Origin: Allacma fusca
Lineage: Eukaryota > Arthropoda > Collembola > Symphypleona > Sminthuridae
Length of the DNA: 64,000 nt
Direction: 5' to 3'
Assembly: GCA_947179485.1 (NCBI GenBank)
Contig: OX359249.1
Coordinates: 47,505,415-47,569,414, forward strand
Shown: positions 1 through 64,000 of the stretch, in pieces
Position numbering within the stretch: the first letter of the stretch is position 1
How the letters are laid out: every line of letters begins with the position of its first letter
Position numbers and translations under genes: made by a program
Notes under the pieces: generated by a model
What the model saw: the letters and a program-made list of their open reading frames with translations, nothing else
Told to the model about the DNA's origin: nothing
The model's database searches: none

Positions 1-1159
1 ATTTGTTGTTTTTTTTTTTTTAAAAAACACACACATTGAAGTGTTAGAATCCTCCCTGATGGTTTTAAATTGCCAGGATATCTCTTGTTGTTACAGTTAC
101 ATTACTGGAACGATTACTGGGCCTGACATGGTTATTTGACTGGGATTGTGTGGTAGGGAGGGGGTATATATGGAGATCTGACAATGTTAGTCAAATGAGC
201 GTTGAAGAGACTCCGGGGATTTTTGTGAGTGAGGATAGAGACTAATAAACTAAAATGTCCTTCCTGCTTTGATATGTAGCACAGGGTTAGGAGTCTATGT
301 GTATCTACTTCTCAGTGTATATGGGAAGTTATAATAATAATTATAATAAATTTGAAGTCATTATGTTGTGAACTATATACACACATATACATAGATACAT
401 GTGTACTAAGTATTCGCAATGTCGAGTGTCTATAGAATTAAAATGACATTAATTTGTGGCATGGAAGGATGCTTCCCTAAGTATCCATTCTCCTCTCGTC
501 TGAGCCCTTAATAATTATCTTGAAATCTTTCCAACTCCGAAACAATCAACTGTCAAGTGTGTCCTTAGAGAAACTAACGACGGATTTTCTGAGAAAGGAA
601 GACTCATTAATCATTATATTTTGATTCAATCCTCACTACTACAGTATAGAGGGAGTCTCATATACTTACAGTATGAGAATAATTAGTATTATTTATAAAT
701 ATTTACGTTATTAAATTTGCTGGAGGGAGAGGGAATGAACACCTGGTGGGGTAATGTATTTTGCAATATCTATATAATTATTGTATATATGTATAATTAT
801 ACTTATATATTCGTTTATATTATCCGACACTCCTGATATTGTTTTTCTTTTGACGGGTGTGGGACAGGATGATTGGAGATCCATGTAATGTTTGTATTAA
901 TTTATTGTTGTTATGTGTGAGAGGACGGAAAGAAATATAAAGTACTTTTTGTCTTTTGGTGGTCCCCGATCGATACACCATCGTCGACTTGTAAACTAAA
1001 CTTTGTGAAACCCTGTGGAAAACGAGGGAAATCTTATTATATTCGAAGGATCGTATGCATGGGTCCGGGCAGAGGTACATCTTAGGTATATCTATAGAGG
1101 TATAATCATCCCTGTCTATATTTAGGGATGGGAAAGGGTTCGGGAGCATTTGTAGGGGA

Positions 1160-1180
1160 ACACACACACACACACACACA
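1160..1180. repeat. (AC)n microsatellite
   Basis: Uninterrupted AC dinucleotide run of about 21 bases. It is one of the two AC-oriented tracts in a region where GT orientation on the + strand prevails. Confidence 0.95.
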
Positions 1181-3940
1181 GCTCAGTGTTTTACATAGTT
1201 ACCTCTGATACAGATAATGATATATATATATACAAGATCCATATATTTTGTTGGATTCTATGAGGGAGAGCCGTGGAGCAAAAGTACAAACAGGAAGGAT
1301 GTAGCTAAATGTTTAAGTTGAACTTGCTTTTGTGTCAAGATGTACCTCTCTTCCTAACACCTTATATACATATACCTGTCTCTCCGCATCTCCATAGAAA
1401 ATATTTATATATATCTATAATTACATATATGTGTCTTCAAAGAAAGTTGGAGTAGAATGTGGCCTTTGGAAGTTACACATAGTATGGGGATATATATATA
1501 AGTATAGATACATTGATGTTACCCTCTATGACGGCGGAAGTAGGGAAGGAGAGATGGTACCATGGATACTTGGGATACCCCTCTGTCCTATATGAGGACC
1601 TACATATACATACATACATAGCTCCGGATAGTACAGTTTTTGATGTGGAAGCATCCCGTGCGAAATTTATATTCAGTGGGGAAGGAACTTTTTTTTCTAT
1701 TTTTTTTTTTAGATGCCTGCATTCATGCAATTCGGATATATGTGTATATAGGTAAAGTGGCTCTTACATTCTATTTACAAATCTGCTGGCTCTAAGCCGG
1801 CCTTCCGGGCTGGTGCATGGAAACCTTAAGGAATATTTATTTACATATAAGGGTCATGCATGCTATGGAAAAATGCTCGTCCATGTATGGATTTCCTCGA
1901 GTCCAGGAGCTGGGTGCATATACATACATGGATACCTATATTTTAGGTATATGAGTGTGCGTAAAAACTCTATTGAAAATTGGTTTGTTCCTTTGCAACT
2001 GTTCCAGCTGGGCTGGATGTGAGAGAATTTCTTGGGCCGTTTATTATGTCAGCGATGGGAACAGGGAGGATGTTGTTTGTTGGTTTTTGTTCTTCTTCTC
2101 CTTTCCTCCTTTCGGAGGACAAGAAAATGGAGGAGGGACGGAAACTTTAGCCGTTGAGTTTGGCATTTATATTTTGCGGAACTGTGTTGGAGGGGGGGGG
2201 GAGAACTGCTGGAGATAATTATTCCAGGGATGAATTCAATTTTACTCTGGGCATTCTTAGCGAATTTCAGGGCGTTTACATGGTCATGAGAGAACGGACG
2301 CGGACGGAGGAGAAGGACCAGTAGACAGATAGTGGTTATTTGATGAAAGTTTTTGCACACACCGACACAGAGGCAACCTCAGTCTACTCCTCTCCTCTCG
2401 CTCCCAGTTGGTAGGGATTGAGCAATTTTAGGTTGGGCTGGAAGAAGAAGGGATGAGAAACGTGTTGGCTGAAATTGCACAATTATCTTTTCATGTTCAG
2501 CGATTTACGACTTTGATGACTCTTTATACTGACTCCATTCAATCTGGTATGCAAAGTAATCTGTACTACAAATCATTGGGTTTCGTAGTATTATTAGGAG
2601 CTCAAGTGGTACTCTTCCCTCAAACACACTCCAGTCTGGAGTAAATCACATTTTTTCTCAAAATCTGCCCTATTTTATTACCCAATACAGTCTATCTATC
2701 TTACATGATTCTATCCATCTATGTATGTAAAGGACGGATATTTCTCCATAATTACTAATTTTCCATGGGTCTCTCTCAATTCAGCCCCTGATGTAGTATT
2801 TAAATTAATTCTATGTAATTTCCTGTCTCCACAAAAATGGAGCCCAGCTCCCTCTAAGCCTGTCAGAAAAAGAAACCTTGGAATTCTTATATGTACATAT
2901 CTGTCATTGGGTAAAAAGAATTTTTTTTTAAAAGGATTATTTCTGAAAAGAAAATCTTTATATATATATTCTCTGTGTTGATTGAACCAGTGCTGTTGAG
3001 GGAAATTGCATTGGAGCATTTGACTGTAAGGACATATGATTTTTTTCACAGGATGGTTTACTATTTGTATTATATGCACATGTGGAAAAAGTTGGCAAAA
3101 GAAAATAAAGAGGGAAGAGGAATAAAAAAATTGTTTGATTTTTTATTGAACTTTGGGAGAAATAGATGAGAAAGAGACAGAGGGAAAGAGGTGAAGGAGA
3201 AGGAAATGAAAAAGTTTTATAGGTGTGCGTATGTATTTCTCCTCAGAGCTCCTAGGTATGTAATCATATAAATTCTTATAGATATGTATGTATATATTTA
3301 TACATATTCTATACCCAAACCTAAAATACATACTGCTCAGAATTTTTTTTCTTCTCATCTCAGTCTATGTGGATCTTGAAGGAAGGAGGATGCGTGTGAA
3401 TGTTTATAATATGTGTGTATGTGTATATATATAATTATATACATACAAAGAGTAGAATCCACCAGAGCTTTGGTAGGGAACTAAATACATATTACAAGGA
3501 GCAGTAGTGTACATGGATTTTGTGAGGAGTGAGGGGGTTTCTTTTTGGTATATTTAAAATGCCCAAGTTGTACCATTAGAAATGTCGAATGACTATCGTT
3601 GTGGAGCACAGTTGAGTGAGCTCAGTCAGAATTTTTGTACAATTTATGCGAAAAAGTCATTTTAAGCTTCTCCTCCCCTTGAGTTCTAGCTCAGTCAGAG
3701 CTGGAACCTGAATGATATTGATGGTTTATTGCATGCGTATACAACAGTCGTCCCTTTCCTAAACTATGTATGTACGTGGATTTTTGTTTCCACACATACA
3801 TACATACATATGTCATTCCAGTATAATAGACTCCCTCTTGTTGTATATAGGAATCTATGTATCTATATACAAAGAGATTTGAACAATTTCTTTTAAAATT
3901 CCTCCTCAAATAAAAAATTCTTGGGAAAATCCAGGATTGT

Positions 3941-3941
<1 letters not shown>

Positions 3942-3976
<35 letters not shown>
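3942..3976. repeat. (CT)n microsatellite
   Basis: Perfect CT run of about 35 bases, the longest of six CT tracts in the same orientation between 3.9 and 22.8 kb. Read on the - strand it is a GA tract, the type of sequence bound by GAGA-type factors in flies. No function is shown here. Confidence 0.95.
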
Positions 3977-3979
<3 letters not shown>

Positions 3980-4813
3980 ATAGATTCGAAGTTCTTTTTT
4001 TAGGCCCAGTTTTTAATTCCAGGAGTAATTTATCCAAAGGGAAAGTTTAAATTGGTCTTGGAGAATAGTTACGTCGTTTTGATTTCCTTTTCAATTATTC
4101 CCACTTGAATGGTTCTATTTTTGAGATTGAATATGACATGAAAGACTCTTTGGGTTTCCTATTTCACTCTCTCAGACTACTGGGGGGATGGATTTACTTT
4201 GAAAGTATCTGTTTGAAATTTAATGTTCACTATTTAAATTATTTCCCGGTTTACAGTGACGTACATAATTATGTACCTATATGATGAGTCACGTAGAACA
4301 GTTGAGTTGAACTCACATTTTGCAACATGAGGCTTCCCTCTGAGATTTGAACCTTTTGATGAGAGGATGTCAAATAGACGAGGATGATGTTGAGGAGGAG
4401 GAGGAAGGAGTACAAGGTAAAAAAAACTTTGAGAAGCTGGAATAACAATGTACCTATTCACGTAATAGTATTGATTCAGTTGAAGGTCGTAGTAAAATGT
4501 AAATTAATTAAAATAAATGTGAGGGCAAAAAGGAGTACATTGACGTGGATTGTAGCGCCGTAAAAAAGAATTTTATTGAAGCGATAAAGAAATACTGTGG
4601 AAATTGGAAAGCATTGCTGCCAAAAGAATCCATTGTGCAAAAATATCCTGCCTCCCCATAGTAGTAGTTACTACACTACACGTACGGCTATGAGCCTATT
4701 TACTACAACTATTCCTATATATAGCTCAAAATCCTCGACACATAAGGGGATACATGGACGCACGTATGGATGCGTGGAAAGTAGGGGAAAGATGTGGGGA
4801 TATTTTGGTTCCA

Positions 4814-4845
<32 letters not shown>
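4814..4845. repeat. (GTA)n microsatellite
   Basis: Trinucleotide GTA/TAG run of about 32 bases. It gives rise to a spurious valine-run open frame on the + strand. Confidence 0.9.
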
Positions 4846-5121
4846 TTTAGTATCTACTTGGGTTTGTATGCATCACAATATCAATGTCCATACATTTTAA
4901 GGCCTAACACATACTATGTATGTAGATACTATATATATGCACTTGCTATAAGAATCCCTGATGTGTCAAGTCATCTGGTCGCAGCCTTCCCCATAATGCG
5001 GAAACTGGCTTTATATTACAAATTGAAATCGCATCTCATCTCCTTTTGCAATCCTTTATGTTCTTGTCGGAATGCTTAACGTGGAGCTGTTACTGAGGCT
5101 AGAGGATTCCATATAGGCCAC

Positions 5122-5150
5122 GTCTCTCTCTCTCTCTCTCTCTCTCTCTC
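5122..5150. repeat. (CT)n microsatellite
   Basis: Perfect CT run of about 28 bases, same orientation as the tract at 3942. Confidence 0.95.
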
Positions 5151-5571
5151 CCCGTGTTTATCTCCCAGCATGTCACTTGGCAGAGCAAAGTTTTTGGGTA
5201 GAAAAGGAGCCATTTATCCAATAAGTTCATATATGGCAGGTTAGCGGGAATTCATAGGGAAAACCAACATGGATAATACAAAATGACAGTCTGCTTTGTA
5301 AGCAAATGGAATCCAAGCTTTCGAATCCTCTCCTTGTATTTATGCCAAAGTGGAGTAGATATTATAAATAGCTTGTGATTACTTACTCTCTCCGTACATC
5401 CCTACGTACATCAGCTTTCGGGACTATACCTATATATGGAGCTCTCCTATAAAATCCTAAACGAGCTTACTTCCAGACAAATATAAGAGCATCTCAAACA
5501 TCTCATATCAAATGGGGGTCTATAGACTTTTTATTGCTCAGGGAAAAAAAAAGAAATGATGGGATTTAGAT

Positions 5572-5576
<5 letters not shown>

Positions 5577-5613
<37 letters not shown>
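5577..5613. repeat. (GT)n microsatellite
   Basis: GT run of about 36 bases, preceded by a short TGTATG-type stretch. Confidence 0.95.
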
Positions 5614-5616
<3 letters not shown>

Positions 5617-6620
5617 CGTTTGTAGTTTGTATGGCATGCATGCATGTATGTAGGATATAATTTGCCCATACTCATATTATAATACATATGTAACTGAACT
5701 GACAGAATGGCTCACTCTTGAAAATTTTGCATGGATCGTTTCAACATTTTTCTCCCTTTTTATTTTTTTTTTACATGTATCTATTGTATCCTCATATCTC
5801 CTCCTTGTACACGTCGAACATTACTTAAATATTTTCCTCCCCAGGATTTTCAGTCTACATTGTATTATCTTCCCGTAATTGCTCCACATATGTATGGAGA
5901 TACAATTGTAGGAATATTTTTTTTTGTGTGGGTATATAGTAGTAAGTATCTATGTATGTACATCTAACTGTGAAAGAAAAAATGAGATGAGAGAAGGAAG
6001 ACATTCAATCAGTTGTTTGTCATACCATTGAAAAGAAAATTGCCATTTGAAACAAGTCGTCATGGTTGAATAAATCTTTAAATTGAACTGAAACACTGTG
6101 GATTTAAATAAAGGAACAATGGTGAAAAAGGCAATTGACAAGTGATGGGCTGTTATAGGATTCTCTTCTCATTTATGCATATGCATTATATATGAAGACC
6201 AACTATATAATACAGTATTTATATAAGTACATCCAGCCACAAACTTATTACTAATACTATAATATATTATCTTGTCCTACATACACAGGTTTCCCTGTGG
6301 CCTCTGGATGTCACATTTGTAAAAGGGACTCTCTCATATATGAGACTCACTTAATACTGGGAATTGGCTTATTATTATTAGTTTTTACTGGGATTAACGG
6401 GAGTCGTTGTTGTTAAACTAATTGCATAATTAATCAGTGGATTGTAGTCCAAGTCTGTTCCCTCTTGTCTCTGTTTAGTTTTGTAGTTGGTGGTGCATGT
6501 GGAAGAAAAATTTACATTGTGAGTAAATTAGTCATTTACTTGAGTCCTTCCTATGGATGATAATTATTATAATTGTTTTAATAGGGAAATCCATTGAGGG
6601 AGTCTATTACTTCTTATGTA

Positions 6621-6642
6621 AAGAGAGAGAGAGAGAGAGAGA
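6621..6642. repeat. (GA)n microsatellite
   Basis: GA run on the + strand, about 22 bases; opposite in orientation to most CT tracts of the region. Confidence 0.95.
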
Positions 6643-7466
6643 TAGAGGGGGGAAGGATATTTTTTTTATATTTAATTGTTAATGTTTTTTTTCGAGCTGA
6701 GTGAGCTCGTTTCGTGTAAGAAAACACATAACGACTCTCATGATTGATGCTCTTGTCAGATTGAATTTTGAAGGAAGGGAAGCTCATTGCTGGGGATTAT
6801 TTATAAGGGGATACATATGCTCACACTTATATGTAAAATCATAGGAAAGTCCCGCATGGTTCTATTCCCATTGGTAGGGAAGATGAGTCACTTGTATTTG
6901 TACTGTGTATGCAAGCAATATTGCTGGAATAGCTGGGAAATTTTATATGGATATGCATCTACCAGTATATTGTATTGTACGTATGTACATACATTGTAAA
7001 ACTGTAAGGTATCTGACTACTTATACGGACGTACATATATAACAAATACCGGAAAATAACATGCGCATCTCTGAACCAGTCCTATTTTAATAGGAGGAGG
7101 AATAAAGACTAGCGTAGTTCATTGAAGTATTCCATGGGTCTCCTTATACCTATACTTATATGTATATTTTGGTATGTCCGATTTTCTATCTCCAGACATT
7201 CCAGAGATAGTGTACATAGAGATGCCTGTATGCCTGTATGTATGTACGTGTGAGTACTTGACTATGTTACATAAAGGCATTTGACATTATGTAACGTATG
7301 GGAACATAATACTTGAAGTGAGCAATTTTTTTAGAGTCAACTTCCAACGAACCTGTAGTGCATAAACATGTAAGGATAAAAATTTCGATGGTGGATCCGA
7401 GAACAATGTACATATTAAAATGTGTTGACTTGTCTCATGTTATTGCATTCAATGTATTTTTCCAAG

Positions 7467-7469
<3 letters not shown>

Positions 7470-7499
<30 letters not shown>
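7470..7499. repeat. (CT)n microsatellite
   Basis: CT run of about 30 bases, followed by further CT-rich sequence to about 7530. Confidence 0.95.
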
Positions 7500-7501
<2 letters not shown>

Positions 7502-8736
7502 GTCTCCCTCACTCCCTCTCCTTCCCTCTCATTGTCAGTAAAATATTTCACTGGGGTAGAGAAGCCAAATTTTTCAAAGTAATTATATCAAATCGTAAGT
7601 AAGTAGAATATAATGTATGGGCAGCTTGAGGCCCCTCTATACCACACTCACTCTTCTTGTCTCTGCGAGTCTACGACAGTACCATTATTGTGAGTGTAGT
7701 ATAGCATGAGTTGATGTGGAGTTACAACCATTTTTGAGCCAAGGATTTACTATCAGGACTTGCGTGAATTTTTCGAATGGTTTTTTATTCTGTCTCATAT
7801 TAAAGGATATGCTCTCCTCTTATTGTAATACTTATACTTTGGGAAAAAGAGGCAAGTTCCGTCCTTTGATTACGTCAAGCCTTCCACCCAGTTGAGACAC
7901 TCACAACGTGGATGGACATCTCCTGCCTGTCCCTAATTTATTCTTATTTTTAGGATCTTATTAATTGACGGAATAGGAAGGTTATCATTTCCAAAAAAAA
8001 CATTGGACTATTACATGATGTTTGAGACCCTGTATTTAGGGCTTAATTGATTGGACATTGTCCAAACTTAGGATTTGACGGACGCTTATTATTATTGTTC
8101 TTCTTTTTTTTTAGCATGTTATCCTGCTTGTTATATAGAATACTGTGTAGAGTAATAATATGGGGAGGAAATGAATTCCACCCTTTTATAGACACTATAT
8201 TTGTGTATATTGAGTCTAGGGGGAAAAACATGTATCTATTGTGTGTCTTTCCTCTAATAATTACTTTCATCTAGTCCTTGATTTATTTCCATTAATAATA
8301 ATTATATTTTTTTGTTCATATGATGTATCTCCTAATCCCAAATGTTTGCGCTACAATTTGTGACCAAACCTATTTTCATGATTATTAACAATTTAGTTCA
8401 CGATCTGTGACTCATTGTTTTCGTGGGGGACGCTCCAACAGCGTATGTATGTATGGGATTTTTTTTGTGACTCTCTTTATTTCTCCTTTGAAATCTATGG
8501 TAATGGGACTGAAGCGTGGAAATATGGAATAAATTGAGTAAGTACTTATATTATTATTTTTCTGTGATGAGGTTACACTTTGTATGGAGCATGATGAGTG
8601 ACAGTTGTCTGACAATGAGCGTGTTCCCTCTAGCGATAATATTCATAATATTTGAGGAGCAATAATAATAATAATAATCATTATTTCTATCTCTTTTCCT
8701 TGTCTTGTTCCTTTTTTGGGACTTTGTAAATTTCCA

Positions 8737-8758
8737 TACACACACACACACACACACA
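8737..8758. repeat. (AC)n microsatellite
   Basis: AC run of about 22 bases. A short ATA/TAA trinucleotide run lies just upstream near 8663-8680. Confidence 0.9.
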
Positions 8759-10597
8759 ATCACGATCATGCAGGCACTCATCACCGATAACCCCAAATGT
8801 TTTGCATTTTCTGAGTCGTGTTTGAGCTTATTTATAGGATTATATCTGGTATATTTAACAATCAAGCTACCATCGGCATCCCCATTATTTCCCGTGTCAA
8901 TCTTTTCCTTGTCTTACCTTGAGAGGAGATAGGATCGTGCCTGAACCAATTCTTAAATGGTTGCATATTTTTTATTTTATTTCTGGAGCTGGAGCACTGC
9001 ATAATTCCTGCATTATATGCGGATTACTACGAATGTAAAACAATAGATTATGTAATCATAGTTTCCAGAATCATTGCGCAATTTGTCGTAATGATTTTTC
9101 CTGGTGTTGTTTTTTTTTTTTTTAAACTTAATTGCGTCAATTAAATTCCATTACTAATATGCATCGGGCGGTTCAGATTCTGACCAGGATATTTCTTACT
9201 TATTATCATCTCCATGATTTCAAGTATCTTAGTTAATGTCATTATAGCATGCGGTGGTTGGGATCGTTTAGGGGCAGATAGAGTCTTGGGTCTTGGAATT
9301 TAGTCCGAACACAAATAGACTCACGTATGGAGGTTTTTGAGGGAGGGTAATTTATTTGTGCATTAGTGGATATTATTGGTTCATTATTTTTGCCGACTGT
9401 AGTTGATATAGAGGACATTGTATGGATGATTTTTGGGAATTTGCTTCTGGAGTATAGATAAGTATATGAGGCTAAGTTTACGATGTATAGTAATATTGTC
9501 GGAAGGTCCAGGGTCCAGGAAAGAATTCAAAGGACTAATTGTAGGCCCGTGGAAACCATGAATAAACAACAATTTGAGATCCATGTAATTATGTATCTAT
9601 GTATATTTTTCTGTATTTTTTTTTTTTTTTGTATTTTATTTATTTTGGTCTCGAAGGTTTTCACCCGTGACCAACATGTACATATGTATATTTACTACGG
9701 GCCTTCGTCTCCAACCCGTTGTTGGTGTGACCATCCCCCGAAGAACCATATTTTAGATCTAATGTTATTTTTGTATTCCCCGAACAGCATGATATTTGTC
9801 CGTCCACCACACCTATACATGTAGATACGTATAAACGTATATAGCTATTTATGCTTGTAGTGGAAACTGTTTATGAGAGAGACTGTACTGTAGAGGGTGT
9901 CATCAAACGTTTCCCGCTCCCCCGTCAGGCTCTACATAAGGGATAATAATTATTATTGTAAAGATTAATGATTGTGTCCTCATTATCAGTTGGTAGGACG
10001 TTTTCCCCCGGATTATTTTTCATATGTCATGATGTCGACAGTTCTGTAAAAATTAAGAACCTCTGACCTTTGGACGTCTCCACAGCATCCCATTGGGAGT
10101 GTCATGGGGTATGTAGTCCTACAAGGGATACTATGGTGGCCCTTATAATTTTATTATCTCAGAATTTCTTCGGGATCAGGGACATTACTGGATTTTGATG
10201 GGAACATGAAATATATTTTGGTTAATTCAATTAGATTTGTAGTGACAACCCTGTAGACCTACTGTGTGCTTAGGGTGTGTTGGGTTTGAAGTTCTACTCC
10301 GTCAGCTCCAAAAAAAAAACTGTAGTGTAACTCCTCCAAATACAACTTTGTAATGTTTTGGTAGAAGGGAAATTTTATTTTGTCATTTAGCAAGGAATGA
10401 AAGGGTTTATTATGGTCCGCAATATATTTTATTACAGCAAGCCTCAGCTTTGCAGTGCTATAGTTGTTCCCTGCCTTCTCTGCACACATCATAAAATTCA
10501 GAAACTGTTGTTGTTCTATCAGTCAGTCAAGTGGATAGTACGCAGCGCCGGTTCCTCCTTATGTATCCCTGTACGCACTACTTATTTACAGTGTGTG

Positions 10598-10627
10598 TAT
10601 TTGTGTGTATGTGTGTGTGTGTGTGTG
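10598..10627. repeat. (GT)n microsatellite
   Basis: Slightly interrupted GT run of about 30 bases. Confidence 0.85.
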
Positions 10628-12645
10628 CTCCTTATATTGAGCGTCTTCTTGCCTAATAGCTGAAGTTTACTTTTGACGAGGAATAACTTCTCTATGTTTA
10701 ACCATGGAAGGCATGAAATCGCTGTTCTTACAGTTCTTATGGTTCAGTATACCTATGTATACCTTTGTGTGCAGACATTTATTGAGTCCATTGCTCCTTA
10801 CTTGTTAGATTTGGGATGGAATAATAATTATTATATGTATCTGACATAAGGGTGTATTCATGAGGTCCGGATGATTTTGAAATAATCAAAATGGCACATA
10901 AAATGGTATTAAATGGCTCAGTGGTTTCCTTCAATGATCGTTTGTCCAGGCTGATATTAGGAGGGACATAGAGGCTTTATTTATTCCATTTAGTACTCGG
11001 GAGTTTCAAGTGTTCTCTGTGAAAGAGCTCCCTCGTATGTATGTACATTATACATAATTATTACTATTTAATTCATGACGGGGGTTTATATGGAAGGGGT
11101 TTTCCTTGACGAGGGGAGAGAGGTTGCAGTCATTGTTTCCCATATATTTGCCAATCTCATTCACACTGTCCTCCATTTGTGTCCACGAAGTTTAGGAAAG
11201 CTTTAAAAAAAAAATCTCAGGAAAAATTAGCTTATACTGATAAATATGCGACGGATCATACAAATACTACGTCCTATTCCATCATATAGCAGTATTATTA
11301 AAGTAGTAATAATTCTCTTTAGGGAGGAGGGTGAGGGCAGAGCGCATTGCGCGGCGCCAGGGGGTCAAACCCTTATGATTTTTTGGGATGACTCCTGTGA
11401 GCCAAGCTGGATGATTAAAATACATATGTCATATTATGGATGTATCAGGTATCTGAGATGAGATATGTACACCTAGTGGGTAGATCAAATCCAGTGGGTA
11501 GAATTGACTGGAAGTGTTTTTAAAGTCTCAGTTTGTGGGATTATATGAAATAATTACATAGTATTGAAGTAGATAGGGAGTTGAGAGTGTAAAGTATGTG
11601 GCTGTCTCGTATCTTCTCTTATAGGCTCAGCTCTATGCATGTAGGAACTATACGAAGCTCTGTAATAATTATATATTATGAATGTGAATTAACTGGGTGC
11701 ATTTAAAATAGCATTTACAATTTGTTGTGGACACTTAAGCTAAGTCGTGCTGTTTGTGTTCTCGTGTTTACTGTTTGTACAAGGCACACGTAGTCCTGGG
11801 ACCATACACATAAGTATACTTACCTACACTGTGTGTGTTGATAGTCATCAAGTGTTCGTATGTATGGGATGGAGGGAAGAAATTGTGCAGTTCTGGATGT
11901 TCCTAAAACTTTATGCAGAACTTCCCTCTGCTGATTTAGCTCTATAGAATTTGCTTTGAATAATGTAATTATTTATAAGGCTCACTCTGCGCATCGCAAT
12001 ATACGTAGATATACCTACGCCTTCCCCAACTTATTTTCTGGGAAATTTTTCTCCTTTCATGTATAATATACGCCTCCTACTATTTTCTGCGGCAGAAGTA
12101 TATTTTTTCCTAATTATTTCCTTTTTTTTTATTATTCTTTTACTATAGTTCCATGTATGAAAGAAACTCTCGGTGTACCTGTAATAGGTACTTAATTTTT
12201 TCCTTCAATTGCATATTTTATGAGGAGACGTGTAGGTACAGATAGTATGGATGTACATACTTCCATGTGTAGCAATGGAAGTTTAGATCTCTGCAGAGAG
12301 GGGAATCTCTGTATTGTTTTACAAAGGGGGAAATGGGAACTATGAATCTATGTAAGTATGTAAATGGGTATGGAATTTTGCATTCTCCTGTAAGTAATTC
12401 CTGATCTTAATCATTACTTAAATACTTGGAAATAATTAGGGATTTTGGAATTCAGAATTGAGTTGGGAAGTGCATTATAGGTGTTATATTGAAGCCACTA
12501 CTGTATTGTGGAAACCCCATTCTAACCAGTGTGGCTGGACTCAGTTTCAAGGACAACCCTGATCCTGTGTAATTACTATGCAAGCGTACCAAGCCACAAA
12601 AACCTTGACGGGATTAAAGTGAGAATACAAAGAAAATTACTCACA

Positions 12646-12675
12646 TCTCTCTCTCTCTCTCTCTCTCTCCTCTCT
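12646..12675. repeat. (CT)n microsatellite
   Basis: CT run of about 24 bases, extended by an imperfect CTCCTCTC tail. Confidence 0.9.
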
Positions 12676-15600
12676 TGAATATTATTTGTTCATTCGATTA
12701 TCTCCATTTTGTAAAGTATATATATTTAGTTTGAGTGTTTACCATGCAATTCATGCATGATGTAACAAGTGACAACACTGTGTATTTAACTTGCATGGAA
12801 ATTTTCCCTCTTCACATGTGTGTCACTGTATCTATTTAATTTTTGGTAAATATTTTATTCGTCAGGAAAAGAAACGACGTTTTTCTGTACTTGCAACATT
12901 TGATTTAGTATCCGAAACCTCCTCGTTTAAAGTCAATTGAATCTTTGTGGAATCATCCTGTAGGATGCAGGCACATCCACATCCACCATTAAAATGCTTT
13001 AACATTCTTAAACCAAGGTATTAATTAATCTGTCAATCTTCATTGTTCTGCCTCTTATAAAAAATATAGTAGGAGATACATACATACGGGCACGAGTAAG
13101 TTCACTCTAAATCAGGTGCTAGCACGGGAGGCTATTAGTGAAAGCGTAAAGCCATGGATTTATAGATAGATATATGTATAAGTAAGCATACACATATGTA
13201 TTTGTAGATATCTAAGATATCTATCTATGCACGGATCTATGTATAATATGTATGTACGTATGTAATTGTACGGATGTCCATTATTATAGGACATATCTAT
13301 GGGCATGCAAGTTTGTAATCCCTACTGTGGGTAGGAAGGAATAAATGATGCAGATGGACACGCAAAGTTTATATATCAATATTATTGGCTTTTGTTTCGT
13401 CAGGGTTTGGTGGTATCTACTGTCCGTCAGGGGAGAAAAAAAAAGTAATCATTGTCTCAACACGTTGGCTCTGTGGTGGCTGTCTGACATTTAATGTAAA
13501 ATGAATTTTCTGGTTTATTGTCTACATATAGGTAGGTACATGCATGAGGAGCATCCCTGTGTGTGTGTGTGAGTTTGTGTGTAGCATTCCTCATGAGGTT
13601 AAATGAAGAGCAACTAAAATCCTATGTTATAACTAAGTCTGTGTGGGAAGGCTATTTCTACCTGTTATGATTATGTATTATTACTGGGCATTGTAAAAGG
13701 TGTCCTTTCACAGTCTTCCACCTTCCTCCAACATTTATAATACTAGCGTCATTTTTGAGAGTGTATGTAGACGTCTTCCAGAATATGTGGCCTGAGTCGG
13801 AGAGCCTATACACTCTCGGAGTATAATATATTATGTACGGATAAGTTTGGGAGGGTGTCCCAATACAGCCGTGCATTTTAAGCTAATGATGGGTCCTACA
13901 CAAGCTGCTGGTTATCCTTGTGTATGTACTTATACAGTAGGTAGATACTTGCTTGCTTCATACCTGGACTCAATATAGGTTGTGTGGACACAGATCAGAT
14001 GAATGTTCCCGTGACTCCTACTTCTACTTCTACCACTGTACTTACTACGAGTGTATCCTTTACCTAGTGATACCTTACCTAGAACTTTCCCTTCCCTATC
14101 CTTCCCTACTAGATATTGTTCCCAGAGCCTGCATTGAGCTAAGTTTTGACGTAGGGTAGTCCTATATAGTACTTAATGTCTCCTTTTATAATTTTTGCTG
14201 AACCCCAAGATGTTGTTGTGTGAGAGTTGGGGGTGTTATGTAAGGTAGGGAAAATGCCCATATAGACTTGAAACTTTTCTCACAATCAGTGACGGAGACT
14301 AGGCTTTGCTCCTTCTGAGCCCACAAATGTGATAAGAAATCTAGCTGGAGGCAGTAAGAGTTTCCGGCTTATCATCCTCCTTATCCTCACACACTACATC
14401 TGGGAAATATACATTGGCAGAGACAATCCTGTGGATGTGTGTAACTACAACTACATGTGTACATAATTATGTATGTATGGGTCTACTCTAACGCCTTTAA
14501 TTGTTAGCCCAGACAATGAGTTTTATCCTATTAGGGAAATCGCTCCCACAAGTAAGGAACCAAGTTGAAGGAGATTTTCAACTATTTGTATTTCATAATA
14601 AATTAATCCGAAATTTATTTCACTTGACATATTGTCCAATTATTTTTTAATTCTTTATCTTACTATATGGAAATTTTATTTCCTCTGTCTGAATGTTTTG
14701 CTCGGAAATTTGATATAATTACTATGGATTTTGTCAGGATTATTCTTTCCATTGATTTTTATTACATAGGGTCCATGGGTTTGATTTATAAATTGTCCTT
14801 GGACTCAAAATGGAAGTGGCTGATTCTGGAGAGGATTAAGGAGATAGTGGATGGGTTGGGGAAGTTTAAAACATGTCAGGTTCAAGTCTGAGCTCACTCA
14901 AGGCATACGAGAATTCAAATAAGACCAATTTTTTTTTATTGAAACCGAAGAACTATATAGTGACAATAAAGAATGTAGGAGCTTTTCCAGATAAACAAGT
15001 GCGGAGACAGGGGAAAAATTGAAAAGAGGGAAGTAATACGTGAGCGAATTATATGTTCGGCGGCGTGTAGGAACGTTTCCCCGTTGATATTTTTTTCTTC
15101 TTCTTCTTCTTCCTCTTCTTTTGGTCCAAAAAATAGTCCCAACTTACTTGTCTATACATGCATGAAGGAGGATTCAAATAGAGAAGGCATTAGTATATAG
15201 GAAATGATCATTTCGTTCCTATTGTGTCACATTTCGTTCCTGGAATGGTTTAGATGAATCCCCTTGTACACACTTTGGCATGCACTGGCAAATCGGGAGC
15301 ATCCATTATAGTTTGAAAAATACAGGGAAATCCATGATACAAAGCCCCGGCACCCTTTCCATTAGTGCCGTAGTCCTTCCAGCAGTGGTGAGGAATAGAT
15401 CATACGGATATGTATATCTGTCTGTAGACTTCCCCCCATTATTTTCATGGAGCTCTGAAAATAGAATTTCGTGTCGGGACAGTTGAGCTGTCCTTTCTGT
15501 AAAAGATTGGAAAATTAAAGAGGACAATATATTGATTGACTTATACAGAGAGTTATACAGAGCTTTTATGCAAATGAAGACTCAGCATTTGCATCGGACA

Positions 15601-17079
15601 CGTAGTCAATTCCCATAGACGTAGAGTTATATAAAATTCCATATTGCTCAATTTAGTTTCTCAAATTCCAGTATCTATCCTTCCTTGGCTGGGTTGGCTC
15701 TTGGCTCTTTGGAAACCTCAGGGCTTTTTTGTCTCGATTTTTTTCCGATGACTCCTTACCTTATAAATACTAATGGAATCCTTCGTATGTCATTTGAATT
15801 ACGTAATTATGTACATTTATTTGTATGGTATGGTGTATGAAATGACTTGGAAGGGATATACGTACATATGTATGTACGTGTACTTGACGCTAGTTGGTAC
15901 GAGCTTCTAACTTATCTAATTGACTTATTACTTCTTTATTGAATTTTCTGTAATAATAATAATTATTATTTTAGATATGTACATATCTTATCAACTCAAA
16001 ACTGAACAAATAGTTTTTAATTGCACTTTGATACTCCTTCATTTTCGGAATAATATTTTTGCTTGGAAGAAACTAATTAACATTCCTGTCCAGCTCTCCC
16101 TTATTGTATTAAACTTTCAATTAGTTTGTGAGAACATTGTAAATGGTGGAAGGGTCTATGGGATCTCCTATGCATGGGAATATTGTGATGGAATATTTTG
16201 TAAATAAGTTTCAACAAAGGAAAAACAAAGTCGTGTAGAGCTGTGGAAAATACTTGTTGTTTTCCGTGGAGTTAGACTCCAATCGAAAGTTCTATCCATA
16301 AAAATTCCAAAGGTACAGTAGTAGTGTTTCCGTTTGAGGCTCCTGAATGGATACACGATTAAATATGTATGTATATCTATACGACAGGAGAGGCTAAAGT
16401 GTCGTTGGATGAAGTGAGGCTTAAAGTGAGAGTACAGCCCTTTGATCCTGTTGAAATACTACAGGACATATGGGAGTATTTTTTGTATTTTTTATTTTTT
16501 TTGTGGATATGTATGGACTACACATTAGAATAAGTTGATTTAATACCGTAATTGCGTTGGATCCGGAAGGCTGTTTTTTTTTATAAATCTTTCCGATTGA
16601 ATGCAAGTGTAATTAAATGTCATTTAGTATTTATATTTATAGCTCTCCGCCCGCATGTACATGTATCCCTGTATGTATAAGTATGGACCTATATCCACCT
16701 ATTTTTATTTTTACTTTGGCAGTTTTCTTTCCTCCAGTCCCCGTTGAAAGTAATTGAATTGGATTCACTACTCCCGTGTGTCGGCTCCAACTTAGTGTAA
16801 TATAAAATCATATGTATTTTTGTGTATAAGTGTGTGTAATGTGGGTGGGAAGCACGCAGGGGTTACAAACTTTGACTTTCTTGGAACTTTCCTGGCTTAT
16901 GGGGATATATGTATGTATTTATATACTTTAGATCTCCTCCCATTCCCCATGATTTCAGAGGATTTCTCCATTTTTTTTTTACCTTGTAGCAATATGTAAA
17001 GTTTAATTTGCTGTGTCATTCGAGCTTTTAAGTACATTTCCTGGAATTGTACTGGAAGTCTAATGTGTGCTAGATATAT

Positions 17080-17102
17080 GCATATATATATATATATATA
17101 CA
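17080..17102. repeat. (TA)n microsatellite
   Basis: TA run of about 20 bases inside a longer ATATGTA-rich stretch spanning roughly 17075-17140. Confidence 0.9.
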
Positions 17103-19217
17103 TATGTATATATATACATATGTGGATATGTATATCTATAAATACTCTCAGAGGAAAATATCAGAGGGACACACACAGACACAGACACATACACCCACTT
17201 GGAACCATCCGCTACACTTTGAGATTTGTGACTCGTTTGAAAATCAATAAATCTTGTTTTTCCGTTTGTGTTGCTGTATCCAGATACAGAACACACACGT
17301 TTCGTCTTCCTCCTTTTTGCGGGAATTCAACTACTGTATCTATGTATAAATACATGAACATTTGAGCTCAAATGCATATCTTCCGACTGCTGAAAGTAAG
17401 TTCGCGTGTTGATTATTTCAGAGGATGTATATCAACTTACAGTCAATAAAACATTCACTGTGGTGGAAAGGTTTTTTTTTTGTGGGTTGTGCTGCTGATG
17501 TCAATTTTGATTAATTTACCACGATCCTTCGGGGAAAATTAAGGAGACTTTTGGTTCCGTATTAGAGAAAATTTGATTCGGTACAGTGAAAGTCGATAAA
17601 CACTTACTGTTTAATTAAGTTTCCTAAGATTTGACATTTCAGTAGTAATTACTTATAATTTGATATCCCACGAATTCATCTTATTTGTATGGAGGCTTCT
17701 GAAGGAAGAGCCTGCTTGTGAGCATGCTGGGAATGTCTGGCAGTATTAATGATGTAATTTGTAATTATTAAAGCTCGTCGTATGACTAATGACTCAACTG
17801 GAAATTAATACATTCTGTGAATGATCATCCTCAATTCTCCCTTCAGCAATTATCCCCCAAGAGTCTCCAAACCAATTTTTATTTGTCTCTCTCTCCCTCT
17901 GTCTCTCTCATGTAGAGGAGGAGTACGGAATTAAAATTCCTCCTCTTTTCTCCCTTATTAAATTCTTATGTATCTCGGGTTTCCACTGTAACGAATCCAC
18001 GGAGTGGGGCACGCTTGTTATTTCCTACCGTCTCATCCTGAGCAATATCCTTTTTCAAACTCCCTGTAAATTAATTATTATTTTGTATCATTATTTGTGT
18101 TTTGACTCTCCCTGGGATCAGGAGGATTGGGTTTCATATGACTTCAAAGTATTCCTTATATCAGCATATCTCTGCATTACCTTGAGCTTACATAATTATG
18201 TGTAAACAAAAATCTCCCTTACATGATTCTCTTACTCTGTTTGGAATAACTGTACCTAGTAATAATAATAATTATTATCTTTCTCGTATCTGTCTGCCCC
18301 CGGAGTTTGAGGAATCTACGGTACAGTCAAAATGAGCATGCACATAACGGAGTATGTAATGATTACAGGAAATATGATCAATCTTTTGAAATTAGCTTGA
18401 AGGACATACATATTTGTAAAAATACCGTATTTATGAATCGTGCCAAAACAGATAAACAATGGCTGATTTAATTTAGTAAAACAAATTAAAAGTTATGAAC
18501 TTATCCGTAATATGACATCCTTGACAGACTATCAGTCTCTGGTGCCCCGCCTTATAAAGTTAAAGACAGATCTTCTTTTTTGGTGTGCTTTTTGTGTAAT
18601 TTGGCAGGGGTAATGAGGATACTGGGAGACATATGTACATAAATCCATGAGGAATTCTATTAGATGAGTGTATGCATAGAGATATATAAGTGTAGATAAT
18701 TGTATATTGATACAGGATGGGATTTTCTTTTTAGCGTGAGTTGTATTATTGTTGTAAAGCGGGGAAATTTGTATCTTTTGAGTGCTTGGTTGGATAAAAT
18801 GTGCTAGTTTCTTTGACGTAATCCTCCGGTTAGTTACGTGTGCATGAAGCGGAAATGATATTGTGATACTCCTTCCAATTGGATTGTAAGTTCTGAGAAC
18901 ATGACATTAGGTGCATGTACATGCATTGTATATGTATACGGCTAGATATACCTATAGGTCAAGATAATATTTGTCCATCTGTGTTTGTTCAAGAGTGTGT
19001 GTGTGTGTGTTTATGTCATTGGAAGGATAGCTATAGGTATTGTTGTGTGTTTGTGTCTGTGTGAAAGTGTGTGTATGTGCAAAAAGGGAAAAAATGAAAT
19101 GATGCTCCTACACTTACCTTTTATTTGGTTGACGAACTCTGACTTTCAATAGTACTGACTTGGGACGTTTCAAATGCTGGGTTATTAGGTTAAAAAAAAG
19201 TAATACTCTTCTTCTGT

Positions 19218-19218
19218 T

Positions 19219-19250
<32 letters not shown>
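19218..19250. repeat. (CT)n microsatellite
   Basis: CT run interrupted once by TTT, about 33 bases. Confidence 0.9.
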
Positions 19251-22200
19251 ACAGTCTGTTGTCACATTCACCTTAATCGATAATGTGAGCCTTGTTTCGT
19301 TGGCTTATACTAGGACGTTTTTGGCAGAAACTTACAGTGGATGACGACAAGGGAGGAAATAAAGGAAAATGACAAAGCGATCAAATGATTTTCCATTGCA
19401 GACTCTAGAGAATAGATTTCTTTTTACAACTTGCATTTCCCCTATATCCTTGTGTATATTTGTAGGATGATGTGCAGTAGGGGTGTAGTAAGTCCTACTT
19501 TTGATTTTAGGCTTGTTGGAGTTGAGTTGAATGTCAGGTTGGATGCATACGTGTCTTCCTTCGTTTCATCTCATCTCTCTCTCTCTTTCTTTCTTCATAT
19601 CTCTGTCTTTAGGCTCATTTCTGGTTTTTAAATCTCCATGGAGTTTTAAAGCCCATGGTTTGTTTACAAATGTTTTCCCCGTCACTTATGTAGGAAAGCA
19701 TTAAAAAATAACTAGGGTTTGGACATGTTCGAACCCGGATATAATCTTAATCGATTTTCAACTCTTATGAAATGGAAACGTCAGTTCCAGGAGTTCACTC
19801 CAACCTCATTTCATTGGCTATGATCAATTTTGTCCTTACTCCGACAGAATTGAATTTTTGTACATCCATGTTTCCTAATCAGGGACTGTAATAGGAAGTA
19901 AATAATTATCCTCATGTCTAACTCTATTAAGTGTAGTGTGTGGGGAATGGTTACAAATCATGGGGTATACATACTATATACATATGTACACATATCTAAC
20001 CAAGGCCAAGGGAACGGAGAAATATCCTATGTTTGACTATGGATATTGTGCATGTACACCCACTCGGGATTGACGTTTGAGTTTATTTTATCAGCCATCC
20101 TTTCGTCGATAACATCTTTTATTACTTTTCGGTTACTTACAGAGAATTTAAAAGAAGGGAGGAATGGTAGGAATATGCACCAATCCTGTTTTTTTTTCAA
20201 TTTTCTTTTCTTTAGATGTTTCGATTGCTTTGTTCCACGTCTGTGTATATTTTATGTTGACACAGGATTTATCTTCTCTCTTGCGCTGCCTCGCAGATTA
20301 CCTCCCTTTCTACTTTGTAAACATTTGATTTTAGTGGTCTTTAAAGCGACGAGTATTTATGGATTTGAAAGCCTCCTTCCTCCACTGACACAGCATTCTC
20401 TGAGACGAAATGGGTGACTTGTTGTGGTGGGAGAACTCTCTGTGTCTGGTTGGAAAAGAGTCTCTAAAATATTAGAACTCCATTCAGATTTAGAGTCCTG
20501 AATAATAAGGGCTTTTGGGTAGAATTTTAATTAATTTTAATGGGGGAAACTATTCACAAGTTCTTGTGGATGCGGGATATAGGAGTTGACGACTTCATAA
20601 AAAAAAAAGGTATGAATCTGTGGACGATCAAGCTCCTCGTAAAGTTGACATGGAAAGAAAAAGTTTTAGACATTAAAAAGGTTTAAAAGCTCGTTAGAGT
20701 AATTGATTTGTAAGAAAAATGTGGAAAACTTCGTTGAGGGATAGTCTCCAACGATAACAGTCTGAAAATATCAATAAATTTAATTTAATTCTTCCCATGC
20801 ACACAGCTCAGTCAGTCATGGTTTGCCCATAATAAAGTCCATTCGCACATCCACGTATCTATTATACATATAATTAGATACATATAAGTACATACATAGC
20901 TACGCCAGGCCGATTTTTTAAAGTGAAGCTAACTAAGAGGAAATAATAAATGTAATTATGCATCTTCTTATATTTAATGTCACACATATGTATACGATTA
21001 TTTTATTACATTCATAAGACAAGAGGGAGTCGGAGAGGTAAAAACCCCTGGCTTGACTTTAAATACTCAATAATAATTTTGCAGTTATCCTAAATCCAGT
21101 TTTCTGATTACACACGTATGTAGGTATGTATATTATGCCATGGGCATTTAACTGTACATATCTATTACTTGCAGGGTGTTTGTCCCAATAGTATTATAAA
21201 AGGTTTTATTCATTTAGTGAAGTACATAGTACAGTGTAGTCATAGAGTTAGAGTTTCACTTGTATTTCATTTAGTATCAGACAGCAGTGAAGGTTATTAT
21301 TGCCTTCATTAGATCTGGAAAATAAAGCTGATGTTGCAAAAACTGTCAGGGAACTATGCACTGGATTTTGTTTATGTGCCCTCATATTTTTAATATAGGA
21401 GTTATATTTAGGGAGGAGGAGGAATACATTTTTTTATTAACGCTCCTCTTCAGTTATGGCTACAGCTCGGTATTTCCAGACTTCCAGAGATATAAGAGAA
21501 TTTCTTAAAGTGATAATTTTGAACTTACGGTAAAATCCGAGTGTTTTTGATGCATGCGCATTGTAATTTTTTTTATTTTGTACAGCTCAAGTGTTGGTCT
21601 TGAAATGATCAAGCATTTTTCCTTGGAATATGTTCGCAAGTTTAAAAAAATCATATAAAAAAGATTAAAAAAAAAAGAGTAAACATTATGAGGCATATTA
21701 AGTTAAAATGGTGGAATGTGCTACTGCAGAATTAATTACGTCAATAGAGAGACTTCCTTCATGAATTATTCTCTTTTTTTTTGTATTATTCCCTGCGCTC
21801 TGCCACGGAACTTTGTCTCGCCATGGCATGGTTCAGATCTTCAATTATTAATTATATGCAGGAAGATGGGAAGCATGCTTATATGTAAGCAATTGCTCCT
21901 TACTTCAATAAATAGTATTTTGGAAGCTTAATTCACATACTGGTTTTAACTATATGAAGTATCTACCCATAGAGTGGATTTAAATTCACATGCAGTTTAA
22001 TTGAAAATGCTTTTGAAAGGAAGTTTTTTCCCTATGTAACTACAGAATGTAGTAACCCACATGTAATCATAATTATCTGTAGAAACTTTCTTCAGAAATT
22101 TCCGTGACAAAGTAGGAAGAAATATTGTGTTGACAAGATTGACAGTACTCATTTTGAATCGCATATTTTCATGATGGGGAAGAATTAAGTAGTTAAAATC

Positions 22201-22787
22201 AATAGCCCTACATTATGCACATGGTCTGTGGGGATGACTTATAGGGGTGCATGTTTCTGATGGGAAGAATTGATTACATCTAAGCACGGATTAAATTTTA
22301 AATTGTGGGCATGCATCCGTTTCTTTTAGAGTACATCCTCTCCTCTATTTTTAGCCCCTTTCCCTGGAATATGTTTTCGAATCATGAGGAAAATCCTGGG
22401 AGGAAAGGTCATACTATTTTTATGTACTATAGTTTCGTAATCTCTGCTCAAAAATAGTGAGAATTCCAGGAAATAAAAATATGTTTGACACCAGTGCGTG
22501 TCTACTTCGTAAACCCACCTCGGGAATTATTACAAATATTACAGTCTTATAGTTAGTTACAAGTGTAATACTTATATTTATGGGTGTTCATTTGTAGGTA
22601 CACATATAAATATATCTATAGATGTGTCTTGTATTTATTCATCCAAGCATATTCCCGTCTTCATGTTCCTTACTCCGGACTGGATTTGAGAGGAGGGAAA
22701 TGTGAGCACGGAAATGAAAATATGATGGGACAATAAAACCAGTTTTGTGACTTATTACTCAGTAATAGGTATTGATTTGAGGGAGCC

Positions 22788-22802
22788 TCTCTCTCTCTCT
22801 CT
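22788..22802. repeat. Short (CT)n microsatellite
   Basis: CT run of about 15 bases; the last of the same-orientation CT tracts. Confidence 0.85.
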
Positions 22803-23585
22803 CCTCAGTGATATATTGATTCGAGCAAATAGTTTAGCTAATGATGAATTATTTTCTATAAATATTTTTGTACACACTACTACTCACTGCAACTGGGCTG
22901 GAGTCAATAATTCATTAAGTTTTGACCCAGGATTCAAAATAGGAGTTATGAGGGGTGCTAGTGGAGCGTCGTTGATCTTAAAATGTAAACAAAGTGTCAT
23001 GCAGGTAGGAATTTTCCGAATAAGCAATTTTCTTTTGTGAGCAACGTATAGTTTGATTTGAGGTTTCTACCCACTCTAGAGCTTCCACTATATACTATAA
23101 TCGCTTTAAGTATCGATCCACCGTGCAATTTTTTTTTTTGTTGCTTGGATTGTCGTTTGTAGGATTGAAAAATAGCATGATTTCTAGAGACTGGATATTT
23201 CCTCCACATTCTCTCCAGTCAAGTGCTAGCTATAGCTTACCTGGTCTGGAATAATTCTAGTACATAACTTAACGGTGCAGTAGGGAAAAGTATGAGGCAA
23301 AAGGGACTACGCTCTACACACACGCGCGCATTTTACACTATAAAGAATACAGAAGGCTACTAAAACTGGAAAAGTAGGAGTGAAATCACGTGTGTCAAAC
23401 ATTCCGTTTCAAATCATGTAATAATACTCCTATGCACATTACTGATGTGAACGCACCCGTAAGTTGATAGGGGCTATACCTGACATTAGAAGACCTGTCA
23501 TTCTTATATATGGCTGTTGTTCCTATCCCTAGTAGTGTCGGGGATTAGTGTGTGTATTAGGCTCAGTGCTATAAGCGAAAAAGGG

Positions 23586-23602
23586 GTGTGTGTGTGTGTG
23601 TG
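23586..23602. repeat. Short (GT)n microsatellite
   Basis: GT run of about 17 bases beside the possible minus-strand coding segment at 23751-24014. Confidence 0.85.
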
Positions 23603-23750
23603 TATGGAGGCATGTTGGGTATCCATATGAAATGTATGGAGTGAAAGTGTAGCACTTAGGACCAGTTAGGAACTTACGCATCCTATTTTTTTTTTCTCCC
23701 TTCATTCTATTGACTCTGACTGAGAGAAGAGAAACAGTAGTGTGCCGTAC

Positions 23751-24014
23751 TAGAAATGAGGAGGAAGGAAGCGGTCCATTCTGTATAATATTATCCAGGA
23801 TATCATATTCAAGTAGGCACGGAACTTCTACCATGTCATTTAGGTTTGCACATAATTTCCTCGTAAGTTTTAGGCGTCGCAGTAAATCTTCCTTTCTCCT
23901 TTCGGACCACAGCTCGGAAAACATGAAATCCACCGTATTTTTGTGCCCTTTGAGCTTCACTTCCTTCAGGCACCATCGAACCTCCGGAAAAGTTAGGGGA
24001 ACAAAAATGGCTAT
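23751..24014 (-). CDS. Possible unrecognised coding exon
   Basis: An open minus-strand segment of 88 codons reads like real protein. It is rich in Lys, Arg, Glu and Leu, predicted helical, and includes the stretches ELWSERRKEDLLRRLKL and LLEYDILDNIIQNG. It is bounded upstream on the minus strand by a TTAG acceptor-like site at 24015-24018, directly after an in-frame stop. A GTACGG donor-like site follows at 23750; a better GTAAGT donor at 23677 would extend it to 23678. GC content is visibly above the surroundings. I do not recognise the family, and no partner exon on the same strand is evident. It would lie antisense within the presumed long intron of the ARID5-like gene. The + strand frame over the same bases is serine-rich and looks like its shadow. 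It could be an internal exon of a nested gene, a remnant of a retrocopy, or chance. Confidence 0.35.
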
Positions 24015-24410
24015 CTAATTTTCTGAACGATTCTTCTAAAGCTGACTTTATTTATATCTCCTGTACTGGTATGACTACTATATAGATATGGATATAGGAC
24101 ATGAGAGCAGGACTATAGGCTCACTTCATTCTCAAGCACGTAATGACATCTCAGGAACGAATTGCTTGTATTCAGCAGTTTATAGCCATTTTGTCAACAA
24201 CGCTATTATTGATGTGCGTTTTTTAGGGTTTTTCGAAAGGATTTCAAGGGAAATTTGCGAGAATTTTATAGCAATTCTGGAAAAGTGATGGGACAATTAT
24301 GTGGATCGTCGTCCCACCTGAGCCCTCCATCCCAGACAGTCTCCTTTATTATTTCCCAAGAATGTAGAAATTAAAATTGTAATACAGGGATATAGTTATT
24401 ATAATTGCAG

Positions 24411-24540
24411 AGGAGTTCCGAAAATTTACGACAAAAGTTACGCAAAATCCTGATGTTGGAAGATAAAATCCCAAACTTTTCAGATCCCATTAAAAAATTG
24501 GTTGGGAAATTGCTCAAGAGAAATCTCATTACATTTTGGT
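24411..24540 (+). CDS. Possible unrecognised coding exon
   Basis: After an acceptor-like TTGCAG at 24405-24410, the + strand is open for about 43 codons. It encodes a charged, amphipathic segment (for example LRQKLRKILMLEDKIPNFSD) before GTGTGT donor-like sequence. No homology is recognised. The frame then runs into a poly-T tract, so a real exon would have to end near 24540. It does not match the expected missing N-terminal exon of ARID5 proteins, which should carry the FFFVR-like and LQLLWE-like motifs. Confidence 0.2.
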
Positions 24541-24676
24541 GTGTATGTTTTTTTTTTTTTTTTGACATTGAATCATTTTTCTATAGACTTCAGCACTTTT
24601 CCTCTCTGATTGTGTTCTACATAGGTTTTGTGTCTCCTCATTATTTCCCGAAGAAAGTTCACGTTGAGTGTACCTA

Positions 24677-24704
24677 AGAGAGAGAGAGAGAGGTGTGTGT
24701 GTGT
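24677..24704. repeat. Compound (GA)n-(GT)n microsatellite
   Basis: A GA run passes directly into a GT run. Confidence 0.9.
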
Positions 24705-26157
24705 GCGTGTGAGGGTATGTGTGGAGATATAAAGTAAGAAAGCAAAGGAAATCGATCGAACAAAACTTTCCCACTGACACTTGGATTTATTTGCTTTCCA
24801 ATATGAGCCTTGTCAATTTAGCGTACATATGAAGGGAGCACATGCTAATAAATAATAATTATTTGTGAGGATGGGACTATGGGGAAGGAAATTAGTACAT
24901 ATTTTATGAGTAGCTCAGAACAGTAATCTTCATCGTATTAAAGGATAAGAAATTCTATTTATAGTAGTCACAGAGAGACTAAAGTTGTTACAAGAGTGGA
25001 GTAACAGGAATTAATAATAAAAAGTATTCCACAAAGTTCCCGAACAAACGAGCGGAAAGGAATCCGGCGACGAAATCCCCCTGAGTATAAGTCCATAGTC
25101 ACCTATATACATATGTAGATACATACATACGTAATCTCATATAACATTTTGTAAAGATCTGATAAGGATATTTTTTAAATACCGAAATGAGTTAAGCTTG
25201 GATTTTGGATGTTTTACATCTATTTGGTCTTCAATTATTTGAACTCAGCTTAATTACCACCATAGAGGGTGAGATAATTTTAGAATGTAACACAAACTCC
25301 AATCAAAAGGTAGCTTGGGAGTACTATGATAAAAAAATAAAATTTGAAAGTTTCACTTGTGAAGGGAATCAAACTTGTATGAACTTTGACCTCTTGTTGA
25401 TATTGGAATTATTATTATTCTGTGACCATCTTCAATCCTTACTCTCCTTTTTGGAAGTCAAATAGCATTAGGAAAATATACTGGGAATGCAGATAGGAGA
25501 TGAATAGATATTTTCCTTGCCCCATTGCTTTGTATGTACCATTAACCTTTTGGCATGACAGTTTTCGACGCGCCCAAGATTTGTAATGAACATAGAAGCA
25601 GGTTACATGGAATGAACCTCTATATGCCCATACCCTTCCCTCTCCACACTATGCATCATATCATCCCGACTTTTATCCAAGCAGAATAATTTGGTGGAAT
25701 ATTTACAAAGCTAATGAATGGGAACTACTGCAAAATCCAGAATTTTATTACAATGCACAATACTGATAGTGTTATTTTGTAGGTTTGAGTCTCTGTCCGT
25801 GGGTGGGGATTTTTGGGGTCTGTAAGGGAACAAGCTGTTGACAATTCTCTTTAAAAATATTGATTTTTTTTTGGCAACTCACAAATTTCCCTTAGTATCA
25901 GCTGTTATCAGAGATATTCAGGGGTATTGAAAATACAGTTTTTAAAAATAATAGCACCGCCGTTGAAAGACCCCGGAATTTTTGCAATCTGAATATTTCC
26001 TGACACGTATCTACGTATATACGTATCTATATAGTATGAATGTCAAAGTAATTCAGCTCAGTCTTGTCAACATTTGATGTATTATTATTTTCTCTGGGAT
26101 CAAGTTAAATAAAGCTGTATTTCCCAATTCTAAGCTGTGAATCTTCAACTTTGTCCT

Positions 26158-26158
<1 letters not shown>

Positions 26159-26185
<27 letters not shown>
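26159..26185. repeat. (GT)n microsatellite
   Basis: GT run of about 27 bases. It is the last substantial dinucleotide tract before the coding half of the window; beyond it only a short GT run near 40178-40190 is evident. Confidence 0.95.
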
Positions 26186-26188
<3 letters not shown>

Positions 26189-26916
26189 TGGAATTATTTT
26201 ATTATTTAAAAAAAATGAATTAACATGATACTTCATGCTTACAATTTATTAGAATTTTTTGTATTGTATAACTTATTATTGCATGCAAGAGGGATTTGGA
26301 TAAGGTGCATGTATTTCCTTCAAGATTCAGTTCCCAAATGTAAACAAACTGACACCAATAAATTTTATGACATCAGTCAGTACATTTCCATCTTACGTAC
26401 TTTGCTTGGTGTAAAGCTGTAAAAAATGAAAAGGTTAGGATAAAAAAAAATTCTACTGCATTGCATCTATCATATCATACACATGACTCAGTCAGAGTGG
26501 TGGAGGACTGTTATATGTATCTACATATGTTGTTTTTAAAATATACGAGGAGAGATTGAACCTTTGATATGAATAAAATGAGCAGCATGAATGCTAAGAC
26601 ATCCACTCTTACGTCTACATATGTATCTATATGTGTGTGAGTACGTCTCCATATGTAAACTTATTTTGTGGGACAAAAACCTCACTTGGCTTCGTCATAT
26701 TTCAATTGTTTCCCCCATCCTTGGGATGGGCTAAACAAGAGTTAAAGATAGATATTCAAGGCACACATACAGAATTGTCTTTCAATTTGGAAATATTATA
26801 TGTAAGGGTAGAGATATCTATACCTAGGTACATATATGGTAGTAATAAGAATAGATATGCTTAGCAATTTGGGATGATACCATAATGTGACTTTGGGTTT
26901 TATTAATATTTTCTAG

Positions 26917-29900
26917 GATGAAGTAATAGCCCTCCAGGACAAAGTGATTATACGGGTATCTGACTTGATTTCATGGCTGGTGGATGAGGCGGATTGGGAC
27001 TGGGGATACATAACTCCTTCATCTGCCTCCTGCAAATCACCCCATACAACTCTATCAAAAGCTTTCCTCAGTGAGAAATTCCTCAAAAATGACAAGGAGA
27101 CTGTTGATTTTAGGGATCACGGTAATTTTTACAATTTCTACTTATTTCCTATATGTAATTATGTACATATATGCTATTATTGTATGTTTAAATATTTAAA
27201 ATTATTTGTCAAAGCCTGTGTACTTACAAGACTACACAGATGCACTTACGTACATACAGCTATTTAATATATTATAATAATTATGAATATATATCCATAA
27301 TAATTTCCTCTCCCCTCCCGTTGAATTAATTTATTAGGGAACAAAATCAATACTGTCATTGTACATGTTATTTTTTAAGGGAACTGTTATTCTTGACTTC
27401 AATTCGGGTGACTCCCGTGAAAGAAAATTTGCTCACGACTGTAACGGCCTTCTAGGTTCAAAAATTGAAAAAATATTGTGTTGATTTTTATGAAAGTTAT
27501 GAGGATTGTGAAACAGTTGAGAAAAATGTGTTTGGGCGAGAGAAAGGATTCACGAGGATCGGTGGAAGGAGTTACTATAAGTGTATCTATGTAAAAAAAA
27601 AAAGAAGAAGATATACTAGTAAAAGTATACGTAAGTATAGAATTTTGGGGAAAGTGAAAAATCCCATCCCTACAAATATTACAAAAATTCTGTACTCAAC
27701 ATAAATTCTATGTGAACTGTTTGCAAATTGAATTCTGCCTGGATCTGCGGTATGAAAAGAAATGGTTCGTTGGGGGGGAAAATGGCTATAGATTTATGGG
27801 GAAAGTAAAACTCTGCTGACATTTTCTATTTAAGTCAGGAGTAAAAGTGTATACTTTTAGAGACGAGAGAAAAGTTTTCAAATGGGAAAGGGCGAATGTA
27901 CAGGGTGTGTCACTTCCTTTTTCTTTCCCTTACACCCGCCACCCATATGAGCAGACATGGTAGTACATTTTTGGTTTCTCCACTTTAAAGAGAATCTATT
28001 TCAAGATTTTTCAAAATAAGAACCACGAATCTAGGTCAATCTATAGAGTCATACACGTCAAATGAGTGGAGTCAAGCCGGGAAGCTTTATTTCAATTTTT
28101 CATTTCCAAAATAAAAGGTAAAAAATATTAGTGTTGAGGCAAAATTGAAGCCAATTTTATGAGCTTCAAAAGTAGATCATAGAGACAACTGTGCTCAGCA
28201 ATCTGGGTACAGGGAGTCAAAAAGTGTCAGAAAGTTGAGGGAATGAAGTGTAATGAGGAAAGGGCAAGCCCCAAAAATGCTGGGAAACTGGAACACTGGA
28301 GTTAATATTTCTTTGAGAGAAGGAAACGTGCTGATTGGGGCGGGGAAATTATTTCGCCAGGGCGCTGGTCAAGGCAGCGTCAGCATTAATTTTTAATTGT
28401 TATTTTGAAAATGGATTTCCACATTTTAGTCAAATAAAAATTTCTAGAAAACACATACATATGTATACTTACTTCACTCATTTGAGAGCTGTGACCTTAT
28501 GGGTTTTCCAAAGTCAATGCTTTTGTAATTTTGAAAAATCTAGAAATAGATTCTCTTCAAAGTGTATTAGTTATTGATTTTTTTTACCAAGCCTGCGGAA
28601 ATGTGCTAGGACGGGGGATAAAAGGTTAATGTAACACCCCGTACACAGAACCCGTAGACTTTGAAAAGAAGTTGCGAGGAAATGAAGTAATCGATTCACG
28701 AAGCCGTAATGATCAAATTATAAATTAGTTGTGAGTTCTTTTCCTTCGCTTTATACGATATAGAAAATTAAAGGAATTGACGAATCCTCCGTATGAACCA
28801 GATATACATATGTATATAATACAGTATAAGTCTACGTAAGCGTGAAGGAGTTCACTGTGGCAGGAACCAGACTCGGCCTAAAAATTAATTATATTTTCCA
28901 TTTAAAGCCAATCCTGTTTGATTAACTATTTCCTGAAAATTTCTTGCTTATCATTTTTACCGGATGTCAAGACTTATTTATAGGTATGCTAATTTTGTAG
29001 CACATAACGTCCGCCTTTAACATTACAGTAAGACGTTACTTGGGAATTGTGACATTACTGTTTGGGCTGTTCATATCATATCTCTGACTAGTATTTTAAT
29101 TACCCCCACTAATTGGAAACTACTCAAAACAAAAACACAAAACTTGGCAACGTGACAGCTTTTATGAAGTCTTGAAAGTATTGAAGATTTCTAATTTTCT
29201 AATCTGAACTTTTTAACAGGGTCAAGTAAAATCGTTGTTTTGAATTACGAGCGATATATCCGATTGAGAACAGTGCTGAAGCGGTTGGAAGGCTCGCCTG
29301 ACTTGAGTAATTGGCTATCTCACCCGTTGGTCTTGGCACTCGGTGGACTCAATGTTGGCCCAAATTGTCGTCTTCTCTTTGCCAAGGAAGTTTTCGACTA
29401 CCCAGAGCTAGAAGATCATGAGCTTTTATGTAATCATTTGGGTATGTCATTTTATTATTATCTATAATAATTCTCCACCCTTTGGACTATAGGATTTTAT
29501 ATTGTATTTATTTGTTCTTTTAATAATTACCAAGGAAAATTTACAAGATACCCTGTTTTTCTTTTCCTATTAGTAGTACCTACTTGTATAAAAATATTTT
29601 TTTGGGGGAAATGATGGAGAAATAGAAACTGTTTATCACCGTTATGAGGGTTACATCCTCCCGAATGAATTATTATGATGGGACTGTGTGCGTGCCTAAA
29701 TTTATGTGATGACTGTGGGGTACCACTGTCAAAGTCCGCAGAATGTGATGCATTAAGAAGGAAGTTGACATGGTAAATATTTGTTGTTTGGCGCAGCCCC
29801 CAAATTGAAGGGGAAACCAAAGAAGGGAAGACGACGTAGGAATCCGTCATTGGGCTCGGAGTCTAATGAATCTGAGACATCATCTACTGGCAGCTACGGC

Positions 29901-32727
29901 TCTGATAAGGTAGCAGAACATTTTAATAATAAAATTACAAATGCAACATTTTACAGACATTATTAAATTATTTCCATCTCCGCCCATGTTCTACTACTTT
30001 AAAGGGTTTTTGGAATATCCTAGTGAATTATTCTAGTCAATTTGAAGCATTATCCTCTACAAATGTTAATTCCATACATACTTTGATTTTGTATGTGTGT
30101 ACTAACTTACACTCATGTAATCCAGACAAAGAAGCTACTGAATGGGCCTACAAATCCCTGGAAGATTACTGACGATGCTTTGCGAGTCAAGGTCTCAGTA
30201 GATGCTTTGCACATTGGATCGGGACCATCAATAGAGTTGGAAGACAAACATGTAAGGATTGAGAATTCAAGCATGCAGAAAATAGCCAATAAACTGATCT
30301 CGGACGCAAATAATACTGGAGCAAATGGGAGACTTCGGAACGAGAATCTGGCCCTGAAACCAGGTCACAACAATTATCATGGGCAGATAGACGCGTCTGC
30401 AATAGCCAATCTCAACTTCCCTGTGATTTCTGCTCTTTCCTCCCATGCTGCTCGGATGGCTTCACGCACGGATGCAAAAGGTAGGAAATGCTGCTCGCGG
30501 CTAACTGTACTCTTGATGGCTGATTCTCTCTGAACTTATTGCGGTTGGTCAGTCAGCAGTAATTCTGCTCAATGAACGCCATCACCTTTCTCGTTTAAGT
30601 TGATGGCTGCGTGATAATTTTTCAGGAGTATCCTTTAATGTTTACATATAAGTACATAATTATCTATGTGCTTCATTTAAGCTTGTAACATAAGCCCAGT
30701 AATTTATATTGAACTTATGCGTATGCAATTGAAACTAATTAGTCAGAGTGTCGTATTTTATTAGTAAGAACTTGCCGAAAAGAAAGTAGTAAGTTATTAA
30801 TGGTTGTTATAAATGATGTTACAGGAGATCTTGATAGCCAAATCCATGTGGAGTTATTAGGACCTGGCCTTAGTGAGCTGGCCCAGAAGTTGGAAAGATC
30901 GAATGCATTACAAATTCTACCCATTCGTCCTTCTGTGATCCAAAAGTCCGATTCGGTCTCAGACGAAGAAAACCTCTACAGTAAGAAAAGGTTGAAGACT
31001 GAGCCGTTGGTCAGCCTCAATAATGACAAAAGTTCTAAATTGCGTGGGGCACCTTCCTCTGACATGGAAGTTATTCCTCGAAGCTGGAACGGACTTGTGG
31101 GCCGGTCGATGCAGAATATTTACGGTCCTCCGTCCATTCGTCAGTCCTTATCTAAGGGGAGTAAAACAGGAATTAAACCGGAGCTTCAATCCCCACCAGT
31201 TGCTCCTCTAATAAAAGTTACTAACCATAACCAGTTGCCCAAATTAGAAAGACCAGTTCTAAGTATTACTCCTGTTGACTTGGAAGGAAAAAAGACAAAT
31301 GTAAGTGTAACATTATTCATCAATTAATTTCGAATGAAATCTGTGTGAAACTTGAAAATAACCGAAGAAGGAAGCGGAAATAATATCTTATTTTTGTTGC
31401 AAATTTGAAAGATTTCAATGTATGTATGTACAGGCATCTTTTTCGGAAATCTTAAAGGGAAAGTTGATAGTTTTGGGTATTTTTAATGAATCCGATTCTC
31501 ATGCGCTTTAGTTACATTATTTTGTAGTTATAAATAAAAATCATTTCAATGTATTTTCGTAAGCATATGTTCATTCAATTTTATTTGTTTATGCAGAATG
31601 CAGTACATCCAATACGGCTTACCTCACCATCACCGTTTGTTCCAACGGCAAAGATATATGGAGATCCTATCCTAGTACGAAAGCAAGCTTCAAATCGAAT
31701 ATGTGAACAAGGCGGAACTAGTAGCTCCAGTGACATTTTAGATTTGAGCAGTGCGAAAAGACGACGAGTACATACAGAACAACATCAGATTTCCGGAAAG
31801 AGTCAAGGAAGTTCTGTGGACACGGATTTATTGGATCTAAGTACAAAATCTTCCCAGTCATCAAGTCACGCACAAAATAAAAATATCTTCCATAGCCTTG
31901 CAGATCTCCCACCGCCAAATGCTATGAATCAGCTAGGACTGCGACTCACATCAGAAGTAACATTATTTCCATCAAATCCAACACCAACTATTGGAAATGC
32001 GCCGGGTCATAAAGCTGCCAAGGAGGCACACATAACCAAAGTCCACCACAATCACAATAATCATAGCCAATCCAGTAGCAATAATAGTAAATCTTCTGCT
32101 TGGATGGGAAAACATTCACCTTCAGTCCAAGGCGGAAACATTTTCCGATCCTCAAGTAGTGCATCCTCTTCGCATTTATCAGGAGGAAAATTGCATGGCT
32201 TGAATGAAATGAAAACTAAAAACCATCAGGGACACGGCCACGAAAATCCATTGGCGGCTTTCAGTATTCACAAAAACCAAACTTCATCAGGGCTTCAACC
32301 TCCACAAAAGTCTCCCAAGGTACACAAAAATGAACATCCATTTTCGATACCAGGAATCAAAGACCGTCCTCAAGCTCCAAGTAATCTTCAAGGAAATTCC
32401 ACGAAGCCTCCAAGTAGCCTTGAAAGAGAAAGAGAGCGGGAAGCGAGAGACAAGTCCCGTCAAGGCTCTTCACAGCATAACCGAAATAATCATCTAGGTC
32501 ACCGTGCCATGCCTTCTCCATTTTTCAAAATTGATCCTCCATTTCTACCACTACTAGCCCCACCCATGTTTATGCCCCCTGTGGGAGTATCTCTTCCGGG
32601 AATATTAGGCATGTCTCCGGGCACGATGGAACAGTTTCAGTTTTACAAAGAACTGCTTCAACAAGGAGTGTCTCCACAGTTTCCAGGATGGCCTCTTGAA
32701 ACCTCTAAAGAAAGAGGACCGAAATGA
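26917..32727 (+). CDS. ARID5A/B-like transcriptional regulator lacking a visible ARID domain (5' exon(s) missing)
   Basis: Exons read by eye: 26917-27121, 29220-29441, 29797-29909, 30126-30480, 30825-31300, 31597-32727. All junctions are GT-AG and the phases agree, giving 833 codons plus a TGA stop. Exons 1-3 match the N-terminal module of vertebrate ARID5B from memory: DEVIALQDKVII against DEVIAVSEKVIV, then KIVVLNYERYIRLRTVLKRL against NVIVLSYPQYCRYRSMLKRI, LALGG, the VFDYPELEDHELLCNHL region, and APKLKGKPKK against APNLKGRPRKKK. ARID5 proteins are nuclear and bind AT-rich DNA through an ARID following this module. Here exon 4 continues with unrelated sequence and no ARID is seen. The C-terminal part is low-complexity Ser/His/Pro/Asn. 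It has basic patches (KKRLKTEP, AKRRRV), two LDLS motifs resembling CtBP-type peptides, and a proline- and methionine-rich tail. The first exon seen starts mid-domain after an acceptor, so the start codon lies upstream. Introns are 84-355 bp except the first, which is about 2.1 kb and carries a repeat element. Confidence 0.82.
27901..28641. mobile_element. Inverted-repeat (MITE/foldback) element with TA target duplication, inside an ARID5-like intron
   Basis: The left end CAGGGTGTGTCAC and the right end, read inverted as CGGGGTGTTACAT, begin diverged inverted arms of at least 120 bp. Both arms contain AGAGAATCTATTTC followed by GATTTTTCAAAAT, so they clearly pair. A further inverted match (TCAAATGAGTGGAG against CTTCACTCATTTGA) shows the arms continue inward with gaps. 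TA dinucleotides flank at 27899-27900 and 28642-28643, which fits a Tc1/mariner-type insertion. There is no coding capacity for a transposase, so it is non-autonomous. Arm divergence suggests it is old. Confidence 0.75.
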
Positions 32728-35180
32728 TTCTAAAAAATACAGAATATAATTACTTATGAAGCATAATGAGCGTAGGTCCGGTAAGAGGTCCCAAAGTTCC
32801 ACTGTTCATATTTTCTAGTACTCCGGTTACTGATAGTGGTTATTTTATATCTAATTGTATAATAAATCGTCATTTTATTTATTATTGTTTAAGACCAGTT
32901 TGTATTGCAGCTTACAAATGTTCGATGGGATGTAACAGTGTGCAAAATAATGAGTCAAAGATATGCAACAATAACAAGACTATTGTAGAATGTGTCTATC
33001 TCTGTAGTGTACGTTTGATTGTACTCATATCATGCTGTGAAGAAAGAAGGAAGTCAGTGATTTATTTCTGTTAGATTCTGGCTCTACAAAAGAAATAGAC
33101 TTTCATCTAAGAAATATGTAATAGTTTAGTATTCAACGTAGTTATATTATGTTTAACTATCTGTATGTTCTTGAAGATGCATTTATTTCGATTTCAGTTG
33201 ATTATTTGCAACTGTTTTCTTGTTTGAGGTGTTCCATGTTTCATGGATATCTATACTTTTCTGTTATAGTTTCTTCAGTGGTTATAATTATTCAGATTTT
33301 GAAATCAAGTATGTCCTCGTTGGATATGCAAAAACAATATTTAGATATTTTAGACTTAGCTCCGCTGCAGCAGATGTAACGATAACTGAACTATTGTTTA
33401 CTGTGTTTGTTAACATTTTTTTGCGTTTAGTGGTCATCGTTATACATTACTAAATATATTGGTGGTACATATGTTAGCACATGTTTAATTAGCTGGAATT
33501 TTAATTTCTACTAGGTTTGCTTTGACAGGTTATAATAATCACAGCCGCATAATTCCAGGAGTGAAATCCCGCCACAACATCTTGTAAAGTTTTAATTTAC
33601 TTTTTTTTTTCAAATATCCTGGTATGCTTGAACTGTACAATAACAATAACTTATATAAATTTTCGTGAGTACAAAAAATATTATACTTGACTTCGACTTA
33701 TTCATACTGTATGATTGCGTTAGTATAACATAAAATCAGTTTTTATTAATTATTTGTGTGCTATCTGTTCAATTCCTTTCACGTAAAACAGCGAAATCAT
33801 GGACTTCTCTAAAATATATTGTAATTTGTAATGTATTCTATTTTTTAAGGTAGAAACATTGTATTACTTCGTTTTTAATGAACAATTCCAATGAAATTTA
33901 CGTTTATAGTAACGTTCTTCTCTTACTATGAACTTTCAAGTAGTATTCAGTGTATTCTGAAGTACCTTTGATGCAGTTAAATAAATGATTGGGATTATAT
34001 TTAATTATATTTGATTGTCTTGTACATGTAAATAGTTATTTGCCGAATTGTTTTGCAGACTACATGATGCATCTGGTGGCTGAATTTTACTATATTATTG
34101 AGTCAAGTCGTCCTCTGAATTCCTGTTCGCATTTATGAGATAAATTGTAATATTATAATATGTAGAGGACCGTGGTTGAGAAAATTATTTTGTCCGAAGA
34201 TAAGTAAGTATAAAGTGCAATGTAGTTGTAGCTTTTGTAGATTTGTTTACTTACGTCTTCGGAGAGGTGTATGCTTTCATGCAGAAACATATAAGGACAG
34301 TTATGTGGAAAAGGTAAAAGTAACAATAATAATTAATTGTTGTGCACAGAATAATTTCTATGAGTATTTTCCCTCCACATGGAAAATATAAAACTTAATC
34401 ATGGTAAAAACTGTAAATACTGCATAACGCAGGTCGGTGTACATACATATATAGTTTAATAGTTTTGAAGTTGTAGAGGACGTAAGTTACGTAAGTTCCA
34501 GTTGCACTCATTTGTTGCTGCCAATAGTGGAACATATCCCCACAGGAGGTGTTGTACGAAATGAATGTACTTCAAATGCTATAGTGTGTCACTATCAATT
34601 CCAATGGATTGATTCCTTGATCAATTACTATAGATTACGTTTGCGTCTTCATAATGGAACGATGAATTAAGCCTTCTTTTTCATACATTAGTTTGTTACT
34701 TATTGTTATTTGTGAAATTTACTATTACGAGTTTGGATAATTATTGTTGCAATTAACTTAAATATTAAATACTACTGTTTAATTTTTGTTGTTTTATACA
34801 GGCGAAAGTTTTGAGAATCTTTTGTGGTTACTGTGTATATTGTACATATCCTTACTGATTATTTTGTATTTGTTATTTCCTTCTGAATTCTGTCATTTCC
34901 TAAACATATTGCTTACCAGCTAATTCTTGGCGTTATTGAATTTAATTCCCTGTTAATTCAAACTATAACATGTGTTCTCTATATATTACTATATCATAAA
35001 ACTCAGTCAATCAAAAACTTTATAAAATGTATAAAACTTATAATAAAATTATACATTTCATAATGTGTATGGTGGATTGCTACATCATTTCTTTACGCGG
35101 GCTCTTTTTTTGCGATATCAAAGGCAACAAAAAAATTAATATTGGAGATTGGATTTCTTTGGATTAGTTGGATACAATAT
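32728..35180 (+). other. 3' flank / probable 3' UTR of the ARID5-like gene
   Basis: This is AT-rich sequence after the stop codon, without recognised genes. Candidate polyadenylation signals AATAAA are at 32861-32866, 33980-33985 and 35042-35047. The first is only about 130 bases after the stop, so the UTR may be short, with longer alternative ends possible. The stretch lacks the microsatellites of the region upstream of the gene. Confidence 0.5.
32861..32866 (+). terminator. Candidate polyadenylation signal (ARID5-like gene)
   Basis: Canonical AATAAA about 134 bases after the TGA stop. Two further canonical signals lie downstream, so usage is uncertain. Confidence 0.4.
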
Positions 35181-36110
35181 CAAAAAGCTTTATTTATTTA
35201 CGGACTTTCAACTACAAAAAGACGGCCATCGTCAGGCGTTAAACAGAAAGTTAAAGATCTAAGTTATGGTCTTCTTGTAAGAATAACTTTTCAATAATAA
35301 ATTATTTACATATATTAAAAACTTCAATATTAATTCTTGATTAAAATGTTTTTGGGATTTTAAATTTTCAGTTTTACAATTATTGGTTTCCAAATTGAAT
35401 ATTATCTAATAAAAATCTTTATTAGTGTCCATTAAATTTAAGGTGTCTGTTACGAGACCTTCCTTAATTACCCGTAAAACAAATCAGGGTTCTTTTGCAA
35501 CTCCCACTGCACTGTTCCAGGCAATTTGATGTTCATTATTGGCTACATATTTCTCTAGTGCTGAGTTGTCTTAATTCTTTAGCCTCACATGATCCATGTG
35601 TTCTTTCAGACTCGTTTGGAGTGGTCTGTACGTTTCATAATAATAAACTATCGCAGTTACAACAGGGTATTCTGTGTATGTATAGCGTGGTTCTCCTTCT
35701 TTATCTTTAACTCTTGTAAGCATAGATAGTTTTGACTTTGCGCCAAGGAAAGAATATTATTTTCCAATCAAATTTCCGTTGGAGGTATCCGGCAACCTTG
35801 TTGGATAAGTTTCCTATAAATGGAATAGGAACCCATGGTTATTCTCTACTTTCTTCAGAAAGACCTTCCTCCATAATTTCAGCAACACATGCATTCAATT
35901 CAGACTCGTCAATATGTTGTTGGTTCTTGTGGTATGTAATTGTAAGGTTGGGGATGAATATATTGGATATGAAACTGATGCATAATGGAAGGCCTGCTGT
36001 TATAATTCGAATCATTTGTTATCAAAATGATCAGACTGACTCTTGTCGCCGTGGTTTATTACACGAAGGGGGGATGCGACGTCTACGAAAGCGTTTTAAA
36101 ATATAGTCAA
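35180..36110 (-). mobile_element. Broken Penelope-like retroelement fragment (GIY-YIG endonuclease part)
   Basis: Read on the minus strand, pieces of this stretch resemble the C-terminal part of Penelope-like element proteins. I see a cysteine-rich IPC-type segment, then a segment resembling the GIY-YIG endonuclease with a SLKEH-like motif, and a downstream NSALEKYVANNEHQIAWNSA-like stretch. The reverse transcriptase part is not recognised. The copy is clearly degraded, with several breaks, and no repeats at its ends could be defined. It is an old 3'-type fragment. The family call is from memory of the motifs and was not checked by a search. Confidence 0.55.
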
Positions 36111-37598
36111 CATTGCCAGCCCACACATACATACATCAGAGAACTCAGGATGATCTCACTTAGGTGGTAATAACTAATCAAACTACAGGAATATTAATAT
36201 AATGCTAAAATTCTAAGGAGAGCTTACATTATTCCATTGACTCAGCCGTTAATTGAAATTAATGACTGATATACCTACATATATGTATGCAAGCATCAAA
36301 CACGGTAGGGAATCTGTTCAACAAGCATAACTATGGAATCAGGAAAAGAGTCTTCAAGCCAGATTCACTATTTACTTGTTCGGCCATAGTGAGGGCATCA
36401 CGAGACTACCCTGAATACTAAGGAGAAAGTCCACTACATACGTACTTTTTGTAGAGTCTTACAAAAAAGAAATACGAACTTCTCGGTGTTTAAAGGAATG
36501 AATTATTATTAATTAAATAAATAATATATAATGCATTTTTTCTGGTCTGCCCTGACTTTCCAGCAACGAATAATACAGAAATGAACTAAAGTCCATGTAG
36601 TTACAAATTACGAACTCCTTTTTTACGTATTTTCAGAAATTAGACTTCGCAATTTTTCCGGGTTTATCTTTACCCGGATTTTTTCTCGGGGAACAATTCG
36701 GACTTGCAATTTGACTTGCAACAACGAATGACACAGAAATGCTCACAAAAATTAACTCCGGGATTACAAACTATAGTAAGTATAACCAGTATACAAGTCC
36801 TTATTTCATCGTTTTCTGTGTTTCCCCACAGAAAAAAATCGGACAGAAACTTGACAATGTTCCGGTGTAAATATAATTTCATGGCAGAGGCGTATTGTTT
36901 TGGAAGGAGAAACATGACAGTGAGGGACTTCATAATACAATAAGCACATCTTGAGTATAACATGTACATATACGGATAGGAACGAATGGGCAAGGGGATA
37001 CAAAAATGTATTCTCTGTTTTTTAAGGAATATTTCCTATCCCATATTTTGTAACTACTATATGTTGACAAATATGAGGTGCTATGAGATAAGAATTTGGC
37101 ATTTCGGCGAATAAAGTCTTGGCTGACTTCCTTGAGGCTTTTATAACTTCAGCCTTAAAACAGTACACGGTTGCTACAAACTAGGGAAATGAATATTTTA
37201 GGAGCGTATAATATGCTCGTTCATGATCAAAATGGAGGAAATATTTATTGGAATACTGTCGTATGTATGTAGGCAGAAAAAATAGCGTAGATGCTTTAAG
37301 TAAATAAAAGTACTATAGTGAGTGTCGTTGCTTCCTCTGCCGTCAGTTCTACATCCTGTTTCAGCCTCCTCATTTTCTGATTCCATCATTGACTTTCTAT
37401 GTGACAGCTGTCTCGTTCAGTATTTGTCCAAGTCAGCAAAGAGAGATCGCTGAAAATCCAACTTAACTGTAAAGGATTCCAGACAAACGATTTTCAATTT
37501 TCTCAAGCAGCAACAGAAAATCAATAATGCCCCGAATTTAAACAAGTTTAGCGCACGGATCAAGGAAATAAATTGAACTGAATCTTTATAGCATCTCT
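36111..37598. other. AT-rich intergenic sequence
   Basis: No gene is recognised. Two similar short segments near 36562-36585 and 36719-36742 (both containing CAACGAAT followed by ACAGAAATG) suggest a local decayed duplication. Confidence 0.4.
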
Positions 37599-37800
37599 TA
37601 CCATAGACACTACTATTACCAGGTTTTGCAGGATCCTCTCAATTCTTAATGTATTAAAAATGAATATAATCACTGGCCGGATTAACACATAATTTAATGG
37701 AACCATCTGCGAAAAAGTGCAACTGAATGTAACAAGTACTGATGGATGCTTACGTTGCTTACTATACCCACCAGCTACCCGCATAGGTACATATAACAAT
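37599..37800 (+). repeat. Dispersed repeat, copy 1
   Basis: About 200 bp that matches 63340-63525 in the same orientation, with substitutions and small gaps. Shared blocks include TTACCATAGACA, ATCCTCTCAATTCT against ATCATCTCAATTCT, CAATTTAATG-type, GAATGTAACAAGT and CCACCAGCTAC. No coding capacity and no clear terminal repeats, so the family is unknown. Confidence 0.7.
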
Positions 37801-38890
37801 ATTAATCGGGATCGGCCACTTGACTTTTATTAATGGCAGTCGATATTTTAAGTGAATAATAGCAAAATAGTACTAACTGCCGGTTAACTGAACTGTTTCC
37901 AAGGTGCGATTCCAGTCCCAATATTTAATGATCCTTCGAGCCTGATCTAGTTGTCATAAAGCCTTAAAATAGTAATTATTGTTGAGTAAAGCTCCCCTCT
38001 CTGGCGAAATGGAATAGTTGATCATTAAGAAGTTAACAAGATTGAAAAATACAATCAATAATCCAGCATCGGACATAGGCATGCCAGATGTCCTGATTGG
38101 ATCAGGACCCTCCTGATTTGAGATACTAACAGTATTCCTGATACCTGATGAGCTCCAACCAAGTCATGATGTTGAACAGAACAGTCAGGAAACATTTGCG
38201 GAATATTGTCAATTTTGACAAAATTTAGATGTTCAGAGAAATATTGAATGTGTGAAGTTACCTCGAAGACTTCTGCTACCTGCTATACATAAGTACACGC
38301 AGGTATAATTATAAATAGTTCCAATCTTTTGTGCAATTAGCGCTGTTGACTTTCTTTGTCACCTACAAGGTTGCTCATGTCATGAATGTATTTTCTCTGC
38401 TTGAAAAAACTTATTTCGCCGAATTATAGTAACAGTACTTTAGTGTGTTTATCCGAACCCTAACGCCAGGTTCTTAAAATATTTGCCAGTATATATTTTA
38501 TAATGATGGAGAATCCGGACCTGAAGTAGGTATTACTATGCTACGTCTGTGACTAGGACTGCATCGTTCATTCAAAATGGACTGTAATTTGGCAATGTTA
38601 CAAGTTACAATGGTATGGCAATGGTGGCAAGGATGTATCCTTACCACCAGATTGGATTCCGAGACTCACAAATCATGGGGAAGTCATTTTGGAAGAGGGT
38701 GGTTGCCAAGGCTACTAGAACTTCTAAAGTTCCTGGATAACCGAGCCACAGTTTTAAATTGAACAAAATCTGGGAAGTCAAAAGACCAGCGCATTAAACC
38801 ATCAAAGCCGGTCCACATTGTAGGGGGCATCGAAGTCGAGGGCGACAAATATAAGTATATCTACTAGCGAAATGGGAACCAGCGCAGTTT
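37801..38890. other. Intergenic sequence without recognised genes
   Basis: No exon was recognised. Around 38090-38150 there is a cluster of CCTGAT / ATCAGG motifs (including a TCCTGATTGGATCAGGA palindrome), possibly the end of an old transposon. Confidence 0.35.
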
Positions 38891-38899
38891 ACTACCGAT

Positions 38900-39330
38900 T
38901 TTTTCTCCGATTTTAATGAAACTGTGTGAGCAGGGTAATTTAAACGTGTAGTTGATGCTCTCCCTGGTAGTGTCGTAGTCACGGAAGGTCAAAGGCCACG
39001 TTCACAACTATTCTAATTCCACTGCGGATGCCCTACAAGGATTTTCATGTAACTTGGTCTACTGTAAATTCAGTGCTCTAAAATTGAAAATCTAACCTAA
39101 CCAAAAATAGAAAAAATTCGAAGTAATTTAATAATTATATAAAAAAGGAATTCACATATTAAGCTATGATCAATGCTATAAAATTGAGAACCTAACCTAA
39201 CCAAAAGTAGGATAACTTTTAAGTGATTTATTCCCGACCTTTGACCTTCCACATCTCTAAAACTACAGGCGAGAGCACCCAAATTCTCTCAACAAATTCA
39301 CCAAATGCATATTACACAAATGCCCCGCTC
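38900..39330. mobile_element. Degenerate foldback / MITE-like element
   Basis: Inverted arms are visible. GATGCTCTCCCTGGTAGTG and GGAAGGTCAAAGG on the left match, in inverse, CTACAGGCGAGAGCACCC and CCTTTGACCTTCC on the right, with weaker pairing continuing outward. In the middle lie two direct copies of a roughly 50-bp unit (about 39073-39125 and 39171-39225), each containing CTAACCTAACCAAAA. The ends and target duplication could not be fixed. Non-coding and old. Confidence 0.55.
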
Positions 39331-42300
39331 CATACATTCCCAGGAATGCTTTAATCTTCATAATGTTTCCATGTTCATATAGTACGAGTCCTTACAAAAC
39401 AAATTTTCTTCCTTCAAAGTTTCCTTAAATCCAGCTAGCCCTGAAACTCAATACAGCGAAAAGGAAATAAGGCAAAGTCAGGAATAGTATTTTTAAAACC
39501 GTATCTCTGGCATTCATGACAGCTAAACGCATTATTACATAAATTTTGAAAACTCCGGTTTTTCTGGCATACGAGACAGTTAAGTCCCCCAATGGTGCTG
39601 CAACACATTTTTATACCCCTCTAATAGTCCATAGAAAGGACAAGGAATTAAAACATTCAATGACCCAATTTTCAAGGAAAATTTCCTTCCAGATTTATCC
39701 AAATTTGTTCAAATACTCTTGCTCAAAAAGTTTCGATACAGCGGTCCAGTAGGTGGAGCCAGTCAGGATCAGGACATTCTTTTAAGGAATAGAATTTCTA
39801 CTCGTATTGTGTAAACAAATTTCAAAATCAAAAACAATCAATTTAATTTATTGAAAATTCTATTTTGCTTTTACAATTTTAAAGAAGAGTACCCTGTATC
39901 TGTAACAAATCATTAGGCTTGTTCATGAAAAAGATAATTTGCAAGAATTCTAAAATTCGGATCGGGGAGTATTTTGAGGAGAGACGACAATAGAAAGTAT
40001 GTGTGGATGGTTGAGGGAGGGAGTGCATACATGTAATTTGGATTTGTTCGGAGCGAGTGAGAAGTAACCATTTTGTGGCTGGGAGCTGTGAGGGAAAAAG
40101 ACTGCATAGAGCTTGTACTGGGATGCTATATGCTGTGCGTTGGGAAAAAAGGGCCATCATTGAGTAAAGTATGGTTGTGTGTGTGTGTGGAGGGCGGCCT
40201 GTCCACGGGAGTACATACGTGAGAAGGCTATATATATGGATGCAGTGCTGAAACTCAATGGCCTGCAATGAATTTCCATAAATCCTTCACCTTCAGGTAC
40301 TACAGTATAGTTCTACATACCTAAGTGTACGTATGCACTTTCCAGTCAGCTCCAGCCTGGGTACTTTAACAGGGTCCTTCTCCACCAAAAACAATTATAA
40401 TTCTGTTCAAGCCGGAGGAAAAGTCGCGAGTATTTGTGGACTTCGAAAGTTTAACAGGTAATTTTATATTTAAGGGTTTTTAATGTGAGGGGAATTCCTT
40501 GGAAGCTTTAGGTTGTTGACTTGAGTCCACAAATTGTCCATCCAAGTGTAAGTATATAGTTCTCATGTGATAGTATTATGTAGTGGATATGACTGAGCAG
40601 CCCAGAGTAATTTGAAAGAGGGATACAATTTCGGTTTTTAAATATTTTTTCCAGTGGGATTTATTTTCCGGTGGGAAATTAATACGGATGAACTTCAAGT
40701 GACCCATGGTGGTTGGAGAATTAAGGTCAGGTGTGATAGGAGCCCAAAAACCGTCCCAGTGCCCGGCATCACTCTGAAATCCCCTCGAACATCCGACAGG
40801 TAAAACCCTCTGAAACTCCAGTCTCTCTCACCGATTTTTTTTTGGTCTTATCTTGTATTTGGGTTACATTCATGGAATCCTTAAATACCTGTTCAAGTGA
40901 ATCTCCCGTGCTTTCTGTTGTAGTTATTTCTCCCTGAATTTCTGCCTTGTTTTGTAAGGATACCTTTGAGTCAAGTCCTAATGACAATTTACGTAAAAGG
41001 CGTTTGTAGGAGGAAAGAAGTCTAGTCAAATCTTCCGGGAGTTTCCGTCCAGAATTAAAAGAAAAAGGTCAGGAGGTCTTGAGATTGTCGGTGGAATTTC
41101 GGACTGTGAAAAGAAAGGCTCGGAAATGTTCTGGAGCATTGGTTACGACAATGAGGGGAATGAAGTATGAGAAGGAAATGTGTGTGTTTTACAAATTACG
41201 TAGAAGTTGCTAATTGATAGTGTAGTTCAGGATCAGGAGGAGGGAGCTCTTATGATTTTTAAGAGTGGTTCCAGGTTCAGTGTTGAATCCCTGTTGGAAA
41301 AATAAATCCGAGTTTGATTAGATGCATATGTTTGATAGAGTTTCACAGTACTTCGGGGAAAACTAGATGTAAGTATAGCAATTGCTTAAATTCACGGATA
41401 TGTTTGGGACTCTTGTTGGAACGTTAGTTTTGGAAATAAGTGTTTATGTTTAATAGTGACTTATTTATAGTGCTAGCTTATCCATTGCTTCTGCACGTTC
41501 TATGCTGGTTATTTCAGCGAATTCACGCGTGCAGTCGTCAATTGTAGTGATCTGGTGGAATAATCTGCCATTTTAATGTTCAGGTTCCAAGTACCTATTG
41601 TATTTTTCTGTAATGGATCTTGATGCGTTTGTGTAATACTTCGGACGGATCGCTGGGCTGGATTGAGGGCAGATTCGGTGGTGATCTGGCTAGACTTTCG
41701 CCTATCTGATGGAACTAATTTCGATTTTTGACAAGTTATTAATTAGTCCACACTTGTTCTTTCATTTGAATTCATGTACAGACGGAATTGTAGTGTCTGT
41801 GTTATGTTTTTTGAGAAAGATAGAATTATTAGAGATACAGTGACGCTGACGCCGGCTTTACATTTAGAAATGTACAAACAAGACGTCTAAAATAATAGAA
41901 TTTTTCCACGTGCAGTTTCTATGTATAATGTTTATTCACAACTTACCTGTCGTCCAGCGTCTTGAATAATCTCGATGTTCATCTGTCGTGAAGCTGATTT
42001 AATATTTCCCGAATCTATAATTTTGTGTGGAGGATGTGCGATGTGTTTTTTGGGACTTTTTTTACCAATTTTTTAACAGAATTGCCTATAAAGCGTATGT
42101 AAATGTGTAAACTTAAATTACCATCGGGTATGATGGATTCAACCAATGATATATTTTTTGTATATTTTGAATGGGTATTTGTAGGTAAACTGTTTCGCCT
42201 CTGTATATTTATCGAAATCACACGCGAATATTTGAGCCCGAATAATTTCCTGCTCAATGAGGTTTTGCAAGATTTTTGAGCTTCTACATTAGATGAGATG

Positions 42301-43860
42301 GGAAAGTTTAACAAATAAATTGAATTTTTGTGTTTTCTTAGGTACGAATTACACAGGTTGTTGTAACTTGGGATGTGGGAGTGTACATAGTTGCTGTCGT
42401 TTATACCATCACCTGTATAACGTTCATGTCACATCCCTTTTCCTGTCTTTTAATGATGATTGTTGGTTGGGACTGTACTGTAATAATGCATGAAAACTTC
42501 TTCTGTTTAGATGTGCATGAGGTTTACAACTTGTATGATACTTTGGTGCTGCCCAAATTCTTATTCGTAATCAGATTACAATAATACGTCTGGATTTACT
42601 GTGCCAAACTCAATACCATAGCAGCCCCTGAAATTTCTACATCCTATGTATATAGTTCTCACCTTTAGTCCCCGTCCTGTGTTGCTGTACCTAGTCATTC
42701 AAATTCCATTAGCGTGTACGCACTCTACTACTTAAATTGCCTGAAAGTAAATCTAAAGTAGATTGCAAAATAATTGGGTGATTATTGAAATCCCAACGAT
42801 TATTTTCTCACACAAATGTTAATTGGAATGTTTGGATTCTTGTTTTGGCGTTTTTATTAAACTTTCAGCAGCTGATTTAGTTGCTTTGCCGATGAAAGGT
42901 TAAGCTCAAGAAGATAATAGAAACCGAAGTTTCTTGGGGCAAAGTATCCCAGTTCTGAAATAATAATGCAGCAAATGATGAGTGGAAAGTTAGTAGTGTA
43001 AGAAGCAGCAGGTAGCTCATGACCGGCTTGTGTTGTTGTGAATAACTTGTAAAGCAATGTGAACTACTTCCATCATTGCTTAATAGCACCGGAATTGAAT
43101 AAGATGCCCGGATAGGAACATATAGTGTGACGTACTGAGGAGTATTGATTACATTCATTCAACCACTTCAAGGAAAATAGTCATGCCTGGTGAAAGTATG
43201 TTCTACAGCAAACTTGTTTAATTTGATTGGATGTAGATTCCGAATCTTGCTTTCTCGTTGTACCCGTCATTAACACTAAACTTTTGAGCTGTTTCACGGC
43301 ACATAGTATCACGCTTTTGGAGGATGTTAGTAACCGTCATCGGTCAATGTTCTTTAGAAAGTAGACATGTTATTGTTGATAATTGTATGGACACACATGC
43401 TACATCATTATTCCGAATTATTCTGGGAGGGGGGTGCTAGGTCTCTATATTTCATGTAATTAATATGGATACCATTAATCATCTTCCCGATGTATAGATT
43501 GATTTTTGATAGTGACTGTAGCTTTTACATCATTTAATATTTTTTAATATGTTTAACTCGGAGATTCCTTAATCGTAGCGTAAGATCCTCAGAGATATAA
43601 TTTGATCGTTGAGATTGATTGCAATGGGTGTAGGTGTAAAGTATAGTCAAGAGATAGTCAGTTTTCTAGAGGAGGAGAAAGAGTTGCTAATATTAACGGT
43701 GAAAGGGTCGTGATAAATTTGCATGTGGATTGGTGTATTCTTTTAGTTGACTTCTTTAAGAGTCTGGTAGAAAGGAGTAGAATTGACAAAAAGGCCCGAG
43801 TAGAATTGCGTATACAGAGGGGCAAGAGGAAATAAAATTATTGATCGTTCTATGCTTTAA
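39331..43860. other. Intergenic sequence without recognised genes
   Basis: No conserved exon recognised on either strand. A GT-rich stretch is present near 40178-40190. A minus-strand open frame at 40769-41029 is somewhat protein-like but has no recognised relatives (see findings). Confidence 0.4.
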
Positions 43861-43869
43861 AGCTCAAAG

Positions 43870-44047
43870 CTGGTGCCAACAGAGACTGCTCTCGGATCCT
43901 CTGGAACTTCTAGCTTGTGGACCCAGTCTCTGTCATCTTACCGAGTACAACGAGAAGCAACCCCACAGGTGGGGCATCGGGGCTGCTACCCCCCAATTAT
44001 CGAACTATTTCCCGTTTTAAGGGCCGGGAACATCGAACGCTTACCAG
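43870..44047. other. GC-rich, hairpin-forming block (possible structured RNA or short exon)
   Basis: This stretch of about 180 bp is far more GC-rich than its surroundings. It holds three potential hairpins in a row: ACAGAGACTG (43879-43888) with CAGTCTCTGT (43924-43933); AGCAACCCC (43956-43964) with GGGGCTGCT (43979-43987); and TTCCCG (44009-44014) with CGGGAA (44025-44030). One + strand frame is also free of stops for 59 codons and ends at a GTTAGC donor-like site, so an exon is an alternative. I could not match it to U snRNAs, RNase P, SRP, 7SK or a tRNA from memory. A loose likeness to an RNase MRP conserved box on the minus strand is too weak to use. Confidence 0.35.
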
Positions 44048-44844
44048 GTTAGCTGTACAATTCAGAAATTAACTTTCCTATAATAATATAATAGACTGAT
44101 GGAAGATGATGATAGAAGACGAAAGTGAAATAATTCTTGGAAGGATTCAAATAGTTTTAACTAATCTTATCGATGATAGGCGTTTCATGTATACGCGTTT
44201 TTTTCAGTCATAATTTAGCTGGCACTAATGCATGTTGTTAGTTTTTGATTGATCCAAAATTAAAATAGCTTTAATGTCAGTGATAAAAATTTTCACTTTG
44301 CTATTAATAATAATTTTATTACGTGAATGTAAATGGTCGTTGATATTGTATATAAACGGCAGTTTTATTTATTAAGCTTAATGGTATTTAGAAATTTGAA
44401 TGTTCTGGAGAAACCAAACATATTGAAATAATTGGAGTGCGTGGATAATGCTTGGAATATTTGCCAAGCTTTCGATCTCAAAAAGGGTTATTCTTCAGAA
44501 CTTAATAATGGCTAACTATGCTATGAAGCAAAATTGCTTTCTACAAAAGGTTAGCTTCCTGCTGCCGCTTGTGGAAGCTTGAAAAAAATGCTATATTCTG
44601 TTCTAGATTGTATTCGGTATCAATTTTTAATTGTCATTTTAGAGCTGTGGAGTAGGGGGCTACCCAACTAGTGGGAGCATTCCAGCGGCAGTCCATTTAC
44701 TATACTTAAGGAGGAGCAGCTTCCAGCTGAGGAAAATTCAAATCCGTGTCCACCGCTACACGGCGCGCATTCACCAGCGCCTTCAGGTACTTCCACATCA
44801 GTAGGTTTCAACTCTCACGGTCCATTCCAACTGTAACTTACATT

Positions 44845-46981
44845 ATGGACGGTTGTGAAGCTGTTGACAGAGAACTGGACAAAGTTTTAACGAAGTTCGG
44901 AGGTATTGATGCACATGTAGAAAGAACGACCACTAATTTAATTCACTCCTTGTCGAGGTTGCAAGAACAGTTTGAAACGGGTACGTGACCTTTACTTGAC
45001 ATTTAAATTAGCAAGGAATACAGTAAATTAAAATATCGACACAGTTTGAATCAGTTACATGCAATGTTTAAACTATATAGGAAATATGGAATTATCAAGT
45101 TTTTCGGGAAGTCGAAATATGTTGAGTCTCTTTAAACTCAATAAATTGCTTGTAATTTCTTGCAGATGCTGGAGACTTCGAACTTACTACAACTCAGGCT
45201 TCTATTGTGTGCGATGCAGTCAATCAAGCACGAGAAGCCGTTGGTCGGATAGCAACTGAGCATCGGGACCTTCATAGTACGGTGTCAAAAGTCGGAAAAG
45301 CCATTGACCGGGTAAGTTTATTTTTGTCTGTCTCGGTCTTATGATAGAACTGTTGGTATTGTATTGTAAGTTGTTGTTTCGATATCAAAGTTTTAGTGTG
45401 ATACATACATTGATATTCGGATGTGATTAAAATGATGTTTTTAATATTATTTAATTATTTTATTGCGTTTTGTATGTAGAAGAATTGGCGGGGTTTGTAA
45501 AAATAGATGAATCTTATTTAAGTTGTGTGTTTCCAGAACTTAAACCCGGACTTTGGAACCATTACTAGAGATGGCATTTTTTCTGGAGAGAGGGCTAAAA
45601 TTCTGACCCAAGTAGTTTGTCAGCATTTGTATAGACAAGGCATGCTGGATATTGGAGATGCTTTATGCCAAGTAAGTAAAGCTGTAGGGATGTATATTCT
45701 TGAGTAGATTTTACATTTTAGTAAATTGTGGATGGATTATTTTATTTATGAGACTATAAAGTTAGATCATCGGATATCGGATTCATGTTGTGTATTCTAA
45801 TTAATGATGCAGGAATCTGACCAGGAGCTGGATTCTCAGCACAAAGAACCGTTTATCGAATTACATCGTATATTAGACGCCTTAAAGAGACATGATCTGG
45901 AACCAGCTCTACTATGGGCTACAGAAAATTGTGAAGCACTTGCAGCTCAAGGTTCAACTTTAGAATTTAAACTGCACCGACTTGCATTTTTAAATTTGAT
46001 TAAGAAAGGGCCAAAACATCAGTCCGAGTCAATTCGTTACGCACGGGATAACTTCTGCAGATTCGTAAAACGACACGAGAAAGGCAAGTGTTTTTAATTC
46101 GTGTAATAATTGAATCCCTAGAATAATTCTTCTTCTGGGTTATGCGAATAAACGGGGTTAGGGCCACGCATTTGTGCAAAATTGTGTATTCTTATTAAGC
46201 CGCTAAATAACGAATAAAATTATTGTAGAAGTGCAAGTGTTGATGGGGTCACTACTGTTCGTACCTGGAAATGTAGAAGCTTCACCATACGGTCATTTGT
46301 TTGACAATACGCTCTGGGATGATATACAGGAGACATTTACAAGAGATGCATGTGCCAGACTTGGCTTGTCAGTTGACTCTCCACTAGCAGTGTGGTAAGT
46401 TTGCAGTATTTTCACTTTGTGGTGTGTACTGTTTGGAAGACTTATTTATTTATTTTTTTACAGTTTTGCTGCTGGTTGTATCGCTCTTCCTGCTTTGTTA
46501 AATATCTGTCAAGCTATGCAAGCTCGCCAGGTTAGCAGTATCTGGAACGGGAAAGATGAACTTCCGGTAAGTTATTTTGTTATTATTCACAAATAATGTT
46601 ACAAATTTATTAGTTGGTAAGGGAAAATTTAAACACTTTAGTGTATTCGATTACGCCTTTAGATCGAAATCGACTTGGGTAAAGAATTCCACTATCATTC
46701 TGTGTTCGCCTGCCCAATTTTGAGGCAACAAGCGTCGGAATCAAATCCTCCCATGCGACTTACTTGTGGACATGTCATTTCACGAGACGCTTTGCATAAG
46801 TTAGCATCAGGAAATAAGTAAGTCTGAAGCATGCTTCTTTCTTCTACAATAAAATCATCTACATTTTAGCCGCACCGACCTGCTCTTATGATTTATTTTT
46901 CCTTGATTTTTTTTCAGATTAAAGTGTCCTTATTGTCCTGGTGAGCAGAACCCAAATGATGCCAGACAAATCGTTTTCTAA
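44845..46981 (+). CDS. RMND5A: GID/CTLH E3 ubiquitin-ligase subunit RMND5A (Rmd5/Gid2 homologue), complete
   Basis: Eight exons: 44845-44980, 45166-45311, 45537-45671, 45813-46083, 46229-46394, 46464-46566, 46663-46817, 46918-46981. Together they encode 391 aa, the same length as human RMND5A. The protein starts [15 protein letters not shown] (human MDQCVTVERELEKVL). It has a LisH segment at about 116-140 ([16 protein letters not shown]), a CTLH region at about 148-205, the QVLMGSL block, and a degenerate RING at the C-terminus with C336, C354, H356, C374 and C377 ([29 protein letters not shown]). In yeast and animals this subunit pairs with MAEA/Gid9 to form the catalytic RING dimer of the GID/CTLH complex, acting in cytoplasm and nucleus. 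Phases agree at every junction. Intron 4 starts with GC (AG|GCAAGT), a known minor donor class; the other introns are GT-AG. The start codon was chosen by agreement with the family N-terminus. Confidence 0.96.
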
Positions 46982-47243
46982 AATCGTTTTGTAATTAAAA
47001 CAGTCGTCATCGTCACTAACGTCATTTATACTGTATCTACTTTAAAAATCTGTTTTGGTTAATGAATGTGTGTAACTAAACAGTTAATGCTCCCTAATTT
47101 TTTGGAAGCTTTTTGGTACGAAAAAAAATACTGTGGTTGCCTTTAGTTGTATCTCTAACTCTGTGTTTAATCTTCGCATAGTTGTTTTCAACGTTATACC
47201 TTGGAATACCGTGTACCAGACACGTTTTCAGTTACGAATTGTT

Positions 47244-47249
47244 AATAAA
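47244..47249 (+). terminator. Candidate polyadenylation signal (RMND5A)
   Basis: Canonical AATAAA about 260 bases after the RMND5A stop codon; no earlier canonical signal was seen in the 3' flank. Confidence 0.6.
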
Positions 47250-50200
47250 GGATCAATTTATTTCAAATAATCTTTAAAAGAGTTAAAATTGTTTATTTTC
47301 CTGTGGATCGCCTTCCCTCATCTTTGAATAAAAGCCTTAAAACTTGCATCTTCATTATCATCTGTACGGGGTCCTGCCTAATAATCCAGATTCCCGACGT
47401 TATTCGGTCTAACTTCATTCAGGCTTAAGCCTGATATCGAAAAAGCTTCATTTCAAAAGGTGTGCAATTTGCGATATTCAATGTACTCCAGAGAGGTAGT
47501 AAAGATGCTCGCATGAGCAGAATTACTCGTATAGGACCCATGCTCTCAGTGTGATTGTGTCTGACAGTAGCGTTTATATATCTAATAAGTAGTGCTATTG
47601 CTATGGAACAAGTTCCTGTTATATCAACAAAATAGATTAGTGTACACATTTCCGGGTGTAATTGCTTATAAATTGACACATTTTAAATACTGAGGTCTAA
47701 TAATGGATACAATTAATATTCTACACAGAAGAATAGTTTCAAATTAAGGACTTGAATATAAGGACTTGCAATCAAAATAAGCTTATATCGTCGGTGAAGA
47801 GGCAAAATGACGTAAAGAAAATATACGTAGTCCAAGCGGTGAAATTGTAGGGGAGCCTTGTGATTGTAATTTATTGTAAGCCTGTTTACATATTTCATTG
47901 TGGCTTGTGACCTAGTTTTCCGAAACCAAAGAGTCCTTTACTCTCACATTGTCATTAAAACCTAAAAAGATGTAATTAAAAATTAAAGAGGTCAAAATTT
48001 CGTTAATTTCTAGTTTCTTGAGAGAAACATTTCTAAAGCTACCTCACTGGGGCATTATGAAGATTATTTGTTCCTTTTGTCTTGCTGATAATAATTGTAA
48101 ATAAATATTAGTTATACTAGCAATCAAACCATCCACCGGGGCGGATGAGACATCTGGCAGTAATGAATTTTAATAATAATTTGAATACAACAATAATGTT
48201 TTCAATATCGGATCAGCTGTTTTCTAAACTACGTTAGGATGCCTGAAAGTCGGTTGGCAAAAAATAAATTTCAGAATTGCTTTTAAATTAATTTGACGTT
48301 GCGGGGCATAAATGTTTTTTCAATATATTCATGACAGCGACACTTTCTCTCTAAAATCAAGCACCAGTGACGAATTATTTGTATAATCTATATTTTATAT
48401 TTATAATATAATTAATTATCACTATGGTTAAATGAACCGGTCAAATACATGCATGTAAGTTCAGGCTAATTTTTGGGGATTTTGTTCACATGGATGTGAA
48501 AAATTCAAACATGGCTTACAAAAATTGATTGTTTGCAAAAATATGTAAACATACTTAGGTTCTTGATTATTTCGTCATTCGATTTTTGACCACGAAAGGG
48601 ACAAATTGTTTTAGTCGTCCAGAACGCTATCTATGCATGACAACGACAACATTTTAATTAAATGAATGTCTGACATGTGTTGATGGATGAAAAAATGAAT
48701 CGCTATGCTCAACATGCCATGTACATAGTACTTGATGACTGCCATCATCAAGACGTCCTTTTTCAAATTAGTATATGGGATATAAACATGACTCTAAGAA
48801 AACTGGGACCGTCATTGCAACATTGCAGTCATTCTGGGTTAACTTGGTTACCAATAAATTTTGTCATTTCAGCACTAATTCACTTAAATTTTGCTTCACG
48901 TTTAATCGTATTAAAACCAGGACGTTACTGGATTATTTTCAATAAAATGATCAGGCATCTTTTGACTGCCGCCGTGAATGGCGAAATACTACCGCTAGTT
49001 GTCTTTGTTTAGGGAATGAACCTTATGCTATTAAATTTAAAGGCAACTCTCTTGCAATGTCTCAACTTTATAAAATGAATATATGTGATCTTTTGAAAGG
49101 TAGAAGGGATCTTTAAGGTCAGAGGTTTAAAGTCTAAGTGAAACACAAGTCTCTAAGTTTTCTTATTGGAGTAATTAGACCTGAAGGGTTTTTAGATATC
49201 TGCAATGACCAATAATAACATTTTGGAACAGTTGGCAGGTTTGGTAACTACCATTTCAAAAGAATAACAGAAAAGTTGAAGATCTTCTCAACAATCGACC
49301 GTCAATCCATCTCTGCTTGAGCCGGGTATAATGAATAAGTCGCGAATCGGGCAAGCAAATTGTTTATCCGTCGTTAGTTTCAACTTGGGAGTGGTGAGCG
49401 CAACACTCGAACTCTCACTGACGAGCGCAGACAAAAATATTAAATGTATTTTAGTATTTTGTGAGGTTTAATGAAGTTAAAGTGGTATAAGATATTTTGG
49501 CAGCTCATCAGAAATTAGCACAACCTATTCCCGAAAAGTTTTTCTTTGTCCATAATTTCCCTACTATTATATGAATTAGCTAATGTATGAAAAATTCAAC
49601 ATGAATCCAGAAGTACTGAAGATAGAATCAAGTGCAATACCTCGTTCGAACCGTCGTGTTGACCCAGAATCTAATTTTGATTTCAATTTTCCGGTTTTCA
49701 AAATTTTAATAACTAACCCAATAACTTTTGAATGAGATGCTGTAATTCGATTACTTATACCTCATTTAAAATCTGTTTTTATGCTATACAAGCTAAAATA
49801 CAAATTTTTTACCCAAAATCTCAACAATTCTTTTAGTCTACAAAACCAATCTTCTGAGACTTGGTCACAGATGACAGGAATCATCTGGATAAACTTTCTT
49901 CCGATAACGTTATTGAATAAATTTAAAAAAATCAAATTCATCTTCATTAGTCTTCAAAATTTTGAAGAAGCATATTTTGGGAGCGTTTATAAAATATGAA
50001 AAACCGCAATATATTTTGATCTGGACGTCACATCTTGGTTAGAGAAATCTCATTAAAAAGGTGTTTAATTGTTAATTAAAGAGATTAATTTTGGACCGAA
50101 ATTTCGAAATCCTTGTCGAAATTTTGACGGGATATTCAAATTCATCAATTTTTAACAAAATTTCACCTTTTTTGCCGATAAGAAATCATCTGAGAGTTGG

Positions 50201-50448
50201 CAACCCGGCTACGTATGTCTGTAGGCTTGGAATGAATTACATCGTCACATTAATTCGCTAGCTCCGCTTGCACGTGAAATGTGAATTGAAAGATTGAATT
50301 AATGCATTAAATAAACTATTTGAATTGTACATGACATTGTATTAATTCGTATACATGAACGTTTTAATTACAACTCTGCATACATACCCAATGCTCTAGA
50401 CTGATCCCCGGGTAACGGTAGCTGTGATGATTACAAGGCCGGTAAATC
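47250..50448. other. Intergenic AT-rich sequence
   Basis: No gene recognised on either strand. A + strand open frame at 48677-49012 has no protein-like features. A locally GC-richer patch near 49316-49440 shows no convincing RNA fold. Confidence 0.4.
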
Positions 50449-50912
50449 ATTACCGAATTTTTGAACTAACAAATTTTAAGAATTGAGGAAATTAAATAGA
50501 AACAGCTAAATGGGACAAATTAATGTTTACTTAATTTTAATGCCACTACAAGCGGTGTTAAAAACGTCGGAAATTGGTACATTCGATTGGCACTTTGCAT
50601 GTTAAAGTTAAAATACCGTTGGATTTCCCAATGTGGCCATAATCATTTCCCCCCTCTCTTTATTCCGTATAGAGAGTTCATCTCAAAAATTGTAGTCTTA
50701 GTATAAGAAAGATGAAGTGAGCTTTTACTAAAGAAAGTTGTAATTGTTTTGAGATGGACTCTGCATATTTCATTTAAATAAATTCCAACGAAATTTGTTA
50801 CATTTCTCTTCCGGTCATGTCTACTATTCTCAACGTACAAGTAAATCGTTCCCCGAAAGGCCATTACATTTTCTATAGATGATTTTCTGACACAAATTTT
50901 GTGTAAGCATAA
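50449..50912 (+). repeat. 464-bp direct repeat, left copy, flanking the hAT composite element
   Basis: It matches 59002-59465 base for base as far as I can compare by eye, at a constant offset of 8553, so there are no indels. It runs from ATTACCGAATTTTTG to GTGTAAGCATAA. It contains an imperfect inverted pair (AGAGTTCATCTCAAAA near 50676 and TTTTGAGATGGACTCT near 50749) that could form a hairpin with a loop of about 60 nt. Its only open frame (minus strand) is not recognised. Lack of reverse transcriptase, capsid genes or TG...CA ends argues against LTRs. Confidence 0.9.
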
Positions 50913-51152
50913 TGACTTCGGCAAAACTTTAATGGGCAGGAGAATGTTTTTGCTTTTCAAATTATTTGGTTAAAAAAACTTTTTTAAATTGAAATATATT
51001 ACAGCTGAAAATCAGTTTAATTGCAAAAAATATTTTTAAAGACAAAAGTTTGAATGAAAAATGTCAGGCAAAGTTGAGCTTCTGGTCTAGTTGATGTTTG
51101 GACTTGAGCTATAATTATCTATATAATTATGCACAGAAACATGACTGCACAC

Positions 51153-51161
51153 CAGGGGTGC
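51153..51161 (+). repeat. Internal hAT-type terminus (left)
   Basis: CAGGGGTGC, a sequence typical of hAT ends, lies inside the left arm. Its mirror is at 58738-58746. The flanking bases (CTGCACAC on the left, GTGTGCAG on the right) are inverted rather than direct copies, so they are not a normal target duplication. Confidence 0.6.
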
Positions 51162-51311
51162 ATTTACCCGGGCCCTGGCCAGAGTATAAACTGTTATTAA
51201 CTAAAATTATTTGAGTACTTTTAAATCTACAATTTAAGGTGTGCAAATATGAAATGTGTAAAAACATTATTGGCAACAGTTATTTATTACAAATATTACA
51301 TTTTATTATTA

Positions 51312-52090
51312 CAGTCGACTCTCTTTATAACGACATCAATAAATCTCCCAAAAAGTTACGTTATAAGGGAACGACGTTATAGAGGCACATAAAATTAATA
51401 CGTTTAATTGCAAATTTTTCGTTTTAGTTAAATTAGACTCATGTCTCGATTCATTTAATTAGCACATACTATATGTCTATGCAGAATGAGAATAAAAATA
51501 CATACTAAATATTAATTAATAAATAATCATATTTTTCAACGTTTACCACGCCACAAACCCTGTCACCAACAGGTCAGTATTGTATAAAGTATTTTCTGAA
51601 TTTTATTAAGACACTTCTCAGATCATTTACCAAAGTTTTCAACAGTTAAAAATGTAATTCCGTTAAAACTATGAATCTCAGTTCTTTACTGGATGCTAAA
51701 ATAAATCTAAAGGCTTCGAAATGTGGATTTTCCTGGATGGGACTTAATCAATGTCGGTAACCACACTTGTACATATATTTACAATAATACGTTCCTTCCA
51801 GTCTTTTATAACGTCGTTGCATTATAAGACAATGTAATTTTAGTGAAATTGAAGAGCAAGACACTTCAAATTGGCAGCACCGGTATGTATTTAGCTAGTT
51901 TTGCAGCTTTGTAACGTTAACATGACGATAAAAGGGTACACGTTTTACCTTACGGCTACAAAAAAGCGACTTTATAAAGGACCTCACGTTATAACGAGTG
52001 ACGCCATAAAGGTAGAAATTATCATATATTTAGCTTGAGAGGAACACAGGATGACTCTATAGGGAGAGTGACTATAAGGAGAGTCGACTG
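51312..52090. mobile_element. pogo/Tigger-like non-autonomous element, 779 bp, with TA target duplication
   Basis: Ends are CAGTCGACTCTCTTTATAAC and, inverted on the right, CAGTCGACTCTCCTTATAGT. Further inward, inverted ACGTTATAA-type motifs recur. TA flanks both sides (51310-51311 and 52091-52092). The matching place in the right arm of the host transposon (rc of about 58580-58605) reads straight through with a single TA, giving a direct empty-site control. There is no transposase frame. Family assignment rests on the TIR type and the TA target. Confidence 0.85.
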
Positions 52091-52501
52091 TATATATTAG
52101 TATTAAAACGGGTAGTCGATTTATTCAGATCTAAGTAGCACATTTTTAGCATATACAATAGTACCAAAATTTACGTATACTTTGAAAAACAATGCGTACT
52201 CAAGTACAGTTTTTTTTACTGAGGTCCAGGGTAAAAAAATGAAGTTATAAGAAATGGATGAAGATAAAATCATCAGATTAAGCTTACAAACAAGCTATTA
52301 ATTATTAAACCTATAGTCCATCGTCTCCACAAAAACAGGACATTTCGGCAATGTCGATCAAAAACTCTAATAAGACCAAGAATTAACCTTATATTAAAAT
52401 GCAAGTCCAAGTACGTTTACTCTTCCATAGATAATGTGTCTTTTACATCGAGACATTTCAAATATATATATTTAATTCAATAGTAACTAAACTGAAAATT
52501 T

Positions 52502-52800
52502 CAGGGGTACGATTTTTGTTTGTTAAGACGGGAAGACTCTTCTTGGGAAAAAATATTTCTAGCAATCTCAAAGGCAAGGGATTTATTTTTACAAACAGAG
52601 ATTTTAAAAATCGTTGACCTTTATTGGCAGGGATTTTCGTGTTGGCGTGTTATAGGGAAATTTTTAAGGCAAACAGGGATTTTCTGATTGATTCGCCTAC
52701 TTTGACAGGGATTTCACGTTTTGTAGGGGACTTTGTTTGCCAACAGGGATTTTGAAAATCGTTGACCTCTGTTCATCAGGGTTGTTCAGTTTCGGCAAAA
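52502..52800. mobile_element. Truncated copy of the CAGGGGT hAT MITE family
   Basis: Begins CAGGGGTACGATTTTTG and carries the same internal units as the intact copy at 53917 (repeated CAGGGATTTT and GTTGACC motifs). No matching right terminus is visible, so the copy is truncated or strongly decayed. It starts exactly at the inner edge of the left arm. Confidence 0.65.
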
Positions 52801-53916
52801 AGGCTATTTCTTTTATATCAAGTTTCGACCTTGCATGCATATCCATCTCAAGCTGAAGAGAGTCCATAGAGTTAAAACCTGATGACTGTCACATAGATTG
52901 GTACTTTTCATACATAAGTCACAACAGCCTACTATAATCAATGACGTGTCTTAGCAGCGTAAAGGATTCGTGTCCCAGAGAAGCTTTGGTGGAACAATAA
53001 AGGCGGGAATAAGATCACACCCGTTTCAGTAAATTCTAGTACATACGGGCAAATATTAAGGTCTAGTTTCTTCATTTCTTTCATTCACAGTCTTATTTAT
53101 CATTTTTTTCATTCGTTCAATAGTTCTTGCCCGCGTGATTTCTAGGTGTGGTCGTATAAAATTTTATCAATTTTTCCGGGAACTCAAATACAAACATTGG
53201 TGAAGTGTTCGTTGAAATTGTAATAAATTCACTTAAATCAAAACATGAGTTGATTCAATAATAATAACCCAAAGGAATTTTTGGGTTGGGCATTGCAACC
53301 TGTCTTGAATGTTGCCATTTCCGAGAATCTAAATGAGATCCAAAACTCAACATTCGACAAGTTCATTCTTTAAACAGCTATATTAGTTATTTTTGTACTG
53401 TCCGAACTTTAGTTTTAGATATTTTTGCCGAATCTACTTTCCAAAATATTTATGTGTGCTGCTGCATCGGAGGTAACTGACACTGGTGGGGTAAGTTTAT
53501 TATTATTATTTAGTATACATATACAAAATTATCCCTCAGCAAATTATTCAGCAAATTCAAACAATTATTACTCTGCATGTGAGCGCACCTTACCTGTTAA
53601 TGTTTTGAAGTACCAATATCCAGCAATTGTAGCATGCGAATATTCAACCAAAACTAAGTGAAGTGAATTCTGGTTGGATGGCAAACAATCCTGATGGTTC
53701 CATATACTGTTTATTTTTAATTTTTACAGCATTTACGGTTGGTGTTTTCCCTGCAAGCTGGAACAACGAGGACCAGCTTAAACGTCTAGGATTTTCCTGG
53801 TGGATTTCGGCAAATTGTTATTTTGTAAAGCTGTCACTACAAGAATTCCAACATCCATACTTCCAGTGTTTCAGAGGCATTACGGTAATCCATATAACGC
53901 TTGCTTCACTATTGTG

Positions 53917-54241
53917 CAGGGGTCGGATTTATGATTTATGTGGGAATACGGGAAGAATCTTCCCAGGGAAAAAAATTTCAGCAGGGAAATTTTCAAACGG
54001 GATTGCAAACAGGGATTTTTAAACCTGTTGACCTTTTTTTAGCAGGTTTTTTTTTCGAAACTGTTGAGGGGTTGTATGGAAAGCAATTTTTGTTAGCAAG
54101 GATTTTTGAAATTGTTGGGATGTATTACGAAAATTATTTTGTCAACAGGGAGTTTTAAACTTGCTTTGAACAGGGACATCATGACAAGCAGGGAAAATGA
54201 AAAAAAATCTTCCAGGGAGATTTGCAAAAATCCGACCCCTG
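53917..54241. mobile_element. Complete hAT MITE (325 bp) with 8-bp target duplication
   Basis: Perfect terminal inverted repeats CAGGGGTCGGATTT ... AAATCCGACCCCTG are flanked by the 8-bp direct duplication CTATTGTG (53909-53916 and 54242-54249), the hallmark of hAT insertion. Inside are several copies of a CAGGGATTTTnAAA/GTTGACC-type unit. Non-coding. It sits about 450 bp upstream of the first transposase exon. Confidence 0.92.
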
Positions 54242-54694
54242 CTATTGTGGTATATTTTTCTTGACAAAAATCACAAACCCTTCGTTAGTATGTCTGCGAA
54301 ATATATTCTGCCTACAAAATATATATTTAAATTTGATAAATTTTTAAATCGAACAGTTTTAACAAAGTAGCAAACAAGAAGGTACAGAACTTTCCAGTTT
54401 CTGTTCAAGACTCACAACAGCAACTTCAACACAACAACACCAATTCAGCTGTAAGCAAGCCTTAAGGCAATATTATTCATAGATTAGAGGAATAACATGA
54501 CAAAACGAATTTAAAGTTACATGTTTGAACTTAATAACCGTATATGTTTTATGCATACATTACGCGAATTTATTATTTGATTTGATACCACTTCCTCGGT
54601 ATATAATTTTTATAGTGAGTTCATAAATATGCAGAATACCTGAAATTATAAGCTGTTGATAAACTGATGTTTCGTTGTAGACTGGTTTCTAACA

Positions 54695-57600
54695 ATGAAG
54701 ATGACCGTCATTCTGTTCCTGTTTTTAATTCCGTTTGGAAACTTGGCCCCAATTAACCGTTCTTTAGGCGATCCTCCCCCCAAACGAAAAAAATATGATG
54801 GGCCTCGATGCCAACTAAAATTTTCTGAAGTTAAGTTAGGTAAATGTTTTTCGAGTACCTTTTTCTTCAATGTAATTTTAATCATATTTTTTTTGATTCC
54901 TAATTGAAAGCGTCGTATATCTTAACTCTACATACAGATTGGTCTTTGGAAAATGAGGTATCCCCTTTCATCGAATTACAGTCTGTTTGCAAAAAACGTC
55001 CAGGAAACCAACCTAAAAATGCTTTGTCTGAATATACCATGATTATTATTCAAGGACCTCCTCTTGAACTGGCCATGGTTGTCAGCTTTGAACATTTTCC
55101 TCATGATGGATCTGTACCCTTCGTTGTAATCGGTTCTCCAGATGTTGCTAATGTTCAAATTTCGACAGCCACACCACACATCCAATCCGTTTTTTCAAGG
55201 ACAGCAAGAAATCGGATGCTTCCAGTTCCCATGGATCATTCTTACTCAATTATTTTATTACGAGGTTTAAGCAAAGCCGAGGCAAAATCATTAAATCTTT
55301 ATTTCAATCCTGGTGGTGAAATGGCAGCAAGACTGCTAACAACTCAACAAATTAAACGAATATCTGAAACAGCGGTTGACATGGTTCTTTTGGGAGACAA
55401 TGAAAAATTTAACACTGAGCAATTTGAATATTTTTGGCCAGAAATATCAAGACCCATGTATACAGAAACATGGAGACTGCTCGAAGCTGCAGAAAATGAC
55501 ATGAGTCTCAGTATGTGCAGTCCTGTATACGAAGGTTTCGACGCTAGCGCTTTCGTGTTGAGTCAAGAGACTCCTGGCGAAGTAAATGCTTGCGAAGAGA
55601 ATAATCAAATAGAAGATATTACAACTACGGAAAACTCGGAGAACCATGAATTCATTACTACAATTAGTAAACAACTGCACATAATTACTGACGAACAGCT
55701 TCAACAAATCCGAACCCACGAATTTCGCCATAGTTGGGTCGATAAATGCCATAGGTTATTCCCAAAAAAATCAAAAATGCTAGAAAATGAATCAATTCAA
55801 AAATGGATAGACTTTACTGAAGATGAGTGCAGATTCACGTGCAAGGCTTGTAAATCGTATCTAGGAATTGGATTCCGGCCGGATATTAAAGCTAAATCAA
55901 AAATAGTAACTACCGGATATTTATCTACTGACACATATGACAATGGAAATGCAATTCGAAATCATGTAACTAAAACGTTACATACAGAAGCTATGGATTT
56001 CTATGGAAGAATGGAGCAATCAGTTACACACGATGAAGTTACAGAAATAATTTCTTACTTTGAGGATAAGGAGAAAGCAACTTTTAACGCTACAATGAAT
56101 TTACTTCTTATTGTTTACTCTGAGATCATGGCTGGATTACCATTTCAGGCGCACGAAGCTCTAATGAAGGCTATCAGAAAAACTGGAGCTAATGTTGGAA
56201 CAAAACACCATACTGATGACGCTCCCTCTATAATTGCGAAGGTGTTAGCTAATACATTCCGTCAGAAACTACTTCATCATCTCATAACGGAAGAGCAACC
56301 TTTCTCAATAATAATCGACTCATCAACAAGCTTTAATATTCCCTTCTTGGCAGTTTATATTCAAGTTCTAGAAGACAAATATCCCATTACTCATTTTTAC
56401 TCACTAATACACATGGCCGAAGGTGAGACCGCTGCTGAAATGTCAAATTATTTTGTAAAACAAATTAAAAAAGATGACGAACTGGTTATTGGATTTGAAA
56501 AATACTTCAAGTCCAACATCGTGTCATTTTCCAGTGATGGAGCAGCTGTGATGATTGGATCAAAGAAATCATTTAAAACTCACCTCCATGAATACGTTGG
56601 GAGGGACGTTCCTAATGTAGTTTGCCTTGCACATAAGCTAGACAGTGCCTACAAGTACGGCATAAAACCAGCCAAGCATGTACTCGAAGAGTTGGACGAT
56701 GACGACCCCATTGACGAAATTAGAAAATGGCAATTTTCCTTTTTTGAAACTTTTGAGCAGACTCTAAATGAGTTATACACGTTTTATTCCTCCCGAGGCT
56801 ATAAAAAATGGATGCACTTTTTACAAACATCTGAAGAGCTTGAAATAAATGCAAAACGTATGAAATACATCTGGAACGTACGTTGGAGCGAGTCACATTT
56901 TAAAGCGCTGGAAACTATCCATCAAATGCTGTACGGAATATTGGAAGACCTGGACCGGATTCGAAAGGACGGCCGTTTTGATGACACCTCACGTAGAAAT
57001 GCGGATGAGCATTACAACCGTATGACAGATAAAACTTATTTAATTGTGTTACACGAATTCCTAGATATTCTTTCGTCATTCAAAATTGCTTCAAAGAAAC
57101 TTCAAGAATCTTCAGCCACGCTAGTTGGAAAGGGTAAACTTATTTATGGTATACTAGACGAAATGGAGGACCTTCATAACAACCAAGGATCATCAATTAA
57201 AGGCTTCCTTCAAAATATAGCATGTCCAGATATATGTGATGACGGGGATTGCACTTTAAACAATTACGATGCTTGTGAAGAAGTACTTATTAACGGATTT
57301 CAGCTGACGAATCGGTTTGAAGTGGTAATGGACTACACAGAAGTAAGAGATGGATTGTACAGAAACATAATTGTTTCTCTTAAGAAATATTTTTCTTTGG
57401 ATCTTTTGGAGTCATTTGAGCTATTCAACCCAATCAACTTGAATTTTAAAATCCAGCTTGATGAGTTTGAAGAACATAACTTGGATACATTTTATCTCGC
57501 TGATCCAAGAACTGAAAAATACTACGCTGCACAAAGTAATGAAGTCCGCATTAAATTCCTATGCCAGTTTTACAGCGTAAATAAAGCTAATTGCGATCAA

Positions 57601-58138
57601 TTCAAAACCGAATGGGTTGGCGTTCTTTCATGTCTTGCCACTACGGAAGGATCCGCCCTAGACAACTCGGCTGATTCCACCAGGTTTTGGCCTTTAGCTT
57701 TGACACTGTGTGCGGATCAATGGACTCCTTTAACCAAAGAGATCCTGGGATATGTAATGGTAACTCCGTTCACGTCCAGTGAAGTTGAAAGGGGTAAGGT
57801 AGTTTATTTGTATAATATGAAAATACGAGCGCAATATTGATTCATGATAATTGTATTGTAAGAGTCGTCTGTGGCTTAACTGTCAATTTTCAACAGGATT
57901 TTCGATCATGAATAATTTGAAGACCAAAGGGCGATCACGAATGGACAAAGGCACCCTAGATGCCTTAATGACAGTAAAAATTAATGGTCCCGACATTGAG
58001 CGCTTTAATGTTTATGAGTATACAATTGCGTTTCTGAAGAGTCATGCTCGTGTGGACGATGATACTATGAATCGCGGAAGAAAGCCAGCAGAAGAAACGT
58101 TTTCAAGTTTGTTTTCAAAGAGCAGGATATACGAATGA
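54695..58138 (+). CDS. hAT-superfamily transposase, open reading frame of 1,089 aa in three exons
   Basis: Exons 54695-54839, 54911-57793 and 57897-58138, with 71- and 103-bp GT-AG introns in matching phase. The N-terminus carries a basic PPPKRKK patch (possible nuclear signal) after a hydrophobic stretch that makes this start codon uncertain; an upstream exon is possible. A zinc-finger-like set C359, C362, H400, H406 suggests a BED/TTF-type DNA-binding finger. The RNase H-like catalytic fold shows D518 (SIIIDSSTS), D591 (SSDGAAVM), the C620-x2-H623 CLAH motif, W707 (NVRWSES) and E1008 in SSEVERG, followed across the last intron by GFSIMNNLKTKGRSRM and a hAT C-terminal dimerisation block. The layout is closest to KIAA1586/ZNF862-type hAT proteins, from memory. 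It would catalyse cut-and-paste of its own element in the nucleus. All expected catalytic positions are present. Confidence 0.88.
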
Positions 58139-58169
58139 TAGTTTACTTATGAAGACTCCTTGTCATTCA

Positions 58170-58990
58170 TGAAATTTTCAGTTTAGTTACTATTGAATTA
58201 AATATATATATTTGAAATGTCTCGATGTAAAAGACACCTACATTATCTATGGAAGAGTAAACGTACTTGGACTTGCATTTTAATATAAGGTTAATTCTTG
58301 GCCTTATTAGAGTTTTTGATCGACATTGCCGAAATGTTCTGTTTTTGTGGAGACGATGCACTATAGGTTTAATAATTAATAGCTTGTTTGAAAGCTTAAT
58401 CTGATGATTTTATCTTCATCCATTTTTTATAACTTAACGTTTTTACCCTGGACATCAGTAAAAATATGTACTTGAGTATGCATTGTTTTTCAAAGTATAC
58501 GTAATTTTTGGTTTTTATGCTATTGTATATGCTAAGCATGTGCTACAATGTTTAGATCTGAATAAATCGACTGTCAGTTTTAATACTAATATATAATAAT
58601 AAAATGTAATAATAAATAACTGGCGCCAATAACGTTTTTACACCTTTCATATTTGCACACCTTAAATTGTAGGTTTAGAAGTACTCAAATAATTTTAGTT
58701 AATAATAGTTTATACTCTGGACACGGCGCGGGTAAATGCACCCCTGGTGTGCAGTCATGTTTCTGTGCATAATTATATAGATAATTATAGCTCAAGTCCA
58801 AACATCAACTAGACTAGAAGCTCTACTTTGCCTGACATTTTTCAATCAATCTTCTGTCTTTAAAAATATTTTTTACAATAATTAAACTGATTTTCAGCTG
58901 TAATATTTCAATTTAAAAAAGTTTTTTTAACCAAATAATTTTGAAAAGCAAAAACTTTCTTCTGCCCATTAAAGTTTTGTCGAAGTCATT
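58170..58990 (-). repeat. Right inverted terminal arm of the hAT element (uninterrupted)
   Basis: Inverse copy of the left arm. It contains an AATAAA at 58561-58566 that could serve the transposase transcript. It lacks the pogo-like insertion found in the left arm, so it shows the empty site. The outer end GTCATT is followed by GCGAATGAC, a small palindrome at the junction. Confidence 0.85.
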
Positions 58991-59001
58991 GCGAATGACT
59001 G

Positions 59002-59465
59002 ATTACCGAATTTTTGAACTAACAAATTTTAAGAATTGAGGAAATTAAATAGAAACAGCTAAATGGGACAAATTAATGTTTACTTAATTTTAATGCCACT
59101 ACAAGCGGTGTTAAAAACGTCGGAAATTGGTACATTCGATTGGCACTTTGCATGTTAAAGTTAAAATACCGTTGGATTTCCCAATGTGGCCATAATCATT
59201 TCCCCCCTCTCTTTATTCCGTATAGAGAGTTCATCTCAAAAATTGTAGTCTTAGTATAAGAAAGATGAAGTGAGCTTTTACTAAAGAAAGTTGTAATTGT
59301 TTTGAGATGGACTCTGCATATTTCATTTAAATAAATTCCAACGAAATTTGTTACATTTCTCTTCCGGTCATGTCTACTATTCTCAACGTACAAGTAAATC
59401 GTTCCCCGAAAGGCCATTACATTTTCTATAGATGATTTTCTGACACAAATTTTGTGTAAGCATAA
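59002..59465 (+). repeat. 464-bp direct repeat, right copy
   Basis: Apparently identical to 50449-50912. It starts 11 bp beyond the right arm, and its 3' neighbour (AAACGAATAAATC) is presumably the original continuation of the locus before the insertion. Confidence 0.9.
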
Positions 59466-59889
59466 ACGAATAAATCATTTTCATTCTAAAAACTCAAGAC
59501 TTTGCTTCCCGTTTTTGAACCCTGTGATCTTACATCTCATAAAATTAACATATGATCCATGTTAATAAACTAGATTTTATAAAATCTGGAACTAAGTTTC
59601 CTACAGGCCAGGGGAACCAAATATTTCATGTTTGATAGAGGGGCGTGAAATGATTAATTACGTCTACCCTGTTTGTTTTGTCCTCATCAATGAAAGTTAT
59701 ATTGCTAATAAACAAGCTCGGGAAATAGATTAAAGTGCAAAACTATTTTCACACAGTGAAAGTATGAAATACAATATTTAGTAGGAGAATTGAACAGTCC
59801 TCCACTCCAACCTAAGGCTGATTTTATTACTTATCTCATGAAATATTTTAAAATCTCTCAAGCTAATTAAATTAATTGAAACTTCCGAA
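59466..59889. other. Intergenic / promoter-side sequence of the EF-hand gene
   Basis: About 420 bp of AT-rich sequence. No core promoter motif can be named with confidence. Confidence 0.35.
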
Positions 59890-60639
59890 ATGGGGGGCAT
59901 GCTTAGCAAGCTATTCATGGATATCAGGTCCGCATTTCCTCGATACTACTATGAAGCGCCCCTAAATTTTGATAGAGCCGGAGACCGAACTGTCACAGGT
60001 AAGTAACACTCATTATTATTATATGCAGACTGCATACATGACTTACACCACTTACACGGAACAGCATCCTCGCACACTTCACATTTAATAGGTCGTGCCC
60101 GTAAAAACATTCACATAATATGGGACTTGGCAATGAAATCCATGATAAGAAACGAGATGAAGACCCGGAAAGAGTTTTTCCCCGTTCTGGAAAAACGAAT
60201 GGCTAACAGAGAGGCCAGTTTGAAGTACATTTTATGTAAAATGGAAGACCTTGTTCCGAAGTTCCCAGGCTGGGATGAAGTTCGCGTTTTAGATTTACAT
60301 GATTTATTTCAAGTTTTTGAAGTTGATGGTGATGGTCTAATTGAAGTGTCTGAAATGTATGAATCTGATCTGGATTTGAAATTTAAGAATGTGATATTAA
60401 AAGCGTTTATTCCCGTGAAAGTTCTCAAACTTTCTGGGTGCAAGATTAAATCTGAAATACTTGTACACAGGTGTGTTGGCCTGGATAATTTAGGCGATAT
60501 GACCCCGATGGATGAGCGTGTCAATTTCCTGTGCTCTTTTGATGACGACGGAACGGGCAATATCGATTTTGAAGAATTTTTGGAAGTAATCATGAGTCAC
60601 ATTTTGAGAAATGTTATACAGTTAACCGTAGCTTACTAA
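59890..60639 (+). CDS. EF-hand calcium-binding protein, 218 aa, possible N-myristoylation
   Basis: Two exons, 59890-59998 and 60092-60639, joined by a 93-bp GT-AG intron in phase 1. The second half of the protein has two EF-hand loops. Loop 113-124 (EVDGDGLIEVSE) has Glu rather than Asp at position 1. Loop 187-198 (DDDGTGNIDFEE) has Thr at position 5. Both keep Gly6, Ile8 and Glu12, so calcium binding is plausible but each departs slightly from consensus. The start MGGMLSKL fits the MGxxxS/T N-myristoylation pattern, as in neuronal-calcium-sensor and related proteins, suggesting a membrane-tethered sensor. The central part (about residues 38-110) is helical and charged. I cannot assign an orthologue. 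The 5' end could extend through a non-coding exon. An AATAAA at 60889-60894 lies 250 bp after the stop. Confidence 0.75.
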
Positions 60640-60888
60640 CTTGGAACTACTGGAACGTTGTAACAAGATATCTTTTAACGACACAATTTTTGATAATGTC
60701 ATTTCGTGTATTTGTAAATAGATCCATTTCAAACTGCAAGCTGAAGAATACAAACATCCCATTGGACAAAGTTTTAAAATGATCGAAAGCAACATGCGAT
60801 TCATTCGAAGCATGTCTACCATCCAGAGAATCCAAACGGGATTTTTTTGACCGCTCCATTACAATTTAATATTATTCATGACATTATG

Positions 60889-60894
60889 AATAAA
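60889..60894 (+). terminator. Candidate polyadenylation signal (EF-hand gene)
   Basis: Canonical AATAAA about 250 bp downstream of the stop codon. Confidence 0.55.
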
Positions 60895-63339
60895 AGGAAA
60901 TATAGTAGGACGACTTCCGCGCTGGCGTTAACATTTTCTATTATTTATTTGTAGTCCTAATTCAGGTACCTATAAATGCTCATTTCCTCAGCTTTTCTTC
61001 AAAGATTTCTAAAGTCAATTTTATTGGCCACGGGTAACAATTGCTGGCCTCTGCTTCATTGCCCTTGAGAATGGAGCAAGTCAGGATTTTATTCCAAGGG
61101 AATGAAATTAGATTTTTAAATAACGGGTCATCAATGTCTCAAATAAAATATTTGTTTAGAGTTTATATTTTTGGTCAGTTTTATGGGTTCTCCATAACAT
61201 ACATAATTATATTAGGCATTTATGAAATCTTCGCAAGTGATTAGAAGAGCTTCTTTCGTCCCAATGTTTATATTTCTCTCGACGTAGTCGCATTTAGCGA
61301 ACCTGGGACAAGTAATTAAGAATTTTCAGACTGGGCACCAGGAATATCATACTATTTGAATATAATTTATGAATTGTTTTATTTTAGACTTTTGTGACAA
61401 TATCAATGCCATTCTGGTACAGTGACAAAGATAGCTAAAGCGGTCGGGGAACTGGAGCAAAGTGAGGAAGCTTGTTGGAAATATTTTGAAAGTTGCATAA
61501 CGCCAACATGGTTTTATCAAAAAAATAACTTGATGTCCATTTGGAAGGTTTACAACAAGCACATGATATGTAGAACAACTATGTTAAATAGTGTGAACCA
61601 GCTGGAAACCTTGTGATATAAGGTACATCCTGAAATTGGAAAACCGGCTTTTCAGCTTGGGAAGCGCGTCGTTTTTCTTCTTATTTTATCAGTTTTAAAT
61701 ATTCGGTTAACATTAGACCTGCATGTAAAGGCTGACGTTGTTACAGCTCAATGTGTTTTTATAATCTCAAAATTAGTCGATTCTGAATAGGAAGGGAAAA
61801 ATTAACATTATTTGTGCGTCAAATTAACAAATTATTCCCACATTTCCCACTGTAACTTCCCATGGAAAGTATTATCCAACAGGGTAATTTTCAAAAGGAA
61901 TTAGCAGCATGTTTGTTTTTTGAAATTTGTTTATTTTTCAGTATTGATTTTATAAATTATTGTTGATGCCTTTCAGGAGAAAATCTTTGTCAATAGAGAT
62001 TTTTAAATTCGTTAATATTTTTTGCTGCCAGGAGGGATAGGGATGTACAAATCTGTTGGTATCTTTCCTGCGTGGACTCTAGGGGAAATTAAAAAATTCG
62101 ATTCCAGGGAGATTCACAAGAATCCTCAAAGATGAAGTTAGATAATATCTTACACATGTAATTACTAATTAATAATTACTTTTAATAAAACCTACAAAGT
62201 CTCGGGAAAGCTTGAAGCGTAGTTTGAGGAGCTGGGTGTCAAATGTTTATACCCATCTTCATCTACTTATGTGATTGGTCGTGTACTCTAAAAACATTAA
62301 TAATTTTTATGCCTTGGAATGGGAGTTCATTTTTTGTGCATAAGGTCTTAATTTTCTACCCTTTCCCGGGCGTCCTACCCCAGACTGCACCCCTGGGATT
62401 ACATGTTTTTCAATATTTTAAGCAGAAATTGCCAGAAAACCAAAAGGCAAAGCTTTCCTTAAGAAATCCGGGTAACTTTGGAAAAATTCAGGTTCCTTTG
62501 ATAAATAATATGAACCAGTAACCGATGGCAAAGAAGTGCATACCTTCGTGAGGATATGGAAACGAAATCCTAACGTTGTCATACAAATTAAGGGAATAAC
62601 ACAAGGAGAACCGGAATTCAAATTCCCTGAAACTCCATGAGCATTATTTTGAATTTGTTTTAAACTTGGAAGAAGTTCTTCATTCATATGAAAATAATCA
62701 TCTTGAGTCCGTGGTCAAGGCATAAGATAATTCTGATGGCACTTAAGGCAAGCCGGCGCTCACGTTAGGCCGGGTGTTCCTTTCGGTATGTACATATCTA
62801 CATATAGTCACTCTGGAGGAAATTTCTTCACAATATCATATAAGGGCGTCCTGTGAAAACCTTAAATTGAGGTACATATCCCTCACATGTTTGGTAAGAA
62901 GACCTTGGCGGTGTTTGGGTTTGACTATCTAGCATTTTCCTCTACTATGAACACAGTCGCCAATCCGGGAAATGGATTACTGTTACCCAATATACCCATT
63001 AATTTTTTCCCCAAAGCCCTTCAATTGTGGAACTCCATTATTGATATAAATTTGCTTGCTTCAGAATTCTGAACGCATTAGATTAAACGGATCTTGCATT
63101 TGGTGGTATTAGAGTGGTAATGTGAATTTAAAATTAATTATTTAAGTTACCCGGATGCTCTCTTTGCCGCTCCTGACAAAAACCTAAAGGATTGTTTAAA
63201 CGGAACTTTCAATTTATAACAGAAAAGAATGGTTAACGCTTAACACGTTAAAAATAATTATACAAATCGATTTACATTTTTTCCCGGCCGAAACTAATTT
63301 TGAAGTTTGTTCACATAAAATGGTAACACCAGTGTGTTT
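60895..63339. other. AT-rich sequence with short protein-like fragments and repeat relics
   Basis: No complete gene is recognised. Two short + strand segments look protein-like but isolated: 61434-61616 (contains GELEQSEEACWKYFESC) and 62509-62640 (contains GKEVHTFVRIWKRNPNVVIQ). They may be exons or decayed coding remnants of something I cannot identify. A degenerate MITE relic is listed separately. Confidence 0.3.
61975..62130. mobile_element. Degenerate relic of the CAGGGGT hAT MITE family
   Basis: Resembles the 3' half of the MITE at 53917: repeated GGGA/AGGGA and TTTTTAAAT..GTT motifs, ending TTCCAGGGAGATTCACAAGAATCC beside the TTCCAGGGAGATTTGCAAAAATCC of the intact copy. The terminal repeats are lost. 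Old. Confidence 0.5.
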
Positions 63340-63525
63340 TTACCATAGACATTACTTTTACTTTTGTAGAATCATCTCAATTCTCAATGCATTACAAATG
63401 AGTATATAGTAACTGGTCTAATTAACGCACAATTTAATGACACCGTCTGCTCAAAAGTACAACTGAGTGAATGTAACAAGTGCTTCCCCACCAGCTACAT
63501 ACGTACATAAACTGCAATAGTACTT
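63340..63525 (+). repeat. Dispersed repeat, copy 2
   Basis: Matches 37599-37800 in the same orientation (shared TTACCATAGACA, TCTCAATTCT, GAATGTAACAAGT and CCACCAGCTAC blocks). Copy 1 has about 25 extra bases between the last two blocks. Confidence 0.7.
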
Positions 63526-64000
63526 TTGTAAATAGCAACCGGTATTCAATTAATCTAAATTGCTATTTAGGGCTATTCCAAGAATAGTTAAGCTTTACCA
63601 TTTGAAAAAATAACATTCGGTGACACAATTTAACCAAAAAATAAAAAAAATATTTAGATATATATATAAATAATTAATATAAATAATTATAAATAATTTC
63701 ATAAACTTTTGGCAGGAAAAAAAGTAATTTAGACACTTTCAGATAGTAGATACCAGATACAAGACTTCCTACAAATAATAAAATACATTAATCGAGTACC
63801 AAAAGTTGGGAGAGGGGACAAATGTATTAGATGTCCCTCCCTGGGAAAAAAGTAGGGGGGGGGGCAATGTTCCACCCAAAAGGACTATGGTTTTGCCCTT
63901 GATCAAAAGGTATTTTATTTGTGCGTAAATATAGCTACTCGTACAAGCGTTCGGGTGTTTCGTACCATTTGTCTCCCCCTAGCTAGGCATCGACGCAAAA
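63526..64000. other. AT-rich intergenic sequence to the window edge
   Basis: Nothing recognised apart from short A- and G-runs. Confidence 0.4.

Follow-up and report, generated by a model that had tools for sequence, protein, structure and literature searches.

The window, a stretch of 64,000 nucleotides of Allacma fusca contig OX359249.1, carries an element of about 8.1 kb (positions 50911-59001, the C5 copy) that very probably belongs to a hAT family of low copy number whose terminal inverted repeats are long. We place the probability of this reading at about 0.85, a value that covers the family and excludes the scar at the window copy. The long arms are present in every full-length copy found, the transposase keeps an open frame with the catalytic positions of hAT enzymes, and the ends of the arms coincide with perfect 8-bp target duplications wherever the insertion has not been rearranged.

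Organisation and boundaries of the window element

The features of the locus are listed in Table 1. The inverted arms claimed in the first-pass annotation pair in two blocks, far above chance, and measure about 830 bp with an overall identity of 92% in a self-comparison. The right end, which had been set at 58990, lies at 59001 and reads ...GCGAATGACTG; the complete left end is known from the C1 copy, where it starts CAGTCATTCGC. The left end of the window copy is 11-13 bp shorter than in the other copies. Since the left junction is rearranged, the left duplication ATTACCGA can only be deduced. In a genome search with the left arm and the MITE that interrupts it, 35 of the 40 matches listed fell on the MITE segment and not on the arm. 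A tRNA scan of the window gave none.

Table 1. Coordinates of the features at the insertion locus in the window
Feature	Position	Strand	Remarks
Left direct-repeat copy	50449..50912	+	464 bp of single-copy flank; 100% identity to 59002-59465
Putative left target-site duplication ATTACCGA	50449..50456	+	Identical 8-mer at 59002, after the intact right end
Left inverted arm, outer part	50911..51311	+	92.3% identity with 58594-58990 (E 8e-167); terminal 11-13 bp missing
MITE in left arm, presumably pogo-like	51312..52090	+	779 bp; inverted ends CAGTCGACTC, TA on either side
Left inverted arm, inner part	52091..52503	+	91.8% identity with 58170-58595 (E 2e-175)
Transposase exon 1	54695..54839	+	Gene model; basic PPPKRKKYDG stretch; frame kept in C8 copy
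Transposase exon 2	54911..57793	+	D518, D591, CxxH, W707, E1008; uninterrupted in the C1, C9 and window copies
Transposase exon 3	57897..58138	+	End of hAT dimerisation region
Right inverted arm, 832 bp, terminus intact	58170..59001	-	End shared with C1, C8, C1b and C9 copies
Right direct-repeat copy	59002..59465	+	Begins with the 8-bp right target-site duplication

Copies of the family in the genome

Full-length copies with a common duplication boundary, which the first-pass annotation had proposed to look for, do exist. A genome search gave at least five full-length close copies (window or C5, C1, C8, C1b and C9) of 8.1-8.6 kb, all of them with long arms (~830, 830, 430, 430 and 565 bp). Four of the five are flanked by perfect 8-bp duplications (GTGACAAC, GTTCTGAC, CTCACAAC and ATCCTTAC), all located at one CAG boundary and at the same CAGTCATTC end, and the window copy is the rearranged fifth. 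All four read A at the seventh position and C at the eighth, neither of which is seen in the presumptive window duplication ATTACCGA, although that one has T as its second base. Element ends with up to 3 mismatches occur eight times in the genome, always within these copies (reversed control, 0), and the same search found no short derivatives with intact ends.

The earlier concern that other copies might lack the arms, or that the arms might occur independently of the transposase, does not agree with this distribution. From the 23 arm stretches listed, 19 are in the five copies, one is in a relic with transposase remains and three are isolated fragments for which the transposase search listed nothing nearby; hence arms are rarely found apart from the transposase.

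The window and C1 copies are 99.7% identical over 8,094 aligned positions, the MITE being common to both, and therefore the whole structure moved as one unit; as judged from this alignment, transposition of the complete unit with the MITE is shown. The C8 and C1b copies form a second near-identical pair (99.5% over 8,295 positions). The family is recently mobile and of the hAT kind, and its chemistry would be cut-and-paste. The suggestion that the element may still be mobile consequently fits the family, but probably not the window copy, which has lost its left terminus.

The transposase

The gene model contains three exons joined by GT-AG introns and encodes 1,089 amino acids with no internal stop, the length proposed previously for the hAT transposase. 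The stop codon lies 31 bp from the right arm, as had been noted. The motifs of hAT transposases are two aspartates, a glutamate, a CxxH and a tryptophan, and the catalytic positions claimed for this protein are all present: D518, D591, C620/H623, W707 and E1008. The spliced C-terminus matches Pfam PF05699, the hAT dimerisation region, with 22.0 bits over a cut-off of 21.4. Exon 2 alone gave no significant Pfam match, PF05699 included, and against PDB sequences a single chance match (E 0.34). Neither THAP and P-element domains nor Mutator domains appeared in the Pfam scan of exon 2 and the spliced C-terminus.

The splice sites of the intron between exons 2 and 3 are kept in all four other copies, and dN/dS values of 0.15-0.17 between subfamilies show, at the level of codon substitutions, a transposase under purifying selection. 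An AlphaFold model built on a 17-row alignment reached a mean pLDDT of 35.1, too low to be used on the RNase H fold and its insertion domain. A search for relatives in prokaryotic contigs yielded seven pattern matches, none of which was confirmed. The protein may resemble hAT members of the KIAA1586/ZNF862 type, names for which a search of open-access papers gave nothing.

Origin and maintenance of the long arms

In the arm quartets, in which sites are not independent because one conversion can alter many, 15 sites over 419 columns grouped the arms within copies, none grouped them as left and right, and one was crossed; against C9, the most diverged copy, 529 columns gave 78, 1 and 0 sites, respectively. 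On the aligned sequences, the grouping of arms within copies is shown and the two arms of one copy are homogenised. The within-copy exchange would be gene conversion, probably during repair of the excision break. In the C8 copy the identity between arms is 85.6%, as compared with 85-87% between copies; its arms are no closer to each other than to those of other copies, so homogenisation there is old. The outer ~430 bp are homologous between both arms in all three subfamilies, and thus the long arms are older than the subfamily split.

The transposase, with its two aspartates, its glutamate and its hAT dimerisation tail, would make its cuts at the CAG termini; the unit of 8.1-8.6 kb would then be inserted complete, arms included, with an 8-bp duplication. 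Exchange of sequence between opposite ends of the same copy would keep the arms alike, and copying of one end onto the other would shift the inner arm boundary. The arms presumably hold binding sites for the transposase.

The first-pass annotation had offered a choice between an undescribed hAT lineage and a composite or foldback-like derivative. The lineage with long arms agrees with the five armed copies; the derivative is unsupported because the arms reach the CAG termini and are common to three subfamilies. An arrangement of two inverted copies of another repeat flanking an ordinary short-ended hAT could explain the CAGGGGTGC motif inside the arm, which resembles the ends of other hATs, and the three stray arm fragments with no transposase listed, but it is very improbable given that ends and 8-bp duplications sit at the outer arm ends in four of the five copies, that the arms are homologous across three subfamilies and that 19 of 23 arm matches are inside the five copies. 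Capture of a repeat as the source of the arms was rejected, with arms in 5/5 copies and coincident ends in 4/5. It is also unlikely, though clearly less so, that the arms arose anew in every subfamily, the right end serving as template for the left, with no conversion of full-length ancestral arms. The inner boundary and the arm length do vary by subfamily (~830, 430 and 565 bp), and the left side of C8 is devoid of the inner arm sequence that the window and C1 copies possess; however, the homology of the outer ~430 bp in three subfamilies suggests that only the inner part was re-made.

The direct repeat and the damaged left end

The window element is bracketed by a perfect direct repeat of 464 bp (50449-50912 and 59002-59465) that, like the truncated left end, was absent from the first-pass annotation. 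The repeat begins precisely where the element ends on the right, and at the left join two bases (AA) are common to both sources. A dispersed repeat was ruled out, the high-identity matches lying only at the two places in the window; the other three of the five genome matches are 43-129 bp long and 74-89% identical.

We consider it about an even bet that the repeat and the lost left end record an excision that was aborted and then repaired with an empty site as template. The window copy would have been cut at or near its left end, and the left flank, whose last bases are the 8-bp duplication, would have been extended by copying about 456 bp from an empty homologue or sister. End-joining of this flank to the element, at the cost of 11-13 bp, would then have given the direct repeat. 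The empty C5 target would read GGTAAATC, followed by ATTACCGA and the right flank. Because its left terminus is gone, the window copy is probably immobile now. If real, the flank duplication would be a readable trace of a failing hAT excision.

It is possible, although this appears less probable than repair, that the assembly joined the empty-site and insertion haplotypes of a heterozygote, the true locus having a plain 8-bp duplication and a full left end. The perfect identity of the repeat, its start exactly where the element inserted, which is expected of an empty-site haplotype, and the fact that the lost left end is the sole structural defect found in the copy point in this direction, but a junction located 11-13 bp inside the element, with 2-bp microhomology, is unlike the overlaps on which an assembler would rely. 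A flank duplication by alternative or single-ended transposition, of the sister-chromatid or hybrid-element type described for maize Ac and P elements, is more doubtful still. In joins made by a transposase the terminus is preserved exactly and the new insertion site gains an 8-bp duplication; here the left terminus is lost. In favour of such an event, the repeat adjoins the element at both sides, and direct duplications are described as products of aberrant Ac transposition (PMC3744419).

A sister family elsewhere in the genome

A second family (B) includes members at C1:74.44M and C1:37.50M, among others, with lengths of 12.9-13.4 kb. In two members followed, the terminal repeats measure ~160-170 and 251 bp. 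A perfect 8-bp duplication flanks the C1:74.44M member, and none was found at the ends of C1:37.50M. Pieces of its transposase are 28-36% identical to that of the window family (A), and the CAG terminus is common to both; exon 2 is conserved between them, with the D, D, E, CxxH and W motifs kept. Family B elements also contain a chromodomain, C2H2 fingers and an antisense frame of 619 amino acids, none of which was found in the elements at the window, C8 and C9. The 619-aa frame had no PDB match, and its Pfam match was below threshold. Both families could, tentatively, be taken as one undescribed hAT lineage in which long self-homogenising repeats of ~160-830 bp would be a trait of the lineage, required for unusually large elements to transpose, with one branch carrying cargo genes (chromodomain, zinc fingers and a conserved antisense gene) and the window giving a snapshot of a failed one-ended excision; we regard this broader proposal as doubtful.

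Comparison with known systems

Published hATs are given as 2.5-5 kb long with terminal repeats of 10-25 bp (PMC3942097). The present element shares with the hAT superfamily (Ac, Buster and Tip groups) the 8-bp duplication, the CAG-type terminus, the D/D/E, CxxH and W positions and the C-terminal dimerisation region, and differs in its length of 8.1-8.6 kb, in repeats of ~430-830 bp and in a 1,089-aa transposase that Pfam sees at the tail alone. It is classed as a hAT variant because short repeats of 10-25 bp are taken as typical of hAT and not as strictly defining. Among the titles and abstract openings listed from the open-access literature, none described a hAT whose terminal repeats run to hundreds of bases.

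Long ends are already known in Mutator-type elements, and long repeats with exchange within the element in Galileo of Drosophila. For Galileo, terminal repeats of 18-1,250 bp, extended by recruiting internal sequence, and a proposed exchange are described, and in D. mojavensis two-repeat derivatives are reported to be commoner than near-complete copies (PMC3573991). It is assigned to the P superfamily, with 7-bp duplications (PMC2775673). Galileo is the closest parallel, in its variable long terminal repeats and the exchange between ends, whereas the Allacma element has 8-bp duplications and PF05699, and no short intact-ended derivatives were found for it. The foldback element Tetris, non-coding, with tandem repeats in its ends and duplications of 8-10 bp, was assigned to Mutator by its authors (PMC4079207). 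It resembles the present element in its long inverted ends and in an overlapping duplication size, and differs from it in that the latter has an open hAT transposase and no Mutator Pfam match. A coding hAT with long arms, perfect 8-bp duplications and re-copying of arms offers a case independent of Galileo and the Mutator-type elements on what long arms do, for which extra binding sites, fold-back repair and hot spots of rearrangement are candidate roles.

Results

The first-pass annotation had described an apparently intact hAT element with a 1,089-amino acid transposase frame between inverted terminal arms of about 820 bp, and both were borne out. The arms measure about 830 bp, a length taken from the right arm because it is unbroken, the left one being split by a 779-bp insert that we take to be a pogo-like MITE. 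In the genome search, 35 of the 40 matches listed fall on this insert and not on the arm. The spliced transposase (three exons, 1,089 amino acids) contains no internal stop, and the splice sites of its second intron are kept in all four other copies of family A, which comprises the window element and its close copies. Its C-terminus matched PF05699 with 22.0 bits, slightly over the cut-off of 21.4; exon 2 alone gave no significant match in Pfam or PDB.

Elements, copies and related loci
Feature	Position	Details
Outer left arm piece	50911-51311	inverted match to 58594-58990, 92.3% (window self-comparison)
Inner left arm piece	52091-52503	inverted match to 58170-58595, 91.8% (window self-comparison)
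MITE insert between left arm pieces	51312-52090	own inverted ends, TA on each side
Transposase exons	54695-54839, 54911-57793, 57897-58138	GT-AG introns
464-bp direct repeats	50449-50912, 59002-59465	perfect, flanking the window element
EF-hand reading frame	60127-60639	PF00036, 5.3e-08; ~1.1 kb downstream of element
Close copy C1	C1:69.77M	99% (transposase search); arms ~830 bp
Close copy C8	C8:36.68M	91%; one stop; arms ~430 bp
Related MITE in C8	~36675404-36676160	
Close copy C1b	C1:5.08M	91%; one stop, codon different from C8; arms ~430 bp
Close copy C9	C9:38.74M	87%; exon 2 open; arms ~565 bp
Relic	C8:20.66M	62% (transposase search)
Arm stretches elsewhere	C9:43.88M, C5:4.83M, C8:31.23M	
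Family B member	C1:74.44M	13.4 kb; perfect GTGGCAGT duplication; terminal repeats ~160-170 bp (86%)
Family B member	C1:37.50M	12.9 kb; terminal repeats 251 bp (96.8%); no perfect duplication
Third-set frames	C5:48463488, C8:61435970, C8:67962129, C10:61887573, C1:21189639, C10:16813035, C5:36695493	

The genome searched comprised 392.7 Mb in 91 contigs, the window lying at C5:47505415-47569414. In the transposase search 47 of 89 candidates were scored and 55 matches listed, copy counts being lower bounds; among the matches listed there are at least five close family A copies, window included. The refuting outcome named in the first-pass annotation, other copies without the long arms or arms apart from the transposase, did not hold except for three fragments: all five copies carry the arms. 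Of the 23 arm stretches listed in a genome search, 19 fall within the five copies, one lies in the relic and three lie elsewhere. A defined 8-bp target duplication, which the first-pass annotation proposed to look for at the same boundary in several copies, is perfect in four of the five (GTGACAAC, GTTCTGAC, CTCACAAC and ATCCTTAC), immediately outside the common CAGTCATTC end. Scanning for the terminal-end pattern with up to three mismatches gave eight sites, all within family A copies, and none with the reversed pattern; the eight include neither the left end of the window copy nor the right end of C9, and no short derivatives with intact ends were found by this genome scan. The C9 copy (C9:38736000-38745999) lies within a tandem repeat array, with array units on both flanks. 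The terminus is an imperfect palindrome (AGTCATT-GCG-AATGACT at window ~58984-59000, with matching ends; AGTCATTC-C-GAATGACT in C8), and for that reason each element end could form a small hairpin beside the cut site. A third set of seven distant transposase-like frames (20-23% identity) was present among the matches listed, all in open frames of more than 1,000 amino acids without stops.

Two nearly identical pairs of copies point to recent movement. Aligning the window copy with C1 over 8,094 positions shows 21 mismatches and 4 gap positions, and both carry the MITE at the identical place. Identity between C8 and C1b is 99.5% over 8,295 positions; both have a related MITE in the same arm as in the window, at another position. 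The C9 left arm holds a different insert. Left-arm inserts were seen in all three lineages and right-arm inserts in none. Transposase dN/dS between subfamilies is 0.15-0.17; the five exon 2 differences between window and C1 are too few for judging it.

Arms were compared in quartets with inserts excluded. For window and C8 (419 columns), 15 sites group the arms within a copy, none pairs arms of the same side across copies, and one is crossed; for window and C9 (529 columns) the counts are 78, 1 and 0. In the latter comparison, similarity between left and right arms reaches 95% within the window copy and 84% within C9, against only 73-75% between the copies. The inner arm boundary varies among subfamilies, the inner arm sequence of window and C1 being absent from the C8 left side. 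These alignments suggest that the two arms of a copy evolve together, one element end being occasionally copied onto the other. The C8 arms, 85.6% alike, run against this in that they resemble each other no more than arms of different copies do.

Family B, a sister hAT family in the same genome, has a protein 28-36% identical (in pieces) to that of the window and members ~70-99.7% alike in DNA. Longer-than-usual terminal repeats, present in the two members traced to both ends, may characterise the lineage more widely. The C1:74.44M copy (in C1:74427000-74446999) contains a chromodomain (PF00385, 3.3e-9), C2H2 fingers (PF13894, 7.3e-9) and an antisense 619-amino acid frame, the last matched full-length in four copies, three of them stop-free with dN/dS of 0.10-0.12. 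The C1:37.50M member has matches to all three, the frame in pieces; none was found in the three family A elements scanned (window, C8 and C9; E up to 1). Seven distant matches to the frame (18-24%) lie in 627-1,040-amino acid frames on C10, six of them clustered at C10:0.498-0.525M.

Discussion

The window copy is abnormal. Its right end is intact and directly followed by the 464-bp repeat. On the left, 11-13 bp of the terminus are missing, and the element meets the repeat at an AA common to both. Searching the genome with the 464-bp sequence gave five matches, three of them short at 74-89%, and no further high-identity copies. In its simplest history, to which we give roughly even odds, an ordinary insertion would have produced the 8-bp duplication ATTACCGA, a later cut at the left end would have opened a gap filled with ~456 bp copied from an empty-site template, and this tract would have been end-joined to the element. 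ATTACCGA fits the other four duplications in part, having T at position 2 and lacking the A at position 7 and the C at position 8 found in those four. The perfect repeat might instead be an assembly join of two haplotypes, which we consider rather unlikely. That the repeat is the product of an aberrant transposition seems improbable.

The size of its target duplication (8 bp), its terminus, its motifs and the dimerisation domain mark the element as a hAT, and we infer that it works by cut-and-paste. It lies outside the usual hAT range, which PMC3942097 gives as terminal repeats of 10-25 bp and sizes of 2.5-5 kb. For Galileo, of a different superfamily, PMC3573991 describes a similar extension of the repeats by internal sequence, and the ends of the family A element behave like those of Galileo.
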